64,000 nt of DNA from Synechococcus sp. MVIR-18-1 (lineage in GTDB: Bacteria > Cyanobacteriota > Cyanobacteriia > PCC-6307 > Cyanobiaceae). The stretch is taken from NCBI RefSeq assembly GCF_014279835.1, contig NZ_CP047942.1, forward strand, positions 930,001 to 994,000. Direction: 5' to 3'. The translations under genes and the position numbers were made by a program. The notes under the pieces are model-generated. The model saw only the letters and a list, made by a program, of their open reading frames with translations. It had not been told where the DNA came from and made no database searches. Below are positions 1 through 64,000 of the stretch, one piece after another (positions within the stretch are counted from its first letter, which is position 1; every line of letters starts with the position of its first letter).

Positions 1-4
1 GAAG

Positions 5-30
5 GGAGAAGGCCAAGTAAAGACTTCTCC
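5..30. repeat. Inverted repeat at window edge
   Basis: GGAGAAG at 5-11 is exactly complementary to CTTCTCC at 24-30, with a 12-base loop. It lies just beyond the 3' end of the small minus-strand ORF that follows the integrase, so it could be that transcript's terminator. The bases that would show a T-run lie outside the window. Confidence 0.3.
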
Positions 31-38
31 TAGCTAGA

Positions 39-329
39 TCAGGGGGTTTTAATGCCGCTGATTTTGGCTATCTGTTGGATTGTCTTAGAGGAAAAGCAAG
101 TTAAGTTCATCAGTGTCTCAGTACACATGTTCTGCTTTATTGCCTTCGATGAGAGATATCTCTTGGTGGTGGGGTGGAGATAACCCGGTGGTAACGCAGG
201 TCCATAGATGCCCCGATGGGTTTCTACAAGGGAGCCACAGGTGCGGCAGTTCCATGTCTTCGCAGATGGAGCCCACTTGCTGTTGTGCGGCTGAATGGTT
301 CCGCAATGGATGACGGTGAACTCGGGCAT
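39..329 (-). CDS. Small Cys-containing protein coupled to integrase
   Basis: This 96-residue product is not recognised. Its ATG overlaps the integrase stop codon in a TGATG arrangement, which suggests translation by re-initiation. The N-terminal half carries a CGT near residue 9 and a CRTC near residues 28-31, loosely like a small zinc-ribbon, although the spacing is not a textbook finger. The C-terminal half has no recognisable motif. It may be a cargo or accessory gene of the element whose integrase is decayed upstream. Because the integrase reading frame is broken further upstream, this ORF may no longer be expressed. Confidence 0.45.
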   Translation of the reverse strand: MPEFTVIHCGTIQPHNSKWAPSAKTWNCRTCGSLVETHRGIYGPALPPGYLHPTTKRYLSSKAIKQNMCTETLMNLTCFSSKTIQQIAKISGIKTP

Positions 330-1550
330 CAGTTCTTACCTCCCATCCATTCATCGAGCTGAGACCATATTGGCGTGATTGCTGTCTTGAATCTGTCGAC
401 GCCATAGCCATCTCCATAGGTGCTCTTCATGCCGTCAAGAGCATGCCCCACAAAGGCCTCCAGGACGTCCTCAGAGCCGCCTAAATCTCTATTAATACGT
501 ATTAGTCCATGACGGAAGCTATGGCTGCTGACGTCCTTGTTAACCCGCTGTAGCTTCCTGTTAATGATGGTATTAGAGGGCCAGTGGAAGTCGAAGTCTT
601 TTAGCTCTTCACATAACCAAACCGGCAGAGGAATGACTCGATTGGACTGCTTATTCTTTGTAGCCTTCTGTGCCTTGAACTCGTGCTTGATTGTGAAAGT
701 ACAAGCATCAAGATCAAAGTCTTTTGCATCACGTCGTTTGATCTCACTGATACGTGTTCCGGTGTAAGCCTGGATCAAGATTGCCAGCCTCTGATTATTT
801 GCAATGGTTGCCAGTAATGCAGTCAATCCTTTGTAATCAGGCTCAATTGCGGTGTAGATATGCTTTACCTCGCTGGTGCTGAAGTCAACTCGCGTGAATG
901 GGTTTGTCTCCAGGTCATGCAGCAGGCCGCTCTTGATGCTGACGTTGATGAGAGATCGAAGAGTCGCGCAGTTGATCTCGATGCTTCGCGGGCTTAACCC
1001 TTCAGAGGCCATTGCCTGCATCCACGCCCTGATGGTGACCGGTGAAGCTTCAGACAAGGAGAAAGGACCCGCTGGATAGCGAACTTCTGATTTGAATACC
1101 AACCATCGGAGAAGTCCTCACCCGTCTTGCGCTTCTTGACCGCCACCGCCTCGTTCACCAGGTCACGCCAATCCAGACGCTTGATCTGGTCGTCGTTGGC
1201 TATCTCACCCCAAGTAATCGTCTTGGCCGTTGCGTTGTCGAAATCATTAAACCCGTCTGGGTTCGTTGGAATCGTCCACTCGGTGCCTTCTGTGTCCGCT
1301 GCCTATCTGCTCTGTCCTCCCGTGGTTGCTGCCTGCTGAAGCTCAGCTATGGCCTGTGCTGCTCTCTTGGTGGCTTGAACCTGATCCCTGGTCTCAAGGC
1401 TCTTGGCCGTCCGCTTGCCATCGATCCACAGCACTACCTGGTAGATGCCGCTGGCCTTCCTCTGGATTGTCCTCTATGGCCTTGCCATTGTCGCAGTTCT
1501 CGATCAGTGTTCTGCACCAATGCCGCAGTATGACTGGACTTTGCTGGTGC
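329..1550 (-). pseudogene. Decayed tyrosine recombinase (integrase)
   Basis: The intact C-terminal part (329-1102, 257 residues) carries the catalytic core: the first Arg in TGTRISEI, HSFRHG (the H-x-x-R box), GHALDG and the nucleophile region TYGDGY. Its only start is a TTG, and TGA closes the frame just upstream. The N-terminal half is still legible upstream in other frames. One segment reads WGEIANDDQIKRLDW and runs into the catalytic part only after a one-base frameshift near 1065-1090. Before it lies an arm-domain-like segment (YQVVLWIDGKRTAKSLETR, about 1306-1473), cut from the rest by TAG at 1303-1305 and preceded by TAG at 1474-1476. The gene therefore has at least one frameshift and one nonsense codon. 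It marks the edge of a former integrative element that probably extends to the left. Confidence 0.8.
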
Positions 1551-1565
1551 TGACTGCAGTATTAC

Positions 1566-2561
1566 TTAGCGGAACATCGAGCTGACAGAACTTTCCTCAT
1601 GGATGCGCCAGATCGCTTCGCCGAGCATGTTGGCGACAGACAGCACATGCAGCTGGGGAAAGGTGTGATTGGATGCGATTGGAATGCTGTTGGTGACCAC
1701 GACCTGTTCGAACAGTCCATCAACAGACAATCGCTCGATCGCTGGTGGAGAGAAAACGGGATGGGTGGCACAAGCAATGACACCAGTAGCGCCTTGCTCT
1801 CTCAGCAACTTGGCACCAGAGCAGATCGTGCCTCCGGTATCGATCATGTCGTCGATCAGGATCGCCGTGCGACCGCTCACATCGCCAATCACGGTGAGGC
1901 TTTCAGCCATGTTGTGACCAGTTCGGCGCTTATCGATGATGGCGAGAGGCGCACCGTTCATTTGTTTAGCAAAGGCCCTGGCTCGGGCCACACCACCCAC
2001 GTCAGGAGACACCACAACCACCTCTCCCAGGTCTTGGGCGGCGAGGTGATCCACAAGCACGGGAGAACCGTAAATGTGATCACAGGGAATGTCGAAATAC
2101 CCCTGGGTCTGAGCTGAGTGCAGATCCATTGCCAGCACCCGATCGACTCCTGATTTGACGAGCAAATTGGCGGTGAGCTTGGCAGCAATCGATTCCCGAC
2201 CGGCTGTTTTGCGGTCTGCGCGTGCATAGCCGTAGTAGGGAACCACTGCGGTGATCTGTCGTGCCGATGCCCGTCTGCAGGCATCAACCATGATCAGCAG
2301 CTCCATCAGGTTGTCGTTCACCGGAGCGCAGGTGGGTTGGATCAGGAAGACATCGCAGCCGCGAATCGATTCCTGAATTTGCACATAAAGCTCACCGTCG
2401 GCAAAGCGCTTACAGACCTTCGGGCCATCGGGGACACCAAGGTAGGCCGCAATTTCGCGGGCGAGTGCGGGATTGGAGGTGCCGCTAAACAGGCGAAGAC
2501 GTCGAGTGTCGTGCTGCAACTTCTCTTGCTCGGCTCGGGCAGCGGTGAGAAAACTTGTCAC
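1566..2561 (-). CDS. prs: Ribose-phosphate pyrophosphokinase
   Basis: The enzyme makes 5-phosphoribosyl 1-diphosphate from ribose 5-phosphate and ATP, feeding purine, pyrimidine, histidine, tryptophan and NAD synthesis in the cytosol. The GTG at 2561 gives 331 residues beginning MTSFLTAARAEQ, the normal cyanobacterial length; the frame stays open to 2729, but that 56-residue extension looks non-native. Diagnostic features are the N-terminal RLRLFSGTSNP, the flexible-loop YYGYARADRK near residue 110, the metal/PRPP-binding ILIDDMIDTGGT near residue 235, and RRTGHNMAE between them. It is divergent from the gene at 2658, leaving about 97 bases for both promoters. It ends next to the decayed integrase region. 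Confidence 0.96.
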   Translation of the reverse strand: MTSFLTAARAEQEKLQHDTRRLRLFSGTSNPALAREIAAYLGVPDGPKVCKRFADGELYVQIQESIRGCDVFLIQPTCAPVNDNLMELLIMVDACRRASARQITAVVPYYGYARADRKTAGRESIAAKLTANLLVKSGVDRVLAMDLHSAQTQGYFDIPCDHIYGSPVLVDHLAAQDLGEVVVVSPDVGGVARARAFAKQMNGAPLAIIDKRRTGHNMAESLTVIGDVSGRTAILIDDMIDTGGTICSGAKLLREQGATGVIACATHPVFSPPAIERLSVDGLFEQVVVTNSIPIASNHTFPQLHVLSVANMLGEAIWRIHEESSVSSMFR

Positions 2562-2657
2562 GATGCCCGCGCTTGAAATCGGCGATGAACCGATCGTAGT
2601 GCTGCATCGCCTTCCTATCCATAAACGGTATGGATCGGATCTCCCTAAGGTCGCTTC

Positions 2658-3209
2658 ATGCTCGATTTCACCTTGGCTCTTGTTGGCGCTGGCCCCCTTC
2701 CTGAGCTCTCGATACGCGAGGGTGCTCAACAGCTTGCCGATCGCTTTTCGGCTGAATTAGTTCCATTGGCCTGTGGTTCGGAACCCCACAGTGGCTTGCA
2801 GGCACTGGCATCGCGTCAGCGCGAACGAAACCGACCCACGCTGCTGCGTTTGAGCGGTGATGCGGCGATGCTGCAAGGCTCCTCTGGAAGCTGGTTTGAT
2901 GCTTTAGCCGCTTGGCGATGTCCCGTTTTGCTGTTGGCCCAGCCCAATTCAGCTGGTTTGATCCCTGGCATCGCACCTGCCTCCGTTGCCTTGTGTCACT
3001 CGCTCAGCATTCCTTTGGTTGGTTTGGCGCAACTTGGGGGCAGCTGGGATTCGGCGGCACGCCGAATGGATGGTTTGCCCTGGTGTGGCCTCTTAGACAC
3101 AACAGATAACGGTGGGGCTGCTTCTGATGCGCTGGTCCGTTCCATCCAGCAGCGCTGGAAACGCATGAACCCAGGGATCAGTTCTGATCTGGCCAAATTG
3201 GCAGGCTGA
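2658..3209 (+). CDS. Conserved cyanobacterial hypothetical protein
   Basis: This 183-residue protein is not assigned to a family. It begins MLDFTLALVGAG. Hydrophobic beta-strand-like stretches (CPVLLLAQP, IPLVGLAQLGG, WCGLLDT) alternate with helices, which suggests a small alpha/beta nucleotide-type fold; a distant resemblance to the partner-gene style of dethiobiotin-synthase-like folds is only an impression. No membrane segment is visible. It is divergent from prs, and its last 32 bases overlap the 3' end of the convergent LCP gene, so both transcripts share an antisense overlap. Confidence 0.75.
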   Translation: MLDFTLALVGAGPLPELSIREGAQQLADRFSAELVPLACGSEPHSGLQALASRQRERNRPTLLRLSGDAAMLQGSSGSWFDALAAWRCPVLLLAQPNSAGLIPGIAPASVALCHSLSIPLVGLAQLGGSWDSAARRMDGLPWCGLLDTTDNGGAASDALVRSIQQRWKRMNPGISSDLAKLAG

Positions 3210-4155
3210 GATCTGGCTTCAATTCGCGCAGCATCTGCTGACCGACCCGAGGTGCAAGAGGAAGCTCCGTAATTACTGGTGGTGAGGGCGCACTGATCGC
3301 AGCAGCAATCAGGCTGAGCATCTCTGTGCTGCTGATATCCGTTGTGACTTGATTGGAAAACACATTCAGCAGCTCGGGCACCACGGTGACTGCATCGATT
3401 TCCGATAACTGCTGATGCACGCCTTGGAGCAGCAGCTGTTGCCTCAATCTGCGCTGATGGTCGTTATTGGCCTTGGGTTTGTGACGTGCGAGTTGTTCTG
3501 CCTGAGCACCGTTGAGTGTTTGCAGACCGGCCTGCAGGTTCACGCTGTAGCCCTGGGACTTGTCCTCGTACTTATAGGTTTGGTTGAGGGTAACTTCGAC
3601 GTCTCCAAGTCCTTCCACAACTCTGCGCAAGCCTTGTCTGGAGAGGATTAAGTAGCGATCTGGCTTGTTCGTCGGTAGATCGATCAGCTCGCCAACGACG
3701 TCAGAGGTGAGAGCGATTCCACCGTGTTGCCACGTTTTAGAAAGAGCTTGCATCTCCTCGATTCCTGGCAGTTGAACGGCCAGTTCTGTCGGCAACTGCA
3801 GAATCTGAACAGGCTGTTTCGTACTGATATTCACCAGCATCAAGCTGTCGGCATTGGCAGGCCCTTGAGGTGCTGCGTTGTTGGAGGGGGCATTCAAGGT
3901 GTCTGCATCGAGGCCAACAACCAACACCATCACGGCTTGTTCGGGCAGAGGCGCGAGGGCTAACGGCCCCTCGGACGACTGCACATCGGCGCCGTCAGGG
4001 TCTGGTTTGGGCCAGATCGTCGCAAGCGCTGTGCCCGCTAAGGCAATGCCCAGCAATGCAGCACTGATTCGCAGAATGCTGCGTCCGGGGCGGTCGCCCA
4101 ACCAGCCCTTGGCTGGCTTTTTCTGCGAGTCCTCACTCAACGCTGGATCCCCCAT
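3178..4155 (-). CDS. LytR-CpsA-Psr (LCP) family protein, motif-degenerate
   Basis: This 325-residue membrane-anchored protein has one N-terminal transmembrane helix (about residues 28-46, ISAALLGIALAGTALATIW) and an extracytoplasmic LCP domain. The family transfers glycan polymers from undecaprenyl carriers to the cell wall. Recognisable parts are VVGLDAD, NADSLMLVNI, the DKSQGY motif and a basic HKPKANNDHQRRLRQQ stretch. The conserved Pro-Arg-Asp that contacts the pyrophosphate is replaced by PTE (LQLPTELAV), so normal transferase chemistry is doubtful. A second LCP protein at 35070-35984 keeps the motif. Upstream, 4156-4426 is AT-rich and presumably holds its promoter. Confidence 0.85.
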   Translation of the reverse strand: MGDPALSEDSQKKPAKGWLGDRPGRSILRISAALLGIALAGTALATIWPKPDPDGADVQSSEGPLALAPLPEQAVMVLVVGLDADTLNAPSNNAAPQGPANADSLMLVNISTKQPVQILQLPTELAVQLPGIEEMQALSKTWQHGGIALTSDVVGELIDLPTNKPDRYLILSRQGLRRVVEGLGDVEVTLNQTYKYEDKSQGYSVNLQAGLQTLNGAQAEQLARHKPKANNDHQRRLRQQLLLQGVHQQLSEIDAVTVVPELLNVFSNQVTTDISSTEMLSLIAAAISAPSPPVITELPLAPRVGQQMLRELKPDLSLPIWPDQN

Positions 4156-4426
4156 GCGTGATGGTTTGGTGATTGATCAAACAGTCTTGCTCAGCTTCGC
4201 TGAATTGGGAATCAAAGTCCCAAAAGGGAACGGCAACTGGACCTTGATCAGGGGTTAGAGCCTCGGTTGATATCAGCTTTGCGAATGGATTCTGGACAAT
4301 GCAATTTATTTTTTAAGGGTAATTTTGGGTAAATGATAATATGCCTAAGCACGGAATATTGAGTTGTTTATGTAGTCTACTTGTGTCGTTTATGAAGGTT
4401 TGATTGAGCATCTTTAGAAAGCTTCT

Positions 4427-5515
4427 TTAAAAAAGAGCAGCATCCCCTAATTCTTGTCCAGCCATTCCTTCTTTGTAGACTCTTGCGAAAAACTGTTCGA
4501 GGGTGTCTTCTCCAAACGAAGGGGTTGCGTTGGGGTCGTAGCAATCACGCTTCTTATCCCAAACCAACATAGATTCACTGGCGTAATAGCAACCGATACG
4601 GGCAAACTCGGCGGTGTCTTCGACAGCTGGTACGAGCGTTGCCACTTTTTCTAAAAGTGCAGTGGGTGCCTTCATCACTGCCATTGGTAACGAAAGCATC
4701 CTGGGCGCGCGACCTAGTGTTTTAAAGAGCATTTCTCCTTGTGTGCGAGCGCTGAGGGCTGGGCCAGGCCCTCCGATGGGCAAGGTTTGGTTCACTTTAT
4801 CGGTTTCATTGACACAATTGGCCAAGAAGCATGCAAGGTCTTTTTCACTGATTGGCTTGCAACTTGTTAGCTCTCCATTGCCAAACATCACATAAGGTGC
4901 ACCTTTTCTGCAGCTCTCAAATTGGCCTGCAATGCTTTTGAAAAAGGCTGTGGGCCGAACGATCGTGTGGGTGATTTCTGCGTCTTCCTGAAGCCTAGTT
5001 TCGAAGGCAAGCTTCGCTTTTTGGAATTCTAGAATTGGCTTCTGTACACAGATGGCTGAAAGCATCACGAAATGCGCTACCCCAGCCTTCCGTCCCTCGT
5101 TGTAGGTGTTTAGGTTGGCTTCATAATCAATCGCCCATGAATCCTTCTTGCCGCCCGTTCTTGATGCAAGGCAAGAAATCACCACATCGGTGGGCTCGTT
5201 GAAGGCATGGGTTGCTAGTGACGCCGGATTGGTGACATCGCCAAATCTCACCTCTGCACCGGGGAAATCGGCCACCACATCGGCTTGACCTTTTCGTCCT
5301 CCGATTCCACTGGATTCGCGGGCGAATGCCATCACCTGATATCCACGCTCTACCAGCTCTTTCACGACAAATCGTCCGATGTATCCGGTGGCCCCGAAAA
5401 CGGCCACCCTCACTTGATCTGGAGAGCGTTCTCGAAAATCATGGCGCGGTAACAGGGGGGGGAGCACGTCGTGACTCGGTCGATCTGGACCAACGCTAAA
5501 GCGTGAATCTTTCAT
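4427..5515 (-). CDS. dvr: Plant-type divinyl chlorophyllide 8-vinyl reductase
   Basis: This 362-residue NAD(P)H-dependent reductase converts the 8-vinyl group of divinyl (proto)chlorophyllide to ethyl, giving monovinyl chlorophyll a. It is an atypical short-chain/NmrA-like protein: the dinucleotide-binding FGATGYIGRFVV lies near residue 40, followed by DVVISCLASRTGGKKDSW, the HFVMLSAICVQKP strand, and IVRPTAFFKSIAGQFE. The length and these motifs fit the Arabidopsis DVR type found in marine Synechococcus rather than the BciB ferredoxin type. Its presence implies monovinyl chlorophyll, unlike Prochlorococcus. The minus-strand LCP gene follows 270 bases downstream, and malQ is divergent 148 bases upstream. 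Confidence 0.92.
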   Translation of the reverse strand: MKDSRFSVGPDRPSHDVLPPLLPRHDFRERSPDQVRVAVFGATGYIGRFVVKELVERGYQVMAFARESSGIGGRKGQADVVADFPGAEVRFGDVTNPASLATHAFNEPTDVVISCLASRTGGKKDSWAIDYEANLNTYNEGRKAGVAHFVMLSAICVQKPILEFQKAKLAFETRLQEDAEITHTIVRPTAFFKSIAGQFESCRKGAPYVMFGNGELTSCKPISEKDLACFLANCVNETDKVNQTLPIGGPGPALSARTQGEMLFKTLGRAPRMLSLPMAVMKAPTALLEKVATLVPAVEDTAEFARIGCYYASESMLVWDKKRDCYDPNATPSFGEDTLEQFFARVYKEGMAGQELGDAALF

Positions 5516-5663
5516 TTACAAACGACGCCAGCTAGGAGACCACCGTCATTGCGATCAGCCTGAGCAACGAGCTTCGATCGTTGTTAAGACGCTCCGTAAG
5601 ATCACAAAGGTCGGATCATTTTTATTTCCTTCGACCGTCTGGCACCCCGAATGATTTGCTTCG

Positions 5664-7190
5664 ATGGTTAATCAATCCAGAAGCGAAAGGGATCGGCGGG
5701 TTGGTGTCCTCCTTCATCCAACGGCTTTGCCAGATTCACCTGTGTGTGGAAGCTTTGGACGGCCTGCCCGCGAATGGATAAAGGCTTTGGCGGGCCATGG
5801 TGTGTCCGTCTGGCAGATTTTGCCCCTTGCTCCGCCGGATGGCACAGGGTCGCCCTACAGCTCACCCTCCAGTTTTGCCTTGAATCCGTGGCTCCTAGAT
5901 GCCGAAGATTTGGCAGAGGAGAGCTTTTTGGCGTCCAGTGCTCTCGAGAGTCTTCCTGGAGCTGATGCCAAGGCGGAAGCCACCTCTGTGCTGGATTTCC
6001 AGCTGGCCGACGCGCGTGCTTCTGCACTGGGCCGAGCCCTTGCCGCCCATTGGCCTCAGCAATCCTCTTCGCGCAAACAACAATTTGAACGCTGGAGGGT
6101 TGACCAAACCCATTGGCTGACCGATCACGTCAATTTCGTGGTGCTGCGCGATCAACACAACGGTTTGCCTTGGTGGTCTTGGCCCCATCCGCTCGCAGTT
6201 CAACAACCTGCTGCCTTAGCTCAGTGGCGGCTCCATCATGGTGAGGCCTTGCTGGAGCAGGAACTTCTCCAGTGGCATCTCGATCGACAGTGGCAACGCC
6301 TGCGCGTGCAAGCTCGGGATTTGAACATCGAGATTCTTGGAGATCTGCCCTTTTATGTGGCTCGCGATAGCGCCGATGTTTGGAGCCATCGATCCTTGTT
6401 TTCGATTGCTGCCGATGGACGTTTACGGCTGCAGAGTGGCGTTCCACCCGACTATTTCTCAGAGACTGGTCAGCTCTGGGGGACGCCTGTTTACAGCTGG
6501 GCGCGTCATCGGCGTACTGGATTTCGTTGGTGGCGGAATCGCTTGAAGCGGCAGTGGAGACTTGCCGATCGGTTGCGTCTGGATCATTTCCGTGCTCTGG
6601 CTGGCTTTTGGGCGGTCCCTGGCGATGACGACACGGCTCAAAATGGGGAGTGGCAGCGCTCACCCGGCCATGAATTGCTGCGGCTTCTGCGTCGCGACGC
6701 GGGTGGGACGCTTCCCATCGTTGCCGAAGATCTTGGCGTGATCACCCCAGATGTGGAACGGCTTCGTGATCGCTTTCGTCTACCGGGAATGAAGGTGCTG
6801 CAGTTCGCTTTTGATGGCAATCCCCGTAACCCCTATTTGCCATGCAATATCAAAGGTCGCAGGTGGGTGGTGTACACCGGTACTCATGACAACCCCACGA
6901 CGATTGGGTGGTGGCAGCGACTTGATGAATCCTCTCGGCGCCAGGTGGGCGAGTTGCTTGGGTGTCATGTGGAAGCACCCGGATGGCAATTGATGGAGCT
7001 CGGGATGGCAACGTCTGCTGAGCTTGTGGTGTCTCCCTTACAGGATTTGCTGCATTTGGATGATCAAGCACGATTCAATACTCCAGGCACGGTTGGCGGC
7101 AATTGGTGCTGGAGGATGGGCGCTTTTGATGAGGCCTTGCAAGGGGCTCTCAAGGGTTATGGCGAGAGAGCTGCGACCTGGGGCAGGTGA
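5664..7190 (+). CDS. malQ: 4-alpha-glucanotransferase (amylomaltase)
   Basis: This glycoside hydrolase family 77 enzyme moves alpha-1,4-glucan segments between acceptors and works in glycogen and maltodextrin turnover. The 508 residues match the single-domain amylomaltase length. Visible features are VGVLLHPTALPDSP at the N terminus, WQILPLAPPDGTGSPYSS, GDLPFYVARDSADVW, the nucleophile region RLDHFRALAGFWAVP, IVAEDLGVITPDV, and YTGTHDNPTT with the conserved His-Asp. The ATG at 5664 is supported by the conserved segment starting about 12 residues later. Its last 34 bases overlap the convergent RodZ-like gene. Confidence 0.95.
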   Translation: MVNQSRSERDRRVGVLLHPTALPDSPVCGSFGRPAREWIKALAGHGVSVWQILPLAPPDGTGSPYSSPSSFALNPWLLDAEDLAEESFLASSALESLPGADAKAEATSVLDFQLADARASALGRALAAHWPQQSSSRKQQFERWRVDQTHWLTDHVNFVVLRDQHNGLPWWSWPHPLAVQQPAALAQWRLHHGEALLEQELLQWHLDRQWQRLRVQARDLNIEILGDLPFYVARDSADVWSHRSLFSIAADGRLRLQSGVPPDYFSETGQLWGTPVYSWARHRRTGFRWWRNRLKRQWRLADRLRLDHFRALAGFWAVPGDDDTAQNGEWQRSPGHELLRLLRRDAGGTLPIVAEDLGVITPDVERLRDRFRLPGMKVLQFAFDGNPRNPYLPCNIKGRRWVVYTGTHDNPTTIGWWQRLDESSRRQVGELLGCHVEAPGWQLMELGMATSAELVVSPLQDLLHLDDQARFNTPGTVGGNWCWRMGAFDEALQGALKGYGERAATWGR

Positions 7191-8005
7191 TAAGAACCAG
7201 GTTGATTGGTTTTTGGAGTGAGGGCCTGTCCGTTCCAGCGCACGGAGTCTGCCTCTCCTGGTGGAGGGTTGATGCTGAGGTCAACTGGGGGTAAGAGCTG
7301 CAAGGTCACTGTTCCGGTAGCGCCTTGAAGGTTGGTTCGATCTCCTCCTTCACTGCTCAGGCTGATCTGCCGTGGTTGGTTGAGGTTGATTTCGAGAACG
7401 CCTGGTCTTGTTGGTTGATCGAGAGGGAGATCGAGCTGTCCGAGGCTGGCTGTGAGCTCCTCCTCCAGCGGGCGCAATCCCTTCAAGATTTGGTCTGAGT
7501 CCAGGGGTGTATTGATCGGGATGGGCTTTGGAGAGAAGGCGTTGAGATTGATCAGATGTCTTTGTTGATGGTTCAGAGCCAGAATCGAGCAGATCATCAC
7601 AGCGCCGTACACCACGCTCCCTTGCCATGTGGTGAAGATATCGATGCTGCCGAGAGTGAAGCGCGTGCCTCGACCATTGGTCGCCAATCGATTCGATCCT
7701 GGTCTGTTAGGCAGGGCTGCACTAAGGCTGTTGCTTGGAAGGTCTAAGTAGGTCTCCAAGCGCTGCAACATCGCCACGAGATAGGCGGCTTCTGGTAAGC
7801 GGTCTTGCCAGCCGCGTTCGAGGGCTTCTAGGACCGGCGTTGTGATTCTCACTTCTTTTGAAAGGTCTCGCATGCTGAGACCTTTTCGTTCTCTTTGTTC
7901 GCGCAGCAGCTGACCTGCCTCCTCTAAGGAGTTGTTGCGGCTCTCAAGCGAGGTTGGAGCGTGTTGCCTGTTGTTGTGACGTCGCCAAGGGAGGGGAAAC
8001 TTCAT
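7157..8005 (-). CDS. RodZ-like helix-turn-helix membrane protein
   Basis: The 282 residues have the RodZ layout: a Cro-like helix-turn-helix (about residues 28-90, LREQRERKGLSMRDLSKEV), a basic linker, a single transmembrane helix (about 131-148, SVVYGAVMICSILAL) and a periplasmic beta-rich tail containing the usual TVTLQLLPP. RodZ links MreB to the cell-wall elongation machinery; in coccoid picocyanobacteria the exact role is less clear. It lies 13 bases downstream of the pseudouridine synthase gene on the same strand, so they are probably co-transcribed. Confidence 0.8.
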   Translation of the reverse strand: MKFPLPWRRHNNRQHAPTSLESRNNSLEEAGQLLREQRERKGLSMRDLSKEVRITTPVLEALERGWQDRLPEAAYLVAMLQRLETYLDLPSNSLSAALPNRPGSNRLATNGRGTRFTLGSIDIFTTWQGSVVYGAVMICSILALNHQQRHLINLNAFSPKPIPINTPLDSDQILKGLRPLEEELTASLGQLDLPLDQPTRPGVLEINLNQPRQISLSSEGGDRTNLQGATGTVTLQLLPPVDLSINPPPGEADSVRWNGQALTPKTNQPGSYHLPQVAALSP

Positions 8006-8018
8006 CTCGGCGATGCCG

Positions 8019-8771
8019 TTATGAGGGGCACTCGTTCCGCTCTAAACGGATGGAAGTCCATTCTGAACGTGTTAACTCTCGCCAGTGGCCCTCAGGTAAA
8101 GAACCGAGATCAATGGAGGCGATGGCTGTTCGTTGAAGATCAAGCACCGGGTGGCCAAGGGCCTCTGCCACCCTGCGGATTTGGCGATTCCTGCCCTCCC
8201 TGAGGATCACTTTTAAAAGGGTTTGGTTCGCTCCTTGTTTCAGCAGTGAGACCTCTGCTGGTTGTGTGGGTATGCCATCCAGTTCCACACCGTTGCACCA
8301 GCGATTCAGTGCGGTGGTGGTGGGCTTACCTCTCACCTGAACCTTGTAAGTCTTGCGGTGCGAGTAGCGGGGATGGGTGAGCTGCAAGGTGATTGCACCT
8401 TGATTGGTTAAAAGCAGAGCTCCGCGGCTGTCTCCATCCAGCCGACCAACAGGGTGGAGGCCTCGCCTGAGCGACTTTGGAATGAGATCGAGAACCGTTT
8501 GGCGTCCTTGAGGATCACTGCAGCTGCTGATCACACCGGGGGGTTTGTTGAGCAGGATCAGCTTGGGGCTCGATGGTTGAGATAGGGGACGGCCATCCAC
8601 CTCGATGCGGTCGATGTTCGGATCGGCTTGGTCGCCAAGTCCAGCTGTGACTTGATTCACCTTGACCCTGCCTTCGCGCAACAGGTCCTCAGCGTGTCGT
8701 CGCGAACAGACTCCTGCAGCTGCGATCAGTTTTTGCAGCCGTTGGCGGGTCACCGGTTCACTCCTCGGCAT
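8019..8771 (-). CDS. rRNA pseudouridine synthase, RsuA/RluB family
   Basis: The 250 residues carry an N-terminal S4 RNA-binding domain (about residues 9-60, QRLQKLIAAAGVCSRRHAED) followed by the catalytic domain. The catalytic aspartate sits in PVGRLDGDSRGALLLTN; LILLNKPPGVISS and EGRNRQIRRVAEALGHPV are the other family blocks. Members isomerise one uridine in 16S or 23S rRNA; which position is modified here cannot be read from the sequence. The gene is first in a minus-strand pair with the RodZ-like gene and is divergent from the sigma-factor gene. Confidence 0.9.
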   Translation of the reverse strand: MPRSEPVTRQRLQKLIAAAGVCSRRHAEDLLREGRVKVNQVTAGLGDQADPNIDRIEVDGRPLSQPSSPKLILLNKPPGVISSCSDPQGRQTVLDLIPKSLRRGLHPVGRLDGDSRGALLLTNQGAITLQLTHPRYSHRKTYKVQVRGKPTTTALNRWCNGVELDGIPTQPAEVSLLKQGANQTLLKVILREGRNRQIRRVAEALGHPVLDLQRTAIASIDLGSLPEGHWRELTRSEWTSIRLERNECPS

Positions 8772-8903
8772 CGATCAGTGATCATCGTTGGATAGGACAA
8801 ACGCCATGGTCGCTACCGCCGTTTTGAAGGCGTAATGGCTCATTCTGTCAAGGGGAGAAGCGGGGTGCCAACATGAAGAAAATCGTTAAAAGTGGTAGAT
8901 TAG

Positions 8904-8919
8904 GAAACATAAGTGTTTC
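8904..8919. promoter_or_regulatory. Perfect 16-bp inverted repeat before sigma-factor start
   Basis: GAAACA at 8904-8909 and TGTTTC at 8914-8919 flank the four-base loop TAAG. The element ends 10 bases before the ATG at 8930 and covers the place where a ribosome-binding site would lie. It could be an operator, or an mRNA hairpin affecting sigma-factor translation. No known regulator is recognised for it. Confidence 0.5.
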
Positions 8920-8929
8920 GTAATTGTCG

Positions 8930-9895
8930 ATGGCGCCCTTGGCTCTGCTCCCCGATGCGGACCTCGTGCGTTCGTACCTGCGAGACATCGGCCGTGTGCC
9001 GTTGTTGAGTCACCAACAGGAGATCACGCTGGGCCGTCAGGTTCAGGAGTTGATGGATTTAGAGGCGCTAGAAGCAGAACTCAAGGATCAGCGCGGCGGA
9101 GAAGAGGTCGCCAGAGAAGAGGTTGCGAAAGCTGCTGGTGTGAGTGCAGCGCAACTGAAGCGCAAGCTGCAGGCCGGTCGCCGCGCCAAGGAGCGCATGG
9201 TTGCTGCCAATTTGCGGTTGGTGGTGAGCGTCGCCAAGAAATACACCAAGCGGAATATGGAACTGCTGGATTTAATCCAGGAGGGAACGATCGGTTTGGT
9301 GCGTGGTGTGGAGAAATTTGATCCCACCCGGGGCTACAAATTCAGTACTTATGCGTACTGGTGGATTCGCCAAGGGATTACCCGTGCGATTGCGGAAAAG
9401 AGCCGCACGATTCGCCTACCGATTCACATCACCGAGATGTTGAACAAGCTGAAAAAGGGTCAACGGGAATTAAGCCAAGAGCTGGGCCGCACCCCATCGG
9501 TGACGGAATTGGCGTCATTTGTGGAACTACCAGAAGATGAGGTGAAGGACTTGATGTGCCGGGCCCGCCAGCCAGTGAGCTTGGAGATGAAGGTGGGTGA
9601 TGGTGATGACACCGAACTGCTGGAGCTGCTAGCCGGTGATGGAGAGCTGCCATCAGAACAGGTGGAAGGGGAATGCCTGAAGGGAGACCTGCGCGATCTG
9701 TTGAGCCAGCTGCCTGAATTGCAGGGGAAAGTGTTGCGGATGCGCTATGGGATGGATGGAGAGGAGCCGATGAGCCTCACGGGTATTGCCAAATCGATGA
9801 AGATGAGTCGCGATCGGACCCGAAGACTTGAACGTGAAGGACTAGAGATGTTGCGCCAGGGTGATGCACAACTCCAGGCCTATGTACTTGTTTAA
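8930..9895 (+). CDS. Group 2 RpoD-like sigma factor
   Basis: The 321 residues form a primary-like sigma-70 factor without region 1.1. Region 1.2 is DLVRSYLRDIGRVPLLSHQQ. Region 2 runs from NLRLVVSVAKKY through FSTYAYWWIRQGI with the core-binding and -10 recognition helices, followed by ITRAIAEKSRTIRLPIHI. Region 3 contains ELGRTPSVTELASF. Region 4 ends in MSLTGIAKSMKMSRDRTRRL and is somewhat diverged from the primary SigA form. Group 2 factors direct light, nutrient or stress responses in cyanobacteria. A TTG six bases upstream is an alternative start. The upstream inverted repeat at 8904-8919 may control it. Confidence 0.92.
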   Translation: MAPLALLPDADLVRSYLRDIGRVPLLSHQQEITLGRQVQELMDLEALEAELKDQRGGEEVAREEVAKAAGVSAAQLKRKLQAGRRAKERMVAANLRLVVSVAKKYTKRNMELLDLIQEGTIGLVRGVEKFDPTRGYKFSTYAYWWIRQGITRAIAEKSRTIRLPIHITEMLNKLKKGQRELSQELGRTPSVTELASFVELPEDEVKDLMCRARQPVSLEMKVGDGDDTELLELLAGDGELPSEQVEGECLKGDLRDLLSQLPELQGKVLRMRYGMDGEEPMSLTGIAKSMKMSRDRTRRLEREGLEMLRQGDAQLQAYVLV

Positions 9896-9903
9896 AACTT
9901 GAT

Positions 9904-10383
9904 TTAGAAGAATTCGTCAAAATTGTCGAAATCAACCGCTTTGAAATTCCCTGACTCCACCTGAGTCATGAGTCGTTCTAGCTGCACCCATAAAGCTCCA
10001 CCTGTAAGAAGAGAAAGGAGCATGGACACTAAATATCCAGCGCCAGAGGCGAAGCCGAACACTTGAAGTGACCCGCCGATGAACAGGGTGATGCCGAGCA
10101 GAGTTCCTGCATAACTCATCGTGACTTCTGCCGTACCAAGTGGCAAAAGAGCGAGGCGATCTTGCTTCCAGCCGTCTAAGCGAATCTGGATCAGCTTTGC
10201 AAACGTGAGCCCGCACAACACACCGATCGCGAGCCCCAGGCCCGCCACGAGATAAGGCGGTTGGCTGATGGGCGCGTATTCCAGAAAAATTTCACTGGGA
10301 TCAAGATCACCAAAGAAATCACTGAGCGCATCGAGGTCGGCTTGGTCTAACTCGATGGGCATGAGGTCAGGGGCTAATCCCAT
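9904..10383 (-). CDS. Conserved membrane protein, function unknown
   Basis: The 159 residues have an acidic N terminus (DQADLDALSDFFGDLDPSE) and three or four hydrophobic segments: YLVAGLGLAIGVLCGL, YAGTLLGITLFIGGS, and YLVSMLLSLLTGGALW. The C terminus is again acidic and aromatic (VDFDNFDEFF). No enzyme motif is visible. It is convergent with the sigma-factor gene, with only eight bases between the stop codons, and lies downstream of the ABC1 kinase gene on the same strand with a 43-base gap. Confidence 0.75.
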   Translation of the reverse strand: MGLAPDLMPIELDQADLDALSDFFGDLDPSEIFLEYAPISQPPYLVAGLGLAIGVLCGLTFAKLIQIRLDGWKQDRLALLPLGTAEVTMSYAGTLLGITLFIGGSLQVFGFASGAGYLVSMLLSLLTGGALWVQLERLMTQVESGNFKAVDFDNFDEFF

Positions 10384-10426
10384 AACAGTGAGGGTGTGAG
10401 TGTGAGGTGAAAGTGTTGGAGGGACC

Positions 10427-12136
10427 CTAAGCGGCAGCTAGCGGATTCAGTTGTTGCAGCATGCGTCCGGCAATGCGACGAGGACTGAAGGTGCGTCCGA
10501 GCAAGGATGTAAGCGACCTGAGGTCTTCTGTACTGAGGCGATCGTCACGCACAAGCGTGAGCAGCATTCTTCTGCGAAGGTCGGCGCCATCCTTACTGAG
10601 CAACAAGCGCAATCCAGCTCCCGCCACTGGGATCAGCTCAGCCCCAGGTGTGGGTGCATCGCTTCCCACCACGTCTAGGAGGCTTTCCAGTCGTTCGAGT
10701 CGAAGGTGGCCTTCGGTATCAAACAAGACCTCCAGAAGCTTTTCGCGCATCTCTTTGGTGTCACCAGCCAGGAGGCGCTTGGCTACATAGGGATAGGCCA
10801 CAGCAATAATTTTGAAATCTGGATCAAGACGAAGGGCAAGACCTTCCTGGCTCACAACAGCGCGGATGATCAGGGCAAAGCGAGCTGGCACTCGGAATGG
10901 ATAGTCGTACATCAATTCAGAAAAGCGATCGGTAATCGCTTTGAAATTGAAGGTGCCCACGGAGTCACCCAAGCTTCCGCCCAACACCTCTCTCAGCGGC
11001 GGAATGATCGACTCCAGATCCGCATTGGGTGCTAAAAATCCCAACTCTTGAAAATCATTAGCTAATGCTGAAAAGTCCTTATTGATCAGGTGAACGACCG
11101 CACCAGTGAGCGTTAAACGGTCGGAATCACTGATGGAGTCCATCATTCCAAAGTCCACGTAGGCCACGTGACCGAGGTCTCCCGTTTGACCACTCAAGGC
11201 AAATAAATTTCCTGGGTGAGGATCGGCATGGAAATATCCATATTCCAGAAGTTGTTGCAGGCCGCTAATCACACCCGTGCGGATCAGGGCTGGCGGGTTG
11301 AGACGTTGAGATTTCAACTCCTGCCGATCTCTCATCTTGGTTCCATGAATCCAGGAGGTGGTGAGCACGCGCCTGGCAGACAACAGTCGTTCAACTTTTG
11401 GAATCGTGACGGCTGGATTATCAGCAAACAGGGCTGAAAAGCGTTCGGCATTGTCGGCTTCGCAGTAGTAATCAATTTCTTCAAACAGGCTGCGACCAAA
11501 CTCATCGATGATCTCTCCCAATCCGAAACCCAAGTTGAGAGGTAGGAACGGTGCACCCAACACTCCCAAGGTGCGAATCAGCACCATGTCGCGGCGCAAA
11601 ATGAAGGCGAGATTGGGGCGCTGCACCTTCACGGCAACCCAATGCTGACCATGCAAACGCGCCTTGTAGACCTGCCCCAGGCTGGCTGCTGCAACGGGGA
11701 CGTTTGGAAACTCTTCAAACAGTTGCTCCACCGGAGCGCCTAGCTCTGTTTCCACGGTTTGAAGCGCGATCGCGTGGTCGAAGGAGGGGAGATCGTCCTG
11801 AAGCTTGGTGAGCTCATCGAGCCAATCGCGACGGATCAGATCAGGCCGAGTGGACAAGGCTTGTCCCACTTTGATGAAACAGGGCCCCAAATTGGTGAGG
11901 GTGCGGAGCAGGGTTCTGGCCAGCTTGCGCTGCACCTCGGAATCTTTGCTTCTGCCGCGTAGGAGCAAGCTGACCACTAAACCAGTGAGAGCCCAGATGA
12001 TTTGGATCACCCGCGGTAAATAAATCCAAGGCCTCAGTAAGAGCCAGCGAGCATCTCTGCCAGGTGAATAACGCATGCGTGCTTCAGAAGCGTCTTTGGA
12101 TCGCGTTGTGTTGGCCAAACTGGTTCGCTCTGCCAT
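10427..12136 (-). CDS. ABC1/UbiB-type atypical kinase
   Basis: The 569 residues have the ABC1K hallmarks: the KxGQ motif in FIKVGQALSTRPD (about residue 92), the Ala-rich loop AAASLGQVYKA in place of a Gly-rich loop, VAVKVQRP with the catalytic lysine, HADPHPGNLF and YVDFGMM (the DFG equivalent). Plastid and cyanobacterial members associate with membranes and plastoglobule-like lipid bodies and affect prenylquinone and tocopherol metabolism. The ATG at 12136 is preferred; a TTG two codons earlier is possible. It is divergent from the PLP decarboxylase gene at 12334. Confidence 0.9.
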   Translation of the reverse strand: MAERTSLANTTRSKDASEARMRYSPGRDARWLLLRPWIYLPRVIQIIWALTGLVVSLLLRGRSKDSEVQRKLARTLLRTLTNLGPCFIKVGQALSTRPDLIRRDWLDELTKLQDDLPSFDHAIALQTVETELGAPVEQLFEEFPNVPVAAASLGQVYKARLHGQHWVAVKVQRPNLAFILRRDMVLIRTLGVLGAPFLPLNLGFGLGEIIDEFGRSLFEEIDYYCEADNAERFSALFADNPAVTIPKVERLLSARRVLTTSWIHGTKMRDRQELKSQRLNPPALIRTGVISGLQQLLEYGYFHADPHPGNLFALSGQTGDLGHVAYVDFGMMDSISDSDRLTLTGAVVHLINKDFSALANDFQELGFLAPNADLESIIPPLREVLGGSLGDSVGTFNFKAITDRFSELMYDYPFRVPARFALIIRAVVSQEGLALRLDPDFKIIAVAYPYVAKRLLAGDTKEMREKLLEVLFDTEGHLRLERLESLLDVVGSDAPTPGAELIPVAGAGLRLLLSKDGADLRRRMLLTLVRDDRLSTEDLRSLTSLLGRTFSPRRIAGRMLQQLNPLAAA

Positions 12137-12333
12137 ATCCAACGCATCTCAAAACTTCTGATCGTGGATCTTAGGCAGATCGTTCCTTTAAATCGTTTTA
12201 TTGGCTAGGGCGTTGCCATCATTTGCATTGGCATCGTTGATGGGTTGTTGTCTGTTCGATTCCTTGGCTTCTGCGCGATTCCTGCCCTGCGTCAGGCGAT
12301 CGATTTGGCTGGACTGAAGAAGCGCAGGCCCCC

Positions 12334-13758
12334 ATGCACTCCTTAATTCCATTGCTACGGCCTGATCGGCGGCGGCCTCTTCACTTGCCGGTGCATGGTC
12401 GGGGCAGAGCTTTGCCACCTGCTTTAAAGCGCTTGCTGCGGCAGCCACCCGGTAGTTGGGATCTCCCAGAACTTCCAGAGATTGGTGGTCCCCTTGAGGG
12501 GGAAGGTGCCGTTGCTGAGGCGCAAGCACAACTGGCTTCCCGATTGGGTGTGGCTGGTTGTTGGTTCGGTGTGAACGGGGCAACCGGTTTGCTCCAAGCA
12601 GCGCTTTCGGCCCTTGCTGGACCTGGGCAAGCGGTGTTGTTGCCGCGTAATGCCCATCGCAGCTTGATTGCTGCCTGCGTGTTGGGAGGCATCCGACCTG
12701 TGTTTTTACCCGTTCCATTCCTGTCTGATCGTGGACATCCCGGTGCGATGTCTGCGCAGTGTTTGGAGAGAGCGCTCAAGGATTTGCCCTCCATCCCCGA
12801 GGCGATCGTGGGCGCCGTGTTGGTGCATCCCACGTATCACGGTTATGCCTCCGACCCCATGCCCCTCGTCGCAGCCCTGCATCGTCATGGCTTGCCCGTG
12901 CTTGTGGATGAAGCACATGGAACCCACTTTGCTTTCGCTGGTGGTGAGGCGCTACCGCGCTCGTCCCTCCATGCGGGCGCTGATCTCGTGGTGCATTCGT
13001 TGCATAAATCAGCACCTGGTCTTGGGCAGACAGCCGTGCTTTGGCTCCAAGGCATGCGTGTGAGGTCTGAAGAGGTGCAAGCGTCGTTGCTCAGATTTCA
13101 GACCAGCAGCCCTAGCGCTCTGTTGTTGGCCTCTTGTGAGGCAACGTTGAATTGGATGCTCACTCCGGCGTGGGAGCGCCTGCTGCATCGAAGAGTGAAG
13201 GAGGCGCATCAGCTTGCAGATCGCCTTCGTGCTGCAGGACTGCCGTTGAGCCGAAGTGATGACCCCTTGCGTTTGATTTTGGTGACTGCTGAAAAGGGAA
13301 TCAGCGGTTTGGATGCTGATTCCTGGTTCATGGAACGGGGATTGATCGCTGAACTCCCAGAACCTTTTTGTTTGACCTTTTGCTTGGGCTTGGCATCCCA
13401 GCGTGGCTTGGCTTCACGCATGCAACGGCTTTGGCGAAGACTCCAGATGTCTCAAGCCAGTTCTGGGCCTTTGGAACCGCTTCTCTTGCCGCCTTTGGAG
13501 ACCAGCTCAACGCCTGAATTGCTTCCAGCGCTTGCCGTTAGGGCTCCAGCCTGTGAGCTGTCTCTTCAGGACAGTGCTGGTCGAATTGCCGCTGAAATGA
13601 TTTGTCCTTATCCGCCGGGGATTCCTTTGCTCATTCCTGGAGAAAGAATTGGATCGGATCGGTTGGAATGGTTGTTGGATCAGCACCGGAGATGGCCGGA
13701 ACTCGTGCCCGGTAAGGTGAAAGTCCTGGCTGAAGGGCCGCAGGTGCAACTGGGGTGA
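12334..13758 (+). CDS. Orn/Lys/Arg decarboxylase family PLP enzyme
   Basis: The 474 residues match the short, fold-type I form of the arginine/lysine/ornithine decarboxylase family. Features are LHLPVHGRG near the N terminus, WFGVNGATGLLQAAL, LVHPTYHGYASD, VLVDEAHGTH (the aspartate that contacts the pyridine nitrogen), and LVVHSLHKS with the PLP-binding lysine. The C-terminal domain contains ICPYPPGIPLLIPGE, which is typical of the family. The frame is open some distance upstream of the ATG, so the true start could be earlier. Its TGA overlaps the GTG of cdsA. The substrate cannot be chosen from sequence alone. Confidence 0.88.
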   Translation: MHSLIPLLRPDRRRPLHLPVHGRGRALPPALKRLLRQPPGSWDLPELPEIGGPLEGEGAVAEAQAQLASRLGVAGCWFGVNGATGLLQAALSALAGPGQAVLLPRNAHRSLIAACVLGGIRPVFLPVPFLSDRGHPGAMSAQCLERALKDLPSIPEAIVGAVLVHPTYHGYASDPMPLVAALHRHGLPVLVDEAHGTHFAFAGGEALPRSSLHAGADLVVHSLHKSAPGLGQTAVLWLQGMRVRSEEVQASLLRFQTSSPSALLLASCEATLNWMLTPAWERLLHRRVKEAHQLADRLRAAGLPLSRSDDPLRLILVTAEKGISGLDADSWFMERGLIAELPEPFCLTFCLGLASQRGLASRMQRLWRRLQMSQASSGPLEPLLLPPLETSSTPELLPALAVRAPACELSLQDSAGRIAAEMICPYPPGIPLLIPGERIGSDRLEWLLDQHRRWPELVPGKVKVLAEGPQVQLG

Positions 13759-14675
13759 TTTCAGACGTAGTAAGCAGCAGCCAGGGCAAAACCAAGAAGG
13801 GTTTTGATCGCAAGCGCTTGCTCAGTGGATTGCTGGCTGGCGCTTTTGGGTTGCTGGTTGTGGGTCTTGGCGGGTGGTGGTTCACGCTCGCGTTGGGGGT
13901 GATCGTGCATTTGGGGTTGTTGGAATTTTTCCGAATGGCCCAGTTCAAAGGCATGAGACCTGCCACAAAAACAACGCTTGTGGCATGCCAGCTCCTGCTG
14001 TTCAGCACGCAGTGGGCCAATTCAGGAGGTCTTCCTGCTTTATTACCTGATGCCGTGCTGCCTTTATCGGGTGCGGCAATTTGTGGTTGGTTGCTCTTGC
14101 AGCCCAAAACCGGATCCATTGCTGATATTGCAGCATCAATTTTTGGCTTGTTTTATCTCGGCTTCCTTCCAAGTCATTGGCTGAGGCTTCGCAATCTGAC
14201 GGATTTTGATATCGCTCCTGTATTGCAACGTTTAAGTATTGATAATTCCTGGCTTTCGTCGGGTTTATTAATCACTCTTGCGGCCTGTTTGATGGTTGTT
14301 GCTAGTGATATTGGTTCTTACATGATTGGTCGTCGGATCGGCCGTCATCCCCTGTCTCCAATCTCTCCTTCGAAGACGATTGAAGGGGCGATCGGAGGTG
14401 CATTGTGCTCTGTTTTGGTAGGAGCTTTGATGGCAAGCTTGATGGGATGGACCTTGGGTTGGCTGAGTGGTGGTTTGCTTGGAGCGCTGGTGGCATTATT
14501 TGCTCTTGTCGGTGACTTAACTGAATCGATGATGAAACGAGATGCAGGTGTCAAAGACTCTGGTGATGCTCTACCTGGGCATGGCGGGATTCTGGATCGA
14601 ATCGATAGTTACTTATTTACCCCTGCGGTGGTGTATTACGCCTTGATTTTGGTAATGCCTTTAATCGCAAACTAA
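13755..14675 (+). CDS. cdsA: Phosphatidate cytidylyltransferase
   Basis: This integral membrane enzyme makes CDP-diacylglycerol from phosphatidic acid and CTP, the branch point for phosphatidylglycerol synthesis. The 306 residues contain about eight hydrophobic segments and the C-terminal CDP-alcohol signature: SMMKRDAGVKDSGD followed by LPGHGGILDRIDS. The GTG start overlaps the preceding stop in GTGA, so translation is probably coupled to the decarboxylase gene. The N-terminal 20 residues are polar and basic. Confidence 0.93.
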   Translation: MISDVVSSSQGKTKKGFDRKRLLSGLLAGAFGLLVVGLGGWWFTLALGVIVHLGLLEFFRMAQFKGMRPATKTTLVACQLLLFSTQWANSGGLPALLPDAVLPLSGAAICGWLLLQPKTGSIADIAASIFGLFYLGFLPSHWLRLRNLTDFDIAPVLQRLSIDNSWLSSGLLITLAACLMVVASDIGSYMIGRRIGRHPLSPISPSKTIEGAIGGALCSVLVGALMASLMGWTLGWLSGGLLGALVALFALVGDLTESMMKRDAGVKDSGDALPGHGGILDRIDSYLFTPAVVYYALILVMPLIAN

Positions 14676-14692
14676 TGCTCAGATGCTGAAAG

Positions 14693-15322
14693 TTAGGGGC
14701 TAACGATTGCCTTCCCTTGAAGAATTAATTGGCCTGCTTTGAGGTGCGCATGTTGTATGTGAATGCCAGGATCCATCGGCAATAAAAACGATTTTCCTGT
14801 CTCGAGATGGGTGATCTCAATGGTGCCCTCTGAGGCCTGAAGACCAAATCGAGCGCGAACAGGATCTTGCGTTGCAATCACGGCAGCCTGCAATTCCAGT
14901 AAGTCGTCGTCGATGCTCAAAGCACGAAGAGGAGTTAGCCCTATCAATTGCTCACTGAGGAGATCTCCCAGCCACCTCCAACGATCACTGGCGAAAGCGC
15001 GATTGAGATCGGTTCCGCTTAAGACAACCTCCCCATCAATGTTGAAGGGATGGGAGAGCTGAATGGGCTGGCCAGGATGGGAGGGGTTGATGTGTGCTCG
15101 AAGGGCACCTGTTTTCAGTTCAGCACGCAGAAGGGGGAGTTTCTGAAAACTCACTTTGCGGGCCGTTAAGGACACACCGTCCAGCTTGCCTCGCAGGAGT
15201 TGCAAGGCCGAACCTTGCAGGGTCAGCTTCAACTCACCCACGTCATCGCATTGGCTGCGGATCCAAAGCTGTAGACCATTGGAGAGCAGTTGAAGCAGCG
15301 GTCCTGAGCTAGTTGCATTCAT
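14693..15322 (-). CDS. DUF2993 (LmeA-like) family protein
   Basis: The 209-residue product, starting at the ATG that overlaps the stop of the hydrolase gene (ATGA), matches the DUF2993 family found across cyanobacteria. It has VSLTARKVSFQKLPLL, the VVLSGTDLNRAFAS segment and a C-terminal beta-rich part. Such proteins may be lipid-associated. No catalytic motif is visible and no signal peptide is obvious. An ATG three codons earlier is also possible. It is convergent with cdsA. Confidence 0.75.
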   Translation of the reverse strand: MNATSSGPLLQLLSNGLQLWIRSQCDDVGELKLTLQGSALQLLRGKLDGVSLTARKVSFQKLPLLRAELKTGALRAHINPSHPGQPIQLSHPFNIDGEVVLSGTDLNRAFASDRWRWLGDLLSEQLIGLTPLRALSIDDDLLELQAAVIATQDPVRARFGLQASEGTIEITHLETGKSFLLPMDPGIHIQHAHLKAGQLILQGKAIVSP

Positions 15323-16194
15323 GGAGGGCATTCTGATCCCAGCCAGCGTTGTGCCACCAACTCCGGCTGATCGATATGGGGAAGATGCCCGCAATTGGCA
15401 ACGGATTCAAGCTTGTCTCCTAATAACTCCTGAGCGGACCGTTTTTGAGGAGCGCGCAGGATGCGATCTTGTTCACCCCAGAGCACATGCAAGGGCTGGG
15501 AGGGAAGCGGGCTGCCACAACCGGCAAAGCCTCCGCTGCGGGCGAAGGACGCGAGGGAACGCGCCCATCCAGGCACCTTGAGATGCAGGGATGCAATCTC
15601 AATTTCAGGCTCTCCAACATTGCTGTCTGGATCGGCGAAGGCTTGTCTGCATAACCCTCGTCTCACGCCGGGTCTTCCAAGAAACCAAACCCCAACTTGG
15701 TCGAGGACCGGAGGCAGTGGCATCGGTTTGCCGTCCAGACCTGCTGGAGCCAGAAGCAGCAGGCGATCGATCCGATGGGGATGACGCCGCGCGAGTTCCA
15801 TGGCAACAGATCCACCCATTGAGGCCCCGATCACACCGATGGTTTGGTCTGTTGGCAGGGTGTCGAGCAGCGCATCGAGGTGGTTCAGAACCAGCTCAGG
15901 TCCGTAGCTGGTGTGTTCTGGTCTTGGGCAGAACCCAAACCCGAAGAGATCGGGAATGATCAGCGTGTTGTTGGTTTTGAGCAGAGGCACCAAGCGTCGG
16001 AATTCCAGATTGGAGCTATCAAATCCATGCAGCAACAGCACGGGCGGCCCACTGCCCACTGTGACCACTGGGTAATGGTCTGATCCCGCATTGGTGCAAG
16101 AGAGTTCCAACCAGTCCAATCCTTGAAGCTGCTCACGGGCCAGAGGATCGAGAAGTGTGGAGGCTGCGTTTTCGAGAATGCGCTTGTTGGTCAA
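15319..16194 (-). CDS. Alpha/beta-hydrolase fold protein
   Basis: The 291 residues form a classic alpha/beta hydrolase: the oxyanion-loop VLLLHGFDSS (about residue 52), the nucleophile elbow IGASMGGSVA, an acid in WGEQDRIL and the catalytic histidine in CGHLPHIDQPEL. Substrate class is not readable. The TTG start at 16194 overlaps the stop of the dehydrogenase gene (TTGA), and its own stop overlaps the DUF2993 start, so three genes form a coupled unit below clpC. Confidence 0.85.
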   Translation of the reverse strand: MTNKRILENAASTLLDPLAREQLQGLDWLELSCTNAGSDHYPVVTVGSGPPVLLLHGFDSSNLEFRRLVPLLKTNNTLIIPDLFGFGFCPRPEHTSYGPELVLNHLDALLDTLPTDQTIGVIGASMGGSVAMELARRHPHRIDRLLLLAPAGLDGKPMPLPPVLDQVGVWFLGRPGVRRGLCRQAFADPDSNVGEPEIEIASLHLKVPGWARSLASFARSGGFAGCGSPLPSQPLHVLWGEQDRILRAPQKRSAQELLGDKLESVANCGHLPHIDQPELVAQRWLGSECPP

Positions 16195-17324
16195 GCCTCA
16201 GTCTCCAGCGACGTGCTGACGGAGCGACTGTCCGCGTCGGTGCTCACGAGAGCTTCAAGCAGATCGGTCTCTGTGACTTCGAAGGGGAGATGGTGTAGAT
16301 CGGATCCTGGCCGGCAGGCGAAGCTGCAAATGGCGCGCAAGTCATTCAAGCCGGTTTCTCCAAGACCAAGATCTTGGAGCGTGATGGGGACTCCAAGCTG
16401 CTTGAGCAAGGGCAGAAGTTGACGGCGGGATTGAGCTGCTAATTGATTCCCGCCCAGGCGTTCTTCAAGCCGGAGCTGCACAAGAATGCCGAAACCCACT
16501 TTTTCGCCGTGCAACTTGCCGTGACAGGCCGGCAATTGCGTTAGGCCGTTATGCACCGCGTGGGCTGCAACCGTTCTGCATTGCGCTCCTCCAAGGCCTC
16601 CGATCACACCGGCGGTAAGACCACAGGCTTCAGCGACGCGCACCCAAGACTCACTGTCAGGACGAGCCATGGCATCAAGGGCATCAATCAAGAGTTGATC
16701 GCGAAGCACCCGGGCCATTTGAACGGCCTGTTGGATGATTCCGTCGGTACTGGATCCGCTTCCTACAGAGGCTTCGTACCACTTCGCGAGGGCGTCGGCG
16801 ATGCCACTGGCCAGGGTTTGGTTTGGTGCTTGACGCACTAGACCGTGATCAAAAATCAAGAGATCCGGGCAAGCATCAAGGGACTGATCAGAAACAAACG
16901 CTCCATCTCGGGAATAGATGTTTGCGAGAGCTGTCCAGCCTGCACAGGTTGCGGCACTAAGCGGCACCGTGATGCATGGAAGTTTGAGGCGAAACGCCAA
17001 AAGTTTTCCCGCATCTAGGACCTTTCCTCCACCGGCTGCAATCACGCAATCGCAAGCAGATTCCTTCAGAAAAGCTTCAAGGCGGATGAGGTCCTCCTCG
17101 CAACAGTCGAAATTGAGTTGGGCCTCTACAACTGTGAGATCGCTTCCAGTGAGATCGGCTTTTAATCCGGCACGGATGGATTGGGTTGCAGAACTACGTC
17201 CAAGCAGTGCAGGTCTCTGACAGAGAGCAGCAATGGCAGGAAGACTTCGCTCCCAGGCCTGCTCCCCCCGAATGACCCGGGAAGGAGCGATGGCATGGGT
17301 ATGGCAAACCAACGATGTGGTCAT
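16191..17324 (-). CDS. GldA-like iron-containing alcohol dehydrogenase family
   Basis: The 377 residues belong to the glycerol dehydrogenase/dehydroquinate synthase-like superfamily. The NAD-binding VIAAGGGKVLDAGKLLA lies near residue 95, VPLSAATCAGWTALANIY follows, and the metal-ligand region AAHAVHNGLTQLPACHG-KLHGEKVGFG keeps the expected histidines. The native substrate is uncertain; polyol or alcohol oxidation is a family-level inference. It begins seven bases below the clpC stop and is likely co-transcribed with it. Confidence 0.85.
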   Translation of the reverse strand: MTTSLVCHTHAIAPSRVIRGEQAWERSLPAIAALCQRPALLGRSSATQSIRAGLKADLTGSDLTVVEAQLNFDCCEEDLIRLEAFLKESACDCVIAAGGGKVLDAGKLLAFRLKLPCITVPLSAATCAGWTALANIYSRDGAFVSDQSLDACPDLLIFDHGLVRQAPNQTLASGIADALAKWYEASVGSGSSTDGIIQQAVQMARVLRDQLLIDALDAMARPDSESWVRVAEACGLTAGVIGGLGGAQCRTVAAHAVHNGLTQLPACHGKLHGEKVGFGILVQLRLEERLGGNQLAAQSRRQLLPLLKQLGVPITLQDLGLGETGLNDLRAICSFACRPGSDLHHLPFEVTETDLLEALVSTDADSRSVSTSLETEA

Positions 17325-17331
17325 GGTTGCC

Positions 17332-19914
17332 TCAAACCCCAGCGTTGGCCAATTGGGGTGTCACTGGGGTGGAGGTGTTGAGGTGGCGGACAACCACTTT
17401 TTTGTCGTGGTCGATGTCCACCTCAGCGGAATCACCTTCCTTGATACGGCCGGTGAGGACTTCCTCCGCCAGGCTGTCTTCGAGAAGGCGCATCACTGCA
17501 CGACGCAGTGGTCTTGCTCCGTAGGCAGGGTTGTAGCCCTCCTCCACAAGACGCTCTTTGAAGGCATTGGAGACCGTCAAAGTGATTCCCTTGTCACCGA
17601 TTCGAGCGAACACTTCTTTAAGCATGATCTCGGCGATGTCTTTCACTTCCTCACGGTTGAGTTGACGGAAGACAATGATTTCATCGAGACGGTTCAGGAA
17701 TTCAGGCCTGAAGTACTGCTTTAGTTCCTCATTAACAAGAGATTTAATCCTGTTGTATTGATTCTCCTCAGCATTTTCACCAGAGAATTCAAAACCAAGT
17801 CCGCCGCCACCTTTCTCAATCACTTTCGAACCAATGTTCGAAGTCATGATGATCAAAGTGTTTTTGAAATCAACGGTTCTTCCTTTGGAATCGGTCAGGC
17901 GACCGTCCTCTAGAAGTTGCAGAAGCAAGTTGAAAACATCGGGATGGGCTTTCTCGATTTCGTCAAAGAGCACAACGGTGTAGGGACGACGACGAACCGC
18001 TTCAGTGAGCTGTCCTCCTTCGTTAAATCCCACGTAGCCCGGAGGAGAACCGATCAATTTGCTGACCGTATGCCTCTCCATGAACTCCGACATGTCAAGG
18101 CGAATCATCGCTTCTTCGCTGCCGAAGAAATAGGCGGCTAGAGCCTTGGTGAGCTCTGTTTTGCCTACACCAGTAGGGCCCGAGAAAATGAAGCTTGCAA
18201 TAGGACGATTGGGGTTTTTTAGGCCAACCCGGGCACGACGAATTGCCTTGGACACCGCTTTCACGGCTTCATCTTGTCCGATCAACCGCTGATGGAGAGT
18301 TTCCTCCATGTTCAACAATTTGAAGGACTCACTTTCTGTGAGTTTCTGAACGGGAACCCCGGTCCATGAGGCCACAATGTGGGCGATGTCTTCCTCGTCC
18401 ACAACAGGAGTGGTGAGAAGTTGTGGTTTTGCGACTGATCCCTCTGTGGGTTCAGAGGCCGCCATTTCACCAACTGCAGCCTCAGAGGTTTGAGCCTCAT
18501 CCCCAGTATTGACTGGGGTATCTTCTCTGCTGCTTTGCAGCAACGTACGGATCTTTTCACGCAACTCAACTTCTTTATCACGCAGTTCTCCCGCACGATT
18601 GAAATCTTGTTCGCGAACCGCATCCTCTTTTTCCTTCTGGACGGCGCGGAGCTCTTTATCCACTTCCTTGGCTGCAGGAGGCAGCTTGGAATTGAGCAAA
18701 CGAACTCTGCTTCCAGCTTCATCAATCAGATCAATGGCCTTGTCTGGAAGGAAACGATCGGAGATGTATCGATCACCCAATGTTGCCGCTGCATCGAGAG
18801 CCGCGTCAGTGATTTTCAGGCGATGGTGCTGCTCATAGCGCTCACGCAGTCCCCTCAGGATTTCAATGGTTTCCGGAATGGAAGGTTCGCCCACCGTGAC
18901 GGGCTGGAAACGACGTTCCAAAGCCGCATCGCGCTCAATATGTTTGCGGTATTCATCGAGCGTTGTTGCTCCGATGCATTGAAGTTCACCTCGAGCTAGT
19001 GCTGGCTTGAGAATGTTTGCTGCGTCAATCGCACCTTCGGCTGCACCAGCACCAATCAACGTATGAACTTCGTCGATCACCAAAATCACATTGCCGGCTG
19101 ATTTGATCTCTTCCATGATCTTTTTCAGCCGCTCTTCAAACTCCCCGCGATACTTCGTACCTGCAACAAGCAAGCCGATGTCGAGGGTGAGAACTCGCTT
19201 TTCTTCAAGAATGTCTGGAATATCACCTTGCTGAATCCGTTGAGCCAAGCCCTCGGCAATAGCTGTTTTGCCAACACCAGGTTCACCGATGAGAACAGGG
19301 TTGTTTTTTGTGCGTCGGCCGAGGATTTGAATCACTCGGTCGATCTCCTTGTGGCGTCCGACAACCGGGTCCAACTTGGCTTCAGTTGCCAGTTGGGTGA
19401 GGTTCGTACCGAATTCATCCAAAGTTGGGGTTTTGGTAGAGCCTTTGGCTCCGCCTCCACCACCAGCACCCACCTCAGCTGTTTCGCCGAGCATGCGAAT
19501 CACTTGAGTGCGCACCTTCGCCAGGTCAACTCCAAGATTTTCGAGCACTCGTGCTGCAACGCCTTCTCCTTCACGAATGAGGCCTAAAAGGAGATGCTCG
19601 GTGCCGATGTAGTTGTGGCCAAGCTGCCTTGCTTCTTCTAAGGAGAGTTCAAGAACACGCTTGGCACGTGGCGTGAAGGGGATTTCAACGGCAACGAAGC
19701 CAGATCCCCTGCCAATGATTTTTTCAACTTCAACTCGAGCATCCTTGAGGTTGACGCCCATCGACTTGAGCACCTTGGCGGCGACGCCGGTGCCTTCACC
19801 GATCAAACCCAACAAAATTTGCTCTGTTCCAACAAAGTTGTGGCCGAGGCGACGAGCCTCTTCTTGGGCCAGCATGATCACCTTGATGGCCTTCTCGGTA
19901 AACCGCTCGAACAT
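17332..19914 (-). CDS. clpC: ClpC AAA+ chaperone of the Clp protease
   Basis: The 860-residue Hsp100 protein unfolds substrates for ClpP/ClpR and is essential in cyanobacteria. The start [12 protein letters not shown] at 19914 matches the family; an upstream start would add nine residues. Order of domains: a double Clp-N repeat (about 1-145), first AAA+ module with Walker [15 protein letters not shown], a middle UVR-type coiled segment ([15 protein letters not shown]), and second AAA+ module with [10 protein letters not shown] and [14 protein letters not shown]. The C terminus is SPLTP-like and unstructured. Downstream genes lie in the same direction. Confidence 0.97.
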
Positions 19915-20080
19915 CTTGAGGGCCGTTAATGGTGAAACCAAGCTATCAGGGATGAAGAGTTGTTGTGATCACTCTCGATACCAACCCAGATCCCAGTAGT
20001 GATTTGGGGTGAGGCCCTGAAAAAGTGTTAATCAATGCAGAAATGTAGTGCGGGTTTCTGTTCGATCAGGGCGGGTATCC

Positions 20081-20569
20081 CTACCAGCTGAGTGCTGAAT
20101 TGAGTTTCATTTCTCTTTGCATCTCTAACGACTGAATCAAGGCGTCCTTGCCGTCTCGGTAGTAGCGGTCACGGCGACCAACAGTTTGGAAGCCAAACGC
20201 GCTGTAAAGAGTTCGTGCCCCGTGATTGTCTTCAGCCACATCGAGGATGGCGTGTCTCGCGCCTGCGCTGCTGGCATCCAGTAGCAGCCGTTTCAAAACT
20301 GCTCGGCCCAGTCCGCGGCGCCGATGCTCTGGTTCAACCCCAAGCACAGTGATTTGGAGTTCATCCAAAACAACCCAGCCACAGGCCATTGCTAACAACG
20401 TGTCTGCGCTAGCAGCAATCCCGATACAAATTCGCTGGGGGTCGGAGAGTTCTCGCTCCCAATGGTCTGAAGTCCAAAGGCCATGGAGGGATAGGGCATC
20501 GAGTTTCAGGCATGCCAAAGCATGCGTTCGCTGGAGTCGGATCGTTTTGGAGTCAGGGTTGAGAAGCAT
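20081..20569 (-). CDS. rimI: Ribosomal-protein alanine N-acetyltransferase-like GNAT protein
   Basis: The 162 residues carry the GNAT fold: the acetyl-CoA pyrophosphate loop VEPEHRRRGLGRAVLKRLL (motif A) and the C-terminal ARTLYSAFGFQTVGRRDRYY (motif B). RimI acetylates the N terminus of ribosomal protein S18 in Escherichia coli; the match here is to the general RimI-like type. It is divergent from lysA, with only 11 bases between the annotated starts, so the lysA promoter must lie inside or beyond this gene's 5' end. Confidence 0.82.
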   Translation of the reverse strand: MLLNPDSKTIRLQRTHALACLKLDALSLHGLWTSDHWERELSDPQRICIGIAASADTLLAMACGWVVLDELQITVLGVEPEHRRRGLGRAVLKRLLLDASSAGARHAILDVAEDNHGARTLYSAFGFQTVGRRDRYYRDGKDALIQSLEMQREMKLNSALSW

Positions 20570-20580
20570 CGCTACCTAGA

Positions 20581-21972
20581 TTGCCTCGATCGCCTATTCC
20601 TGACGACGCCTTGGCCACACCTTATGAATCCGGCTGTGATCCCGTCAGCCCCAATCGCAATCTGGCTCCCGTGTCGGCTGAGCTCGATGATCAAGGCCGT
20701 CTGATGGTGGGGGGCTGCTGTCTGAGCGAACTCGCAGAGCGATACGGCACCCCGCTTTACGTCCTTGATGAGGTCAGTATTCGTGCCTCCGCTCAGGAGT
20801 ATCGGGAAGCCCTAAAGCGTCATTACCACGGTGATTCCCTTGCCGTGTATGCATCCAAAGCCCATAGCTCCCTGGCCTTAACAGGCCTCGTGGCCTCAGA
20901 AGGGCTTGGTCTTGATGCCGTCTCCGCTGGAGAGCTGCTTACAGCCCTTAACGGCGGCATGCCACCGGAACGCATGGTGCTGCATGGCAACAACAAATCT
21001 GTTGAGGAGCTCGCCCTCGCCTACAGCCATGGCGTGATGGTCGTAGCTGATAACCAGCACGATCTGGATTGCCTGGCTGAGCTCGTTCCTAAGGGCGCAG
21101 CGCCCGTGCGCTTGATGCTGCGTTTCACACCGGGCATCGAATGCCATACCCACGAGTACATCCGTACAGGACATCTAGACAGCAAATTCGGGTTTGATCC
21201 CGATCAGCTGCAGCCCGTGTTGACAGCCTTGGCAGGGTGTGCGTGGGCTCGTGTTGAAGGTCTACATGCGCACATCGGGTCGCAGATTTTTGAACTGGAT
21301 CCGCATCGGGATTTGGCGGCTGTGATGGCTGATGCCCTCAAGTTGGCCCGTGAGCTCGGTCACCCAGTGCGTGATCTCAATGTTGGTGGGGGACTCGGAA
21401 TTCGCTACGTCGAATCAGACGATCCACCGTCGATCGATGCTTGGGTCAAGGTGGTGGCAGACGCGGTGACCGTGGCGTGCCGGGAGCGCGGTCTTGAATT
21501 GCCACGCTTGATGTGCGAGCCGGGTCGTTCTCTGGTGGCGTCCAGTGGCGTGACGGTTTACACCGTGGGCGCTCGCAAGGTGGTACCAGGCGTTCGCACC
21601 TACGTCTCCGTTGACGGTGGCATGAGCGACAACCCGCGTCCGATCACCTACCAGTCGCTCTACACGGCATGTCTTGCGGACCGCCCCCTGGCGCCGGCAG
21701 ACGAAACGATCACCTTGGCTGGGAAGCACTGTGAATCCGGCGACGTGTTGCTCAAGGATTTGTCGTTTCCGTCTTGCCGCAGCGGTGAGGTGCTGGTGGT
21801 CCTGGCAACAGGTGCCTACAACCTTTCGATGAGCTCGAACTACAACCGGATTCCGAGACCCGCTGCTGTGTTGGTGCATCAAGGAGAGGCGGAACTGATT
21901 CAGCGGCGTGAGCAGCCAGAGGATTTACTGCGTTATGACCTGATGCCAGATCGCCTGCGCTCGGTACACTGA
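20581..21972 (+). CDS. lysA: Diaminopimelate decarboxylase
   Basis: This PLP enzyme decarboxylates meso-diaminopimelate to lysine, the last step of lysine synthesis. The 463 residues form the fold-type III barrel: the PLP lysine in VYASKAHSSLAL (about residue 100), GLHAHIGSQIFE, LNVGGGLGIRY, MCEPGRSLVASSG and CESGDVLLKD, which supplies the active-site Cys from the partner subunit, and GAYNLSMSSNYN. The first codon is TTG at 20581; a later start is possible because the first 35 residues are poorly conserved. It heads a plus-strand series with cdaA and uppS. Confidence 0.93.
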   Translation: MPRSPIPDDALATPYESGCDPVSPNRNLAPVSAELDDQGRLMVGGCCLSELAERYGTPLYVLDEVSIRASAQEYREALKRHYHGDSLAVYASKAHSSLALTGLVASEGLGLDAVSAGELLTALNGGMPPERMVLHGNNKSVEELALAYSHGVMVVADNQHDLDCLAELVPKGAAPVRLMLRFTPGIECHTHEYIRTGHLDSKFGFDPDQLQPVLTALAGCAWARVEGLHAHIGSQIFELDPHRDLAAVMADALKLARELGHPVRDLNVGGGLGIRYVESDDPPSIDAWVKVVADAVTVACRERGLELPRLMCEPGRSLVASSGVTVYTVGARKVVPGVRTYVSVDGGMSDNPRPITYQSLYTACLADRPLAPADETITLAGKHCESGDVLLKDLSFPSCRSGEVLVVLATGAYNLSMSSNYNRIPRPAAVLVHQGEAELIQRREQPEDLLRYDLMPDRLRSVH

Positions 21973-22002
21973 GCTTGAAATTATGAGAGGTGCATAAACG
22001 GA

Positions 22003-22836
22003 ATGGCGGTGTTGCAACTTCGCCTGCTGATCGACGTTTTATGCGCCTCTGCTCTCGGTTTTCTTCTCTTTACGAGAGTCAACGAGCAGCGAACCCTTTG
22101 GCTGTTGAGGGGTTACCTGTTTCTCGTTGCTCTCGCTTGGTTCGTCAAGCGGTTTTTCAATCTTCCGCTGACATCGACGTTGGTCGATGCATTAGTTCTC
22201 GCCTGCTCCCTTTCTCTGGCCATTCTTTGGCAGGGTGAATTGCGCCGCTTGATGGAGCTCCTCGGCACAGGGCGGCTCGCCGTTCTGTTGGGCAATCCTC
22301 AAAGCAAGCTCAGAGCGACCGCCAGCACTGTCGCCCAATTAACCGATGCTGCAGGTCGGCTGTCTAAATCTCGCCGCGGTGCCTTGATGGTGGTGGATTT
22401 AGGCAGTGACTTGCGCCCCGAGGATTTCCTGAACCCAGGGGTAACCGTCGACGCTCAGTTGAGCAGTGAACTCCTTCTCAATCTGTTTGCTTCCGACACA
22501 CCTCTCCATGATGGTGCCGTGGTGCTGAAGGGAAATCGCATTCTTTCTGCTGGCGTGATCTTGCCGCTGTCGCGTCAAGGCATCAGTCGCTATGGCACAA
22601 GACACCTCGCTGCTTTAGGCATTACAGAACGCTTCGACCGCTGCATTTGTGTGGTGGTTTCTGAAGAAACAGGCACGTTGTCGCTCGCGAATCAGGGCAA
22701 GCTCGAACGTCCGATCACCAGTTCGCGTCTTCAGGATTTATTGACCGAGTTGATGGCGGCTCCGGTGTCCTCTGCTTCAGCGAAAACCGGGTCTTCACGT
22801 AGCGTGAAAAATGCTTCCCAGGACTCATCGCTTTGA
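22003..22836 (+). CDS. cdaA: Membrane diadenylate cyclase CdaA
   Basis: The enzyme makes the second messenger cyclic di-AMP from two ATP. The 277 residues start with about three membrane helices (residues 5-75) and continue into the DisA_N/DAC domain, with the active-site LHDGAVVL near residue 166 and [10 protein letters not shown] further on. In cyanobacteria c-di-AMP is linked to night survival and osmotic and potassium homeostasis. A 30-base gap separates it from lysA, and its TGA overlaps the TTG start of uppS. The C-terminal 25 residues are Ser/Ala-rich and probably disordered. Confidence 0.93.
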
Positions 22837-23606
22837 GTCAACGCTTGGTCACTAGTTCAGATGACGCTCGGATTGAGGTTTGTCCTGCCGAGATCAATCC
22901 TCAGCGTTTGCCCGCTCATGTGGCAGTGATCATGGATGGCAATGGACGCTGGGCCCAATCAAGGGGCTTACCGCGTGTCATGGGGCACCGGGCAGGTGTT
23001 GAGGCTCTGAAAGCGACCTTGCGTCGTTGCAGCGATTGGGGTGTGAAGGCTCTTACCGCCTACGCCTTCTCCACAGAAAACTGGTCTCGCCCAGGCGATG
23101 AAGTGAATTTTTTGATGACGTTGTTTGAGCGGGTCCTCGAACGCGAGCTTCAGGCTTTGGAAAAGGAGAGGGTTCGGATCCGTTTTCTTGGCGATCTTGA
23201 GCCCCTGCCGTCCCGTCTGCAGTCCTTGATCGACGAAGCGACGAAGCGTACGGCGTTGAACGATGGAATTCATTTCAACGTTTGCACCAACTACGGAGGA
23301 CGGCATGAGCTGGTTGTCGCAGCCAGACGGCTGGCTGAACGGGCAGCAACCGGTGAGCTGGACCCCTCCAAGATCGACGAGCAGACCCTCGCTGGAGAAC
23401 TGTTCACAGCCGGAGAAATTGATCCCGATCTCTTGATTCGCACGAGTGGTGAACATCGAATCAGCAATTTTTTGTTGTGGCAGCTCGCTTACGCCGAAAT
23501 CCACGTCACCGATGTTCTTTGGCCCGATTTCGATCGTGAGGCCTTAGTAAGCGCGTTCTTGGATTATCAAAGTCGAACCCGTCGCTTTGGGGGGTTAGTG
23601 GTCTAA
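22833..23606 (+). CDS. uppS: Undecaprenyl (polyprenyl) diphosphate synthase
   Basis: This cis-prenyltransferase makes the C55 carrier lipid for peptidoglycan and other cell-wall polymers. The 257 residues contain [15 protein letters not shown] (catalytic Asp), [26 protein letters not shown], and [18 protein letters not shown]. The normal start region of about 20 extra N-terminal residues is polar. The TTG start overlaps the cdaA stop (TTGA), so translation is probably coupled, linking cell-wall precursor supply with c-di-AMP synthesis. Confidence 0.95.
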
Positions 23607-23655
23607 TCGCCGATGCTCTGGGATCCTGAGGGTTCGAGGTTCTCTCTCAGGGTTG

Positions 23656-24633
23656 ATGACGGAAGCGGTTGAAGTGCGCCATGACTGGACGCGAAGCGAG
23701 ATCGAAGCGCTTTTGGATCTTCCCCTGATGGATTTGCTTTGGCGTGCTCAGGGGGTGCATCGTGCAACCAACCCTGGATATCACGTCCAGTTGGCTTCGC
23801 TGTTGAGTGTCAAAACCGGAGGGTGCGAAGAAGACTGCGCGTACTGCCCCCAATCGATGCATCACAGCAGTGATGTCACAGGTCAGCCCGAATTGCAGGT
23901 GGCTCCTGTTTTAGAGCGAGCCAAAGCTGCCAAGCAGGCTGGTGCGGACCGATTTTGCATGGGCTGGGCTTGGCGTGAAATCCGCGAAGGTGCCCCATTC
24001 GAGGCGATGTTGCAGATGGTGAGTGGCGTGCGTGCCTTGGGGATGGAAGCTTGCGTCACCGCCGGGATGCTCACCGATGACCAGGCAAAGCGTCTCGCTG
24101 AGGCGGGTCTAACGGCCTACAACCACAACCTTGATACCAGCCCTGAGCACTACGACAAAATCATCACGACGCGGACCTTCCAAGAACGTCTGGAGACGCT
24201 TGAGCGGGTGCGTCAAGCAGGTGTGACTCTCTGCTGCGGCGGCATCATTGGTATGGGGGAAACTGTGAAGGACCGAGCCTCGATGCTGCAGGTGCTGGCG
24301 TCGATCAATCCCCATCCGGAGAGCGTTCCGATTAACGCTTTGGTGGCGGTAGAGGGCACTCCGCTCGAGGAACTCCCCCCCATCGATCCCATCGAGTTGG
24401 TTCGCATGATTGCCGTGACGAGGATCCTGATGCCCGGCAGTCGGGTTCGCCTCAGTGCGGGTCGGGAACAGCTCAGCCAGGAGGCGCAGATTTTGTGTTT
24501 GCAAGCTGGTGCGGATTCGATTTTTTATGGCGAAACGCTCCTCACGACTGGAAATCCCGCGGTGGAGGCTGACCGTGCGCTGCTTCGAACTGCCGGTGTG
24601 CAGGCCAACTGGCACTCCCCAGCGGCTGCCTGA
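23656..24633 (+). CDS. bioB: Biotin synthase
   Basis: This radical SAM enzyme inserts sulfur into dethiobiotin. The 325 residues carry the Cx3Cx2C cluster motif [10 protein letters not shown] near residue 57, [26 protein letters not shown], and [10 protein letters not shown] with further cluster-associated residues. The ATG at 23656 is chosen over the TTG one codon earlier. The stop overlaps the ATG of trhO (TGATG). No other biotin gene is next to it in the window. Confidence 0.95.
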
Positions 24634-25580
24634 TGGGAGCTGCGATGGGAGCAGATGGGATTCAGGACGATCTGCTAGTTGCAGCTTTTTATGCCTTTAC
24701 CCCGTTGGCGGACGCCGATCAACAGGAGCTGCTAACCGCCCTGCCCCCCCTGGCGCAGGCTGAAACCGTTCTTGGTTCGGTGTTGATCGCTGCTGAAGGT
24801 GTGAACGGCACGGTCTGTGGTCCTTCGTTGGGAGTGGAGCGATTGCTAGCCCTTCTACGCAGCCAGCTTCCGCTTGGTGAGGCCCATTACGACTGCCTGG
24901 AGGTGAAACGCAGCTGGAATCCTGATCAAGTGTTTCGACGCTTTAAGGCCAGGAGCAAGCGAGAGATCGTGACGCTTGGACAACCGCAAGTGGATCCTCG
25001 TGACAGTGTTGGCACCTATGTGGATCCTCAGGATTGGAATGCCTTGATTGATGATCCCGACACGCTGGTGATCGATGCGCGCAACACCTACGAGGTGGCG
25101 ATCGGTAGTTTTGCAGGGGCCTTAAATCCGCAAACGGAAAGCTTCCGGGACTTTCCCGACTGGGTGGATCAGACGCTTCGTCCTCGCGTTGCACAAGAGG
25201 GCCCTAAGCGCATTGCCATGTTTTGCACCGGTGGCATTCGCTGTGAAAAGGCCAGCAGTTTTTTGCAACAGCAGGGCTTTGGTGAAGTCCATCATTTGCG
25301 TGGAGGCATTCTTCGCTATCTCGAAGAGGTTCCAGAGCAGAACAGCCGATGGCGAGGGGAGTGTTTCGTGTTTGATCAGCGCGTTGCGCTGAATCATCAG
25401 TTGGAACGAGGTGACTACTGCCTATGCCATGCCTGCGGTTTGCCGGTTTCCTCTGAGCAGCAAACCCTGCCGAGCTACATCAAGGGCGTGCAGTGTTTGC
25501 ATTGCATCGATCAATTCACAGAGGCCGATCGCCGCAGATTTGCCATGCGCCAACAACAGATCGACCAGCTTCAGGCCTAG
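24633..25580 (+). CDS. trhO: tRNA uridine(34) hydroxylase, rhodanese-domain TrhO/YceA
   Basis: The 315 residues consist of an N-terminal acylphosphatase-like part, a rhodanese domain with the active-site cysteine in MFCTGGIRCEKAS (about residue 192) and a C-terminal Cys-rich region (CLCHACGLP, VQCLHC) likely to bind zinc. TrhO hydroxylates uridine 34 of certain tRNAs with oxygen as donor. The frame is coupled to bioB by TGATG overlap, and its TAG overlaps a GTG that probably starts the next gene. Confidence 0.9.
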   Translation: MGAAMGADGIQDDLLVAAFYAFTPLADADQQELLTALPPLAQAETVLGSVLIAAEGVNGTVCGPSLGVERLLALLRSQLPLGEAHYDCLEVKRSWNPDQVFRRFKARSKREIVTLGQPQVDPRDSVGTYVDPQDWNALIDDPDTLVIDARNTYEVAIGSFAGALNPQTESFRDFPDWVDQTLRPRVAQEGPKRIAMFCTGGIRCEKASSFLQQQGFGEVHHLRGGILRYLEEVPEQNSRWRGECFVFDQRVALNHQLERGDYCLCHACGLPVSSEQQTLPSYIKGVQCLHCIDQFTEADRRRFAMRQQQIDQLQA

Positions 25581-26593
25581 TGCTTCAGTGGCCATGTCTT
25601 GCTTTCAGACTTCGCTTGCTGCCCATCCTCTACAGCTTTCGCCGTTGTCCCTATGCGATGCGTGCTCGCTGGGCCCTGCTCCAGGCCGGTCTCATGGTGC
25701 AGTGGAGAGAAATTGAACTCAAAGCCAAGCCTGCAGCGATGCTGGAGGCCTCTCCTAAAGGCACGGTTCCGGTTCTGGTCTTAGCTGACGGCAGCGTGAT
25801 CGATGAGAGTTTGGCGATCATGCGCTGGGCTTTGCAGAAGGCTGATCCCTGTGGCGTGTTGGAGGCTGAAGACTCAGCTCTTTTGATTGAAGAAAATGAT
25901 CGGTCGTTGAAGCATCATCTCGATCGTTTCAAGTACACCGACCGTTATCCCGGAGCCTTAAAAGAGGACCATCGCCAGGCTGGTCTTGTGATTCTGCGCA
26001 GCTGGAGCGAACGCATCAGCAGGAACGGTTGGTTGCTGGCTGATCGGATGGCTTTGGCGGATGCGGCCCTATGGCCGTTTGTAAGGCAGTGGCGTCTGAC
26101 CGATGCGGCTGGATTTGATGCTGATCCTCACTTGGCACCGTTGCGGGAATGGCTGATGCGCTTTCTCGATGATCCGATGATGGAACGATTGATGCAACGT
26201 GCTGATCCCTGGTTGTCAGGTGGAATGCAACCGATTTTTCCGGCTGATGCCATTGCAATTCCCATGGATCAACCGCTGTTTCATCTCGCCTTGGAATCCG
26301 ATTGGCAGGCTGCTCTAGAGCGAGGCGACTATCGCGTTTCAACGCGCGGCTTGTCCCTCGAACAGGTGGGATTCATTCATCTGTCTTGGCAAGAGCAGCT
26401 GCAAGCCACGTTTGACCGGTTTTATGCCGACGCTGGTGCCGTCCTAACGCTCAGAATCAATCCGAAGCTGGTGTCTGCCCCCCTGCGAGCAGATGCCATC
26501 CATACAGGCGTGCTTTTCCCGCATCTGTATGGCCCACTTCCCATTGCCTCGGTGGTCGAGGTGAGTCCTTTCTCTTCTCTGCCCGCGTGCTGA
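25580..26593 (+). CDS. Glutathione S-transferase fused to a DUF952 domain
   Basis: The N-terminal ~220 residues are GST-like: ILYSFRRCPYAMRARWAL with a thioredoxin-fold CPY active site, GTVPVLVLADGSVIDESLAIMRW, and an all-helical second domain with LADAALWPFVRQW. The last ~110 residues resemble DUF952 (PLFHLALESDWQAAL, GFIHLSW, FPHLYGPLPI). The GTG at 25580 overlaps the trhO stop (TAGTG) and gives 337 residues; the exact start is uncertain because the frame is open further upstream. A downstream GNAT-like gene overlaps its stop. Substrates are unknown. Confidence 0.82.
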   Translation: MLQWPCLAFRLRLLPILYSFRRCPYAMRARWALLQAGLMVQWREIELKAKPAAMLEASPKGTVPVLVLADGSVIDESLAIMRWALQKADPCGVLEAEDSALLIEENDRSLKHHLDRFKYTDRYPGALKEDHRQAGLVILRSWSERISRNGWLLADRMALADAALWPFVRQWRLTDAAGFDADPHLAPLREWLMRFLDDPMMERLMQRADPWLSGGMQPIFPADAIAIPMDQPLFHLALESDWQAALERGDYRVSTRGLSLEQVGFIHLSWQEQLQATFDRFYADAGAVLTLRINPKLVSAPLRADAIHTGVLFPHLYGPLPIASVVEVSPFSSLPAC

Positions 26594-27096
26594 TGCTTAA
26601 TGATTTAGAAGCTCAGGCACGCGAACGTGGCTTGCTGCTGCGCCTCAAAGTTGGACGCCCCCTAGGGCTTTGGAGTTTGCGCTTGGTGGTGGCTGAACAG
26701 TTGGCGGCTGATCGCTTGCAACTCCAGGGCGAGATGAAAGCTTGGGCCTATGGCGCTACCACTGGATTGCAGCTCGACACCATGCGAGTTCGACCCCAAG
26801 CTCCCGCTGGCACGGGAGATCTGATCTGGGCCGCCACCATGGCTTGGGCGCTTGAGTCCACCCCTTGCCTAAGGGCCAGGTTGTTGGCGATACGGGATGC
26901 AGAGGGCCAGCATCGGCGCTTGGTGCGTTACTTCCAGCAACGTGGATTCAGCACTGTGCATGAGGTGGAAGCCGCTGTTTGGGACTTGCCTCTGCGGATG
27001 GTTTGGGGTGGTGCTGGCGCTCTGATGACGGCGGATTGTGCCGAGGTGCAGCAGCGAGCTGCGCAGCGCTGGACGGCTCAGTCTCCCGCTGCGTGA
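26593..27096 (+). CDS. GNAT-like hypothetical protein
   Basis: The 167-residue product begins at an ATG overlapping the previous stop (TGATG); a GTG six bases earlier is the alternative. The segment [19 protein letters not shown] followed by [14 protein letters not shown] looks like the C-terminal half of a GNAT fold, but the usual acetyl-CoA loop is weak. No firm function is given. It is convergent with lipA; the two coding ends overlap by 19 bases. Confidence 0.75.
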
Positions 27097-27980
27097 TAGC
27101 TGCTGCGAACCAATGGCCCACTACGCACTTGAGTAAAACCAAGGTCTGTGGCGATGGCCCCAAGCTCTGCAAATTCGGTGGGGTGCCAGTAACGCGCTAC
27201 GGGGATATGGGCCAAAGATGGCCTGAGGTATTGGCCGAGGGTGATGCGCTGACAATCCACATGGCGTAGGTCTTTCAAGGTGTCGATGACTTCCTCTTTG
27301 CTCTCGCCCAAGCCGAGCATCAGGCCACTTTTGGTGGGTATCGATGGGGCAAGTTCTCTGGCCGCGGCAAGCAGCCCAAGCGAGCGTGTGTAAGTCGCCC
27401 CACGGCGAACTTCGCCTTGCAGTCGCTTCACCGTTTCAAGATTGTGGTTGAAACAAACGGGCTGTGCCTTCAGAACGCTGGCGAGACGTTGCTGTTGAGC
27501 CTGGAGGGCTTTGGCTTGATCGGCCACACCGCCCCAGAAGTCTGGGGTGAGCACTTCGATCGCGATCAAGGGATTGCGGGCACGGATCGCCGCCATTGCG
27601 CTTGTGAACAAGCTGGCTCCATGGTCTTCAAGGTCATCGCGGGCTACGGCCGTGAGGACCACGTAGCGCAGACCCATGCGAAGCACGGCTTCTGCCACCC
27701 GTCCCCCCTCCTCAGGGTTCAAGGCTTCGGGCGCACGGCCTTTATCGACTTGGCAGAACGCACAACTACGGGTGCAGATGGAGCCTCCTAGCAAGAAGGT
27801 TGCGGTGCCGGCTGCATAACACTCCCCCCGATTAGGGCAGCGTCCCTCCTCGCAAATCGTGTTCAGCCCATTTTGTTTGACCAGGGATTGCACCTGCTCA
27901 ATCGCCGAGGCATTACCGATGGGACGTCTTAACCATTCGGGTAAGCGCTCACTGGGGCGGATTTCGCTGTAACGGCTCAT
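27078..27980 (-). CDS. lipA: Lipoyl synthase
   Basis: This radical SAM enzyme inserts two sulfurs into octanoyl groups on lipoyl carrier proteins. It contains the auxiliary-cluster cysteines [12 protein letters not shown], the radical SAM triad [23 protein letters not shown], and [16 protein letters not shown]. The ATG at 27980 ([16 protein letters not shown]) matches the conserved N terminus; an ATG at 27992 and a TTG at 28019 that overlaps the recR stop are alternatives. It forms a recR-lipA pair on the minus strand. Confidence 0.93.
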
Positions 27981-28011
27981 GCTCTTTTTCATGACCGCGG
28001 CTCTTGGAGTT

Positions 28012-28581
28012 TCATTCAACTGCTCGACGCCCTTCCAAAGCCCGACTCAAGGTGACATCGTCGGCATATTCCAGTTCGCTTCCAACGGGAAGGCCGTAGG
28101 CGATTCGACTCACTTCCGTAAACGGTTTGAGTAGGCGTGCCAAATAAAGACTCGTGGTATCCCCCTCCACGCTTGGGGTGAGAGCAAGGATCACCTCTTT
28201 AATTTCATCTGCTGCAACTCTTTTGACGAGGCTGCTGATCTGCAGCATTTCTGGTCCGATGCCGTCCATTGGAGAGATCAGGCCACCCAAAACGTGGTAA
28301 GTGCCTACATATTCTCTGGTGCGTTCGAGGGCGAGCAGATCCCTTGAATCGGCAACGACGCAAAGCAAGCCTATGGAGCGCTCTGGATTCCTGCAGATCT
28401 CACAGGTGGGTTCCGCACTGAGATGGAAACAGGTTTGACATTCCCCCACCTGACTCCTTGCTGCCAAGAGAGCATCAGCAAAACTATGGATCTGCTCTTC
28501 TGGTTGGCGCAGCAAATGAAGGGCCAGCCGTTGTGCAGTCCGTGGACCAATGCCGGGGAGACGTTCGAACTGGTCGATCAA
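28012..28581 (-). CDS. recR: Recombination mediator RecR
   Basis: RecR acts with RecO/RecF in loading RecA at gaps. The 189 residues start with the helix-hairpin-helix [17 protein letters not shown], then the zinc finger [12 protein letters not shown] and the Toprim domain ([16 protein letters not shown] through [13 protein letters not shown]). The frame is open upstream ([12 protein letters not shown]), and family members often start a few residues earlier, so the TTG at 28581 may be too short by about 8-10 residues. Divergent from psbP. Confidence 0.93.
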
Positions 28582-28673
28582 CCGTGCTAACGGTCGGGTG
28601 AAGCCGCTCAGAACTCTTCTGCAAGTCTTTGAAATCTAGGCAGGGAGATCTCCGGGCAGAATGGGATGGATTC

Positions 28674-29240
28674 ATGAACGATTCGATGCGCTTTCCGTTG
28701 CAAGTTCCGCTCCGATCGCTCCTCAGCATTGTCTGTGTTGTGTTGCTTACCGCTTGCAGCGGTGCTGGAGCCGGCCTTAACTCGTTCCAAAGTCCTGACG
28801 GCAGATATGCCTTCCTCTATCCCACGGGTTGGACCCGGGTAGCGGTTACGGGGGGGCCCACGGTTGTTTTTCACGATCTGATCAACAGCGATGAAACGGT
28901 GAGCCTTGTGGTCTCGGAAGTGAATGCTGATAACGACCTGCAGGCACTGGGCAGTGCTGTTGCCGTTGGGGAACGTTTGCGCCGTGACGTGATCGCTCCA
29001 GATGGCAGCGGCCGCAATGCTGAGTTGATCGAGGCACGAGAGCGGGAGGCCTCAGGTCATACGTTTTATGACTTGGAGTACGCCGTGCATCTTCAGGATC
29101 GCGATCGCCATGAGCTGGCCACCGTCGTTGTGGATCGAGGCCGCTTGTACACCCTTGCCACAAGCACCAATGAAAGCCGCTGGCCTCGCGTTAAAGACTT
29201 ATTTGAATCTGTGATTACATCGTTTACGTTGTTGATCTGA
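28674..29240 (+). CDS. PsbP-like (CyanoP) lipoprotein
   Basis: The 188-residue protein has a lipoprotein signal (SIVCVVLLTACSG, lipobox LTAC) and a PsbP fold downstream, with FQSPDGRYAFLYPTGWTRV near residue 38 and the C-terminal FESVITSFTL. CyanoP binds early photosystem II assembly intermediates on the thylakoid lumen side. The ATG at 28674 fits the signal peptide; an ATG four codons later is possible. Divergent from recR with about 90 bases between starts. Confidence 0.9.
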   Translation: MNDSMRFPLQVPLRSLLSIVCVVLLTACSGAGAGLNSFQSPDGRYAFLYPTGWTRVAVTGGPTVVFHDLINSDETVSLVVSEVNADNDLQALGSAVAVGERLRRDVIAPDGSGRNAELIEAREREASGHTFYDLEYAVHLQDRDRHELATVVVDRGRLYTLATSTNESRWPRVKDLFESVITSFTLLI

Positions 29241-29358
29241 TCTGTGTTTGCAACTGTGGGAAGGAATGAGCCTTGAACATCGATGACAGACGATTGATCT
29301 TCGAAGGCTCGTCCTCATCCCTGGTTGTCACGATGGTCCTGCAACAGCGACAATCATT

Positions 29359-30666
29359 GTGTCTTTGATCTCCTTCCATAAGATCAAAACTCGTTGGGAT
29401 GGTCTTGATGACCATCAACAAGTTGGTGCTTGTTTGGCGGGAATCGGGGGACTGCTTGGCGTTTGGCTTCTGTTTTGGCCTGTTCCTACTCAAGTTGAGG
29501 GTAAAGGTGTTCTGATCTATCCAGATAATGCTGGTGTTTTGAATGCCAGGTCTGCTGGTCAAGTCTTGAACGTTGATGTAGGTGTAGGCGATCGCGTTGA
29601 GAAACAGCAGGTCCTGATGACGCTGTACTTACCTGAGCTTGAACGTGAACTAGAGCAAGAGAAAGGCAATTTAAATCAGCTTCAAAAACAAAATATCGAG
29701 TTAAATCAGCGCGATGCATTGAGGCTTGAGACGGCACGACAAACTCTTGATACCACTCTCGCTAAGCTCAAAGACGACGAGCGCCGGCTGGGTGAACTTC
29801 AGAGCACTTTTGCCGGGAAGCTTCGCAATCTTGAATGGTTATCGCGGCGGGCTGTGGTGGCTCCACTGTCTAGCGATGTGGTGTCGGCGCAGCAAGGACT
29901 GACAAGTACCAGCGTTGCTTTGGATGATCTCAAGATTCAAAGCAAACAGGCCCTTACATCATTTCAACAAATCAAACTTGATCTTGAGTCTGAGCAGCTC
30001 GATCGGTCCTTCGTGATTGATGATCTGAAGCGGAAAATTCGCGTTAGCGAGGCGAAATTGGCCTTTGATGGCACGATCACAGCGCAGCGCGACGGCCGCG
30101 TGCTGGATCTTCAGGTGATTCCTGGTCAGACGATCAAAATGGGGGATCGTCTTGGCACGATTGGCCGTGGTGATGTGGCACGAGGTAACGGCCCCGATCT
30201 GATCGCTGTTGCCTACTTCCCACCTGCGGATGCGCGTCGACTACCCCTTGGGTTGCCTGTTGAAGTGGTTCCGCGCTGGAACCAACGAGGGCGTTTTGGT
30301 GGCATTGAAGGAAAGGTGAAGAGTGTGCTCACGTTGCCTGCAACGCAGGAAGATATCGCCACGACGACCGGTAATGCACAGTTAGCGAATGACTTGGCTG
30401 GAGATGGCCCAGTGATGCGTACTGAGATCACTCTGCAGCGTCAATCAACGTCTGATGATGGTTTCCTTTGGACGCTTTCTGATGGCAGTGGAGTCTTCCC
30501 GATTCGCGATGGTTTGACCGTGGATGCCTTTGCTTATGTGGAATGGCGCTCACCGATTACCTATGTCTTGCCCGGGCTTCGTTCGCTCACAGGTGGTTAT
30601 CGCTCATTGAGGATTGATCGCCTTTTTGATCGACCTTTCCTGCGTCAACCTGACACTCTTCCCTGA
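29359..30666 (+). CDS. HlyD-type membrane fusion protein
   Basis: The 435 residues begin with a cytoplasmic stretch, one membrane helix (about 25-43, GACLAGIGGLLGVWLLFW), a biotinyl-lipoyl-like half (GVLNARSAGQVLNVDVGVGD), a long coiled coil (about 90-230) and the second lipoyl half (DGRVLDLQVIPGQTIKMGD) with a beta-barrel C terminus. This is the adaptor of tripartite export systems; some features recall NHLP-type adaptors. GTG start. The 56-residue membrane protein follows 13 bases later, and a TolC-type gene converges on it, so it probably works with that channel. Confidence 0.88.
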   Translation: MSLISFHKIKTRWDGLDDHQQVGACLAGIGGLLGVWLLFWPVPTQVEGKGVLIYPDNAGVLNARSAGQVLNVDVGVGDRVEKQQVLMTLYLPELERELEQEKGNLNQLQKQNIELNQRDALRLETARQTLDTTLAKLKDDERRLGELQSTFAGKLRNLEWLSRRAVVAPLSSDVVSAQQGLTSTSVALDDLKIQSKQALTSFQQIKLDLESEQLDRSFVIDDLKRKIRVSEAKLAFDGTITAQRDGRVLDLQVIPGQTIKMGDRLGTIGRGDVARGNGPDLIAVAYFPPADARRLPLGLPVEVVPRWNQRGRFGGIEGKVKSVLTLPATQEDIATTTGNAQLANDLAGDGPVMRTEITLQRQSTSDDGFLWTLSDGSGVFPIRDGLTVDAFAYVEWRSPITYVLPGLRSLTGGYRSLRIDRLFDRPFLRQPDTLP

Positions 30667-30679
30667 TTCTGTTTCTAAA

Positions 30680-30850
30680 ATGTCCATACGCCCATTACTG
30701 AAGCAAGAGATTCCTTGGTTGATTTCTGAGTTGGTTTTATTGATCGTGCTATTAAATGCCAATCCACCAGAATTATGGTTTTGGTTTGTTGTCTTTTTAG
30801 TGATTTTTGGATATCGAATTGAGCGCTGGTGGACTTCAAGGACTAACTAG
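30680..30850 (+). CDS. Small membrane protein next to HlyD adaptor (AaeX-like position)
   Basis: The 56-residue product has two hydrophobic segments (LISELVLLIVLL and LWFWFVVFLVIFGY) and a positively charged tail. It starts 13 bases below the HlyD gene and is probably in the same transcript. Small two-helix proteins of this kind (AaeX, DUF1656) accompany HlyD-type AaeA and FUSC-type AaeB pumps in enterobacteria; sequence identity to AaeX cannot be claimed, so the comparison rests on size, topology and neighbours. Confidence 0.7.
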   Translation: MSIRPLLKQEIPWLISELVLLIVLLNANPPELWFWFVVFLVIFGYRIERWWTSRTN

Positions 30851-30862
30851 CTAGGACTGTTT

Positions 30863-32674
30863 TCAAGGAAAACTAAGCGTTAATTGGGTTAAAACTGGAT
30901 GGTTTGGATTTTTAGGCATGGGTAAGAGTTCACGCAGCATGCGTGCATAGGTGACATTCACATCCACAGTGGCGAATAACCGTCGTACCAAGGCATTCAC
31001 GAGCTGTTCCTGGGTAATGGAAAGGTCGATTTCATCGCTGAGCCCAGTCTGATAGCGCAATTGCGTGTCTCGGAAGGCCTCCTTGCTGGCGCCTACCGCT
31101 CGTCTGGCTGAGACCAATTTCGCCAAGCTGGCTTCATGGTTTAAAAAAGCTCGCTCCAGGCGTAAGCGAATCGCATTTCGGGTGCTTGCATATTGTTCGG
31201 CGGTTGCTTGCTCTTGAAGTTGCAGTGCTTTCACTCTGTTTGACGTTCCACCGGCATCAAAAATCATCCAGTTGAAAGCCAGCCCTACCGACCATTCGTA
31301 CCCACTCACCTGTTCGAGGGGAAGAAAAGTATCTCCGCAGCATCCACCCCCGATCAGCGCAAGATTGAAGGTTCGCTCCACGGATCCCAGGCCACCGGCT
31401 GCTGCAAACAGGCTGAGTCGCGGTAGTAGCTGGGCAGCCGCTTCGTCTTGGCGACGGATGAGGGCTTGTTGTGTGGCGAGAATTGCTGTGAGTTCTGGAT
31501 TGTCGTCGTAAGCCGCCAACACAGTTTTTTCTAAGTTCAGGGGCCATCGTGGTTGGAGGCTGATGGGATCCTGTGCACTGGGTGTGATCTCACTTGACAG
31601 GTTGAGAACAGTCCAAAGTTCGCGTCGGGCTACCGCACGATCAGCCATTGCTTGGATCAAGCTTTCTTCATCTGCAGCGAGAAGGCTGCTCCGTCTCAAC
31701 AGATCCACTCTCGGAACAAGACCAGCTTGTTTGAGATCAAGAGTGTCTTCCAAAACAACCAGATCAGTACGAACGATTGCATCGCGAATCTGTACAAGTT
31801 GCTCAGCACGTTGAAGGTTGTAATAGGCCTCACTCACTTCAAGCTGAATGACTCTTAATCGGTCGGCATAGAGATTTTCTTGTTGTGTGAGTCGGGCTTG
31901 CGCCGCTTGAACTCTGGGAGTTCGAGCAAAATTAATAATGTCGTAGTCGACTTGAAGGCCTGCATCGGCGGAAACGCCATTCATTACAGCGCCGAGACCC
32001 CCTCCGGATGGGACGTAGAAGGGGCCAGCGCTTGCTCCACTGACCTGGTTTCCATCGTTTGTGAAAGCAAAATTGGGCGTTTGACCTTTTCGGTTAAAGA
32101 GTGATCCCAGCCCGTAAGTGTTGTTGCCGTAGGGGTTGTACGTGGTTGTTCCGCTTTGAAATCCATCGACATTGGCGAATACGCTGATCGTTGGCCAGTA
32201 GCGACTTGATTCGGATGCAATGGTGGCGGCCTGGGCCTTGATTAAATCCCGCTGAGCGCCAAGGGAAGGATTGTTGCGGAAGGCAAGCGTGACAGCATTT
32301 TCAAGCGTGAGAGAAAGAATGCGCGCTGGCTTGTCAGCCGCAGAAGGAAGGCGAAGAAGAGGGTCTGGCTGCGTATCTTGCTCTGTCAGCTCAGCGGATG
32401 CGGGGGCATTGACATCGATGAGCAGTTTGGGAACCTCTAGGGATCTGAGATCGTCACTGCTCTCGATCGCTGGTGCTGGGCCGGTCAACGTGTCAATGGC
32501 GTCAACTTGGTTATTGAGACGTTCCCAACTTTTTTCAAGTTGTTCTGTTGTGCCACCTTCATTAAGAGGAGCAACGTTGGTCTGGGCAGATACAGGCGCG
32601 TAGGTGCCGCAAATCAATCCGATCGCGGATAGGTAGCGGGTTAGGACCAGATCACAGCGGGAGGATTTCAACAC
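30863..32674 (-). CDS. TolC-type outer membrane efflux channel
   Basis: The mature part contains two OEP repeats with long helices (LENAVTLAFRNNPSLGAQRD, LEKTVLAAYDDNPELTAIL) and an inserted Gly/Asn-rich stretch that is usual in marine picocyanobacteria. The chosen GTG at 32674 gives a good signal peptide (TRYLSAIGLICGTYAPVSA) and about 603 residues; the frame remains open to 32755 with a basic extension. It lies downstream of the two FUSC genes on the same strand and convergent with the HlyD unit. It would form the outer membrane duct of an export system. Confidence 0.88.
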   Translation of the reverse strand: MLKSSRCDLVLTRYLSAIGLICGTYAPVSAQTNVAPLNEGGTTEQLEKSWERLNNQVDAIDTLTGPAPAIESSDDLRSLEVPKLLIDVNAPASAELTEQDTQPDPLLRLPSAADKPARILSLTLENAVTLAFRNNPSLGAQRDLIKAQAATIASESSRYWPTISVFANVDGFQSGTTTYNPYGNNTYGLGSLFNRKGQTPNFAFTNDGNQVSGASAGPFYVPSGGGLGAVMNGVSADAGLQVDYDIINFARTPRVQAAQARLTQQENLYADRLRVIQLEVSEAYYNLQRAEQLVQIRDAIVRTDLVVLEDTLDLKQAGLVPRVDLLRRSSLLAADEESLIQAMADRAVARRELWTVLNLSSEITPSAQDPISLQPRWPLNLEKTVLAAYDDNPELTAILATQQALIRRQDEAAAQLLPRLSLFAAAGGLGSVERTFNLALIGGGCCGDTFLPLEQVSGYEWSVGLAFNWMIFDAGGTSNRVKALQLQEQATAEQYASTRNAIRLRLERAFLNHEASLAKLVSARRAVGASKEAFRDTQLRYQTGLSDEIDLSITQEQLVNALVRRLFATVDVNVTYARMLRELLPMPKNPNHPVLTQLTLSFP

Positions 32675-32946
32675 GTGCCTCGGAAATCTCTTCAAATACG
32701 ACTTTTGGGTATGTTTACGCACATTGGACACGTGTGATAGGTGCCCATTGCGCAACTTCGTTGAGTTTGATCGCTAGCGATCCAGATCGATGGTGACCAT
32801 GAGACTGTTTGTAAGCTGAACGATGCCCCAACAAATGATCGCCAACATCTTCAATCATTTTTTAAGTGAATAGACTGAGTGGTTGGCAAATAGATTCCAA
32901 TCTTAAGATCGGCTTCACTCTCTGTGCTTGAAAGTGCTTGAAGTCT

Positions 32947-34086
32947 TCACCTGTGAATGTTTGTGATAGTTGACTTGGAGTGGGGAGATGTCGCTTCTAC
33001 GATTGCTGATCGGATGTAGTCAATGAGTGTCATTCTTAGGATAATTTGTCTAAGCTGTTGTTTGCTTATCTGTTTGATATTAGTGGCAAAAGTTCCTTCT
33101 GTCGTCTGTTCAAGCCATTGATTAAAATCTTGAGATAGAATCTTAATTTCAAGCATTGCTTTAGGATTAAATTCTTGACAATTGATCGTTTTGGGGTTTT
33201 TCAGTTCTGCGCTGATTCTTAGTATTTGAGTGCTCATTATGTCGATTAACTCTGATTCTTTATAGTGGATTTGCTTGATCTGATCGGGCTTCTGAATGGG
33301 AATTGTCAAGCTTTTTATGGCCCATAAAGAGGTGAGTAGCTGTGAAGTTAAAAGATCGATTCTGGACCAAAGGCCATGCAATGGGTGCTGTTCAGGATTG
33401 ACACCCAGCTCCATCTGTGCCAAGACCTGTTGTTGTCTTGCGGCATTGAGTTGTTTCTGGAGGGAGATGCGGATTGCCTGTTGTTGTTTTGGCGAAGTCG
33501 CGGTTGGAAACTGTTGTTTGAGTCGACTGCTTTCATTTATTAATTCTTGTCCGATCGAAGAAAGAAGTGATGCAAATTGTCCATGTAAGTTGGGAATTGT
33601 TCGACTGGGCCATATCGATTGTGAGGCCCACAGTGAAATGACAATGCCAAGCCCAGTCCAGAAGAGGCGAATGGGACCCCAAACAGTTGCGTTCTGTTCA
33701 TGGACAAGCCATCCCATCACGATGATATTTCCAGCCACTTTGTAGCCCACTTGCAGTCCTAGGATTCCTCCAAAAAGCCTGGTTATAGCAAGTGCGAGTC
33801 CTAGCCCTAAAGGAAGAGGAAGCTCAAGCCCACGTGTAAAAATAATTAGAATAATGACACCCATGAGTGAGCCCAGCAGCCTTTGAATGCCGAGCTTCAT
33901 TGAATTGCCGTAGGTGCTCGATAAGACAGCTGTTGTTGTTAACGGTAGGTAATACCCATAGGGAATGGGGCTTAGGAGGCCAAGCCCGGCACTTAATCCC
34001 GTTACAGCTGCTAGTCGTAGATCTTGTCGTGTAAACCAGGGTCGCTGCTGGTGTCCACGTTGGGAATGGTGGATATCGTCCATCAT
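32947..34086 (-). CDS. FUSC-family half pump, second of tandem pair
   Basis: After the ATG pair at 34086/34083 that overlaps the stop of the preceding FUSC gene, about 130 residues form five or six helices (LRLAAVTGLSAGLGLL, GVIILIIFTRGLELPLPLGL, LFWTGLGIVISLWA) followed by a soluble helical domain with KQQQAIRISLQKQLNAARQQ. This equals one half of a full FUSC pump (AaeB/YccS type), which normally has two such blocks in one chain. The exported compound is unknown. A long AT-rich 5' region at 32756-32946 separates it from TolC. Confidence 0.82.
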   Translation of the reverse strand: MMDDIHHSQRGHQQRPWFTRQDLRLAAVTGLSAGLGLLSPIPYGYYLPLTTTAVLSSTYGNSMKLGIQRLLGSLMGVIILIIFTRGLELPLPLGLGLALAITRLFGGILGLQVGYKVAGNIIVMGWLVHEQNATVWGPIRLFWTGLGIVISLWASQSIWPSRTIPNLHGQFASLLSSIGQELINESSRLKQQFPTATSPKQQQAIRISLQKQLNAARQQQVLAQMELGVNPEQHPLHGLWSRIDLLTSQLLTSLWAIKSLTIPIQKPDQIKQIHYKESELIDIMSTQILRISAELKNPKTINCQEFNPKAMLEIKILSQDFNQWLEQTTEGTFATNIKQISKQQLRQIILRMTLIDYIRSAIVEATSPHSKSTITNIHR

Positions 34087-35042
34087 CGATGCGTTCCTTG
34101 AATCAAAATGCGATTGAGTCTTCTTTGACTGCTGACGAGTCGAAGGAAGCGTGTGCACTCCTCCTCCAGGAGGATCTGTTGCGCAAGACCAATCGGATGA
34201 AGCTGATTTTGATCATGAAGTTGTAATCGATTCCAACCAATCACATGGTTTGGATCTAATTGTTGTGCTAATTCAGGTAATCGCAGAGGCTGGTACTTAC
34301 CGGATAAAGAATCTAGAAGTCGCTCGATCAATATCCAATGTGATTGAAGACTACGCCATAGGCTGATGCGTTGATTCCAGCGCAGCCGAGTGAGCTGATC
34401 GCGACGCCGCGGACCCAGTTGTTGCTCGATATTCATCAGACGCTGGATTTCTAAAATATTTCTTGTGAGCGAAACAGGATTCAAGGGGGCTGGCATTGGT
34501 GTAAGTCCCTGAAGGGCTTGCATATGTTGAAACATTCGCTGATTTAGTGTCGCCATTAATAGTTCATGGAGCTCTTCCATACGCTTCAAGCGATCTTTAG
34601 GCCAAAGCAAATGGCTTATCACTAACGCTACGCAAATGCCAACTAGGGTATCAATACTTCTATTTAGAACGTAATTCCAATCCAATAGCGTGTAATCATG
34701 GATCCCTAAAAACATCACAGTGATCACAACAGCAGTCGATAAACCGCTGCTCCAACCGAGGCGCCGAAGCAAGGGAACGGTAATGAGAAGACTGATCAAA
34801 ATTCCGATCCAGCCTGATAGAAGCGTGTGAACTAGAAAAACGACCAACCCCCCAGTCACCGTGCCGAGAATCCTTCCTCGAGCTGCTCGGAGTGTGTTTT
34901 CATCTTGATCATCTACTACGAAAATTACGGCCAAGACCGGATACCAAACGAAGTTGATGCGGTCAAAGTGTTGAGCGATTGCACAGGTGATTAAGACACT
35001 GATTCCCAGTCGCAGGCTTTGTTTGACAAGGTTGTCGTTCAT
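34083..35042 (-). CDS. FUSC-family half pump, first of tandem pair
   Basis: The 319 residues begin MNDNLVKQSLRLGISVLITC and have a block of six helices (including LGTVTGGLVVFLVHTLLSGW and STAVVITVMFLGIHD), then a soluble helical region with LRLPELAQQLDPNHV. Together with the next gene it would form a two-chain FUSC transporter. The ATG TGA ATG overlap at 34081-34086 supports coupled translation and equal amounts of both halves. The LCP gene lies 27 bases upstream on the same strand. Confidence 0.82.
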   Translation of the reverse strand: MNDNLVKQSLRLGISVLITCAIAQHFDRINFVWYPVLAVIFVVDDQDENTLRAARGRILGTVTGGLVVFLVHTLLSGWIGILISLLITVPLLRRLGWSSGLSTAVVITVMFLGIHDYTLLDWNYVLNRSIDTLVGICVALVISHLLWPKDRLKRMEELHELLMATLNQRMFQHMQALQGLTPMPAPLNPVSLTRNILEIQRLMNIEQQLGPRRRDQLTRLRWNQRISLWRSLQSHWILIERLLDSLSGKYQPLRLPELAQQLDPNHVIGWNRLQLHDQNQLHPIGLAQQILLEEECTRFLRLVSSQRRLNRILIQGTHR

Positions 35043-35069
35043 GCTGGAAGTGCTACCTTTTAGACGCGT

Positions 35070-35984
35070 TCAGAACAACAATTGGAAGCGCCTGCTGCTG
35101 GACTCATTCGCATCGACTCCCCTTGTTGTCTCCTTCGCAGGCCATTGTGTGTCGAGATAACTCACTCCATTTTGATAAAAAGGACGGGCTTTTAGTCGAC
35201 TCGTTTGAAGATCTGTTGTTCCCATGGTGGTGATTAATTTTCCCAACTCCATAGGACCAAGATCTGTTTCAAGATTACGTCCAGCTGCTGTGATTAGGGC
35301 TGGCAGACGGATCAGATGCTGAGGTTGGATGAGTTTGTTGAAGAGACTTTTTAACACAAGTTGTTGTCGGTCAAGTCGTCCTAAATCACCCTGTCCATCG
35401 TGGCGCCAGCGTAGAAACCCTTCGAGCTCACGGCCTTTGAGGACCTGGCGACCTGGTTGAAGATCGATCAATAATCCTTGGCTTTTGTCTTGGTAGTAGA
35501 GGCGTTTTGGTACATCAACTTCTAGACCCCCAAGTAAATCACTAATGGTGCGGATCCCTTCTAAATTAACGAGTATATGATGATTAATTGGGCGACCCAT
35601 TAGGCGCGTTAATTCTGTTTTGACAGCATTTGGCCCACCTCTGGCATGGAGTGCGTTGGCCTTCATTGGTCCAAAGCTGCGTGAATTGATATAACTGTCT
35701 CTTGGAACTTGAATGATTGAAGTATCACCATTCTCAATACTTAGAATAAAAATAGTGTCTGTATTGCCGCCTCCAGCATCCATTCCGAGAACAACGATGT
35801 TTTCATTATCAAAGCTCGACCAGCCTTCGAATGGGTTGCTGATTGAGGTCAGCTTGGGGAGTTCTGTTGATGGAAGGAGAGATCGACTCAGAGGTATCGA
35901 CAGCAGCAATCCACCAAAGAGTCCAAGCACTGCTGCTGTGAGCAGGGATTTTTTGTTCGGACTTCTTTGGCCGTTCATCTTCAA
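35070..35984 (-). CDS. LytR-CpsA-Psr (LCP) family glycopolymer transferase
   Basis: The 304 residues have an N-terminal membrane helix (about 13-34, LLTAAVLGLFGGLLLSIPL) and an LCP domain that keeps its active-site elements: VVLGMDAGGGNTDTIFIL, the VPRDSYI motif, and WRHDGQGDLGRLDRQQ. The family attaches polymers to peptidoglycan from polyprenyl diphosphate donors. The contrast with the motif-degenerate paralog at 3178-4155 is notable. It sits 61 bases below the antiporter and 27 above the FUSC pair. Confidence 0.9.
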   Translation of the reverse strand: MKMNGQRSPNKKSLLTAAVLGLFGGLLLSIPLSRSLLPSTELPKLTSISNPFEGWSSFDNENIVVLGMDAGGGNTDTIFILSIENGDTSIIQVPRDSYINSRSFGPMKANALHARGGPNAVKTELTRLMGRPINHHILVNLEGIRTISDLLGGLEVDVPKRLYYQDKSQGLLIDLQPGRQVLKGRELEGFLRWRHDGQGDLGRLDRQQLVLKSLFNKLIQPQHLIRLPALITAAGRNLETDLGPMELGKLITTMGTTDLQTSRLKARPFYQNGVSYLDTQWPAKETTRGVDANESSSRRFQLLF

Positions 35985-36045
35985 ATCTTAGGTCTGTTCC
36001 TCCAGCAGTTCGATTGTGTTGATGTTTGTGTGGTGTGAACCATGA

Positions 36046-38136
36046 TTAATTGAGGGGATCGCTGATCATTAGGGCTGGGCAGGCCAACTGATGGACCAAA
36101 TTGCTCGTGCGATCACTAGCCGGAATGGGGAGGCCCGCGACCCGCCGTCGTTGTGATCGCAAGATCACGAGATCTTGGTTTTTGCTGAACCAGTGGATTT
36201 TTGAATCGATGCCTGGTCCCTGCAGCAATTTGATTTGAATTTGTTGGCTAGAGATGTTGCGAGGACACCAACTCATCAGTTGCTGCTCCATCCAGGATCG
36301 TTCGTGTCGGTTAAAGCGTGGATCATGGATGTGGAGAAGACTAATGGTGGTGGATGTTGGGTCTGGTGCGGTTGATAGGAGCCGAAGGGCGAGCTCAAAT
36401 TGTTCGCGGGCACTCGCCGATAGATCTTTGATTGGAACCAGGATTTGGTTGAGATCATTGAGTTCTCGTCGCCCAAGATTGGCAACGACCACTGGGCAAT
36501 GCGCGGTTCGGCAGACCCCGTCGACCAGGTCTCCCAGGAGCCATTTGCGCAGTGGGTCAGGCCGTCCGGCTCCAATCAAAAGCAGATCGGCACCCTCCTC
36601 TAAAGCGCTTCGACTCATGCCTGCAGCGATGTCATCATCCACGCGCAACAGACATCGCGTGGTTGCAGTGAGGCCCTCTCCGTTGCTTGCCGCCTGATTC
36701 AGCCTGGCTCTTGCCGCTGATAGCGCTCGATTTAAGCCACCGCGGGCCTCTTCAAGGCTTGGACTCACTAATGCGAGGGGTAGGAGTTGTCCGTTGTGAT
36801 CGCCTTCTCCCTGGGAGAGTCGAGCGGCCAATTTGAGCAGGCTCAACTCTGTGTCTGGATTGGCAACTGGGACCAACACTTTGAGAGGGCGGCGTACCAC
36901 CTCTCCGGGGACCTCTTGATCTTCATCGAGTCCTGTTGTGCCGTATGGGGAGCGCTCATTCGGTTCCATCAGGGCCACAACGGAGCGTGTGGTGAGAGTT
37001 GGACCGAGCGTTGCCGTCACAACCATTACGGCAAGAACGGCGTTGAGAACTGTGTTGTCGAGTAAGCCGGCCTGAAAACCAATGAACGCGGTTGCAAGCG
37101 TGGCAGCCACCTTGGGCATGGCAAGTGACCACATCAGCAGCATTTGATTGCGGCTGTAGCGGAACCAGCGCCCAGCGATCACTGCAGCAAGTGCCTTGCA
37201 TCCCAAAGCTCCAGTGAGCATTAGGGCGGTGAACTCAATGTTGCTAATGCTGTCGGCGATGCTGCCGAGATCGAGCAGCAGTCCCAAATGAATGAAGAAA
37301 ATGGGGATGAATAAGGCTCCCCCTACAAAGATCACCTGCTCTTTGACCTTGCCTTCTGGAAGGACGGAATTCACGGCGAGCCCAGCCAAAAAAGCGCCCA
37401 CGATTTTTTCAACCCCCGCGAGTTCAGCACCGAGGGAGGCCACAAACAAGGTGAGTAACACCGCCAGAAACACCCTGTTTTCATCGATGACGTTGCGCAT
37501 CCATAGATGTCGCCCAATCATTCGAATGCCCAAGACGACGACACAAGCAAACACGCTGATGCTGATGAGCAGCGCAATAAAGCTGCTCGGTGTGAGATTT
37601 CCCTTGCCAAGGCCTAGGGCTACAGCGAGCAAGACCAGCGCTGCAATGTCCGTGAAAATCGTGCTTCCAACGCTCACAATTACGGACTCGTCACGCTGGG
37701 CGCCGTAACTCCTCACGATCGGATAGCCGAGCGGAGTGTGCGTTGCCATCAGGGCTCCCAATAGGAGACTGGGTACTAAGGGGAAGCCAAAGATCTGGCC
37801 GATCCCGAACCCTGTACCAACTCCGAGCACAAAGATCAGGGCCCCAAATGTCACAGAGCGTCTTTTGACTCTGTTGAACTCTTCAAGGTCGATCTCTAGC
37901 CCGACTGTGAACAGCAGATAGATGGCTCCGATATCGGAGAGAAGGGTGATCGTTTCACTTTTGGCATCGATCCAATGCAACACATGGGGACCGATCAGTA
38001 CGCCAGCTACTAAGAGTCCGACAAGATCAGGAAGCCTTAACCGTCTTGTGATGGGCGGAACCAAGACGCTGATCGCAACAAGCTGGGCAAAAATGCCCAG
38101 TGGGTGATGCATCAGGTGGGATAGCGAAGCAGCCAT
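36046..38136 (-). CDS. CPA2-type cation/proton antiporter with C-terminal USP domain
   Basis: The first ~390 residues have 12-13 transmembrane helices with the CPA2 signatures LPDLVGLLVAGVLIGP, VGSTIFTDIAALVLLAVALG, and FVGGALFIPIFFIHLGLL. The remaining 300 residues form a cytosolic universal-stress-protein tandem (LLIGAGRPDPLRKWLLGD, TAHCPVVVANLG), expected to sense nucleotides or stress. Transported ions (Na, K, H) cannot be distinguished. It is 30 bases below the ABC exporter gene on the same strand. Confidence 0.9.
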   Translation of the reverse strand: MAASLSHLMHHPLGIFAQLVAISVLVPPITRRLRLPDLVGLLVAGVLIGPHVLHWIDAKSETITLLSDIGAIYLLFTVGLEIDLEEFNRVKRRSVTFGALIFVLGVGTGFGIGQIFGFPLVPSLLLGALMATHTPLGYPIVRSYGAQRDESVIVSVGSTIFTDIAALVLLAVALGLGKGNLTPSSFIALLISISVFACVVVLGIRMIGRHLWMRNVIDENRVFLAVLLTLFVASLGAELAGVEKIVGAFLAGLAVNSVLPEGKVKEQVIFVGGALFIPIFFIHLGLLLDLGSIADSISNIEFTALMLTGALGCKALAAVIAGRWFRYSRNQMLLMWSLAMPKVAATLATAFIGFQAGLLDNTVLNAVLAVMVVTATLGPTLTTRSVVALMEPNERSPYGTTGLDEDQEVPGEVVRRPLKVLVPVANPDTELSLLKLAARLSQGEGDHNGQLLPLALVSPSLEEARGGLNRALSAARARLNQAASNGEGLTATTRCLLRVDDDIAAGMSRSALEEGADLLLIGAGRPDPLRKWLLGDLVDGVCRTAHCPVVVANLGRRELNDLNQILVPIKDLSASAREQFELALRLLSTAPDPTSTTISLLHIHDPRFNRHERSWMEQQLMSWCPRNISSQQIQIKLLQGPGIDSKIHWFSKNQDLVILRSQRRRVAGLPIPASDRTSNLVHQLACPALMISDPLN

Positions 38137-38166
38137 CAGTGAAGTCTTGGAAGAAAGGTTTTGGCG

Positions 38167-39978
38167 TTAGAGGCTCAGCGCTTCGTCACTACGTAAGCCA
38201 GCTTGAACCCGCCAGAGGTCGGAGTAAGCGCCTGGTTTGTGCAGAAGTTGATCATGGGTTCCCTGTTCCACAATGCGACCAGCGTCCATCACAATGATTT
38301 GATCGGCATGTCGCACGGTGCTGAGTCGATGCGCAATAACCAGTGTGGTCCGATTCGCGGTGATGCGCATTAGTGAACGCTGAATCGCAGCCTCTGTTTC
38401 ATTGTCAACCGCGGCCGTTGCTTCATCGAGGATCAACACGGGTACATTCTTTAAAATGGCTCTAGCCAAGGCGATTCGTTGGCGTTGACCACCTGATAAA
38501 CGCTGACCACGCTCGCCTACAACCGTATCAAATTCTTGAGGTAGGCCTTGAATAAAGGCTAGGGCTTCGGCTTGTTCCGCTGCCCAAATAATGGACGACT
38601 TGGATGCTTCTGAAGATCCGTAGGCAATATTTTCAGCGACGCTTCCGTGGAAGAGGTAAACGTCTTGACTTACGAGTGCAATGCAGCGACGAAGATCTTG
38701 CAGATGCAGCGATGCAATTGGATGGTTGTCAAGAAAAATCCTGCCGCTACTGAGCGGATAGAGCCTCAGCAGTAGTTTGACCAATGAACTTTTACCTGAA
38801 CCTGTAGCACCCACAATGCCAATTGTTTGTCCAGCATGAATGCTTAGGTCGAACTTGTTCAGCAGTGGTTGGCGATCTTTATAGGAAAAGCAAACTTGTT
38901 CATAGCGTATGTCTCCTTTGATATCACTTGGGTTGAGGCGAATGTTTCCGCTGGCGATCTGAATCGGTGTGTCGATGAGATCCAGAACGCGCTGAGTGGA
39001 GGCCATTGATCGTTGGTAATCATCTAGGGTTCGCCCCAATGTGGTTAGAGGCCACAGCAGTCGCTGGGTTATGAAAACCAGAAAGCTGTAGGTTCCCACT
39101 GCGATTAGTCCTTGCCAGGCTTGGATGCCTCCGATCAGAAGAATCGCTAAAAAGGCAAATAAGATCGCAAAGCGAATAAGGGGAATGAAGGCGGCAGAGA
39201 TTCGAATCACCTCACGATTGCACTGCTGGTAGGCATTACTCGCTGTACGAAGTTGTTCGAGTTCCCATGCTTCAGTTGCAAAGCTTTTGATGGTGAGCAT
39301 TCCACCAAGATTGTTAGACAGTCGGGAGGCGAGATCTCCAGCTCTTTGGCGGACGTCGCGATATCGCGGAGCGAGGCGGCGTTGAAAACTGAGTGATCCC
39401 ACAAGGATGATTGGGATCGGAACAAATGCGAAGAGTGCCACGCCTGGTGCCAGGAGTGCCATGGCGCTACCGACCAGCAGAACGGTGGTCACTAATTGCA
39501 GAATTTCGTTGGCACCACGTTCCAGAAAGCGTTCGAGTTGATGGATGTCATCACCAAGCACGGTGAGTAGCCGTCCAGTGCTGTCTCGCTCGAAAAAATC
39601 CATCTCAAGCTTTTGGAGATGGTCATAGGCTTCTAATCTCAGGCTGTGTTGCGTGGTTTGTGCAAGATTGCGCCACAAAACGCCGTAAAGATATTCAAAA
39701 AGTGATTCTGCTGTCCAGACCAGGAAGGACAGCAGCGCAAGCACGATGAGTTGGCTCGGCACTGTTGTGGCACCCAAAGCTGCCAGCCACGATGAATCCT
39801 GTTGAACAACAACATCAACGGCCAGGCCGATCAGAACAGGAGGAAGTAAATCAAAGACTTTGTTGATGATCGAGCAGCTCACCGCGATCCATACCCGTCT
39901 TCTGTAGGGCTGAAGATGGCTCAGAAGCCTTGGTAGGGCAGGCTTTATGCGCCTAGCTGGATTGGGAGCGGCCATCAT
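38167..39978 (-). CDS. ABC exporter, fused membrane and ATPase domains
   Basis: The 603-residue half transporter has a six-helix type I exporter domain (about 1-320) and an ATPase domain with Walker A GIVGATGSGKSSLVKLLLR, signature LSGGQRQRIALARAIL, Walker B VLILDEATAAVDNE and the switch HRLST. It acts as a homodimer or heterodimer in lipid, polysaccharide or peptide export; the substrate is not readable. It begins a minus-strand series with the antiporter, LCP and FUSC genes. Confidence 0.93.
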   Translation of the reverse strand: MMAAPNPARRIKPALPRLLSHLQPYRRRVWIAVSCSIINKVFDLLPPVLIGLAVDVVVQQDSSWLAALGATTVPSQLIVLALLSFLVWTAESLFEYLYGVLWRNLAQTTQHSLRLEAYDHLQKLEMDFFERDSTGRLLTVLGDDIHQLERFLERGANEILQLVTTVLLVGSAMALLAPGVALFAFVPIPIILVGSLSFQRRLAPRYRDVRQRAGDLASRLSNNLGGMLTIKSFATEAWELEQLRTASNAYQQCNREVIRISAAFIPLIRFAILFAFLAILLIGGIQAWQGLIAVGTYSFLVFITQRLLWPLTTLGRTLDDYQRSMASTQRVLDLIDTPIQIASGNIRLNPSDIKGDIRYEQVCFSYKDRQPLLNKFDLSIHAGQTIGIVGATGSGKSSLVKLLLRLYPLSSGRIFLDNHPIASLHLQDLRRCIALVSQDVYLFHGSVAENIAYGSSEASKSSIIWAAEQAEALAFIQGLPQEFDTVVGERGQRLSGGQRQRIALARAILKNVPVLILDEATAAVDNETEAAIQRSLMRITANRTTLVIAHRLSTVRHADQIIVMDAGRIVEQGTHDQLLHKPGAYSDLWRVQAGLRSDEALSL

Positions 39979-40071
39979 CTATGGCAAGACGCTCTATTCA
40001 AGCGTTGTGTTGCCCAACAGCGTCAAATTTCTTGAAACGGTGTAGACCGGAACTAGAGATCGGGGAACTGT

Positions 40072-40257
40072 ATGACTCGTTCAAGAGCGTTCAATCGTTT
40101 TCATCGCTTCTTAGCGCGGAAGCATCGAGATGAAGTACGGAATGCCGCTTCTGTTTTGCCTGCTGATGAGACAAGACCAATGGATCACATTCAAAAATTG
40201 ATGGATCGCAGTTTCGTTTTGGATGACAGGCTCGAAATGGAGGAAACGGCTCGATGA
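40072..40257 (+). CDS. Small basic hypothetical protein
   Basis: The 61-residue product is rich in Arg and His at its N terminus (MTRSRAFNRFHRFLARKHRD) and acidic at its end. No domain is recognised. It lies between the divergent ABC exporter gene and the convergent RRM gene, with 19 bases to the latter's stop. The composition is protein-like and a start codon is well placed, but expression is unproven. Confidence 0.5.
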   Translation: MTRSRAFNRFHRFLARKHRDEVRNAASVLPADETRPMDHIQKLMDRSFVLDDRLEMEETAR

Positions 40258-40276
40258 GCTGTCTCCTCCATTCGGA

Positions 40277-40636
40277 TCACCAGCGGTTGCCGCCGCCGTA
40301 ACCGCCGCCGCCGCCGCCGCCGTTGCCGCCACCGCCGTTGCCGCCACCGCCGTAACCGCCGCGGCCGCCGCCACCGCCGCCGCCGCCAGTGCGCTCACGT
40401 GGAGTTGCTTTGTTGACGCGGATCATGCGACCCATCCACTCCACGTTTTGGAGGTCGTCGATGGCTTTTTGCTCATCTTCGTCTGTGGCCATTTCAACGA
40501 AGCCAAAGCCGCGTTTGCGACCTGTTTCGCGATCGAGAGGAAGACTTGCGCTCTTAACCTCTCCGTATTGACCGAATAGATCGAGAAGATCTTCCTGTTC
40601 TGCCTGGAAAGACAGATTGCCGATGTAGATGGTCAT
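40277..40636 (-). CDS. rbp: Glycine-rich RRM RNA-binding protein (Rbp)
   Basis: The 119-residue protein has one RRM (residues 1-82) with RNP2 IYIGNL at residue 3 and RNP1 RKRGFGFVEM near residue 41, then a Gly-rich tail broken by Tyr, Arg and Asn. Cyanobacterial Rbp proteins bind mRNA, some of them induced by cold, and help place photosystem mRNAs at thylakoids. The Gly tail is encoded by the GCC-rich repeat at 40285-40390. Upstream on this strand are the hairpins at 40808-40875, perhaps part of its 5' region. Confidence 0.94.
   Translation of the reverse strand: MTIYIGNLSFQAEQEDLLDLFGQYGEVKSASLPLDRETGRKRGFGFVEMATDEDEQKAIDDLQNVEWMGRMIRVNKATPRERTGGGGGGGGRGGYGGGGNGGGGNGGGGGGGYGGGNRW
40285..40390. 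repeat. GCC/GGC triplet-rich repeat coding the glycine tail
   Basis: The plus strand reads repeated GCC and CCG triplets with GTTGCC and GTAACC interruptions, which on the minus strand encode the Gly-rich tail of the RRM protein. The imperfect period of 3 to 18 bases makes it prone to slippage. It also gives long meaningless open frames on the other strand. Confidence 0.85.
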
Positions 40637-40807
40637 TACCTGAGGGGACCGTTGGACATTTGATCAGAAAAGTTTTGGTCCGAAAAGGAAAGTCCTTGAT
40701 GCTGAAGCTGGAGAGCTGAAGCTTGGGGGAGCGAGCCGATCAGAGCCGAACATGAAGCTGATGCAACACCACGCTACAGGCTTGCCTGGTGCAATTTCTC
40801 AACATTC

Positions 40808-40889
40808 GAACAGAAAATCGAAAAGTTTCATTTTTTTCGCTGTTCTGTTGCATGGTCAGGAGATCCTGACCATGCCCATCATGTTTTTT
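40808..40889 (+). ncRNA. Structured non-coding element with two hairpins and T-run
   Basis: The gap 40637-41010 holds no gene. It contains a hairpin with outer stem GAACAG (40808-40813)/CTGTTC (40840-40845) and inner stem CGAAAA/TTTTCG, then a second, perfect 12-bp hairpin (GCATGGTCAGGA at 40850-40861 and TCCTGACCATGC at 40864-40875) with a two-base loop, then TTTTTT at 40884-40889. On the plus strand this could end a small RNA; read on the minus strand it would be a 5' UTR structure of rbp or a transcript-end structure below the gene at 41011. Strand assignment is tentative. Confidence 0.45.
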
Positions 40890-41010
40890 CCCTACTCAAA
40901 GGTTTGCTGAACGAATCAGTTCAGGCCATGGGGAAGGGCGGTTTGAGCTAGGTCGACAATGACTCAACAACGACATTGTGCTGCTCAGAGCATCTTGACT
41001 CTGATTGATG

Positions 41011-41310
41011 TCACTGTGTTTGAAGGAGAGGCCCGTACTTCTCGTTAGCGCGTTCTTTGCAGAATTTTTGGGCTTGCAGGATGGAAGCAATGCCTTTCCC
41101 GTTCATCTCTTTGGTGAAGCATGAGCAAGTGAAATCACCCATGCCTTCGGGAAGAGTTAGCCCAGCTTGAGACATTGCGGCAGAGACGCTAGCCATGCAG
41201 AACTTTTTGATTTCTTCTGAATCATCGGAAGCTTTCGCTAACGATCCTGAAGTTGTGATCAGCATCGGTGATAAGCAGAGACTGATCACAATCCGGAGAC
41301 GAAGATTCAA
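41011..41310 (-). CDS. Small secreted Cys-containing protein, unknown
   Basis: The 99-residue product begins with a signal peptide (LRIVISLCLSPMLITTSGSLAKA) and continues with a compact, probably helical domain that has four cysteines (FCMA, FTCSCF, KFC). The pattern resembles small periplasmic proteins of marine picocyanobacteria with no assigned function. The start lies three bases below the stop of the DEAD-box helicase gene, suggesting co-transcription. Confidence 0.75.
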   Translation of the reverse strand: MNLRLRIVISLCLSPMLITTSGSLAKASDDSEEIKKFCMASVSAAMSQAGLTLPEGMGDFTCSCFTKEMNGKGIASILQAQKFCKERANEKYGPLLQTQ

Positions 41311-41313
41311 GAG

Positions 41314-43119
41314 TTAGGAATCCTTGCGGATTTGAAGCTCCTGGTTCATCACTTTGAGCTGGCGAAGAGAATTAAAGACGTTCTCTGGCATGCCTTTGGG
41401 AAGGTCTACAAGGCTGTGCGTTTCAAAGATCTGAATCCGGCCAATCATGCGTCCTTCCAGTCCTGATTCATTGGCAATTGCGCCAACGAGGTTGCCCGGT
41501 TTCACGCGATCGCGATGACCGACTTCAACTCTGAATCGTTCCATGTCGTCTTCTGGCGGGCGTGATGCACGCTCTGGTCTCCTGCCGCGGTCGTTGCCTC
41601 GGTCTCCGCGTCGGTCATCGCGCCGGTCGTTGCGCATGGGAGCTTTCAGCCAGCTTTCATCGCCTTGGACCAACAGTGGGCCTTCACCAACAGCCAACCT
41701 CATGGCGGCCAGAGTGAGTTGTCCTGGCTCTACCTCGAGCTCTTGGGCCACTCTTTGGATGAGCTCCTGAAGCAGTGCGGTCTCTTCTTCAGGTTTGTCT
41801 TCGCTGGTGGCTTCAGCGCTGAGGCGGGTGCGAAGTCTGTCCAGACGACTCTGGTTGATTTCGGCATTGCTAGGGATATCCATTGGTTCAATGGCCTGTC
41901 CCACAGCGCGTTCGAGATTGCCGACGAACCTGCGCTCCCTGGGTGTGATGAAGAGGATGGCTTCTCCGCTGCGTCCAGCTCGGCCCGTACGTCCGATGCG
42001 GTGGACGTAAGCCTCACTATCAAAAGGCATGTCGTAGTTGATCACGAGACCGATGCGGTCAACGTCGAGACCACGCGCTGCAACATCGGTGGCAACCAGA
42101 ATGTTGACGGTTCCTTTGCGGAGGCGTTCCACGGTGCGTTCCCGTTGGTTTTGGGGCACGTCGCCGTTGAGCACAGCCACGTCGTGACCGGCGGCTTCCA
42201 GGGATTCCGCAACCGTGAGTGTGATGGCTTTGGTTCGCGCAAAAATAATCACGCCTTCGCCAGTCACTGCTTCAAGCACACGGTTAAGCGCTTCGATTTT
42301 GTGAGAGTTCTGCATCGTGATGCAGCGATGACGGATCCTGCGCGCCTCTTTCTCCTTCGTCTTGATCGTGATTTCTGCAGGTTCACGCAAGTAGCGCTTG
42401 GACAACCTGCGAATTTCGTTCGGCATCGTCGCTGAAAACAGCACGACCTGACGTTCTTCAGGTAATTGCTCGAGGATCCATTCGACGTCGTCGATGAAAC
42501 CCATACGCAGCATTTCATCTGCTTCGTCTAGGACCAGGCTGCGCAATCCGCTTGTGTTCAGCGTTCCTTGGCGCATGTGATCCATGACGCGTCCTGGAGT
42601 CCCAACCACAACGTCAACGCCACGTCTTAAGGCGTTGATTTGGGAGCGGAAATCAGACCCTCCGTAGATCGCCAACACGTTGAGGTGGGGATGCCCAGCG
42701 GAATAAGCCTTGAACGCTTCCGCCACTTGCATCGCCAGTTCACGGGTTGGTGCCAGCACAAGCACGCTCGGGAGCGGGCTGTCGCCTTGCAATCTCTCCA
42801 GTAAAGGCAGAGCAAAAGCGGCGGTTTTTCCCGTGCCTGTTTGCGCTTGGCCCACGAGATCGCGCCCCAGCATGAGCTCAGGGATGGCCGCCTTTTGGAT
42901 GGGTGAGGGTTCTTTGTAGCCCTTGTCAGCAAGGGTTTTTAAGAGTGCGTCACTGAAACCGAATTCCGAAAATCCGGATGGAGCTTCTGGTTCTTCAACG
43001 CTCTCGACGACTGTTGTAAAAACCTCTTCGGTGGTCTGAGAAGCGGTGCTCTCAGAAATCTCAGACATACTGAGATCTACTGAACAGGACCCTGAGTCCT
43101 GAGCTGGTGTATTGGTCAT
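41314..43119 (-). CDS. deaD: DEAD-box RNA helicase, DeaD/CsdA type
   Basis: The 601 residues contain the Q motif region FSDALLKTLADKGYKEPSPI, motif I AQTGTGKTAAFALP, motif II LVLDEADEML, motif III SAT, and motif VI HRIGRTGRAGRS, then a DbpA-type RNA-binding domain near the C terminus (FRVEVGHRDRVKPGNLVGAI) preceded by an Arg/Asp-rich linker. Such helicases unwind mRNA and ribosomal RNA structure, and in cyanobacteria the related CrhR responds to cold and redox. The hairpin at 43135-43159 lies in its leader. Confidence 0.95.
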   Translation of the reverse strand: MTNTPAQDSGSCSVDLSMSEISESTASQTTEEVFTTVVESVEEPEAPSGFSEFGFSDALLKTLADKGYKEPSPIQKAAIPELMLGRDLVGQAQTGTGKTAAFALPLLERLQGDSPLPSVLVLAPTRELAMQVAEAFKAYSAGHPHLNVLAIYGGSDFRSQINALRRGVDVVVGTPGRVMDHMRQGTLNTSGLRSLVLDEADEMLRMGFIDDVEWILEQLPEERQVVLFSATMPNEIRRLSKRYLREPAEITIKTKEKEARRIRHRCITMQNSHKIEALNRVLEAVTGEGVIIFARTKAITLTVAESLEAAGHDVAVLNGDVPQNQRERTVERLRKGTVNILVATDVAARGLDVDRIGLVINYDMPFDSEAYVHRIGRTGRAGRSGEAILFITPRERRFVGNLERAVGQAIEPMDIPSNAEINQSRLDRLRTRLSAEATSEDKPEEETALLQELIQRVAQELEVEPGQLTLAAMRLAVGEGPLLVQGDESWLKAPMRNDRRDDRRGDRGNDRGRRPERASRPPEDDMERFRVEVGHRDRVKPGNLVGAIANESGLEGRMIGRIQIFETHSLVDLPKGMPENVFNSLRQLKVMNQELQIRKDS

Positions 43120-43134
43120 TCTTGAAAGGCAATT

Positions 43135-43159
43135 GCCTGATTAATCCTTTAAATCAGGC
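43135..43159 (-). promoter_or_regulatory. Hairpin in the deaD leader
   Basis: GCCTGATT at 43135-43142 pairs exactly with AATCAGGC at 43152-43159. On the minus strand the loop contains AAAGGA. The hairpin ends about 16 bases before the helicase ATG, so it could affect translation or be a target for autoregulation. Confidence 0.45.
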
Positions 43160-43222
43160 TTGCAACGTCCAATCGGCCTGAGCCGCGCTGTATTGCTTGC
43201 CTTTCGATCAAAGGTTGAAAAT

Positions 43223-43576
43223 TTATGTTAACACTCTGCCGAAATCGTCCTCTAAGCGTTCGATATCGCTTTCCTCAAGGATCGAGCCATGTTGGACCTC
43301 AATGATCAGCAAGTCCCCCTCTCCTCCGAACGCGCGGTGGATGGCTCCCTTGGGGATATGCAACGTGTCTCCGGCTGAGACCTTCAACCATTGATCTTGG
43401 CAAAACAGCTCCCCGCTTCCTTGGGCCACCGTCCAGTTTTCGCTGCGATGTTGATGGCGTTGAAGGCTTAAACGTTGCCCTTGCCGAATCAGCAAACGCT
43501 TCAGCTTGTAACCCTGTCCACTGCCTAAATCCTCGTACCAACCCCAAGGACGGATCACTCTCTCGGACGCGCTCAC
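43223..43576 (-). CDS. Cupin, mannose-6-phosphate isomerase type II-like
   Basis: The 117 residues form one cupin barrel: GWYEDLGSGQGYKLKRL, RLSLQRHQHRSENWTV (metal-binding His motif 1) and HIPKGAIHRAFG (motif 2). Standalone domains like this are related to the isomerase half of GDP-mannose pyrophosphorylase proteins; substrate unproven. GTG start at 43576 directly follows the recD stop, making it the last gene of the recombination operon. Confidence 0.85.
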   Translation of the reverse strand: MSASERVIRPWGWYEDLGSGQGYKLKRLLIRQGQRLSLQRHQHRSENWTVAQGSGELFCQDQWLKVSAGDTLHIPKGAIHRAFGGEGDLLIIEVQHGSILEESDIERLEDDFGRVLT

Positions 43577-45256
43577 CTACCCATTCCCGATTTTGCTTTG
43601 ATCCTCAGGATGCCGAGATCCTGTGGTGCGGCTTAAAACCATCGCTGTTGGATCTGCAAATAAAAGCAGTTGCTGTTTAGCGCGGGTGATGGCCGTGTAA
43701 AGAAGCGAGCTGCTTTGGCGATCGTCGAGAGCAGGCCAGAGCAGCAGCACTTTGTCCATCTCACATCCCTGAGCTTTGTGAATGGTGAGTGCCAGAGCTG
43801 GCTCTAAGTGCCGAAGACGGGCTGGATGCAAAAGCGCATGCCGGCTTTCTCCAGAGGGGTCGCTGCTGAGAAAAAGAGCCCGTTGATGCGCCCCCTCTCC
43901 GACCATGACCCCTAGATCTCCATTGGCGAGTCCGAGTTCCGGCTGATTTTCACTGCAAAGCACTGGTAGACCCGACGGCCAGCGCTGCGGTTCAGCGCCA
44001 TCAAGCAACCGTTGATGGACGGCATCAACACCCCATGGCCCGCGCCGACGCGGGCAGAGCACCATCAAGCCGTCAAGGATGTTCAGAAGGTCTTGGGCTT
44101 GTTGTTGATGGGGTTGTCCATGGGCGTTGATCTCTAAAGCGCTTGCCCTCTCCTTGAGATGGTCGAGATGCTCAATCAGTTCGGCGTGCACAGCCTCAGG
44201 AATCTGTTTGGTTTTGGGGCAAGCAACGCTGATGTTTGAGGTTTTAGGCAACGCGCTGAGTTGGGACCAGAACGGTCTCAGGCCTTGATCACGGAGTAGT
44301 GCACTCATCTGAGCAAGGGCACCTCGATTGCGATAAACCCTCGTGAGGGTGATGGCCCCATCGTTGAAGCGCCTGATTTGATCCGGTTCTTGGAGATGCT
44401 GCCAAACGGCTCCTGCACCAATCGGTGGCAGCTGAGCGCTGTCTCCCACCAGGACCAGTTGGCAATGGGGAGGTAGAGCACTCAACAGGGCACGGCCTAG
44501 CTCTAAGTCCACCATCGACATTTCATCGACGATGAGCAGGTCTACATGCAGTGGGTTGCGTCGATGACGGCCAAAGCCTCCAGGACGGGCCTCCAGCAAT
44601 CGATGCAGCGTGGTGCAGGGCAAGGATGCGGTTTTTGGGTGGCTGCGAATCGCGTCTTGGAGCCGACGTGCGGCCTTGCCCGTAGGAGCGGCCAGCCTCG
44701 CCCGAAGCTTGGGTTGATGTTCAAGAGCGCGGAGCAGCATGTGCAACACCGTGCTGGTTTTACCGGTTCCAGGCCCGCCGCTGAGCAGAACCACGCCGTA
44801 GTGATCGATCGCACGGACAGCCGATCGCTGCTCCGGACTGAGATCGTTGTTCTTGGCTAGCTGGCTGGATGTGGCGCTGTGGGGTGTGGCATGGATTGGA
44901 GCCTGGAAACAGCGGCGCTGAAGTTCGCGTTCGAGCTCTTGCATGGCTCCATGCCAACGACGCCAGGACAGCGTGTTGTGGCTCAGAACCAAAACGGATT
45001 GATCACCGTCGAGCCATCCACTCGCCACCAAGGCTTCACGGTGAAGCTTCGGCCAGCCCTTACTTTCGATCCCCTCTGGAGCCTCCGCTTCATCGTGGAG
45101 TTGAAGGGAGATGTCACCTCGGCTAAGGGCAAGGGTGAGTGCATGCACAAGCTCGACCAGCGGTTCACTGCTTTGCTCCGGCGGATACCGCCGGAGCAGG
45201 GTTGCGAGCAATCCACGCTGCAGGGCAAAGAGAGCATCCGTCGCTGCCGATTTCAT
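43577..45256 (-). CDS. recD: Exonuclease V alpha subunit RecD
   Basis: The 559-residue 5'-3' helicase subunit of RecBCD has Walker A LLSGGPGTGKTSTVLHM (about 160), LIVDEMSMVDLELG (motif II), QLVLVGDSAQLPPIGAGAVW and the C-terminal AITRAKQQLLLF. ATG start overlaps the recB stop (ATGA). It works with RecB and RecC on double-strand breaks. RecBCD is absent from many cyanobacteria but is found in marine picocyanobacteria. Confidence 0.94.
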   Translation of the reverse strand: MKSAATDALFALQRGLLATLLRRYPPEQSSEPLVELVHALTLALSRGDISLQLHDEAEAPEGIESKGWPKLHREALVASGWLDGDQSVLVLSHNTLSWRRWHGAMQELERELQRRCFQAPIHATPHSATSSQLAKNNDLSPEQRSAVRAIDHYGVVLLSGGPGTGKTSTVLHMLLRALEHQPKLRARLAAPTGKAARRLQDAIRSHPKTASLPCTTLHRLLEARPGGFGRHRRNPLHVDLLIVDEMSMVDLELGRALLSALPPHCQLVLVGDSAQLPPIGAGAVWQHLQEPDQIRRFNDGAITLTRVYRNRGALAQMSALLRDQGLRPFWSQLSALPKTSNISVACPKTKQIPEAVHAELIEHLDHLKERASALEINAHGQPHQQQAQDLLNILDGLMVLCPRRRGPWGVDAVHQRLLDGAEPQRWPSGLPVLCSENQPELGLANGDLGVMVGEGAHQRALFLSSDPSGESRHALLHPARLRHLEPALALTIHKAQGCEMDKVLLLWPALDDRQSSSLLYTAITRAKQQLLLFADPTAMVLSRTTGSRHPEDQSKIGNG

Positions 45257-48200
45257 GACGACAGCCCCTCAAGCCATTGGTCTAGACGGCGGATTCGTGT
45301 CAAAGGTGCAGGTTCGATGACTACTCCAGAGCCTCCTGCAGGGCTGATGCCCCTTAAAAACACATAGGCATAGCCGCCGAGGTGGCGGTTCGGGTCGTAG
45401 CCGTCGAGCCTCCAGCGCAGGTAGCGATCCAGGGCCAAAAGGTAGAGATGGGCTTGGAGCGGATAGTGATGGGCGAGCATTTGCTCCTCCATCGCGGCTT
45501 GGCTGTAGTGGCGAGGGCCGCAGGCGATGCCACGGCCAGAGTCGTCCCGTTCGCCAATCCAATTGCTTTTCCAATCCGCTACCCACCACCGGGCTGTGGA
45601 GGGATCATCCCCATCGGTGAACACCAGATCGATCGATCCCGTCAGAAACCCGCGACTGCGAATGTCTAATTGGCGCAGGCTTTTTGCGTAGTTCTTCCCA
45701 AAACGATGGTCGCTGTCTGCTTCGAAGGCATGGGCTAAACCAGCGGAGCGCACTGGATCGCCTTGCTGGGCAACGGGCAGATCGAAGCTGAGTTCATGAA
45801 GACGACGTTTAGCGTCCAAATCGGACAACCTCAAGTGTTGGAGAGGGCCGCCTAGAGGTGCCATCAGCACGGTCTTGAGCGCTGAGATCACGGCATCGCC
45901 ATGCTCGAGGTCAATTCCGGCTCGTCCAAGCTCTTCAGCCACCACCGCCTGATTGGCAGCTTGGTCTGCAGGGCCTTGAAAGCTCACCTTTTCAAGGATT
46001 CTGTGCAGACAATCGCCAGCTCCCGGACCTTTTGGGAACTCTGCAAGAGGACCATTCTGATCGGCTGAATCCACCTGGCTGCCAAGAGCTTCGGTGTCTG
46101 GCACGGCATCGGTGTTGGCTACGGCATCGATGTCGCGTCCCTCTTCGAGATTGCGTGGATCAATAGGAGCGGGCTTGTGATGTCCTTTTTGAGAGGAGAT
46201 CCAGGCTGAGTAGCTACTCCGACCCCAGCTGCGGTCGAGGCTGCGTTGAGGAACGTCCGACAGCTGTAAGGTTTCGAGCCGCGGAGCTGGACGCCAGAAC
46301 TGCAGGGATGTGTTCTTAGGTGGTAAGTGAAGACTCGTTAGGGGGTTGTCAAGCTTGGACAGCTCCGCAACCCAGCTGGCCAAGGGATTGGCATCCTGTC
46401 CAGCAGCGGCGACCCAAAACACTACGAGATGGCGCTCTGCGCGCGTTAAGGCCACGTAGGCCAGTCGTTCTGCTTCTGCTGCACTGTCGTGTTGGTCTCG
46501 TTCTGCAGCTTTGTGTCCTCGGTCCCAATGGGGGTTGAGCGCCACTTGCCAGGTCCCTTCTGGATCGTTGGGAGGGTTTCGCCAGAGAGGGCCTTTGCCA
46601 TCAGCTGGTGCTTGCCACAAATAGGGGCAGATCACGACGGGGTACTGCAGGCCTTTGCTGCGGTGCACGGTGACAACAGCCACCGCGCTTTCCGCTAAAT
46701 CGCTGTGGGGCTGCCTGATATCAGGGGTGGGTTCGATGGGTTGTAAGCGTTGTCGCCTCAGCCAATCTGCGGCGCTGCCCAGGTCGAGGCCTTGTCGATG
46801 CATGGCGTCTTGCACCAGTCGCGCACATTGCTGAATGTCGCCTAACAAACGCCCGCGGCTGGAGAGATCAGCAAGCATTCGGCCCTCGAGGAGTTGCGAC
46901 AAGCAACCGAGCAAACCCAGGAAAGGGAGGTCGTCCTGCAGCTTGCGAAGTTGCCCTGCGAGTCGATCGAGATCACCGTTGGTTTCCGCGTCCTGCAACT
47001 GACGGCTTGTCCATTGCATCAAGGCAGAACAAGCCAGTCGCCGCAATCGTCCGCCATCGGCAGGGGTGGTGAGGGCGTCGAGAAGATGTTGCAGCTCCGT
47101 CGCGCCGGAGGTGCTGAGGACATCTCCAGGACTCACAAGCCGGCTGGGTAGTCCTCGTTGCGCGAGCTGCTCTCGCACCGCCTCAGCTTGTCGATGCCGG
47201 CTGACAAGAACGCATAGGTCTGATGGGGTTAGGGATGGATCGCTGTCCAGGAGGTGGAGGGCATGGCAAGCGACCACGGGCGGAATGGTCGATTCGAGTG
47301 CTGTGCGGGTGGGTGGTTCATCGGGGTCATCGGCCTGCAGATCGATGAGTTGGAGAGGCTGTTCACCGTCCGGGAGCTCCAAGGGAAGGGCGCTGGCACA
47401 GGGAGTGACAGCCGGCACCTTGAGGTTCGACAGGGTGAGGCCTGGAGCCATCCATTGGTTCATCGCCTCCATCAGGGACGGGGTTGTACGCCTGTTGTCG
47501 AGCAGGTTGTCGATTTGATCCGCTGCTTGTCGGGCTTGTTTGTAGGTGTTGAGATCTCCTCCTCGAAAGCGGTAGATCGCTTGCTTGGGATCACCCACCA
47601 TCAGCAATAAATGGTCTGGCGTTGCGAAGCAGGCCTGGAGCAGGCGCCACTGCAGTGGATCCGTGTCTTGAAATTCGTCGATCAGAGCGACGCGATAACG
47701 CTGCTGAATCGGGGCCAGCCAGCGTTGCGGGTCAGCATCTGTCGCTTTGGGATCGAGGGCATCAAGTAAGCCAGAAAAGCTGATCACGCCCTGTTGCGCA
47801 CGGCGGGCGGCCAGGGTGTGGAGTCCGTGCGTAAGCGCATGGCGCCAGACCTGCTCAGCTGGGCCATCCCACAGCGCTGCAATGGCTTTTTGCAGGGTTG
47901 GCTGGGGAAGGTTTGGATTGAGTTCGCTGCAGCGGCGGGCTGTTTTGCTGAAACATCCGGGATGGAAGTAGTCACCCAGTAAGCTCTGTTTGCGCACAGT
48001 GCCGTAACTGATACGTAACTGTTGCGTGCCAGTTAGCTGTAAGATCCAGGCGCTGAGTTCGCTAGCGCGATCTTTTTTTGGTTTCGGTGAGTAGGGCTTG
48101 GTATCGGTTTGGCCTTGGCTTCTCCAATCCGTTGCGCAGTTGCGAAAGGCTGTTTCTAATACGTGACCGTTGGTTGTCCATTGCGCTTCGAATTCTGTCC

Positions 48201-48912
48201 AGCTCGATTGGAGCCAGTGGTCAAAGCACTCGATCAGCGGACGCTCTTGATCGTGAGCTCCCTCAGTACCGGCGATCCGAACAGCGCAATCGCTGTCCAA
48301 GCGACTTAGGGCATGGCTTAACTGATCAGCGGAGAGGCCGGCATGCAACAGCCCTGATACGTCGTCGGCAGGCAGGGCCAGCACCTGGTGTTCCCAGTAG
48401 TCGTAAGCCACCTCTTGGCACAAATGCTGGCTGTCACTCTCAAGACATACCTCCATCGCTGTGCCGTTCTGAAGCGCTTGCCGGCGAAGACTGCGCCGGC
48501 AGAAGCCATGGATAGTGGTGATGTCGGCACGTTCAAGCCCTTCCAGTGCTTCCAGCAGGTTGCTGGCAAGCGTGCGACGGGTGTTGGGGTCTTGTCCATG
48601 GAGTGCCAGCCATTCTTCCAACACTGCATCGCGGGGTGGGGAGTCGCTTTGTGCGTTTGAGTCGTTGGCTTGGTGTTGGAGCAGGGCCTGTAAGGCGTCG
48701 TTGAGACGACGTCCAATCCGATCCCGCAATTCCGCAGCGGCGGCTTCTGTGAAGGTGACAACCAGAAGCTCTTTGAGGTTGAGCTTTCGCTCTGTCACCA
48801 GCCGCAAGACCAGGTGGGCTAAAGCAAAGGTTTTGCCCGTGCCAGCACTGGCTTCTAGGAGACGCACTCCGGCATTGAGGGGGTACTGATTGGGTTGAAA
48901 ACGGCTGCTCAT
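45253..48912 (-). CDS. recB: Exonuclease V beta subunit RecB
   Basis: The 1219-residue protein has a UvrD-type helicase: Walker A EASAGTGKTFALAHLVLRL (about residue 19), VVTFTEAAAAELRDRIGR, VALIDEFQDTDPLQWRLLQ, GDPKQAIYRFRGGDL, and TVHRSKGLQYPVVICPYLW. The nuclease domain at the C terminus has WWVADWKSNWIG (the D-x-K core) and QAHLYLLALDRYL. It is the 3'-5' motor and nuclease of RecBCD, which degrades or resects DNA from ends until it meets a Chi sequence. Start and stop overlap recC and recD. Confidence 0.96.
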   Translation of the reverse strand: MSSRFQPNQYPLNAGVRLLEASAGTGKTFALAHLVLRLVTERKLNLKELLVVTFTEAAAAELRDRIGRRLNDALQALLQHQANDSNAQSDSPPRDAVLEEWLALHGQDPNTRRTLASNLLEALEGLERADITTIHGFCRRSLRRQALQNGTAMEVCLESDSQHLCQEVAYDYWEHQVLALPADDVSGLLHAGLSADQLSHALSRLDSDCAVRIAGTEGAHDQERPLIECFDHWLQSSWTEFEAQWTTNGHVLETAFRNCATDWRSQGQTDTKPYSPKPKKDRASELSAWILQLTGTQQLRISYGTVRKQSLLGDYFHPGCFSKTARRCSELNPNLPQPTLQKAIAALWDGPAEQVWRHALTHGLHTLAARRAQQGVISFSGLLDALDPKATDADPQRWLAPIQQRYRVALIDEFQDTDPLQWRLLQACFATPDHLLLMVGDPKQAIYRFRGGDLNTYKQARQAADQIDNLLDNRRTTPSLMEAMNQWMAPGLTLSNLKVPAVTPCASALPLELPDGEQPLQLIDLQADDPDEPPTRTALESTIPPVVACHALHLLDSDPSLTPSDLCVLVSRHRQAEAVREQLAQRGLPSRLVSPGDVLSTSGATELQHLLDALTTPADGGRLRRLACSALMQWTSRQLQDAETNGDLDRLAGQLRKLQDDLPFLGLLGCLSQLLEGRMLADLSSRGRLLGDIQQCARLVQDAMHRQGLDLGSAADWLRRQRLQPIEPTPDIRQPHSDLAESAVAVVTVHRSKGLQYPVVICPYLWQAPADGKGPLWRNPPNDPEGTWQVALNPHWDRGHKAAERDQHDSAAEAERLAYVALTRAERHLVVFWVAAAGQDANPLASWVAELSKLDNPLTSLHLPPKNTSLQFWRPAPRLETLQLSDVPQRSLDRSWGRSSYSAWISSQKGHHKPAPIDPRNLEEGRDIDAVANTDAVPDTEALGSQVDSADQNGPLAEFPKGPGAGDCLHRILEKVSFQGPADQAANQAVVAEELGRAGIDLEHGDAVISALKTVLMAPLGGPLQHLRLSDLDAKRRLHELSFDLPVAQQGDPVRSAGLAHAFEADSDHRFGKNYAKSLRQLDIRSRGFLTGSIDLVFTDGDDPSTARWWVADWKSNWIGERDDSGRGIACGPRHYSQAAMEEQMLAHHYPLQAHLYLLALDRYLRWRLDGYDPNRHLGGYAYVFLRGISPAGGSGVVIEPAPLTRIRRLDQWLEGLSS

Positions 48913-51900
48913 GGCCGTTGCGCCTCCAGCATCGGTGCATACAACACTTGAAAGGCGTCTTCAAAGCAGGCTTCGCTTAAAAAATGGCCCGCTTCGAAGT
49001 GGTCGCCAAAACAAAGCTGCATCTCTGGACGCTCCCGCTCTCCCATGCCTGCGAATCCCCCGTCCCAGCGGCTTTCAAACGCTCGGTTCGCTTGTTCCAG
49101 ACTTTTGCTCAACGTGAGGGCTCTGGCCAATCCACTGGCAGGTGGGACCGGCCAGCAGGATTCAGCTCCTGCGATTGCGAGAGCATGGAGGGAAAAGAGC
49201 AGCTCCTGAGCTCGGTCTGGATCCAATGGCTGCCAGTGAAGGGCAAGCTCAAAGTGATCAGCTTTGCTGCTGCTGTTACATCGACAGATCACAGCCGTTG
49301 GCGTAGAGACTCCCGACGCTTGCTGGATGAGGTGGGTGAACCAGCCGCCAAGAGCGGTACGCGATTGAAGCCGACCTGCGCTGACCAAAACCGTGGTTGC
49401 CCCAGCCCTCAGAACGGTGCGTGACTCGGACTCGGAGCGGATCGATTCACAGTGCAAAGGGCCAAGTCGCAACAGGGTTTGTTGCAGGTTTTGCCAGCGC
49501 TGTTCGAGGCGATTGGCCGCCAGTAGGCCTGCCGCTCCAGGCGGAAGTATTCCTTGGCCTCGTAGCTGTGTGGTCCATTCCCCTGGAAGAGCCTGCTCCC
49601 AGATCAAGTTCGAATCGGTCGCCAGCCAGTCGAGCTGATTGAGAAAAGACTGGTTCAGAAGGAATTGACGCTCCCGCTCTTCGAGTTCGAGCGCTGAGAG
49701 ATCTTCCACGGGGGTGGACCACTCCCGTGTGTCTAATCCCCGCGCTTTGAGCCAATAGCGCTGGGGAGCCTCAAGCCAGCGACTGACTGCGTCTAAATCA
49801 ACGCCGTCTGAATCCAATCTGTTGGGGGTTGCATCTGGACCCCAGCTCAGGGGGTGGGCTAGGCCCAGGGAGTTGTCGCTCAGGCGATGGTGATCACGGC
49901 GGTGATCACGGCGATCGAGATTGCGCCTGGCGTCGAGGTGGTGACGATCAGAGCTGAAGGCTGAGCCGGAGCGATTGACGAGAAAATTGCGAGGATCCAA
50001 GGGATTCGCTGGTTGCTCCAACACCACGCGCTCGAACTGTTCGGGGGTGAGTTGCTCGTTGAGCAAGGTGAGCCATTGTTGAACCGGCGGCGCGGGGGGA
50101 AGCTCTTCGCCCTTGCGTTCATCACGTGCATTCCAACTGATCAGGAGATGTTGTCGCGCGGACATCAACGCCTCCAGCAGCACGTAACGGTCTTGATCTG
50201 TGCTCGATGGATCGCCGAGTCGGCGTTGCTGCTCCAGAAGGTGAAAGCCAGGGCGTTCCCGCTGACGTGGAAAGCCTTGCGAATCAAGCCCCATCAGCAC
50301 GATCAGCCGATGGGGAATCGCCCGCATCGGCTCAAGAGCACTGATTGTGAGGGCACCACTGCGGTGTCCAAAGCGACCGCTATCGGCGGAGAGGGCCTCA
50401 TCAAGAATCGAGACCACAACGGAGAGATCAAGGTCAAGAGTGCATGCAGAGGCCTGTTGCTGCATCGTGTCGAGTGCTTCGACGATCGCTTGTTGCTCCC
50501 AGGCCCAGTCCCCTCCATCGCCGTAGAGATGCTGGAGAAGCTGATTTAACTGCGTGGTCCAAGCGCTGGGACTGTGGGGTTGACGTAGGCGAATGATCCA
50601 TTGCGCTAGTCCATCCAGGAGTGGCCACCATTGTTCGAGCTGCTGAATGGTGAGACCTCCTTGGAAGGGAGCACAGCCACCAGGAGCGAGACCTGGCTCG
50701 GCAGGCAGCACGAGGCCAAGCAGCCAGCGATCAAGACACCAGCTGAGGCTATGGGTGTCATCGCCTCCCCGCTCCTTGCCATCCACCCCCCAACGGAAGC
50801 CGGTCTGCTGGAGACACTGGGTGATGCGTACGGCATCTGTGGCCGTGATGCCTTGAAGCGCTTGAAGAGCTGGGTTCGCCAGAAGAGCCTCTAACCCGGA
50901 TGCCGTGAAGCGCTCACTGGCCAGTCTCAAAAGGGCCATAAACCCTTGGCTCAGTCCTGGGGTGTTCTGTTGGCTTCGGTCGGTGAGTCGCCAGGGAATG
51001 CTGATCCCAGTGGCGTCATGATCACCGAAGACGGAGCTGAGGAGCGGGGCATAGCGCTCTACATCCGGCGTCATCACCAAGACATCGCGTGGTTCCAGGG
51101 TTGGATCAGAGGCCAGCCATTGCAGGATCTGATCGCGAACCAGTTGGACCTCGCGCCACGGACCTGCACAGGCCAAAAAGCGCAATGAGCTGTCGTGATC
51201 AACAGGGGTGAGAGGTGGTGCACTTCCATCCACCAACTGTTGTTGCACTTGTTCTAAGAGCGTGGCTGGCCGCTGTTCGGATGCAGCGATCTGAATCGGT
51301 GCGGCGAAGAGATCGCCCTGATCCCATTGGCCGAGCAAGCAGTCTCCGTTGCCTTCCAAAAGCAACTGAAACTCAGCCCCCATACGTCCCAAAATCGCCT
51401 CCAGTCTTGGCGATTCCAGGAGCCAGGGCCCATCGGGTGGGGTGTTCCACGCTTGTCCGAGGCTTCTTCGCCTTTGTTCGGAGCGTTGCCATAGATCTGG
51501 GCATGGCGTGAGTAGATAGAGCTCGACAGCCATCAGGCCTGAGAGGCCTTGCAGGAGTTCCACCTGCACCGGGGCGAGATTGCTGATGCCAAATAGGCGC
51601 AATCGAGGCGGTAGAGCGGCGGCCGAAACATCTCCTTCCCGCAGACGTTGAACGGCCTTGTGCACCTGAAGACCAAAGGGATCACAGGGGAGAAGTTCTG
51701 CAAGGGCGCGAACGAGCTGTGGTTGCCAGTACAAATGGGCCGGCAGATCAGCGTCTCCATGGCCCTCAATCCATTGGCTCAGTTCCTGTGGTCGGTAAAG
51801 GGCGTAGTCATCCACAGCATCGGCGAGGCAGCGCGCCAGTTGCCAATGATCACGATTGAGCCGTCCAGAAACGCTTGCGTGTTGTTCCCACCAGAGTTTC

Positions 51901-52232
51901 AGGCTTTCAGCGCTGGGGTGGTCGAGAAGAGCGGGGAGCACGTTTAAAACAGACCAAACCAGTCGTTCTGCGCGCCAAGGATCTTCAGTGGTTGGATCGA
52001 GATCCAAGATGCAGCGCACCAGCTGGCGTAAGCGCGATCCAGGAAAGGGAAAACGCACCAGAGCGCTAATGCCGTTGGCTTTGGCAAGCTGCTCGCCGAG
52101 CCATCGGCTTGTGGGCCAGGTATTGACGACAATTTCCAGCTCCTCAAACGGACCCGGTGGGTCAAGCGTCAGCGTTTGAGCCAGAAGCGTTGCCAGAAAC
52201 TCTGTGCGATTGCTGCGGTAAACCGTTAACAA
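48909..52232 (-). CDS. recC: Exonuclease V gamma subunit RecC
   Basis: The 1107-residue subunit matches RecC length; its first part begins LTVYRSNRTEFLATLLAQT, followed by helicase-like degenerate domains (VLVMTPDVERYAPLLSSVFG, SALEPMRAIPHRLIVLMGLD) that recognise Chi in better-studied bacteria. TTG start at 52232 overlaps the phosphatase stop by a few bases. It lies upstream of recB in a single operon. Confidence 0.93.
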   Translation of the reverse strand: MLTVYRSNRTEFLATLLAQTLTLDPPGPFEELEIVVNTWPTSRWLGEQLAKANGISALVRFPFPGSRLRQLVRCILDLDPTTEDPWRAERLVWSVLNVLPALLDHPSAESLKLWWEQHASVSGRLNRDHWQLARCLADAVDDYALYRPQELSQWIEGHGDADLPAHLYWQPQLVRALAELLPCDPFGLQVHKAVQRLREGDVSAAALPPRLRLFGISNLAPVQVELLQGLSGLMAVELYLLTPCPDLWQRSEQRRRSLGQAWNTPPDGPWLLESPRLEAILGRMGAEFQLLLEGNGDCLLGQWDQGDLFAAPIQIAASEQRPATLLEQVQQQLVDGSAPPLTPVDHDSSLRFLACAGPWREVQLVRDQILQWLASDPTLEPRDVLVMTPDVERYAPLLSSVFGDHDATGISIPWRLTDRSQQNTPGLSQGFMALLRLASERFTASGLEALLANPALQALQGITATDAVRITQCLQQTGFRWGVDGKERGGDDTHSLSWCLDRWLLGLVLPAEPGLAPGGCAPFQGGLTIQQLEQWWPLLDGLAQWIIRLRQPHSPSAWTTQLNQLLQHLYGDGGDWAWEQQAIVEALDTMQQQASACTLDLDLSVVVSILDEALSADSGRFGHRSGALTISALEPMRAIPHRLIVLMGLDSQGFPRQRERPGFHLLEQQRRLGDPSSTDQDRYVLLEALMSARQHLLISWNARDERKGEELPPAPPVQQWLTLLNEQLTPEQFERVVLEQPANPLDPRNFLVNRSGSAFSSDRHHLDARRNLDRRDHRRDHHRLSDNSLGLAHPLSWGPDATPNRLDSDGVDLDAVSRWLEAPQRYWLKARGLDTREWSTPVEDLSALELEERERQFLLNQSFLNQLDWLATDSNLIWEQALPGEWTTQLRGQGILPPGAAGLLAANRLEQRWQNLQQTLLRLGPLHCESIRSESESRTVLRAGATTVLVSAGRLQSRTALGGWFTHLIQQASGVSTPTAVICRCNSSSKADHFELALHWQPLDPDRAQELLFSLHALAIAGAESCWPVPPASGLARALTLSKSLEQANRAFESRWDGGFAGMGERERPEMQLCFGDHFEAGHFLSEACFEDAFQVLYAPMLEAQRP

Positions 52233-52834
52233 CGATCTGCCTGCAGCGATGGAGCCGTCAGGTTTCGTGGAGCAGCTGTTGATTCCCGAACTCCCTCCAC
52301 TTGCACAACAGCTGCAGTCTCTGGGCAGTACGCCGAGAGTTTTCCTCCGTACACCGCACCCGTATCCACCATCACGATCCGGCCATGACGCTCCACATCA
52401 GGTCGGGGGGTATGACCAATCACCACAAGTCCATGGCTTCCGTCGTAATGCTCCCAGAAGGGCTCACGAATGGTCAGGTCGGGATGACCGTTGGAATCAA
52501 ATCCTGCATGGGTCGCTACCCAGCCGTGTCCCCAAAACACAGTAGGGAGATGTTGGAGACGCATGAGCCATGGGTTGGGACTGCTTCCTTCAGGTTCCTT
52601 GAGGGTTTGGAGTCGTGCCTGCTCATGATTTCCCCGCAGCCAAGTTGCCTGTCCAGCGGTGACCAAGGACCAAACCAACTGCATGGTGGACGCGGTATCA
52701 GGCCCGCGGTTGATGACATCTCCACAAAACACGACGTGATCATTCTTCGGCAAAACACCGAGTAGCCGCTGCAGTGGCTGATAACAACCATGCACGTCAC
52801 CGATCACCCAGTGCTTTCCCGTGAGTGATGGCAT
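52226..52834 (-). CDS. Metallophosphatase, PP/ApaH-like
   Basis: The 202 residues show the calcineurin-like metal site: GDVHGCYQPLQRLL (about residue 13), VVFCGDVINRGPDTAS, WLRGNHEQARL, THAGF and VIGHTPRPDV. It resembles PrpA-type serine/threonine phosphatases and symmetrical Ap4A hydrolases; which substrate is used is open. It is the first gene of the recC-recB-recD-cupin operon, an unusual context that may signal only co-transcription. Confidence 0.88.
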   Translation of the reverse strand: MPSLTGKHWVIGDVHGCYQPLQRLLGVLPKNDHVVFCGDVINRGPDTASTMQLVWSLVTAGQATWLRGNHEQARLQTLKEPEGSSPNPWLMRLQHLPTVFWGHGWVATHAGFDSNGHPDLTIREPFWEHYDGSHGLVVIGHTPRPDVERHGRIVMVDTGAVYGGKLSAYCPETAAVVQVEGVRESTAAPRNLTAPSLQADRC

Positions 52835-52887
52835 GCCAAACAGCAGATGGCCTAATCACATTAATTCCCTTTACTTGTACGAATGCG

Positions 52888-53175
52888 ATGCGTAAAAATG
52901 CTTACCCTTATGGCCCTTGTGAACTTGGTGTGGATCCACGATCATTGCCAGTGGCTCGTCGCGTGAGCTTGCTTGTGAACGCCCTTGATGGTGCCCAACG
53001 CACCAATGAGGCTCTTGCTGCCTGTGCCAATGGCGAAGAGATGCTTGATGTACTCCTCGGAGCATCGATGAAATTGAGGCTCGGCCTCACGCGTGAGCAG
53101 CTCCGTGACACTCCACCGATTCGAGATTGGGTCTGGTGGAAAAATAAGCAAGCGATTGTTACGATTGGGAATTAA
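52888..53175 (+). CDS. Hypothetical picocyanobacterial protein
   Basis: The 95-residue product from the ATG at 52888 begins RKNAYPYGPCELGVDP and contains helical segments SLLVNALDGAQRTNEAL and EEMLDVLLGASMKLRLGL. No domain is recognised. It is divergent from the phosphatase gene and convergent with the ABM-type gene at 53231. The frame is open 21 codons further upstream, but the internal ATG gives a more typical N terminus. Confidence 0.7.
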   Translation: MRKNAYPYGPCELGVDPRSLPVARRVSLLVNALDGAQRTNEALAACANGEEMLDVLLGASMKLRLGLTREQLRDTPPIRDWVWWKNKQAIVTIGN

Positions 53176-53230
53176 AAATGGCTTGTTTTGTTATTTATTT
53201 AAAGTCTTGAAGCTGCCTTGTTATTTCTAT

Positions 53231-53620
53231 TTAAACTCTGCTATATCCAAGCTTAGATTCATGAATTTTGAGTGGAAGTCCGAAAGACTCCATCAGTTTT
53301 CTGCAGTCATCTCCAACAGTTCCATAAACCTCGATGCTGAAGCCGTCACCAAGTTCAGCATGCTTTTGCAAATACTCCTGAACGGGAGGGTTGGAGACAT
53401 GAGCCGCAAATGCCTCGTCATTGGCATAGACCTCTGACCACACAAACGCTTGTGGGTCTTGAGGATCTTGATCAAAGGTGTGATGAAGCATTCCAGGTTC
53501 GGAAGACTGAACGGCCACGTCAGTTATGCGGGCGAGTTCCAGATATTGATCGAGGCAATCCGCCTTGACGTGGATGCGTGCGAGAAGCATGAAGGGAGTG
53601 GATCGATCGAATGTTGCCAT
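53231..53620 (-). CDS. ABM-type monooxygenase-like protein, copy 1
   Basis: This 129-residue alpha+beta-barrel protein resembles the antibiotic biosynthesis monooxygenase/quinol monooxygenase (YgiN) family: PFMLLARIHVKADCLDQYL, EPGMLHHTFDQDP, FVWSEVYANDEAF, and AAHVSNPPVQEYL. Such small dimeric proteins act on quinones or as redox-stress factors; the role here is unknown. A second copy at 63225-63614 has about 111 of 129 identical residues by eye and the same orientation, and the two enclose a 10-kb accessory region. Confidence 0.88.
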   Translation of the reverse strand: MATFDRSTPFMLLARIHVKADCLDQYLELARITDVAVQSSEPGMLHHTFDQDPQDPQAFVWSEVYANDEAFAAHVSNPPVQEYLQKHAELGDGFSIEVYGTVGDDCRKLMESFGLPLKIHESKLGYSRV

Positions 53621-53852
53621 GGTGAGCAGTGAAGTTGGATGATTCTCTCAAACAGTACGTCTATCTTCTGTTCGGTTCAAACGCGTCTCTCTGATTCGCT
53701 TGAAAAGCATGTTGACTGTGATCATGGCTCTGTTGCATTGGCAGTCTTTGATTGATGCATTGACCGAGAGGCTTAGTTTGATGTTTGTTGCCTGAATCCC
53801 ATGGCCTTTAACTCTAAGACTTTGATGATTTGGTAATATTTTTACTGAATGT

Positions 53853-54767
53853 GTGTTCGATATACGAGCCAGTGGATGGTTTATTGTTACGTGCTATGGA
53901 GCTTGTAGACTTGTGATCGAACTTCTTTTAACCGGAAGTCTCACTTTTATTATGTTTTCTTTGGGGTTATCACTGAAGCCGCAAGATTTTGGAGTTGCAT
54001 TTCACCAGCCAAAAGCCTTGATTGCAGGAGCAATGGCTCAGCTTTTGATGCTTCCAGTGATTGCTTTTGCCTTGCTAAGGATCTTTGGTTTGCAAGGTGA
54101 TTTTGCTCTTGGCATTATGATTTTGAGTTGCTATCCTGGAGGCATTACATCGAGTATTGTTACTAAACTATCTCGAGGAGATGTAGCTCTTTCAATCTCT
54201 TATACCGCACTCGCTAGCCTTGTGACGGCAGTGACTTTACCTCTTGTTTTGAGTTTAACAGCGCCTGTTCTTATCCCACAGCAAGATGTTGAATTATCAA
54301 TAGTGCCCTTAAGTCTAAAAGTCTTTGCTTTAGCAACATTACCTGTTGTATTGGGAGTTTCTATTCGCCAGTGGAGCCCAAAACTGGCTGTTCGTTGGCA
54401 GTTGCCAAGCAGTCAATTGGCAAATGGTTTATTTGTTGCAGTTTTGATTGGAGTCTTGATTGGTCAGTGGGATGTCTTTATCGCTAATCTTCCACTCCTT
54501 GGACCCTTACTGCTGCTCCTCAATCTATTAATGCTTATCATCGGTTTAGTTGTTGGTCATTTGCTGAGATTAAAGAAATCTCAGATTACCTCGCTTTCTG
54601 TAGAGGCTGGTTTTCAGAATGGAACGATTGGTATTGTTGTTGGTTCACTGATCAGTGAACCGCTTATTCAAGGTGGATTAAGTCGTTTTAGTCTCCCCTC
54701 GGCTGTTTATAGTGTTTTGATGTTAGTAACGATTATTCCTTTCGTTCTTTGGAGAAGAAGTCTCTGA
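53853..54767 (+). CDS. Bile acid:sodium symporter (BASS) family transporter
   Basis: About 10 hydrophobic segments are visible, with the BASS core FIMFSLGLSLKPQDFG, GIMILSCYPGGITSSIVTKL, and SVEAGFQNGTIGIVVGSL. Cyanobacterial members import bicarbonate-like or organic anions with sodium; the substrate cannot be fixed. The GTG at 53853 is the upstream limit; a GTG at 53913 before IELLLTGSL may be the real start because the first 20 residues are not typical. Its codon use and AT content differ from the housekeeping part of the window. Confidence 0.85.
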   Translation: MFDIRASGWFIVTCYGACRLVIELLLTGSLTFIMFSLGLSLKPQDFGVAFHQPKALIAGAMAQLLMLPVIAFALLRIFGLQGDFALGIMILSCYPGGITSSIVTKLSRGDVALSISYTALASLVTAVTLPLVLSLTAPVLIPQQDVELSIVPLSLKVFALATLPVVLGVSIRQWSPKLAVRWQLPSSQLANGLFVAVLIGVLIGQWDVFIANLPLLGPLLLLLNLLMLIIGLVVGHLLRLKKSQITSLSVEAGFQNGTIGIVVGSLISEPLIQGGLSRFSLPSAVYSVLMLVTIIPFVLWRRSL

Positions 54768-54768
54768 C

Positions 54769-54782
54769 AAGTGATATCACTT
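54769..54782. terminator. Short palindrome after transporter stop
   Basis: AAGTGATATCACTT is a perfect palindrome two bases after the BASS stop, followed by TCTTTGTTTG. The stem is only 5-7 bp, so it is a weak terminator candidate. Confidence 0.3.
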
Positions 54783-54933
54783 TCTTTGTTTGTACTTGTT
54801 AGATCAAAAGTTTAATTGTTATTGCTTTTTTGATATTTGGCTGCAGGTCTGTGCAGCCTATTGGCTTAAAAGTAGATGCAAGGACACCTCTACTGAATGC
54901 AGTCTTCCTTGGAAAAGAAGTTTCTGTTTAGAG

Positions 54934-55224
54934 CTAATTTTTTTCGGTTATGACTTCCTGAACCACAACGGCTCCATCGCCTAAGGCTTCAACCATTTCT
55001 TCAACAAAATGGTCTGCATAGAACTTGATATTGTCTAGCTTTTCGGAGGGATTTTGATCGTTGGTGACCTCATCAATAGCTTCATCTGCTATTGCCTTTC
55101 TCATTTCATCCGTTGAAAGTAAGTGTCGAGCTTCATCGACGCTCATCAATGGGTTCTCAGTGGTCACGCTGAATGCATGAAAAGCCGTGAAGGTGAACCC
55201 GATGGTGTGTGTGTACTCAGCCAT
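54934..55224 (-). CDS. Small hypothetical protein
   Basis: The 96-residue product from the ATG at 55224 (AEYTHTIGFTFTAFHAFSV) has an acidic, helical C-terminal half (EARHLLSTDEMRKAIADEAI, MVEALGDGAVVVQEVI). The family is not recognised. A six-residue upstream extension to 55242 is possible. It may belong with the small ORF at 55385 in one minus-strand unit. Confidence 0.6.
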   Translation of the reverse strand: MAEYTHTIGFTFTAFHAFSVTTENPLMSVDEARHLLSTDEMRKAIADEAIDEVTNDQNPSEKLDNIKFYADHFVEEMVEALGDGAVVVQEVITEKN

Positions 55225-55384
55225 GACCTGCAGTTTGAACACTGATTAACCTCATTCTTGATGCCCGGGTGTCCGATTGCCTGTGTCGTGCTGATACACA
55301 AACGTTGGTTATTGAGGGTCAGTCCTTCCACGAACGAACGAAGTCTTTCGTTGACTTGCTCATTACCTTCTCCACATCCAGCCG

Positions 55385-55585
55385 TTAGCTCACGAAGTCT
55401 GCCTCTGAGGCTGCTTTCACCACTTCCAGGTCGTCAAAAGACGTAGGCTTCAAATGGTCGATGAAGTGAATACGAGCGGCATCCGATTTAATCCATTCAT
55501 TGAGTTGTTCTCTACTCTGCAGCTCGGGGACATTTAAGTTCACCGTAATGGTGGCAAGCAGAGTTACCTTTTGCGAGTAGTCCAT
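55385..55585 (-). CDS. Small hypothetical protein
   Basis: The 66 residues begin DYSQKVTLLATITVNLNVPE, with alternating beta pattern, and continue with a helix SREQLNEWIKSDAARI. Its N terminus loosely parallels that of the gene at 54934, but relationship is unproven. It lies upstream of that gene on the same strand. Confidence 0.55.
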   Translation of the reverse strand: MDYSQKVTLLATITVNLNVPELQSREQLNEWIKSDAARIHFIDHLKPTSFDDLEVVKAASEADFVS

Positions 55586-56116
55586 TCTTTAACTGTGAAA
55601 GTCGAATAAAGTACTACTTGTGCGAAGAGCAATCAAGTAATCTTTTAAATTGATTATAGTGTTAGGGGCTGGCTAAGCGGTTAATTGTAGGTTCTGTTTG
55701 CACTTTTTGAATCATTTTGCTTATTGCAGCGCTTTTAACGCATGTATTTTGCCTGTTAGGGTTTGATATTGACTTTTTTGTTGTCTAGGCGTCCTGTGCC
55801 TCAATGATTTTGCTGCAAGAATCTTCTTGCGTATCTATTTATTTGATATCTCTGATGTTCTTTAGGATGAGTATTTCGGATGATGGATGCCCGAGAATGT
55901 TGATCATCATTCTTGATTGTTGTGGTTGGTGATTCTGGTTAATTCAGTCTTCAGTACATTTATAAGATCAATCCCTGGGAAGGGGGGTATCGGGCCAGCG
56001 CGTCATTGGCCTAAGTCAACGTTGGCTACAGCGTTTGCTACCCCTAATGGCATGTGGACGAACGCTTCAGCGGCTTGGCCTGCACCTCCTGCTCGGGCGT
56101 TTGGTAACGGGCAATA
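55586..56116. other. Gene-poor AT-rich gap
   Basis: No gene is supported over about 530 bases. A frame at 55917-56117 ends directly at the following terminator and could encode a small protein rich in Ala, Trp and Pro, but its start is only TTG and it lacks a ribosome-binding site, so it is left unannotated. A 41-codon frame starting near 55807 is likewise not convincing. Confidence 0.4.
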
Positions 56117-56118
56117 AA

Positions 56119-56143
56119 AAACCCCGCTTGAGGCGGGGTTTTA
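56119..56143 (-). terminator. Strong intrinsic terminator below the DUF4278 gene
   Basis: AAAACCCCGC at 56119-56128 pairs perfectly with GCGGGGTTTT at 56134-56143, five-base loop. Minus-strand reading ends in TTTTTTATTGC, the shared tail of several terminators in this region. It lies 17 bases below the DUF4278 stop and could work in both directions. Confidence 0.85.
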
Positions 56144-56160
56144 GACGTGAACCCTAGAGC

Positions 56161-56268
56161 TCACTTGGTGTATGACAACCCGCGGTAGGTCAGTTGCGCC
56201 TTCTTGGTTGCATCAAAACCGGCACCTTGAAGTTGCACGTACTTTTTGCCGCGATAGGTCAGGGTCAT
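56161..56268 (-). CDS. DUF4278 microprotein, 35 residues
   Basis: The short product starts MTLTYRGKKYVQ and ends in QLTYRGLSYTK, so the L-T-Y-R-G motif occurs twice, which is the hallmark of DUF4278. The ATG has a GAGG ribosome-binding site eight bases upstream, and a strong terminator follows the stop, so it is a complete one-gene transcription unit. Function is unknown; the proteins are common in cyanobacteria. Confidence 0.85.
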   Translation of the reverse strand: MTLTYRGKKYVQLQGAGFDATKKAQLTYRGLSYTK

Positions 56269-56320
56269 TTGAGGTTCCTCAGAAATCCAGGTCCCCGTTC
56301 CGTGGCCTGGCGAGTCTGCG

Positions 56321-56398
56321 CCTCACAGATGTGAGGTGAACGTTGTGTAGCGGCTGCTACGAGTCATTCATAGCAACAACAACCGCCTTCTTGTTGTT
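56321..56398. ncRNA. Three consecutive perfect hairpins (possible structured RNA)
   Basis: Within 78 bases upstream of the DUF4278 gene lie CCTCAC-AGAT-GTGAGG (56321-56336), GTAGC-GGCT-GCTAC (56347-56360) and AACAACAA-8-TTGTTGTT (56375-56398). All stems are perfect. They sit in the 310-base gap 56269-56578, which holds no gene on either strand. Minus-strand reading would place them in the DUF4278 leader. No known riboswitch consensus is recognised. Confidence 0.45.
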
Positions 56399-56578
56399 CA
56401 TCACGCTACAAACCTGCACTCAGTCTAGATTTTGTATCACCGATACACAGAAAATAAACGTTCCACTCGCGGCGGGGCTTGCTGTCAAAGTAACGTGTTC
56501 ACCATTCACTCACGGCATAAAAGTTAGTCGTCAAAGTAGAAGTTTGTGGCTCTGGTCTTTGCAATACACCTTGAGTCG

Positions 56579-56905
56579 TCAGTTTGGAGATACTTTCAAC
56601 CCAGACACTCGTCCGATACCGACCTGACCTTGTGAAGCTGCGTCTACCAGCTTTGTCAGCTCCTTGTCGTTCAGGGTTTGGCTTCCTTGCACCTTGAGAG
56701 TCGACCAGTCGAACCTCGGTGTCTTTGGAGCTGTGTTTTTGGCGTTCTCTATTAAAGCCTTTGCGACCGTCCTCGTGTCTTCTTCCTCTTTGTCACTCAG
56801 GAACACGACTTGAGCCAGTGTCGGCGTGTCCTTTTCGCCGTAAGCGAGGGTCACTAAGTAAAGAAAGAACTGTGTCTTTTCAGCACTATCAGTGGATTCG
56901 CTCAT
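56579..56905 (-). CDS. Hypothetical acidic protein
   Basis: This 108-residue protein begins SESTDSAEKTQFFLYLVTLA and contains a charged helical stretch (SDKEEEDTRTVAKALIENAK) and a C-terminal LKVQGSQTLNDKELTKL. No domain is recognised. It appears complete and has a good ATG. It is part of the orphan-rich region and probably a separate minus-strand unit. Confidence 0.65.
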   Translation of the reverse strand: MSESTDSAEKTQFFLYLVTLAYGEKDTPTLAQVVFLSDKEEEDTRTVAKALIENAKNTAPKTPRFDWSTLKVQGSQTLNDKELTKLVDAASQGQVGIGRVSGLKVSPN

Positions 56906-57447
56906 GGGTTTGTGGTCTTTGGTTTCAGTTTAAGTGATGGTCTTTTATTCTCAGCCGCCATTACCTGTTTGGTCTTTTCGTTTTCTTGAATTCCAGCACA
57001 ACAGGATTGTTTGCGGGGCTCGTGAATTGTTCGCCGGAAGATTGATACGGTACAGATCCATATCCCCCCTATCAGGTGAATTTCTTTTTGGCTTTATCCT
57101 TCAACATGATTAAGCGCTCACTCCTTGCTGATGGCTGATCAGCGCTGCAGCAATGCAGGTCTTCTTTTGATAGGTCTGCTCTGTTGGTTGGCTTATCCTC
57201 TGGTGTCATCACTTTGATAGGTAGAAAGCGAGCTGTTGCCCTTCATGCACCTCTAATCGACAGTTCCGGCACAGGTAGGGGAATGAAGATCTGGCTGTCA
57301 AGACTGCACTACCAGTGATGGCAGCACCCTCTGATCGTGATGTCCCAAGGTACAAGAGGTGTGAGAGAGGCAGTAGGCGTGACCCCACCCACCAAAAACA
57401 AGCAACCACGCCTGAAGAGGTCTCTCCCTCACAGCTTAATCATAGAC
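56906..57447. other. Gap without a supported gene
   Basis: About 540 bases of AT-rich sequence. A plus-strand frame from 57337 is open to 57549, but only its last part (see 57448-57549) looks like a possible protein. No promoter, tRNA or strong hairpin was recognised here. Confidence 0.4.
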
Positions 57448-57549
57448 ATGAAGTGCCATTTAGTCCTTTCCCTTCTTATCCCACCACCAGTGATGCCAGC
57501 AAACCAATGCACAAGCTGGGTTTGCAATTGGTTTGCTGGATGGCAGTAA
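57448..57549 (+). CDS. Possible short secreted or membrane peptide, 33 residues
   Basis: The ATG at 57448 gives MKCHLVLSLLIPPPVMPA, a signal-like stretch, followed by a Cys/Trp-rich end (CTSWVCNWFAGWQ). Short size and lack of a clear ribosome-binding site make it a weak call; the frame also extends upstream. It could be a remnant. Confidence 0.25.
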   Translation: MKCHLVLSLLIPPPVMPANQCTSWVCNWFAGWQ

Positions 57550-57810
57550 AGCGGAAGTGAATGTTATTCCGGTACGCTTTTTTGCATCGTTAATCTCCAA
57601 CGAATCAGGTATGGAAGTCTCTAGTACATCTCTGTTGATATGACTCTAAACCTGATCCAGTAGAAGATCGGTAGGCAACGCTGCACCCCGCCCAGCTAAG
57701 TAATTACATTGCGATAACAAATGCGCGTGTGAGCACGATCACAACATCGCTTGATATAAGAGATCACCCTATCTGTTGTTCTGGGAGACGGTGTGTTCAT
57801 CAGGGGGAAG

Positions 57811-57905
57811 AAAATCCATCGATAAGATTTAGCCCTGCCACGAGCGGGGTTTTTTATTGCAACGGTGAATGCTTTCAGCTGTTTCCGCTTACTAATGACC
57901 ATCGA
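57811..57905 (+). repeat. Dispersed repeat, copy A
   Basis: The core AGCGGGGTTTTTTATTGCA (from 57843) is shared with copies at 59901 and 61118. It includes an intrinsic-terminator-like hairpin: CCCTGC at 57833-57838 and GCGGGG at 57844-57849 with a G-U pair, then TTTTTTATTGC. Similarity to copy B continues for some tens of bases on both sides (aaGATTT on the left, CTTTCAGCTGTTTCCGC on the right), but the reading frame is interrupted. Confidence 0.55.
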
Positions 57906-57940
57906 CACACAGCTGACAATGGCTCTGCTTCAATCGCCGC

Positions 57941-58450
57941 TTACTTGAGCAGACCCTTCACTCCAATCCAAAAGGTCATCACGGCTTTCTTCCCACCGTC
58001 CTGAATGACTGCCATCACTGGCACTTCACGTGGATAAGTCTCTCTTGCCTTGACTGTGAAACGAGCTATGTCACCAGCTCCAACTTCACCGTGTCCTCTG
58101 GTTTTAACGTCTTGTCGCCACTCGTCGTAGATGAGAGCGAAGTCTTCACCGTCTTCATCACTGGCTTGGTTTAGGCACTGGTCAAATGCCGCCTCAAACC
58201 CTTCAGCCTCAAAGACCTGAAGCCACTTCTGAATAAGCGGATGCTCCACATAGGAACAAACAGTCAGGTGGTTCCCGATGCCAGAGACCGGAATAACCAA
58301 TGCTTTGCCGTCTTTGACAAGCACGCACGGACTCGATAGCGACCACTCGCTGGACGCATCGATTTGCTCAGCTGCTTGCCACAGTTCCAACTGGTGCTTC
58401 TCCACCAGCTCGTCCAGCCGCACGTTGGCGTACATGTCGTCCACATCCAT
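57941..58450 (-). CDS. Hypothetical protein, tandem paralog 2
   Basis: This 169-residue protein is a diverged paralog of the equally long upstream neighbour at 58493. Both share an acidic block of the form HPL-xx-F-x-A and a later EDGEDFALIYDEW / DGEEFAEIWDSY motif, followed by a helix with A-R/K-F and a C-terminal hydrophobic strand ending in a Trp-x-x pattern. No known domain is recognised. Copy A of the dispersed repeat overlaps the area just past its 3' end. Confidence 0.7.
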   Translation of the reverse strand: MDVDDMYANVRLDELVEKHQLELWQAAEQIDASSEWSLSSPCVLVKDGKALVIPVSGIGNHLTVCSYVEHPLIQKWLQVFEAEGFEAAFDQCLNQASDEDGEDFALIYDEWRQDVKTRGHGEVGAGDIARFTVKARETYPREVPVMAVIQDGGKKAVMTFWIGVKGLLK

Positions 58451-58492
58451 GGGACCAGCGTACGGAGAGACGGCTATCGCTCAACACTCTTT

Positions 58493-59002
58493 TTATGTTG
58501 TAAGCCACTCAGACTTGACCTGAAACGTCAAAACCCCAACGTCGTCTCCCTCATCTCCCTCTGTGATGGCGACACAAGCCAAACAACCATCTTCAAAAGC
58601 TTCCCTCGACTTACTGGCGAACTTCGCAGCATCGTCATAAGACCAACAAGCCAGTCCTGTCTCGTCTCTTTCTTTCACGTAGGAGTCCCAAATCTCAGCG
58701 AACTCCTCACCGTCAGGACCATTGATGAGCTCATTTACGGCTTCCTCAGCTCCTACTTGCTTGTGCCTTGCCATAAAGACCCTCATCAATGGGTGGTCGA
58801 TGACACGGGACGTGGTGATGACGCCAGTGACGCCACGAACCGTCGTCGCAATCACTCGCTTTGGGTTTTTCCGAGTGTCGATCACCATCACTGGACACCC
58901 CATATCCCAGCCATCTCTCATCTTCAGCTCTCTTGCTGACTGAGCCAGCTGGCCTTTCAGCTCATTGATGAGGGTGCTGACGAGAGTGGTCGAATCTGCC
59001 AT
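58493..59002 (-). CDS. Hypothetical protein, tandem paralog 1
   Basis: This 169-residue protein begins ADSTTLVSTLINELKGQLAQ and shows VIDHPLMRVFMARHK, DGEEFAEIWDSYVKERDE, and DVGVLTFQVKSEWL. Comparison with 57941-58450 gives clear colinear similarity (roughly one third by eye) but no family name. The two genes are 42 bases apart on the same strand and probably co-transcribed, as expected of a tandem duplication. Confidence 0.75.
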   Translation of the reverse strand: MADSTTLVSTLINELKGQLAQSARELKMRDGWDMGCPVMVIDTRKNPKRVIATTVRGVTGVITTSRVIDHPLMRVFMARHKQVGAEEAVNELINGPDGEEFAEIWDSYVKERDETGLACWSYDDAAKFASKSREAFEDGCLACVAITEGDEGDDVGVLTFQVKSEWLTT

Positions 59003-59164
59003 CTGACAAGGTTACCTTTAACAGTTGGTGCCTTGTATGGAGCTATCTCAATCTCTTCCTAGCCATAACCAACCGGTCGGGACATGCCGAACATGATGAT
59101 TATGGAGAGAACCAATCTTCTTACAAGTGCCAAGGCGTTGCTTTAGATTGCAATTATACTTGAA
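59003..59164. other. Short gene-free stretch
   Basis: No gene or clear regulatory signal is seen. It probably holds the promoter of the tandem pair below it on the minus strand. Confidence 0.3.
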
Positions 59165-59448
59165 TTAGTGTACTAAATCCGAATTCCAATCAGTGCCAAT
59201 ATCAACTTTGGCTTCAAAGCTTGAGTAGCTTGAGAAAATAAAATCTGAATCTGCTTCAATATTAATCAAAGCCTCTACAGCAAAGTTGTCGCCACCCGAT
59301 AGATTGAAATTATTAATTATATCGTATGAATTATCAATTTGATCAAAGTTATCAAAAATAAATCAGCATCAAGATCGCCAGGCATAATATCTTGTCCTTA
59401 TCCTGCTCGAGTCAATTCATTATCTTTTAGAAAGTCAGTGTAAAACAT
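59165..59448 (-). pseudogene. Decayed gene, secreted/Ca-binding-like fragment
   Basis: Reading from an ATG at 59446-59448 gives MFYTDFLKDNELTRAG and then TAA at 59398-59400. The same frame continues after it with GQDIMPGDLDADLF. A one-base shift then leads to FDNFDQIDNSYDIINNFNLS and on to a Gly/Asp/Asn-rich tail that ends at the TAA at 59165. The composition and flow look protein-coding across the breaks, so this is a gene inactivated by at least one stop and one frameshift. The tail recalls Asp/Asn-rich secreted proteins, without a firm family. The gap 59449-59900 next to it holds only an isolated 23-codon frame with a good ribosome-binding site (ATG near 59650). Confidence 0.55.
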
Positions 59449-59900
59449 AAAAAGATAAACATCTAATGAATAATATTCAGTCAAGAGGGAATGCTGAGAT
59501 GCTAGACACCCGACCGCTGGTAGTTTAGTAAAATTTCTTGAGTGCCATTGCAATCCAATTCTAGAAGGATTTTTGGTTCCTCGTTTTGAGATCTTCTGTG
59601 TTGTTAAATGCAGAAATCCTTATATCAAAGGAGAAACAGGAGGAGAACAATGAACGATGTTCCAATAAAGAATATTTTATCTGTGCCCTTATCAATGTCG
59701 AAAAGGTCGTATGGCTGTTGATTCATAGTGTTCCTTTGCTAAGGTCAGGAGATTCTAGTCCATTTGCTGGCTGGCTGTGTGCTATTTGTTCGATTTTATG
59801 TGTATTGAAGAGTGGAGAATTTATGAAAAATTCAGTAAATGATCATTGAAGCTCTTCCCTCTACCGCCGAAGGGATTAGTAGAACTGATACCAAGCTAAA

Positions 59901-60071
59901 ATGAAGGATTTCAGTATCCCCACCACCAGTAGCGGGGTTTGTATTGCAGTGGGGAAGGCTTCAACAGTTGCGCCTATCAATCAAACTCATCACACTGATG
60001 GTGCTGGCTCTGCTGCACGAGCTACTGATGCCACTTTGTGGTCAAGCCTTACTCTTCTATATTCTTTATAA
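59901..60071 (+). CDS. Small protein in dispersed repeat, copy B, 56 residues
   Basis: The frame from the ATG at 59901 is open through the whole repeat copy: MKDFSIPTTSSGVCIAVG, then KASTVAPINQTHHTDGAG and SAARATDATLWSSL, ending in TAA at 60069-60071. The nucleotide core AGCGGGGTTTGTATTGCA lies inside. The other copies do not keep this frame clearly, so it may be a selfish or chance frame rather than a working gene. No domain is recognised and no strong ribosome-binding site is seen. Confidence 0.4.
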   Translation: MKDFSIPTTSSGVCIAVGKASTVAPINQTHHTDGAGSAARATDATLWSSLTLLYSL

Positions 60072-60089
60072 TGTCGCAGAGTTCTCACA

Positions 60090-60311
60090 ATGACTACCTA
60101 TCGAATCATCCTTAATAAGATAACGGGAGAATCTCAAACCGAATGCACATCTGACTCATACGATGAGATTATGAAGCATTGGGAGGAAGAGAAGAATGAA
60201 CAGGATAAGTTCTGCAAGTTTGACATGGAGTTAGTTCTTTATAGGGACGATGAAGTTATGGATGACTACGAAATTATTGATGCTCAACGAGAGTGGATAA
60301 TCATTGACTAA
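60090..60311 (+). CDS. Small acidic hypothetical protein
   Basis: This 73-residue protein begins TTYRIILNKITGESQTECT and ends EWIIID. It alternates beta-like and acidic helical segments (YDEIMKHWEEEKNEQ). No family is recognised. It begins 18 bases after the repeat-associated ORF on the same strand. Confidence 0.6.
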   Translation: MTTYRIILNKITGESQTECTSDSYDEIMKHWEEEKNEQDKFCKFDMELVLYRDDEVMDDYEIIDAQREWIIID

Positions 60312-60658
60312 TACGTAAATCGGCTATGAAAACCATGAAGATGGAGGGAAATGTTTGTTGAACGACCTTGCTTTATCTTTTAAGTATTAGCGAGTTTCCA
60401 TGAGTCAATCAACAAAGGACTTGAAGAGTTCAATCTAGTTGATGTTGAGAGAGACAAGCTTATAGGTTGGCAGTTGAGAGCGAGTCTTTAACCCATTTGG
60501 GGGTAAATCAGCAGAGAAGCCAACGCGAATGGGGGATTGTGATTCGCATCGTTTCAGAAATAGTGAGGAGGTCCAGGAGGGATGATCTCCACGCACGCCA
60601 TATCAATTTTTCAAGCTAAACTACTAAATCACGCTGGCAAACTGGTCAATTCTTAACT
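60312..60658. other. Gap with a possible gene remnant
   Basis: About 350 bases without a full gene. A 32-codon open stretch, FHESINKGLEEFNLVDVERD and on to a TAA, reads like real protein but has no start codon, so it is probably a fragment. No terminator or RNA motif was found. Confidence 0.35.
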
Positions 60659-60892
60659 TTAAGGAAGTAAAGGCTTCTTGTCATAAACTACTCTGCGTGA
60701 AAAGGAGCATCGTTTAAGACCGATGTAATTTCCTAATATCCTCTCTAGATATTCTTGATCAAAGCCATATGTAAGCTCTCCATACACTCTAAGATGAGTC
60801 ATGATTTGTTCGGGAGTGATGATGCCGTCAGCTTCCATTTGACAGAGAGCATCAGAGATAAATAGTTGGCTCTTTTGGGCGGACTCTTGCAT
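60659..60892 (-). CDS. Small hypothetical protein
   Basis: The 77-residue product (QESAQKSQLFISDALCQMEA, then GIITPEQIMTHLRVYGELT) is helical with a basic C-terminal tail (LKRCSFSRRVVYDKKPLLP). It is not assigned. The ATG at 60892 has no obvious alternative. Confidence 0.6.
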   Translation of the reverse strand: MQESAQKSQLFISDALCQMEADGIITPEQIMTHLRVYGELTYGFDQEYLERILGNYIGLKRCSFSRRVVYDKKPLLP

Positions 60893-61117
60893 CGTATTCT
60901 AATGACGTTCGAGCCAATAATGATATGTCAGACTATGGGTTGTATTGTGACGATTAGAATTGGAGGCGGATTAATGCTCAAAAGCCTTAAAGAGTTGGTT
61001 TCTGAGTCACTCTCTGGTGATGTATAGAAAGCATTGACCTTGTAATGCAATGAAAAAACTTCGAGATGAGCCAAAAGTTCTTAAGAGTGAAAAACGTACA
61101 TTCAAAAATATTAGTGA

Positions 61118-61163
61118 TTTGTCTCACTGATCCCGGCTTGAGCGGTGTTTCTCATTGCAGCGG
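61118..61163 (+). repeat. Dispersed repeat, copy C (truncated)
   Basis: GATTTGTCTCACTGATCCC leads into AGCGGTGTTTCTCATTGCAG at 61141-61160 and GGGGGA. The match to copies A and B covers the core and its left side only. A 26-codon frame (ATG at 61050, stop 61128-61130) ends inside its left part. The copy stops at the 3' end of the minus-strand gene at 61168. Confidence 0.45.
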
Positions 61164-61167
61164 GGGA

Positions 61168-61434
61168 CTAATCTTCCTCTTCTTCGTTAAGAGTTGCCAG
61201 GTACGGCTCACTTGCTCCTGGCTCATCGTTGTCCAGAACTAATGAACGGATCACATCGTCACTTTCAAATCCCATAAGCCCACGCTCAGGATCAATTGAC
61301 TTCATCTCAGGATGGTCATTAACTAACTTCTTGTGATCTGTATATCTCTTCACGTAGTTAAATAATTTCTCGCCCAGGTGGAAAATCAAGGCCAGGTTTA
61401 CAAGCACCAAAGCCAGAACGATCAATGTGTTCAC
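61168..61434 (-). CDS. Small single-pass membrane protein
   Basis: The 88 residues start with a membrane helix (NTLIVLALVLVNLALIFHL) and continue with a charged cytosolic tail (FNYVKRYTDHKKLVNDHPEM) ending in an acidic stretch (NEEEED). No domain is recognised. Confidence 0.65.
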   Translation of the reverse strand: MNTLIVLALVLVNLALIFHLGEKLFNYVKRYTDHKKLVNDHPEMKSIDPERGLMGFESDDVIRSLVLDNDEPGASEPYLATLNEEEED

Positions 61435-61625
61435 AGGAACTTCGATCTTTTGCTCTAACTATACGAGAGCCTCTGGCGTCTGGATGTATCCATAAAGGCG
61501 GATACCACCCTTATTCCATCTGCTCCAGTGCCGACCTCACTCTCTCAAGATCAATCCCTCACCGAGCGAAGGTTTTGAATGCCCTCTGAATAGCAGCAAA
61601 GCTGAAGCTGCCTATTGCGTTAGAC
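61435..61625. other. Short gap, no gene
   Basis: No coding frame of convincing length on either strand. It probably holds the promoter of the membrane-protein gene at 61168. Confidence 0.3.
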
Positions 61626-61654
61626 AAAAGAAAACCCCGCCAAAGGCAGGGTTT
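61626..61654 (-). terminator. Intrinsic terminator, minus strand
   Basis: AAACCCCGCC at 61632-61641 and GGCAGGGTTT at 61645-61654 form a ten-bp stem with one mismatch and a three-base loop. The minus-strand side ends in TTTTCTTTTG. The nearest upstream minus-strand gene is at 61888, 234 bases away, on the far side of the small-RNA candidate. Confidence 0.6.
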
Positions 61655-61778
61655 CTCGGCTTCTCCTTGGGCGTGTTGCCTTGTTTCCACTCCGTGAAGA
61701 AGCCCTCCTCACAGATGAATCATGCCTCAGAAATCTTGCTGAGCAATCCCCCACGTATCAGTTGGTTGACTGTTCTGC

Positions 61779-61866
61779 GGAATTTCATCAGCATGTGCTC
61801 GGTCAATTCCCTACAAGGTTTGACTCCTCACACCCCCCGAAGAAGGCTTAGTCGCCTTCTTTTTTT
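61779..61866 (+). ncRNA. yfr1-like: Yfr1-like small RNA candidate
   Basis: The stretch has the layout of the cyanobacterial regulatory RNA Yfr1: a 5' hairpin (GGAATT at 61779-61784 with AATTCC at 61805-61810, inner stem AGCA-TG-TGCT), a single-stranded region with the exact 11-base core ACTCCTCACAC at 61823-61833, a C-rich linker and a perfect 3' terminator (AGAAGGC 61841-61847, GCCTTCT 61854-61860, seven T). Established knowledge: Yfr1 uses this core to bind mRNAs of outer-membrane porins and lies between guaB and trxA in most cyanobacteria. Here the context is different and the length (about 88) is longer. A promoter was not recognised. A plus-strand ORF-like frame crosses it, but the RNA fit is much better. 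Confidence 0.65.
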
Positions 61867-61887
61867 ATGCCTTGGTTCGCTCTTAAT

Positions 61888-62112
61888 TCAGGCTCCTCCC
61901 ATCTCGGCTGCTCGTGAAAGTGGGGTAACCAGAGCTTTGCAGGTCTTGGTGAGGTGCTGCCCCTGCTGCAGCTGTTTTCGCCGGATGCTGCAGGCCAGCA
62001 GTGTTCTGCAGTGGGCATCCACGCCATAGGTGAAGTGATGGAAGGTTTGGCAGATCCGAGGTCCTTTCCAGCCCTCAAGCTCCAGCTCACCGACAAAGCT
62101 CCACTCCTCCAT
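61888..62112 (-). CDS. Small Cys/His-rich conserved hypothetical protein
   Basis: This 74-residue protein begins MEEWSFVGELELEGWKGPRI and contains CQTFHHFTYGVDAHCRTL and an ACSIRRKQLQQG segment with a later C in LTKTCKAL. The H/C pattern could bind metal. It looks like a short family of marine picocyanobacteria, but no function is known. It lies on the opposite strand, 21 bases past the Yfr1-like RNA's terminator. Confidence 0.65.
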   Translation of the reverse strand: MEEWSFVGELELEGWKGPRICQTFHHFTYGVDAHCRTLLACSIRRKQLQQGQHLTKTCKALVTPLSRAAEMGGA

Positions 62113-62160
62113 GCAGCGCCTTTTTAGTCCGCCTGTACTAACGCCGTGGAGATGCTGGGG

Positions 62161-62511
62161 TCAAGCTGCTGTTCGCTTCCTCTCGCTTGCAAGGCGCGTT
62201 CGCCTCAGCTCCAGTGCTGAATCTGAAATCGTCCTGATGATTTCCAATTCCCGCTTGCAGGCATGGCTGAATCCTTCGGCGATTTCATGTATTGGATCTG
62301 ACTTCTCGTCCTCTTCGTATTTGCGGCTGATACTTGTTTGCTCTTCAAGCACCCACCAATTCCAGTATTCGTTTTGGTGCGGAGTTAGATCGTCAATCTC
62401 GAAGGAGAGTTGGGCATCAAGCAGGGGGGTCACCAACAGTGCTGACTTCTCAAGCTTTTGAATTGTCTCCGGGCTGAGGAACTCGCTTGGTTCGTTCATT
62501 CCTTCACCCAA
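62161..62511 (-). CDS. Hypothetical helical protein
   Basis: The 116-residue product (SPETIQKLEKSALLVTPLLD, HQNEYWNWWVLEEQTSISR, KRELEIIRTISDSALELRR) is mostly helical. Start options are TTG at 62511 or ATG at 62499; the ATG has GAAGGA immediately before it, too close for a normal ribosome-binding site. Probably in one unit with the gene at 61888, 48 bases below. Confidence 0.6.
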   Translation of the reverse strand: MGEGMNEPSEFLSPETIQKLEKSALLVTPLLDAQLSFEIDDLTPHQNEYWNWWVLEEQTSISRKYEEDEKSDPIHEIAEGFSHACKRELEIIRTISDSALELRRTRLASERKRTAA

Positions 62512-62540
62512 GCGGCTGAGGCAGCTGGGCTCAACCCCTT

Positions 62541-62726
62541 ATGGCGAGGCTTGCACGATCGGGATCATCGGCAAGTCCGCACATTTTCTTAGGACTTCAG
62601 ATCACCGTGCATCCGCTGCTGCCTGTTGACCAGCCAGCACTCACCGTTGGACTTCTCCTTTTATCTGGCGTAATCGGGTTGCTGCTGCCTCATCAGTGTT
62701 TTTGGCTGGATTGCCCATTGCGTTGA
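62541..62726 (+). CDS. Possible small membrane protein
   Basis: A 61-codon frame with one hydrophobic stretch (LTVGLLLLSGVIGLLLP). No ribosome-binding site and no family. It occupies most of the 330-base gap 62512-62843, in which nothing else is seen. Confidence 0.3.
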   Translation: MARLARSGSSASPHIFLGLQITVHPLLPVDQPALTVGLLLLSGVIGLLLPHQCFWLDCPLR

Positions 62727-62843
62727 GGCCTCTTCCCTCGAAAGGATGAGTTTTAGATCAACTGGGCAAGCCGGATGTTCGGATTAATACCACTGGTCTT
62801 TGGCTGTGTAAGCGAGTATTGAGAAATTTCTGAACGCTTTTAA

Positions 62844-63143
62844 ATGGCACGTTTCATGATCCAGTGGTGCGCTCCCGATCCCACCAGCGATGACTACACC
62901 AAGGCGATTGTGGATTACATCAAGGGCGGCAAGCCAATGGATGAATTTGCCGGTTTTAAGTTGCTGGCGCGTCAGATCCATCCCCAAACCGGAGGAGGTG
63001 TGCTCCTAGTGGAAGCCGACAACCTTGCAGCAGTGCAGAAGCACACCTATCCCTGGACCAAAGGGCTCGGCGTCACGGCGACGATCACGCCTGGTCTCAG
63101 CGATGAGGAGTTTGTCGAGCTTGAGGAAAGAATGACCAGCTGA
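62844..63143 (+). CDS. DUF3303 family protein
   Basis: This 99-residue protein starts ARFMIQWCAPDPTSDDY and has GGKPMDEFAGFKLLARQIHP and GGGVLLVEADNLAAVQKH, matching the DUF3303 ferredoxin-like fold. Its role is unknown. It faces the second ABM-type gene, and the pair might act on related small molecules, but this is inference. Confidence 0.85.
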   Translation: MARFMIQWCAPDPTSDDYTKAIVDYIKGGKPMDEFAGFKLLARQIHPQTGGGVLLVEADNLAAVQKHTYPWTKGLGVTATITPGLSDEEFVELEERMTS

Positions 63144-63224
63144 CAACCACACCGCGTTGGTGCAAGCAATCGACGCCCCGAATCTCGTCCCGGATTCAGT
63201 GATAGTGGAATTGATCTTGATTTT

Positions 63225-63614
63225 TTAAACCCTGCTGTAACCAAGCATGGTGGGGTAGATCTTCAGTGGAAGGCCGAAGGACTCCATCAGCTTTTTGCAC
63301 TCATCACCAACAGTGCCGTAAACCTCGATGCTGAACCCATCTCCTAATTCAGCATGTTTCTGCAAGTACTCCTGGACTGGAGGGTTGGACACGTGAGCGG
63401 CAAATGCTTGGTCATTTGCGTAGACCTCTGACCAAACAAATGCCTGTGGGTCTTCCGGATCCTGATCAAAGGTGTGATGCATCATTCCAGGCTCGGAAGC
63501 TTGAACAGCAGCGTCAGTCACACGGGCCAGCTCCAGATACCTGTCCACGCATCCCGGCTTCACATGGATCCGGGCCAACAGCATGAAGGGAGTGGTTTGA
63601 TCGAACGTCGCCAT
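63225..63614 (-). CDS. ABM-type monooxygenase-like protein, copy 2
   Basis: Its 129 residues align without gaps to the copy at 53231-53620. By eye 111 positions match, and the DNA is also clearly similar over the gene. Differences cluster at the N terminus (residues 6-45) and near the C terminus (KIYPTMLGYSRV here, KIHESKLGYSRV there), with long identical stretches such as VSNPPVQEYLQKHAELGDGF. The two copies are in the same orientation 10 kb apart. Confidence 0.88.
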   Translation of the reverse strand: MATFDQTTPFMLLARIHVKPGCVDRYLELARVTDAAVQASEPGMMHHTFDQDPEDPQAFVWSEVYANDQAFAAHVSNPPVQEYLQKHAELGDGFSIEVYGTVGDECKKLMESFGLPLKIYPTMLGYSRV

Positions 63615-63924
63615 TTTGAACCTTGGATTTTGGCAATCATCACAAGGCGCCCCGACGTTTCTGTTCTTTATGTAGCCAAACAGCCCGCCCTGTCAAAAAG
63701 GAAGGCTTAGGGCTCAGCGCTGAAAAATATTGTCTGGAATAGATGCAGTATCAAAATTCTCAGGCTTTGCCTCGCTCAGTAGAAGGAGACCACGCAGCTA
63801 CATCCCTCAATGACCGCAGCGGATGATTCCTGCCTCTAGATCAAGCATGGATTTCATGCCATTGAGGTGATGTCGTTTGGTTTTGGTAGGACAGTGACAC
63901 TGCCGCTCCTCCTTCTTTTTCGAG
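63615..63924. other. Gap with no gene
   Basis: About 310 bases without a supported reading frame. It contains the presumed promoter region of the ABM-type gene copy 2 and nothing else recognised. Confidence 0.35.
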
Positions 63925-63953
63925 CAATAAAAAAGCCGCCCTGGGGAGGCGGC
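63925..63953 (-). terminator. Intrinsic terminator for a minus-strand gene beyond the window
   Basis: GCCGCC at 63935-63940 pairs with GGCGGC at 63948-63953, seven-base loop; minus-strand reading ends in TTTTTTATTGC. Any gene it ends must lie right of position 63954; only about 47 bases of that area are visible. Confidence 0.75.
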
Positions 63954-64000
63954 AACTGAGCCCGTCAATGCAGACGTCTCGGGCATCGGGGTGACAGGAT

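Follow-up and report, generated by a model that had tools for sequence, protein, structure and literature searches.

A probable Yfr10-type small RNA divergent from a Yfr2 gene in Synechococcus sp. MVIR-18-1

Yfr10 has been described as a small RNA that shares the sequence motif of Yfr1, but not its locus or structure, and that is otherwise poorly conserved; its motif is placed in a loop that caps a stem (Lambrecht et al. 2019, PMC6778093). According to that paper, high-light Prochlorococcus has Yfr10 upstream of Yfr2. The two RNAs interact, Yfr10 has been verified in Synechococcus WH8102, and Yfr2 restored Yfr1-repressed expression in a reporter. In Prochlorococcus MED4, Yfr10, Yfr12 and Yfr18 each adjoin a gene of the Yfr2 family, with which pairing was proposed, and Yfr10 and Yfr2 are arranged in tandem with a shared precursor (PMC2518516). 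Extra copies of the motif near Yfr2 in MED4 had been noticed earlier (PMC2190773), in a paper which gives Yfr1 as lying between guaB and trxA in 25 and 27 of 31 genomes, with its 11-mer in an unpaired stretch of 16-20 nt. Mutual action among small RNAs is known for Yfr1, Yfr10 and Yfr2 in abundant marine phototrophs.

The Yfr1 motif and its relation to Yfr1 proper

The window analysed here is a stretch of 64,000 nucleotides of the Synechococcus sp. MVIR-18-1 genome. A motif search found a sole exact match to ACTCCTCACAC in it, at 61823-61833 on the plus strand, as a preliminary description had reported; the mean number expected by chance in the window is 0.02, and the motif was present in 2 of 100 shuffles. 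The features of the locus are given below, where R1 is a model built here, partly from sequences later found.

61622-61655, minus strand: Yfr2 terminator, with a stem at 61655-61631 followed by a T-rich tail
61654-61718, minus strand: Yfr2 (Cyano-1, RF01701) small RNA, 57.1 bits against a cut-off of 41
61754-61775, no strand assigned: conserved central block CGTATCAGTTGGTTGACTG..., a candidate shared control region (identity 0.89)
61801-61866, plus strand: Yfr10-type small RNA, putative extent and start; R1 match, with high conservation from 61802 to 61866
61802-61824, plus strand: conserved 5' hairpin, stem GUCAA/UUGAC at 61802-61806/61820-61824, from folds and pairing in 33 sequences
61807-61819, plus strand: hairpin loop, carrying CUCCUCAC in many relatives and degenerate in the window copy (alignments)
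61823-61833, plus strand: exact Yfr1 11-mer ACUCCUCACAC, its first two letters in the stem and the remainder forming the linker seed
61839-61866, plus strand: intrinsic terminator and T run

The preliminary description took the core, a 5' hairpin and the terminator as the full layout of Yfr1, either relocated or present as a second paralog. In favour of a moved or additional true Yfr1 are the exact 11-mer, the order of hairpin, linker and terminator, and the similar length. However, the Rfam Yfr1 model (RF01116) gave 14 bits at 61813-61862 against a cut-off of 38 bits, so that a second paralog fails the covariance-model test which that description had itself proposed. The genome (2,451,974 bases in one contig, with three exact cores) holds Yfr1 at 867466-867522 on the minus strand with 69.2 bits, and a family search identified its neighbours as a GuaB3-family IMP dehydrogenase-related protein (TIGR01304, 526.6 bits) and the thioredoxin trxA (TIGR01068, 140.8 bits). 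The guaB-trxA place, about 62 kb outside the window, is occupied by this Yfr1, which rules out relocation. One Yfr1 above cut-off is present in all 31 genomes of the genus, two of which (G013 and G024) have one extra match each below it. Moreover, 23 of 33 aligned relatives begin the core with G in place of A, and the predicted unpaired linker (61825-61838) has 14 nt and not the 16-20 nt of Yfr1. A copy of Yfr1 proper is thus very improbable.

The bare 11-mer is in any case weak evidence of a Yfr1-like RNA. It occurs 94 times in the 31 genomes of the genus, compared with 54 occurrences of the reversed letters (columns summed); R1 matches account for 29 of the 94 and sites antisense to Yfr2 5' ends for another 16, and the other 49 are mostly the 31 Yfr1 genes.

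Hairpin, extent and upstream sequence of the window RNA

The 88-nt stretch 61779-61866 folds better than shuffles (z -3.36). The intrinsic terminator was correctly recognised from the outset, as a terminator-like site at 61839-61862 with a T tail, and 97.3% of its cells are paired across 33 aligned sequences. The succession of hairpin, linker with core, and terminator is likewise conserved in relatives, but the 5' hairpin first proposed is not. The stem folded from its coordinates uses GGAAUU at 61779-61784, which is in the least conserved part of the aligned copies and not common to them, and this hairpin was rejected. Mean column identities over 20 copies (the 21 full copies of the unit described below, without L080) were 0.95 for the Yfr2 terminator (61622-61656), 0.94 for the Yfr2 body, 0.81 for 61719-61753, 0.89 for 61754-61775, 0.73 for 61776-61794, 0.63 for 61795-61801, 0.88 for the conserved hairpin, 0.95 for the linker seed and 0.94 for the terminator of the Yfr10-type RNA. 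The same 20 copies were used in the fold alignment. The RNA probably starts near 61801 and would be about 66 nt long, because the conserved hairpin is 61802-61824 and the one originally proposed is not conserved. The corresponding R1 match, G000:C1:991795-991866, scored 93.9 bits with a model that was built with this sequence included.

For the pairing analysis 39 stretches were considered and 33 aligned, the window reference standing for L052. Those dropped were L055 (Yfr1 itself), L080 (cut by a contig end), L068 (no different from L067 in this stretch) and L062, L084 and L087 (weak or broken). The second pair of the hairpin is C-G in 23 of the 33 and U-A in 10, and is broken in none; the A which completes the exact 11-mer in the window copy is a partner in this compensated pair. 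The core is accordingly not wholly unpaired, as had been supposed: its first two letters (61823-61824) are in the conserved stem and the rest is in the linker. The observed number of double-changed cells in the hairpin was reached by none of 500 shuffles, a value inflated by relatedness, and the number of pairs with double changes showed no excess (283 of 500 shuffles reach it). Two pairs are unpaired in 8 sequences each, and sliding the partners by 1-3 columns lowered the covariation values. Overall, covariation support for the hairpin is modest.

Upstream, TTGAC is found in the central block in 18 of 21 copies, and TTGACT at 61766-61771 may be a -35 element for the plus-strand RNA. Its combination with CAGCAT at 61789-61794 as a promoter pair is only a suggestion. 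A promoter scan gave no site in the central block or ahead of the Yfr10-type RNA.

The Yfr2 neighbour and copies of the divergent unit

With Rfam gathering scores as threshold, two elements were found in the whole window, a glutamine-II riboswitch (56286-56345, minus strand, 57.1 bits against a cut-off of 33) and Cyano-1, ie Yfr2. The Yfr2 gene, which is absent from the preliminary description, is on the opposite strand and divergent, 77 bp from the R1 match. Its 5' end, UGUGAGGAG, is complementary to the Yfr10-type seed in a perfect run of 9 nt, which was reached by 22 of 5000 dinucleotide shuffles. The unconstrained duplex energy of the 5' part of the Yfr10-type RNA with Yfr2 was no better than that of mononucleotide shuffles, 141 of 500 of which reach it.

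The window RNA is an sRNA-like element that has the Yfr1 motif but is distinct from Yfr1, and it adjoins Yfr2, though divergently instead of in tandem. The seed in its loop is degenerate, whereas a loop seed is present in many homologues; for this reason it is called Yfr10-type here and not assigned strict membership. It probably belongs to the known Yfr10 type and is not a moved or extra Yfr1. A Yfr10-type small RNA forming a divergent unit with its Yfr2 antagonist is, with considerable confidence, the best explanation of the locus, and confidence is not higher because the loop position mismatches the published Yfr10.

By this account the Yfr10-type RNA (about 61801-61866, plus strand) and Yfr2 (61654-61718, minus strand) would be read outward from a centre of about 80 bp, each stopping at its own terminator. 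The Yfr10-type RNA would have CUCCUCACAC mostly exposed between the 5' hairpin and the terminator, and the probable partners of this seed are GUGAGGAG-like sites in mRNAs. Yfr2 would pair with the same seed through its 5' end and block it, as reported for Yfr1/Yfr10 and Yfr2 in Prochlorococcus MED4. The two predicted RNA genes, their complementarity, the conserved hairpin, the fixed spacing and the repeated copies can be read from the DNA itself; expression, targets and titration by Yfr2 in MVIR-18-1 are extrapolated from Prochlorococcus, and transcription and its start site are likewise presumed.

The divergent unit measures about 250 bp and is bounded by a terminator at both ends. The genome has five Yfr2 genes above cut-off and five Yfr10-type candidates by model R1, and three full copies of the unit: that in the window and those at 1406.6k and 2026.0k. 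The latter two align with the window from 61625-61626 to 61872-61874, ie to the outer ends of the terminators. Beyond these limits, in stretches of 10 kb, short extra pieces match for the 1406.6k copy and none for the 2026.0k copy. The two further R1 matches, at 1409.2k and 1409.5k, are tandem Yfr10-type RNAs (G000:C1:1409211-1409535, L051) which have no Yfr2 within 2.5 kb and are upstream of a frame that by eye resembles ruvA.

When 61560-61900 was used as query, matches were obtained in 24 of the 31 genomes of the genus, many of them to the Yfr2 part or to a short repeat at the left end alone; among 40 fetched loci the whole unit was covered by 21 stretches in 9 genomes. R1 gave 68 matches at E <= 0.01, also in 24 of the 31 genomes. 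Within 400 bp, 36 of these have a divergent Yfr2 and 5 a convergent one, and 27 are without (some on short contigs). The gap to the divergent Yfr2 is 74-82 bp for 34 of the 68, in 16 genomes, and 39 of 103 Yfr2 matches have a divergent Yfr10-type partner. These counts describe the family and do not measure a rate, because R1 is partly self-derived and 150 first-look candidates were scored per genome. Under stricter filters and at E <= 1e-4, 6 of 201 family genomes match R1, all of this genus. Within the genus, the unit would have been copied as a whole.

Around the DUF3303 gene downstream of the unit, R1 matched one of nine loci, the window's own, over spans of about 1.5 kb on each side (less for L152) and with filters that can miss matches; a strain-specific insertion site is only suggested. 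Short dispersed sequences are also found nearby. That at 61563-61618, left of the unit, is a repeat of about 55 bp which occurs in many places in this and congeneric genomes; another, 62609-62752, is about 735 bp from the window unit and directly abuts the end of the Yfr2-Yfr10 unit in G001 (L095, L096) and G022 (L105). In G005, G010, G020 and G029 (L124, L130, L121 and L131, respectively) the Yfr10-type RNA and Yfr2 are convergent and 55-72 bp apart, ie adjacency is kept but orientation is not.

The window copy might instead be a decaying, unexpressed relic of the repeated unit, and several observations are consistent with this: its loop seed is degenerate, the copies in this genome have otherwise unrelated flanks, 1374986-1375054 holds a Yfr2-like remnant (17.1 bits) and the promoter scan gave no promoter-like site. 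However, its stem pairing, linker seed and terminator are all intact, and two copies in G001 (772.9k and 1026.2k) share the A-type core together with a changed loop. We consider a relic unlikely.

Seeds, candidate targets and comparison with known systems

In many relatives of the Yfr10-type RNA the hairpin loop and the linker each contain a CUCCUCAC seed. A two-seed pattern (CTCCTSAC, 5-20 nt, CTCCTCACA) had 53 matches, spread over 25 of 400 family genomes; 22 of the 31 genomes of the genus account for 50 of them and three of the 369 others for the remaining 3; among the rows returned there were none for the backward pattern. The three matches outside the genus (L181, L182 and L205), none of which has the layout of hairpin plus terminator, were left out of the sequence set, which comprises 44 distinct sequences, two of them from contigs labelled as other bacteria. 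Across these 44, at least four different stem sequences carry the first seed in their loop, with the second immediately downstream of the stem. Mean unpaired probabilities were 0.64 for the first seed and 0.60 for the second, neither being fully open, and L087 was an outlier to the layout (0.04). The window copy does not match the pattern, having lost the loop seed (TTCCCTACAAGGT), and is an ordinary family member with one remaining seed. In named genomes the Yfr10-type pattern occurs on 7 contigs, 5 labelled Synechococcus and 2 other; L089 and L090, labelled Phycisphaerae and Gammaproteobacteria, carry Synechococcus Yfr10-type sequence and are probably misbinned metagenome contigs.

We put forward tentatively, as a distinct possibility rather than the expected outcome, that in this genus a fixed divergent module of regulator and antagonist is copied as a block, and that its two-seed regulator, with CUCCUCAC in loop and linker, is kept across at least four stem sequences. 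If so, an RNA with two seeds could bind a pair of Yfr2 molecules at once or, alternatively, an mRNA and Yfr2 together, and single-seed copies such as that in the window would shift the balance. Units at a fixed distance, with one or two seeds and with or without a partner, would be a natural series for the balance of mutual titration.

Candidate targets were sought as GTGAGGAG 2-14 nt before ATG in the MVIR-18-1 genome. There were 23 rows (22 sites, one of them twice) compared with 8 for the reversed control; three are antisense to Yfr10-type loci. Two sites precede open frames of more than 100 aa, which encode a glutamate decarboxylase (TIGR01788, 592.6 bits) and a protein with an AraC-type HTH domain. 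At the former (L212, G000:C1:458258-458274) GTGAGGAG is 6 nt before ATG and is the full complement of CUCCUCAC, making glutamate decarboxylase a possible target. The sites are leads only, because the similarity of the motif to a ribosome-binding site inflates the counts. No porin was among these exact 8-mers in this genome, and the regulation of porin mRNAs suggested in the preliminary description found no link to the window RNA in this analysis. Titration, proposed there as well, is reasonable, and the likely partner would be the Yfr2 next door.

Neither a two-seed form nor a divergent multicopy unit came up in the titles and abstracts searched, and the two-seed family with its fixed divergent spacing might be new to a specialist. 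Yfr10 beside Yfr2 is already published for Prochlorococcus. The available parts of PMC5069720, PMC7368042 and PMC2662882 hold nothing on the window RNA: Yfr103, at 290-328 nt (PMC5069720), is a different RNA, and the matches to 'Yfr10' in PMC7368042 come from the longer names Yfr106-108.

Compared with Yfr1 (RF01116), the window RNA has in common the core 11-mer and the order of hairpin, linker and terminator, but it is far below the cut-off, at another locus and with another hairpin, and the first two letters of its core are paired. The neighbouring member of the Yfr2 family (Cyano-1, RF01701), at 57.1 bits above the cut-off of that family, is not the RNA under study but its likely antagonist. 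A further close likeness is to MED4 Yfr10, with Yfr12 and Yfr18, which as described also have the Yfr1 motif outside guaB-trxA and directly beside a Yfr2-family gene (PMC2518516, PMC6778093). The arrangement is tandem in MED4 (PMC2518516) and divergent in the window, and the motif is described as being in a loop there, whereas the surviving motif of the window copy is in the linker and many of its relatives have both.
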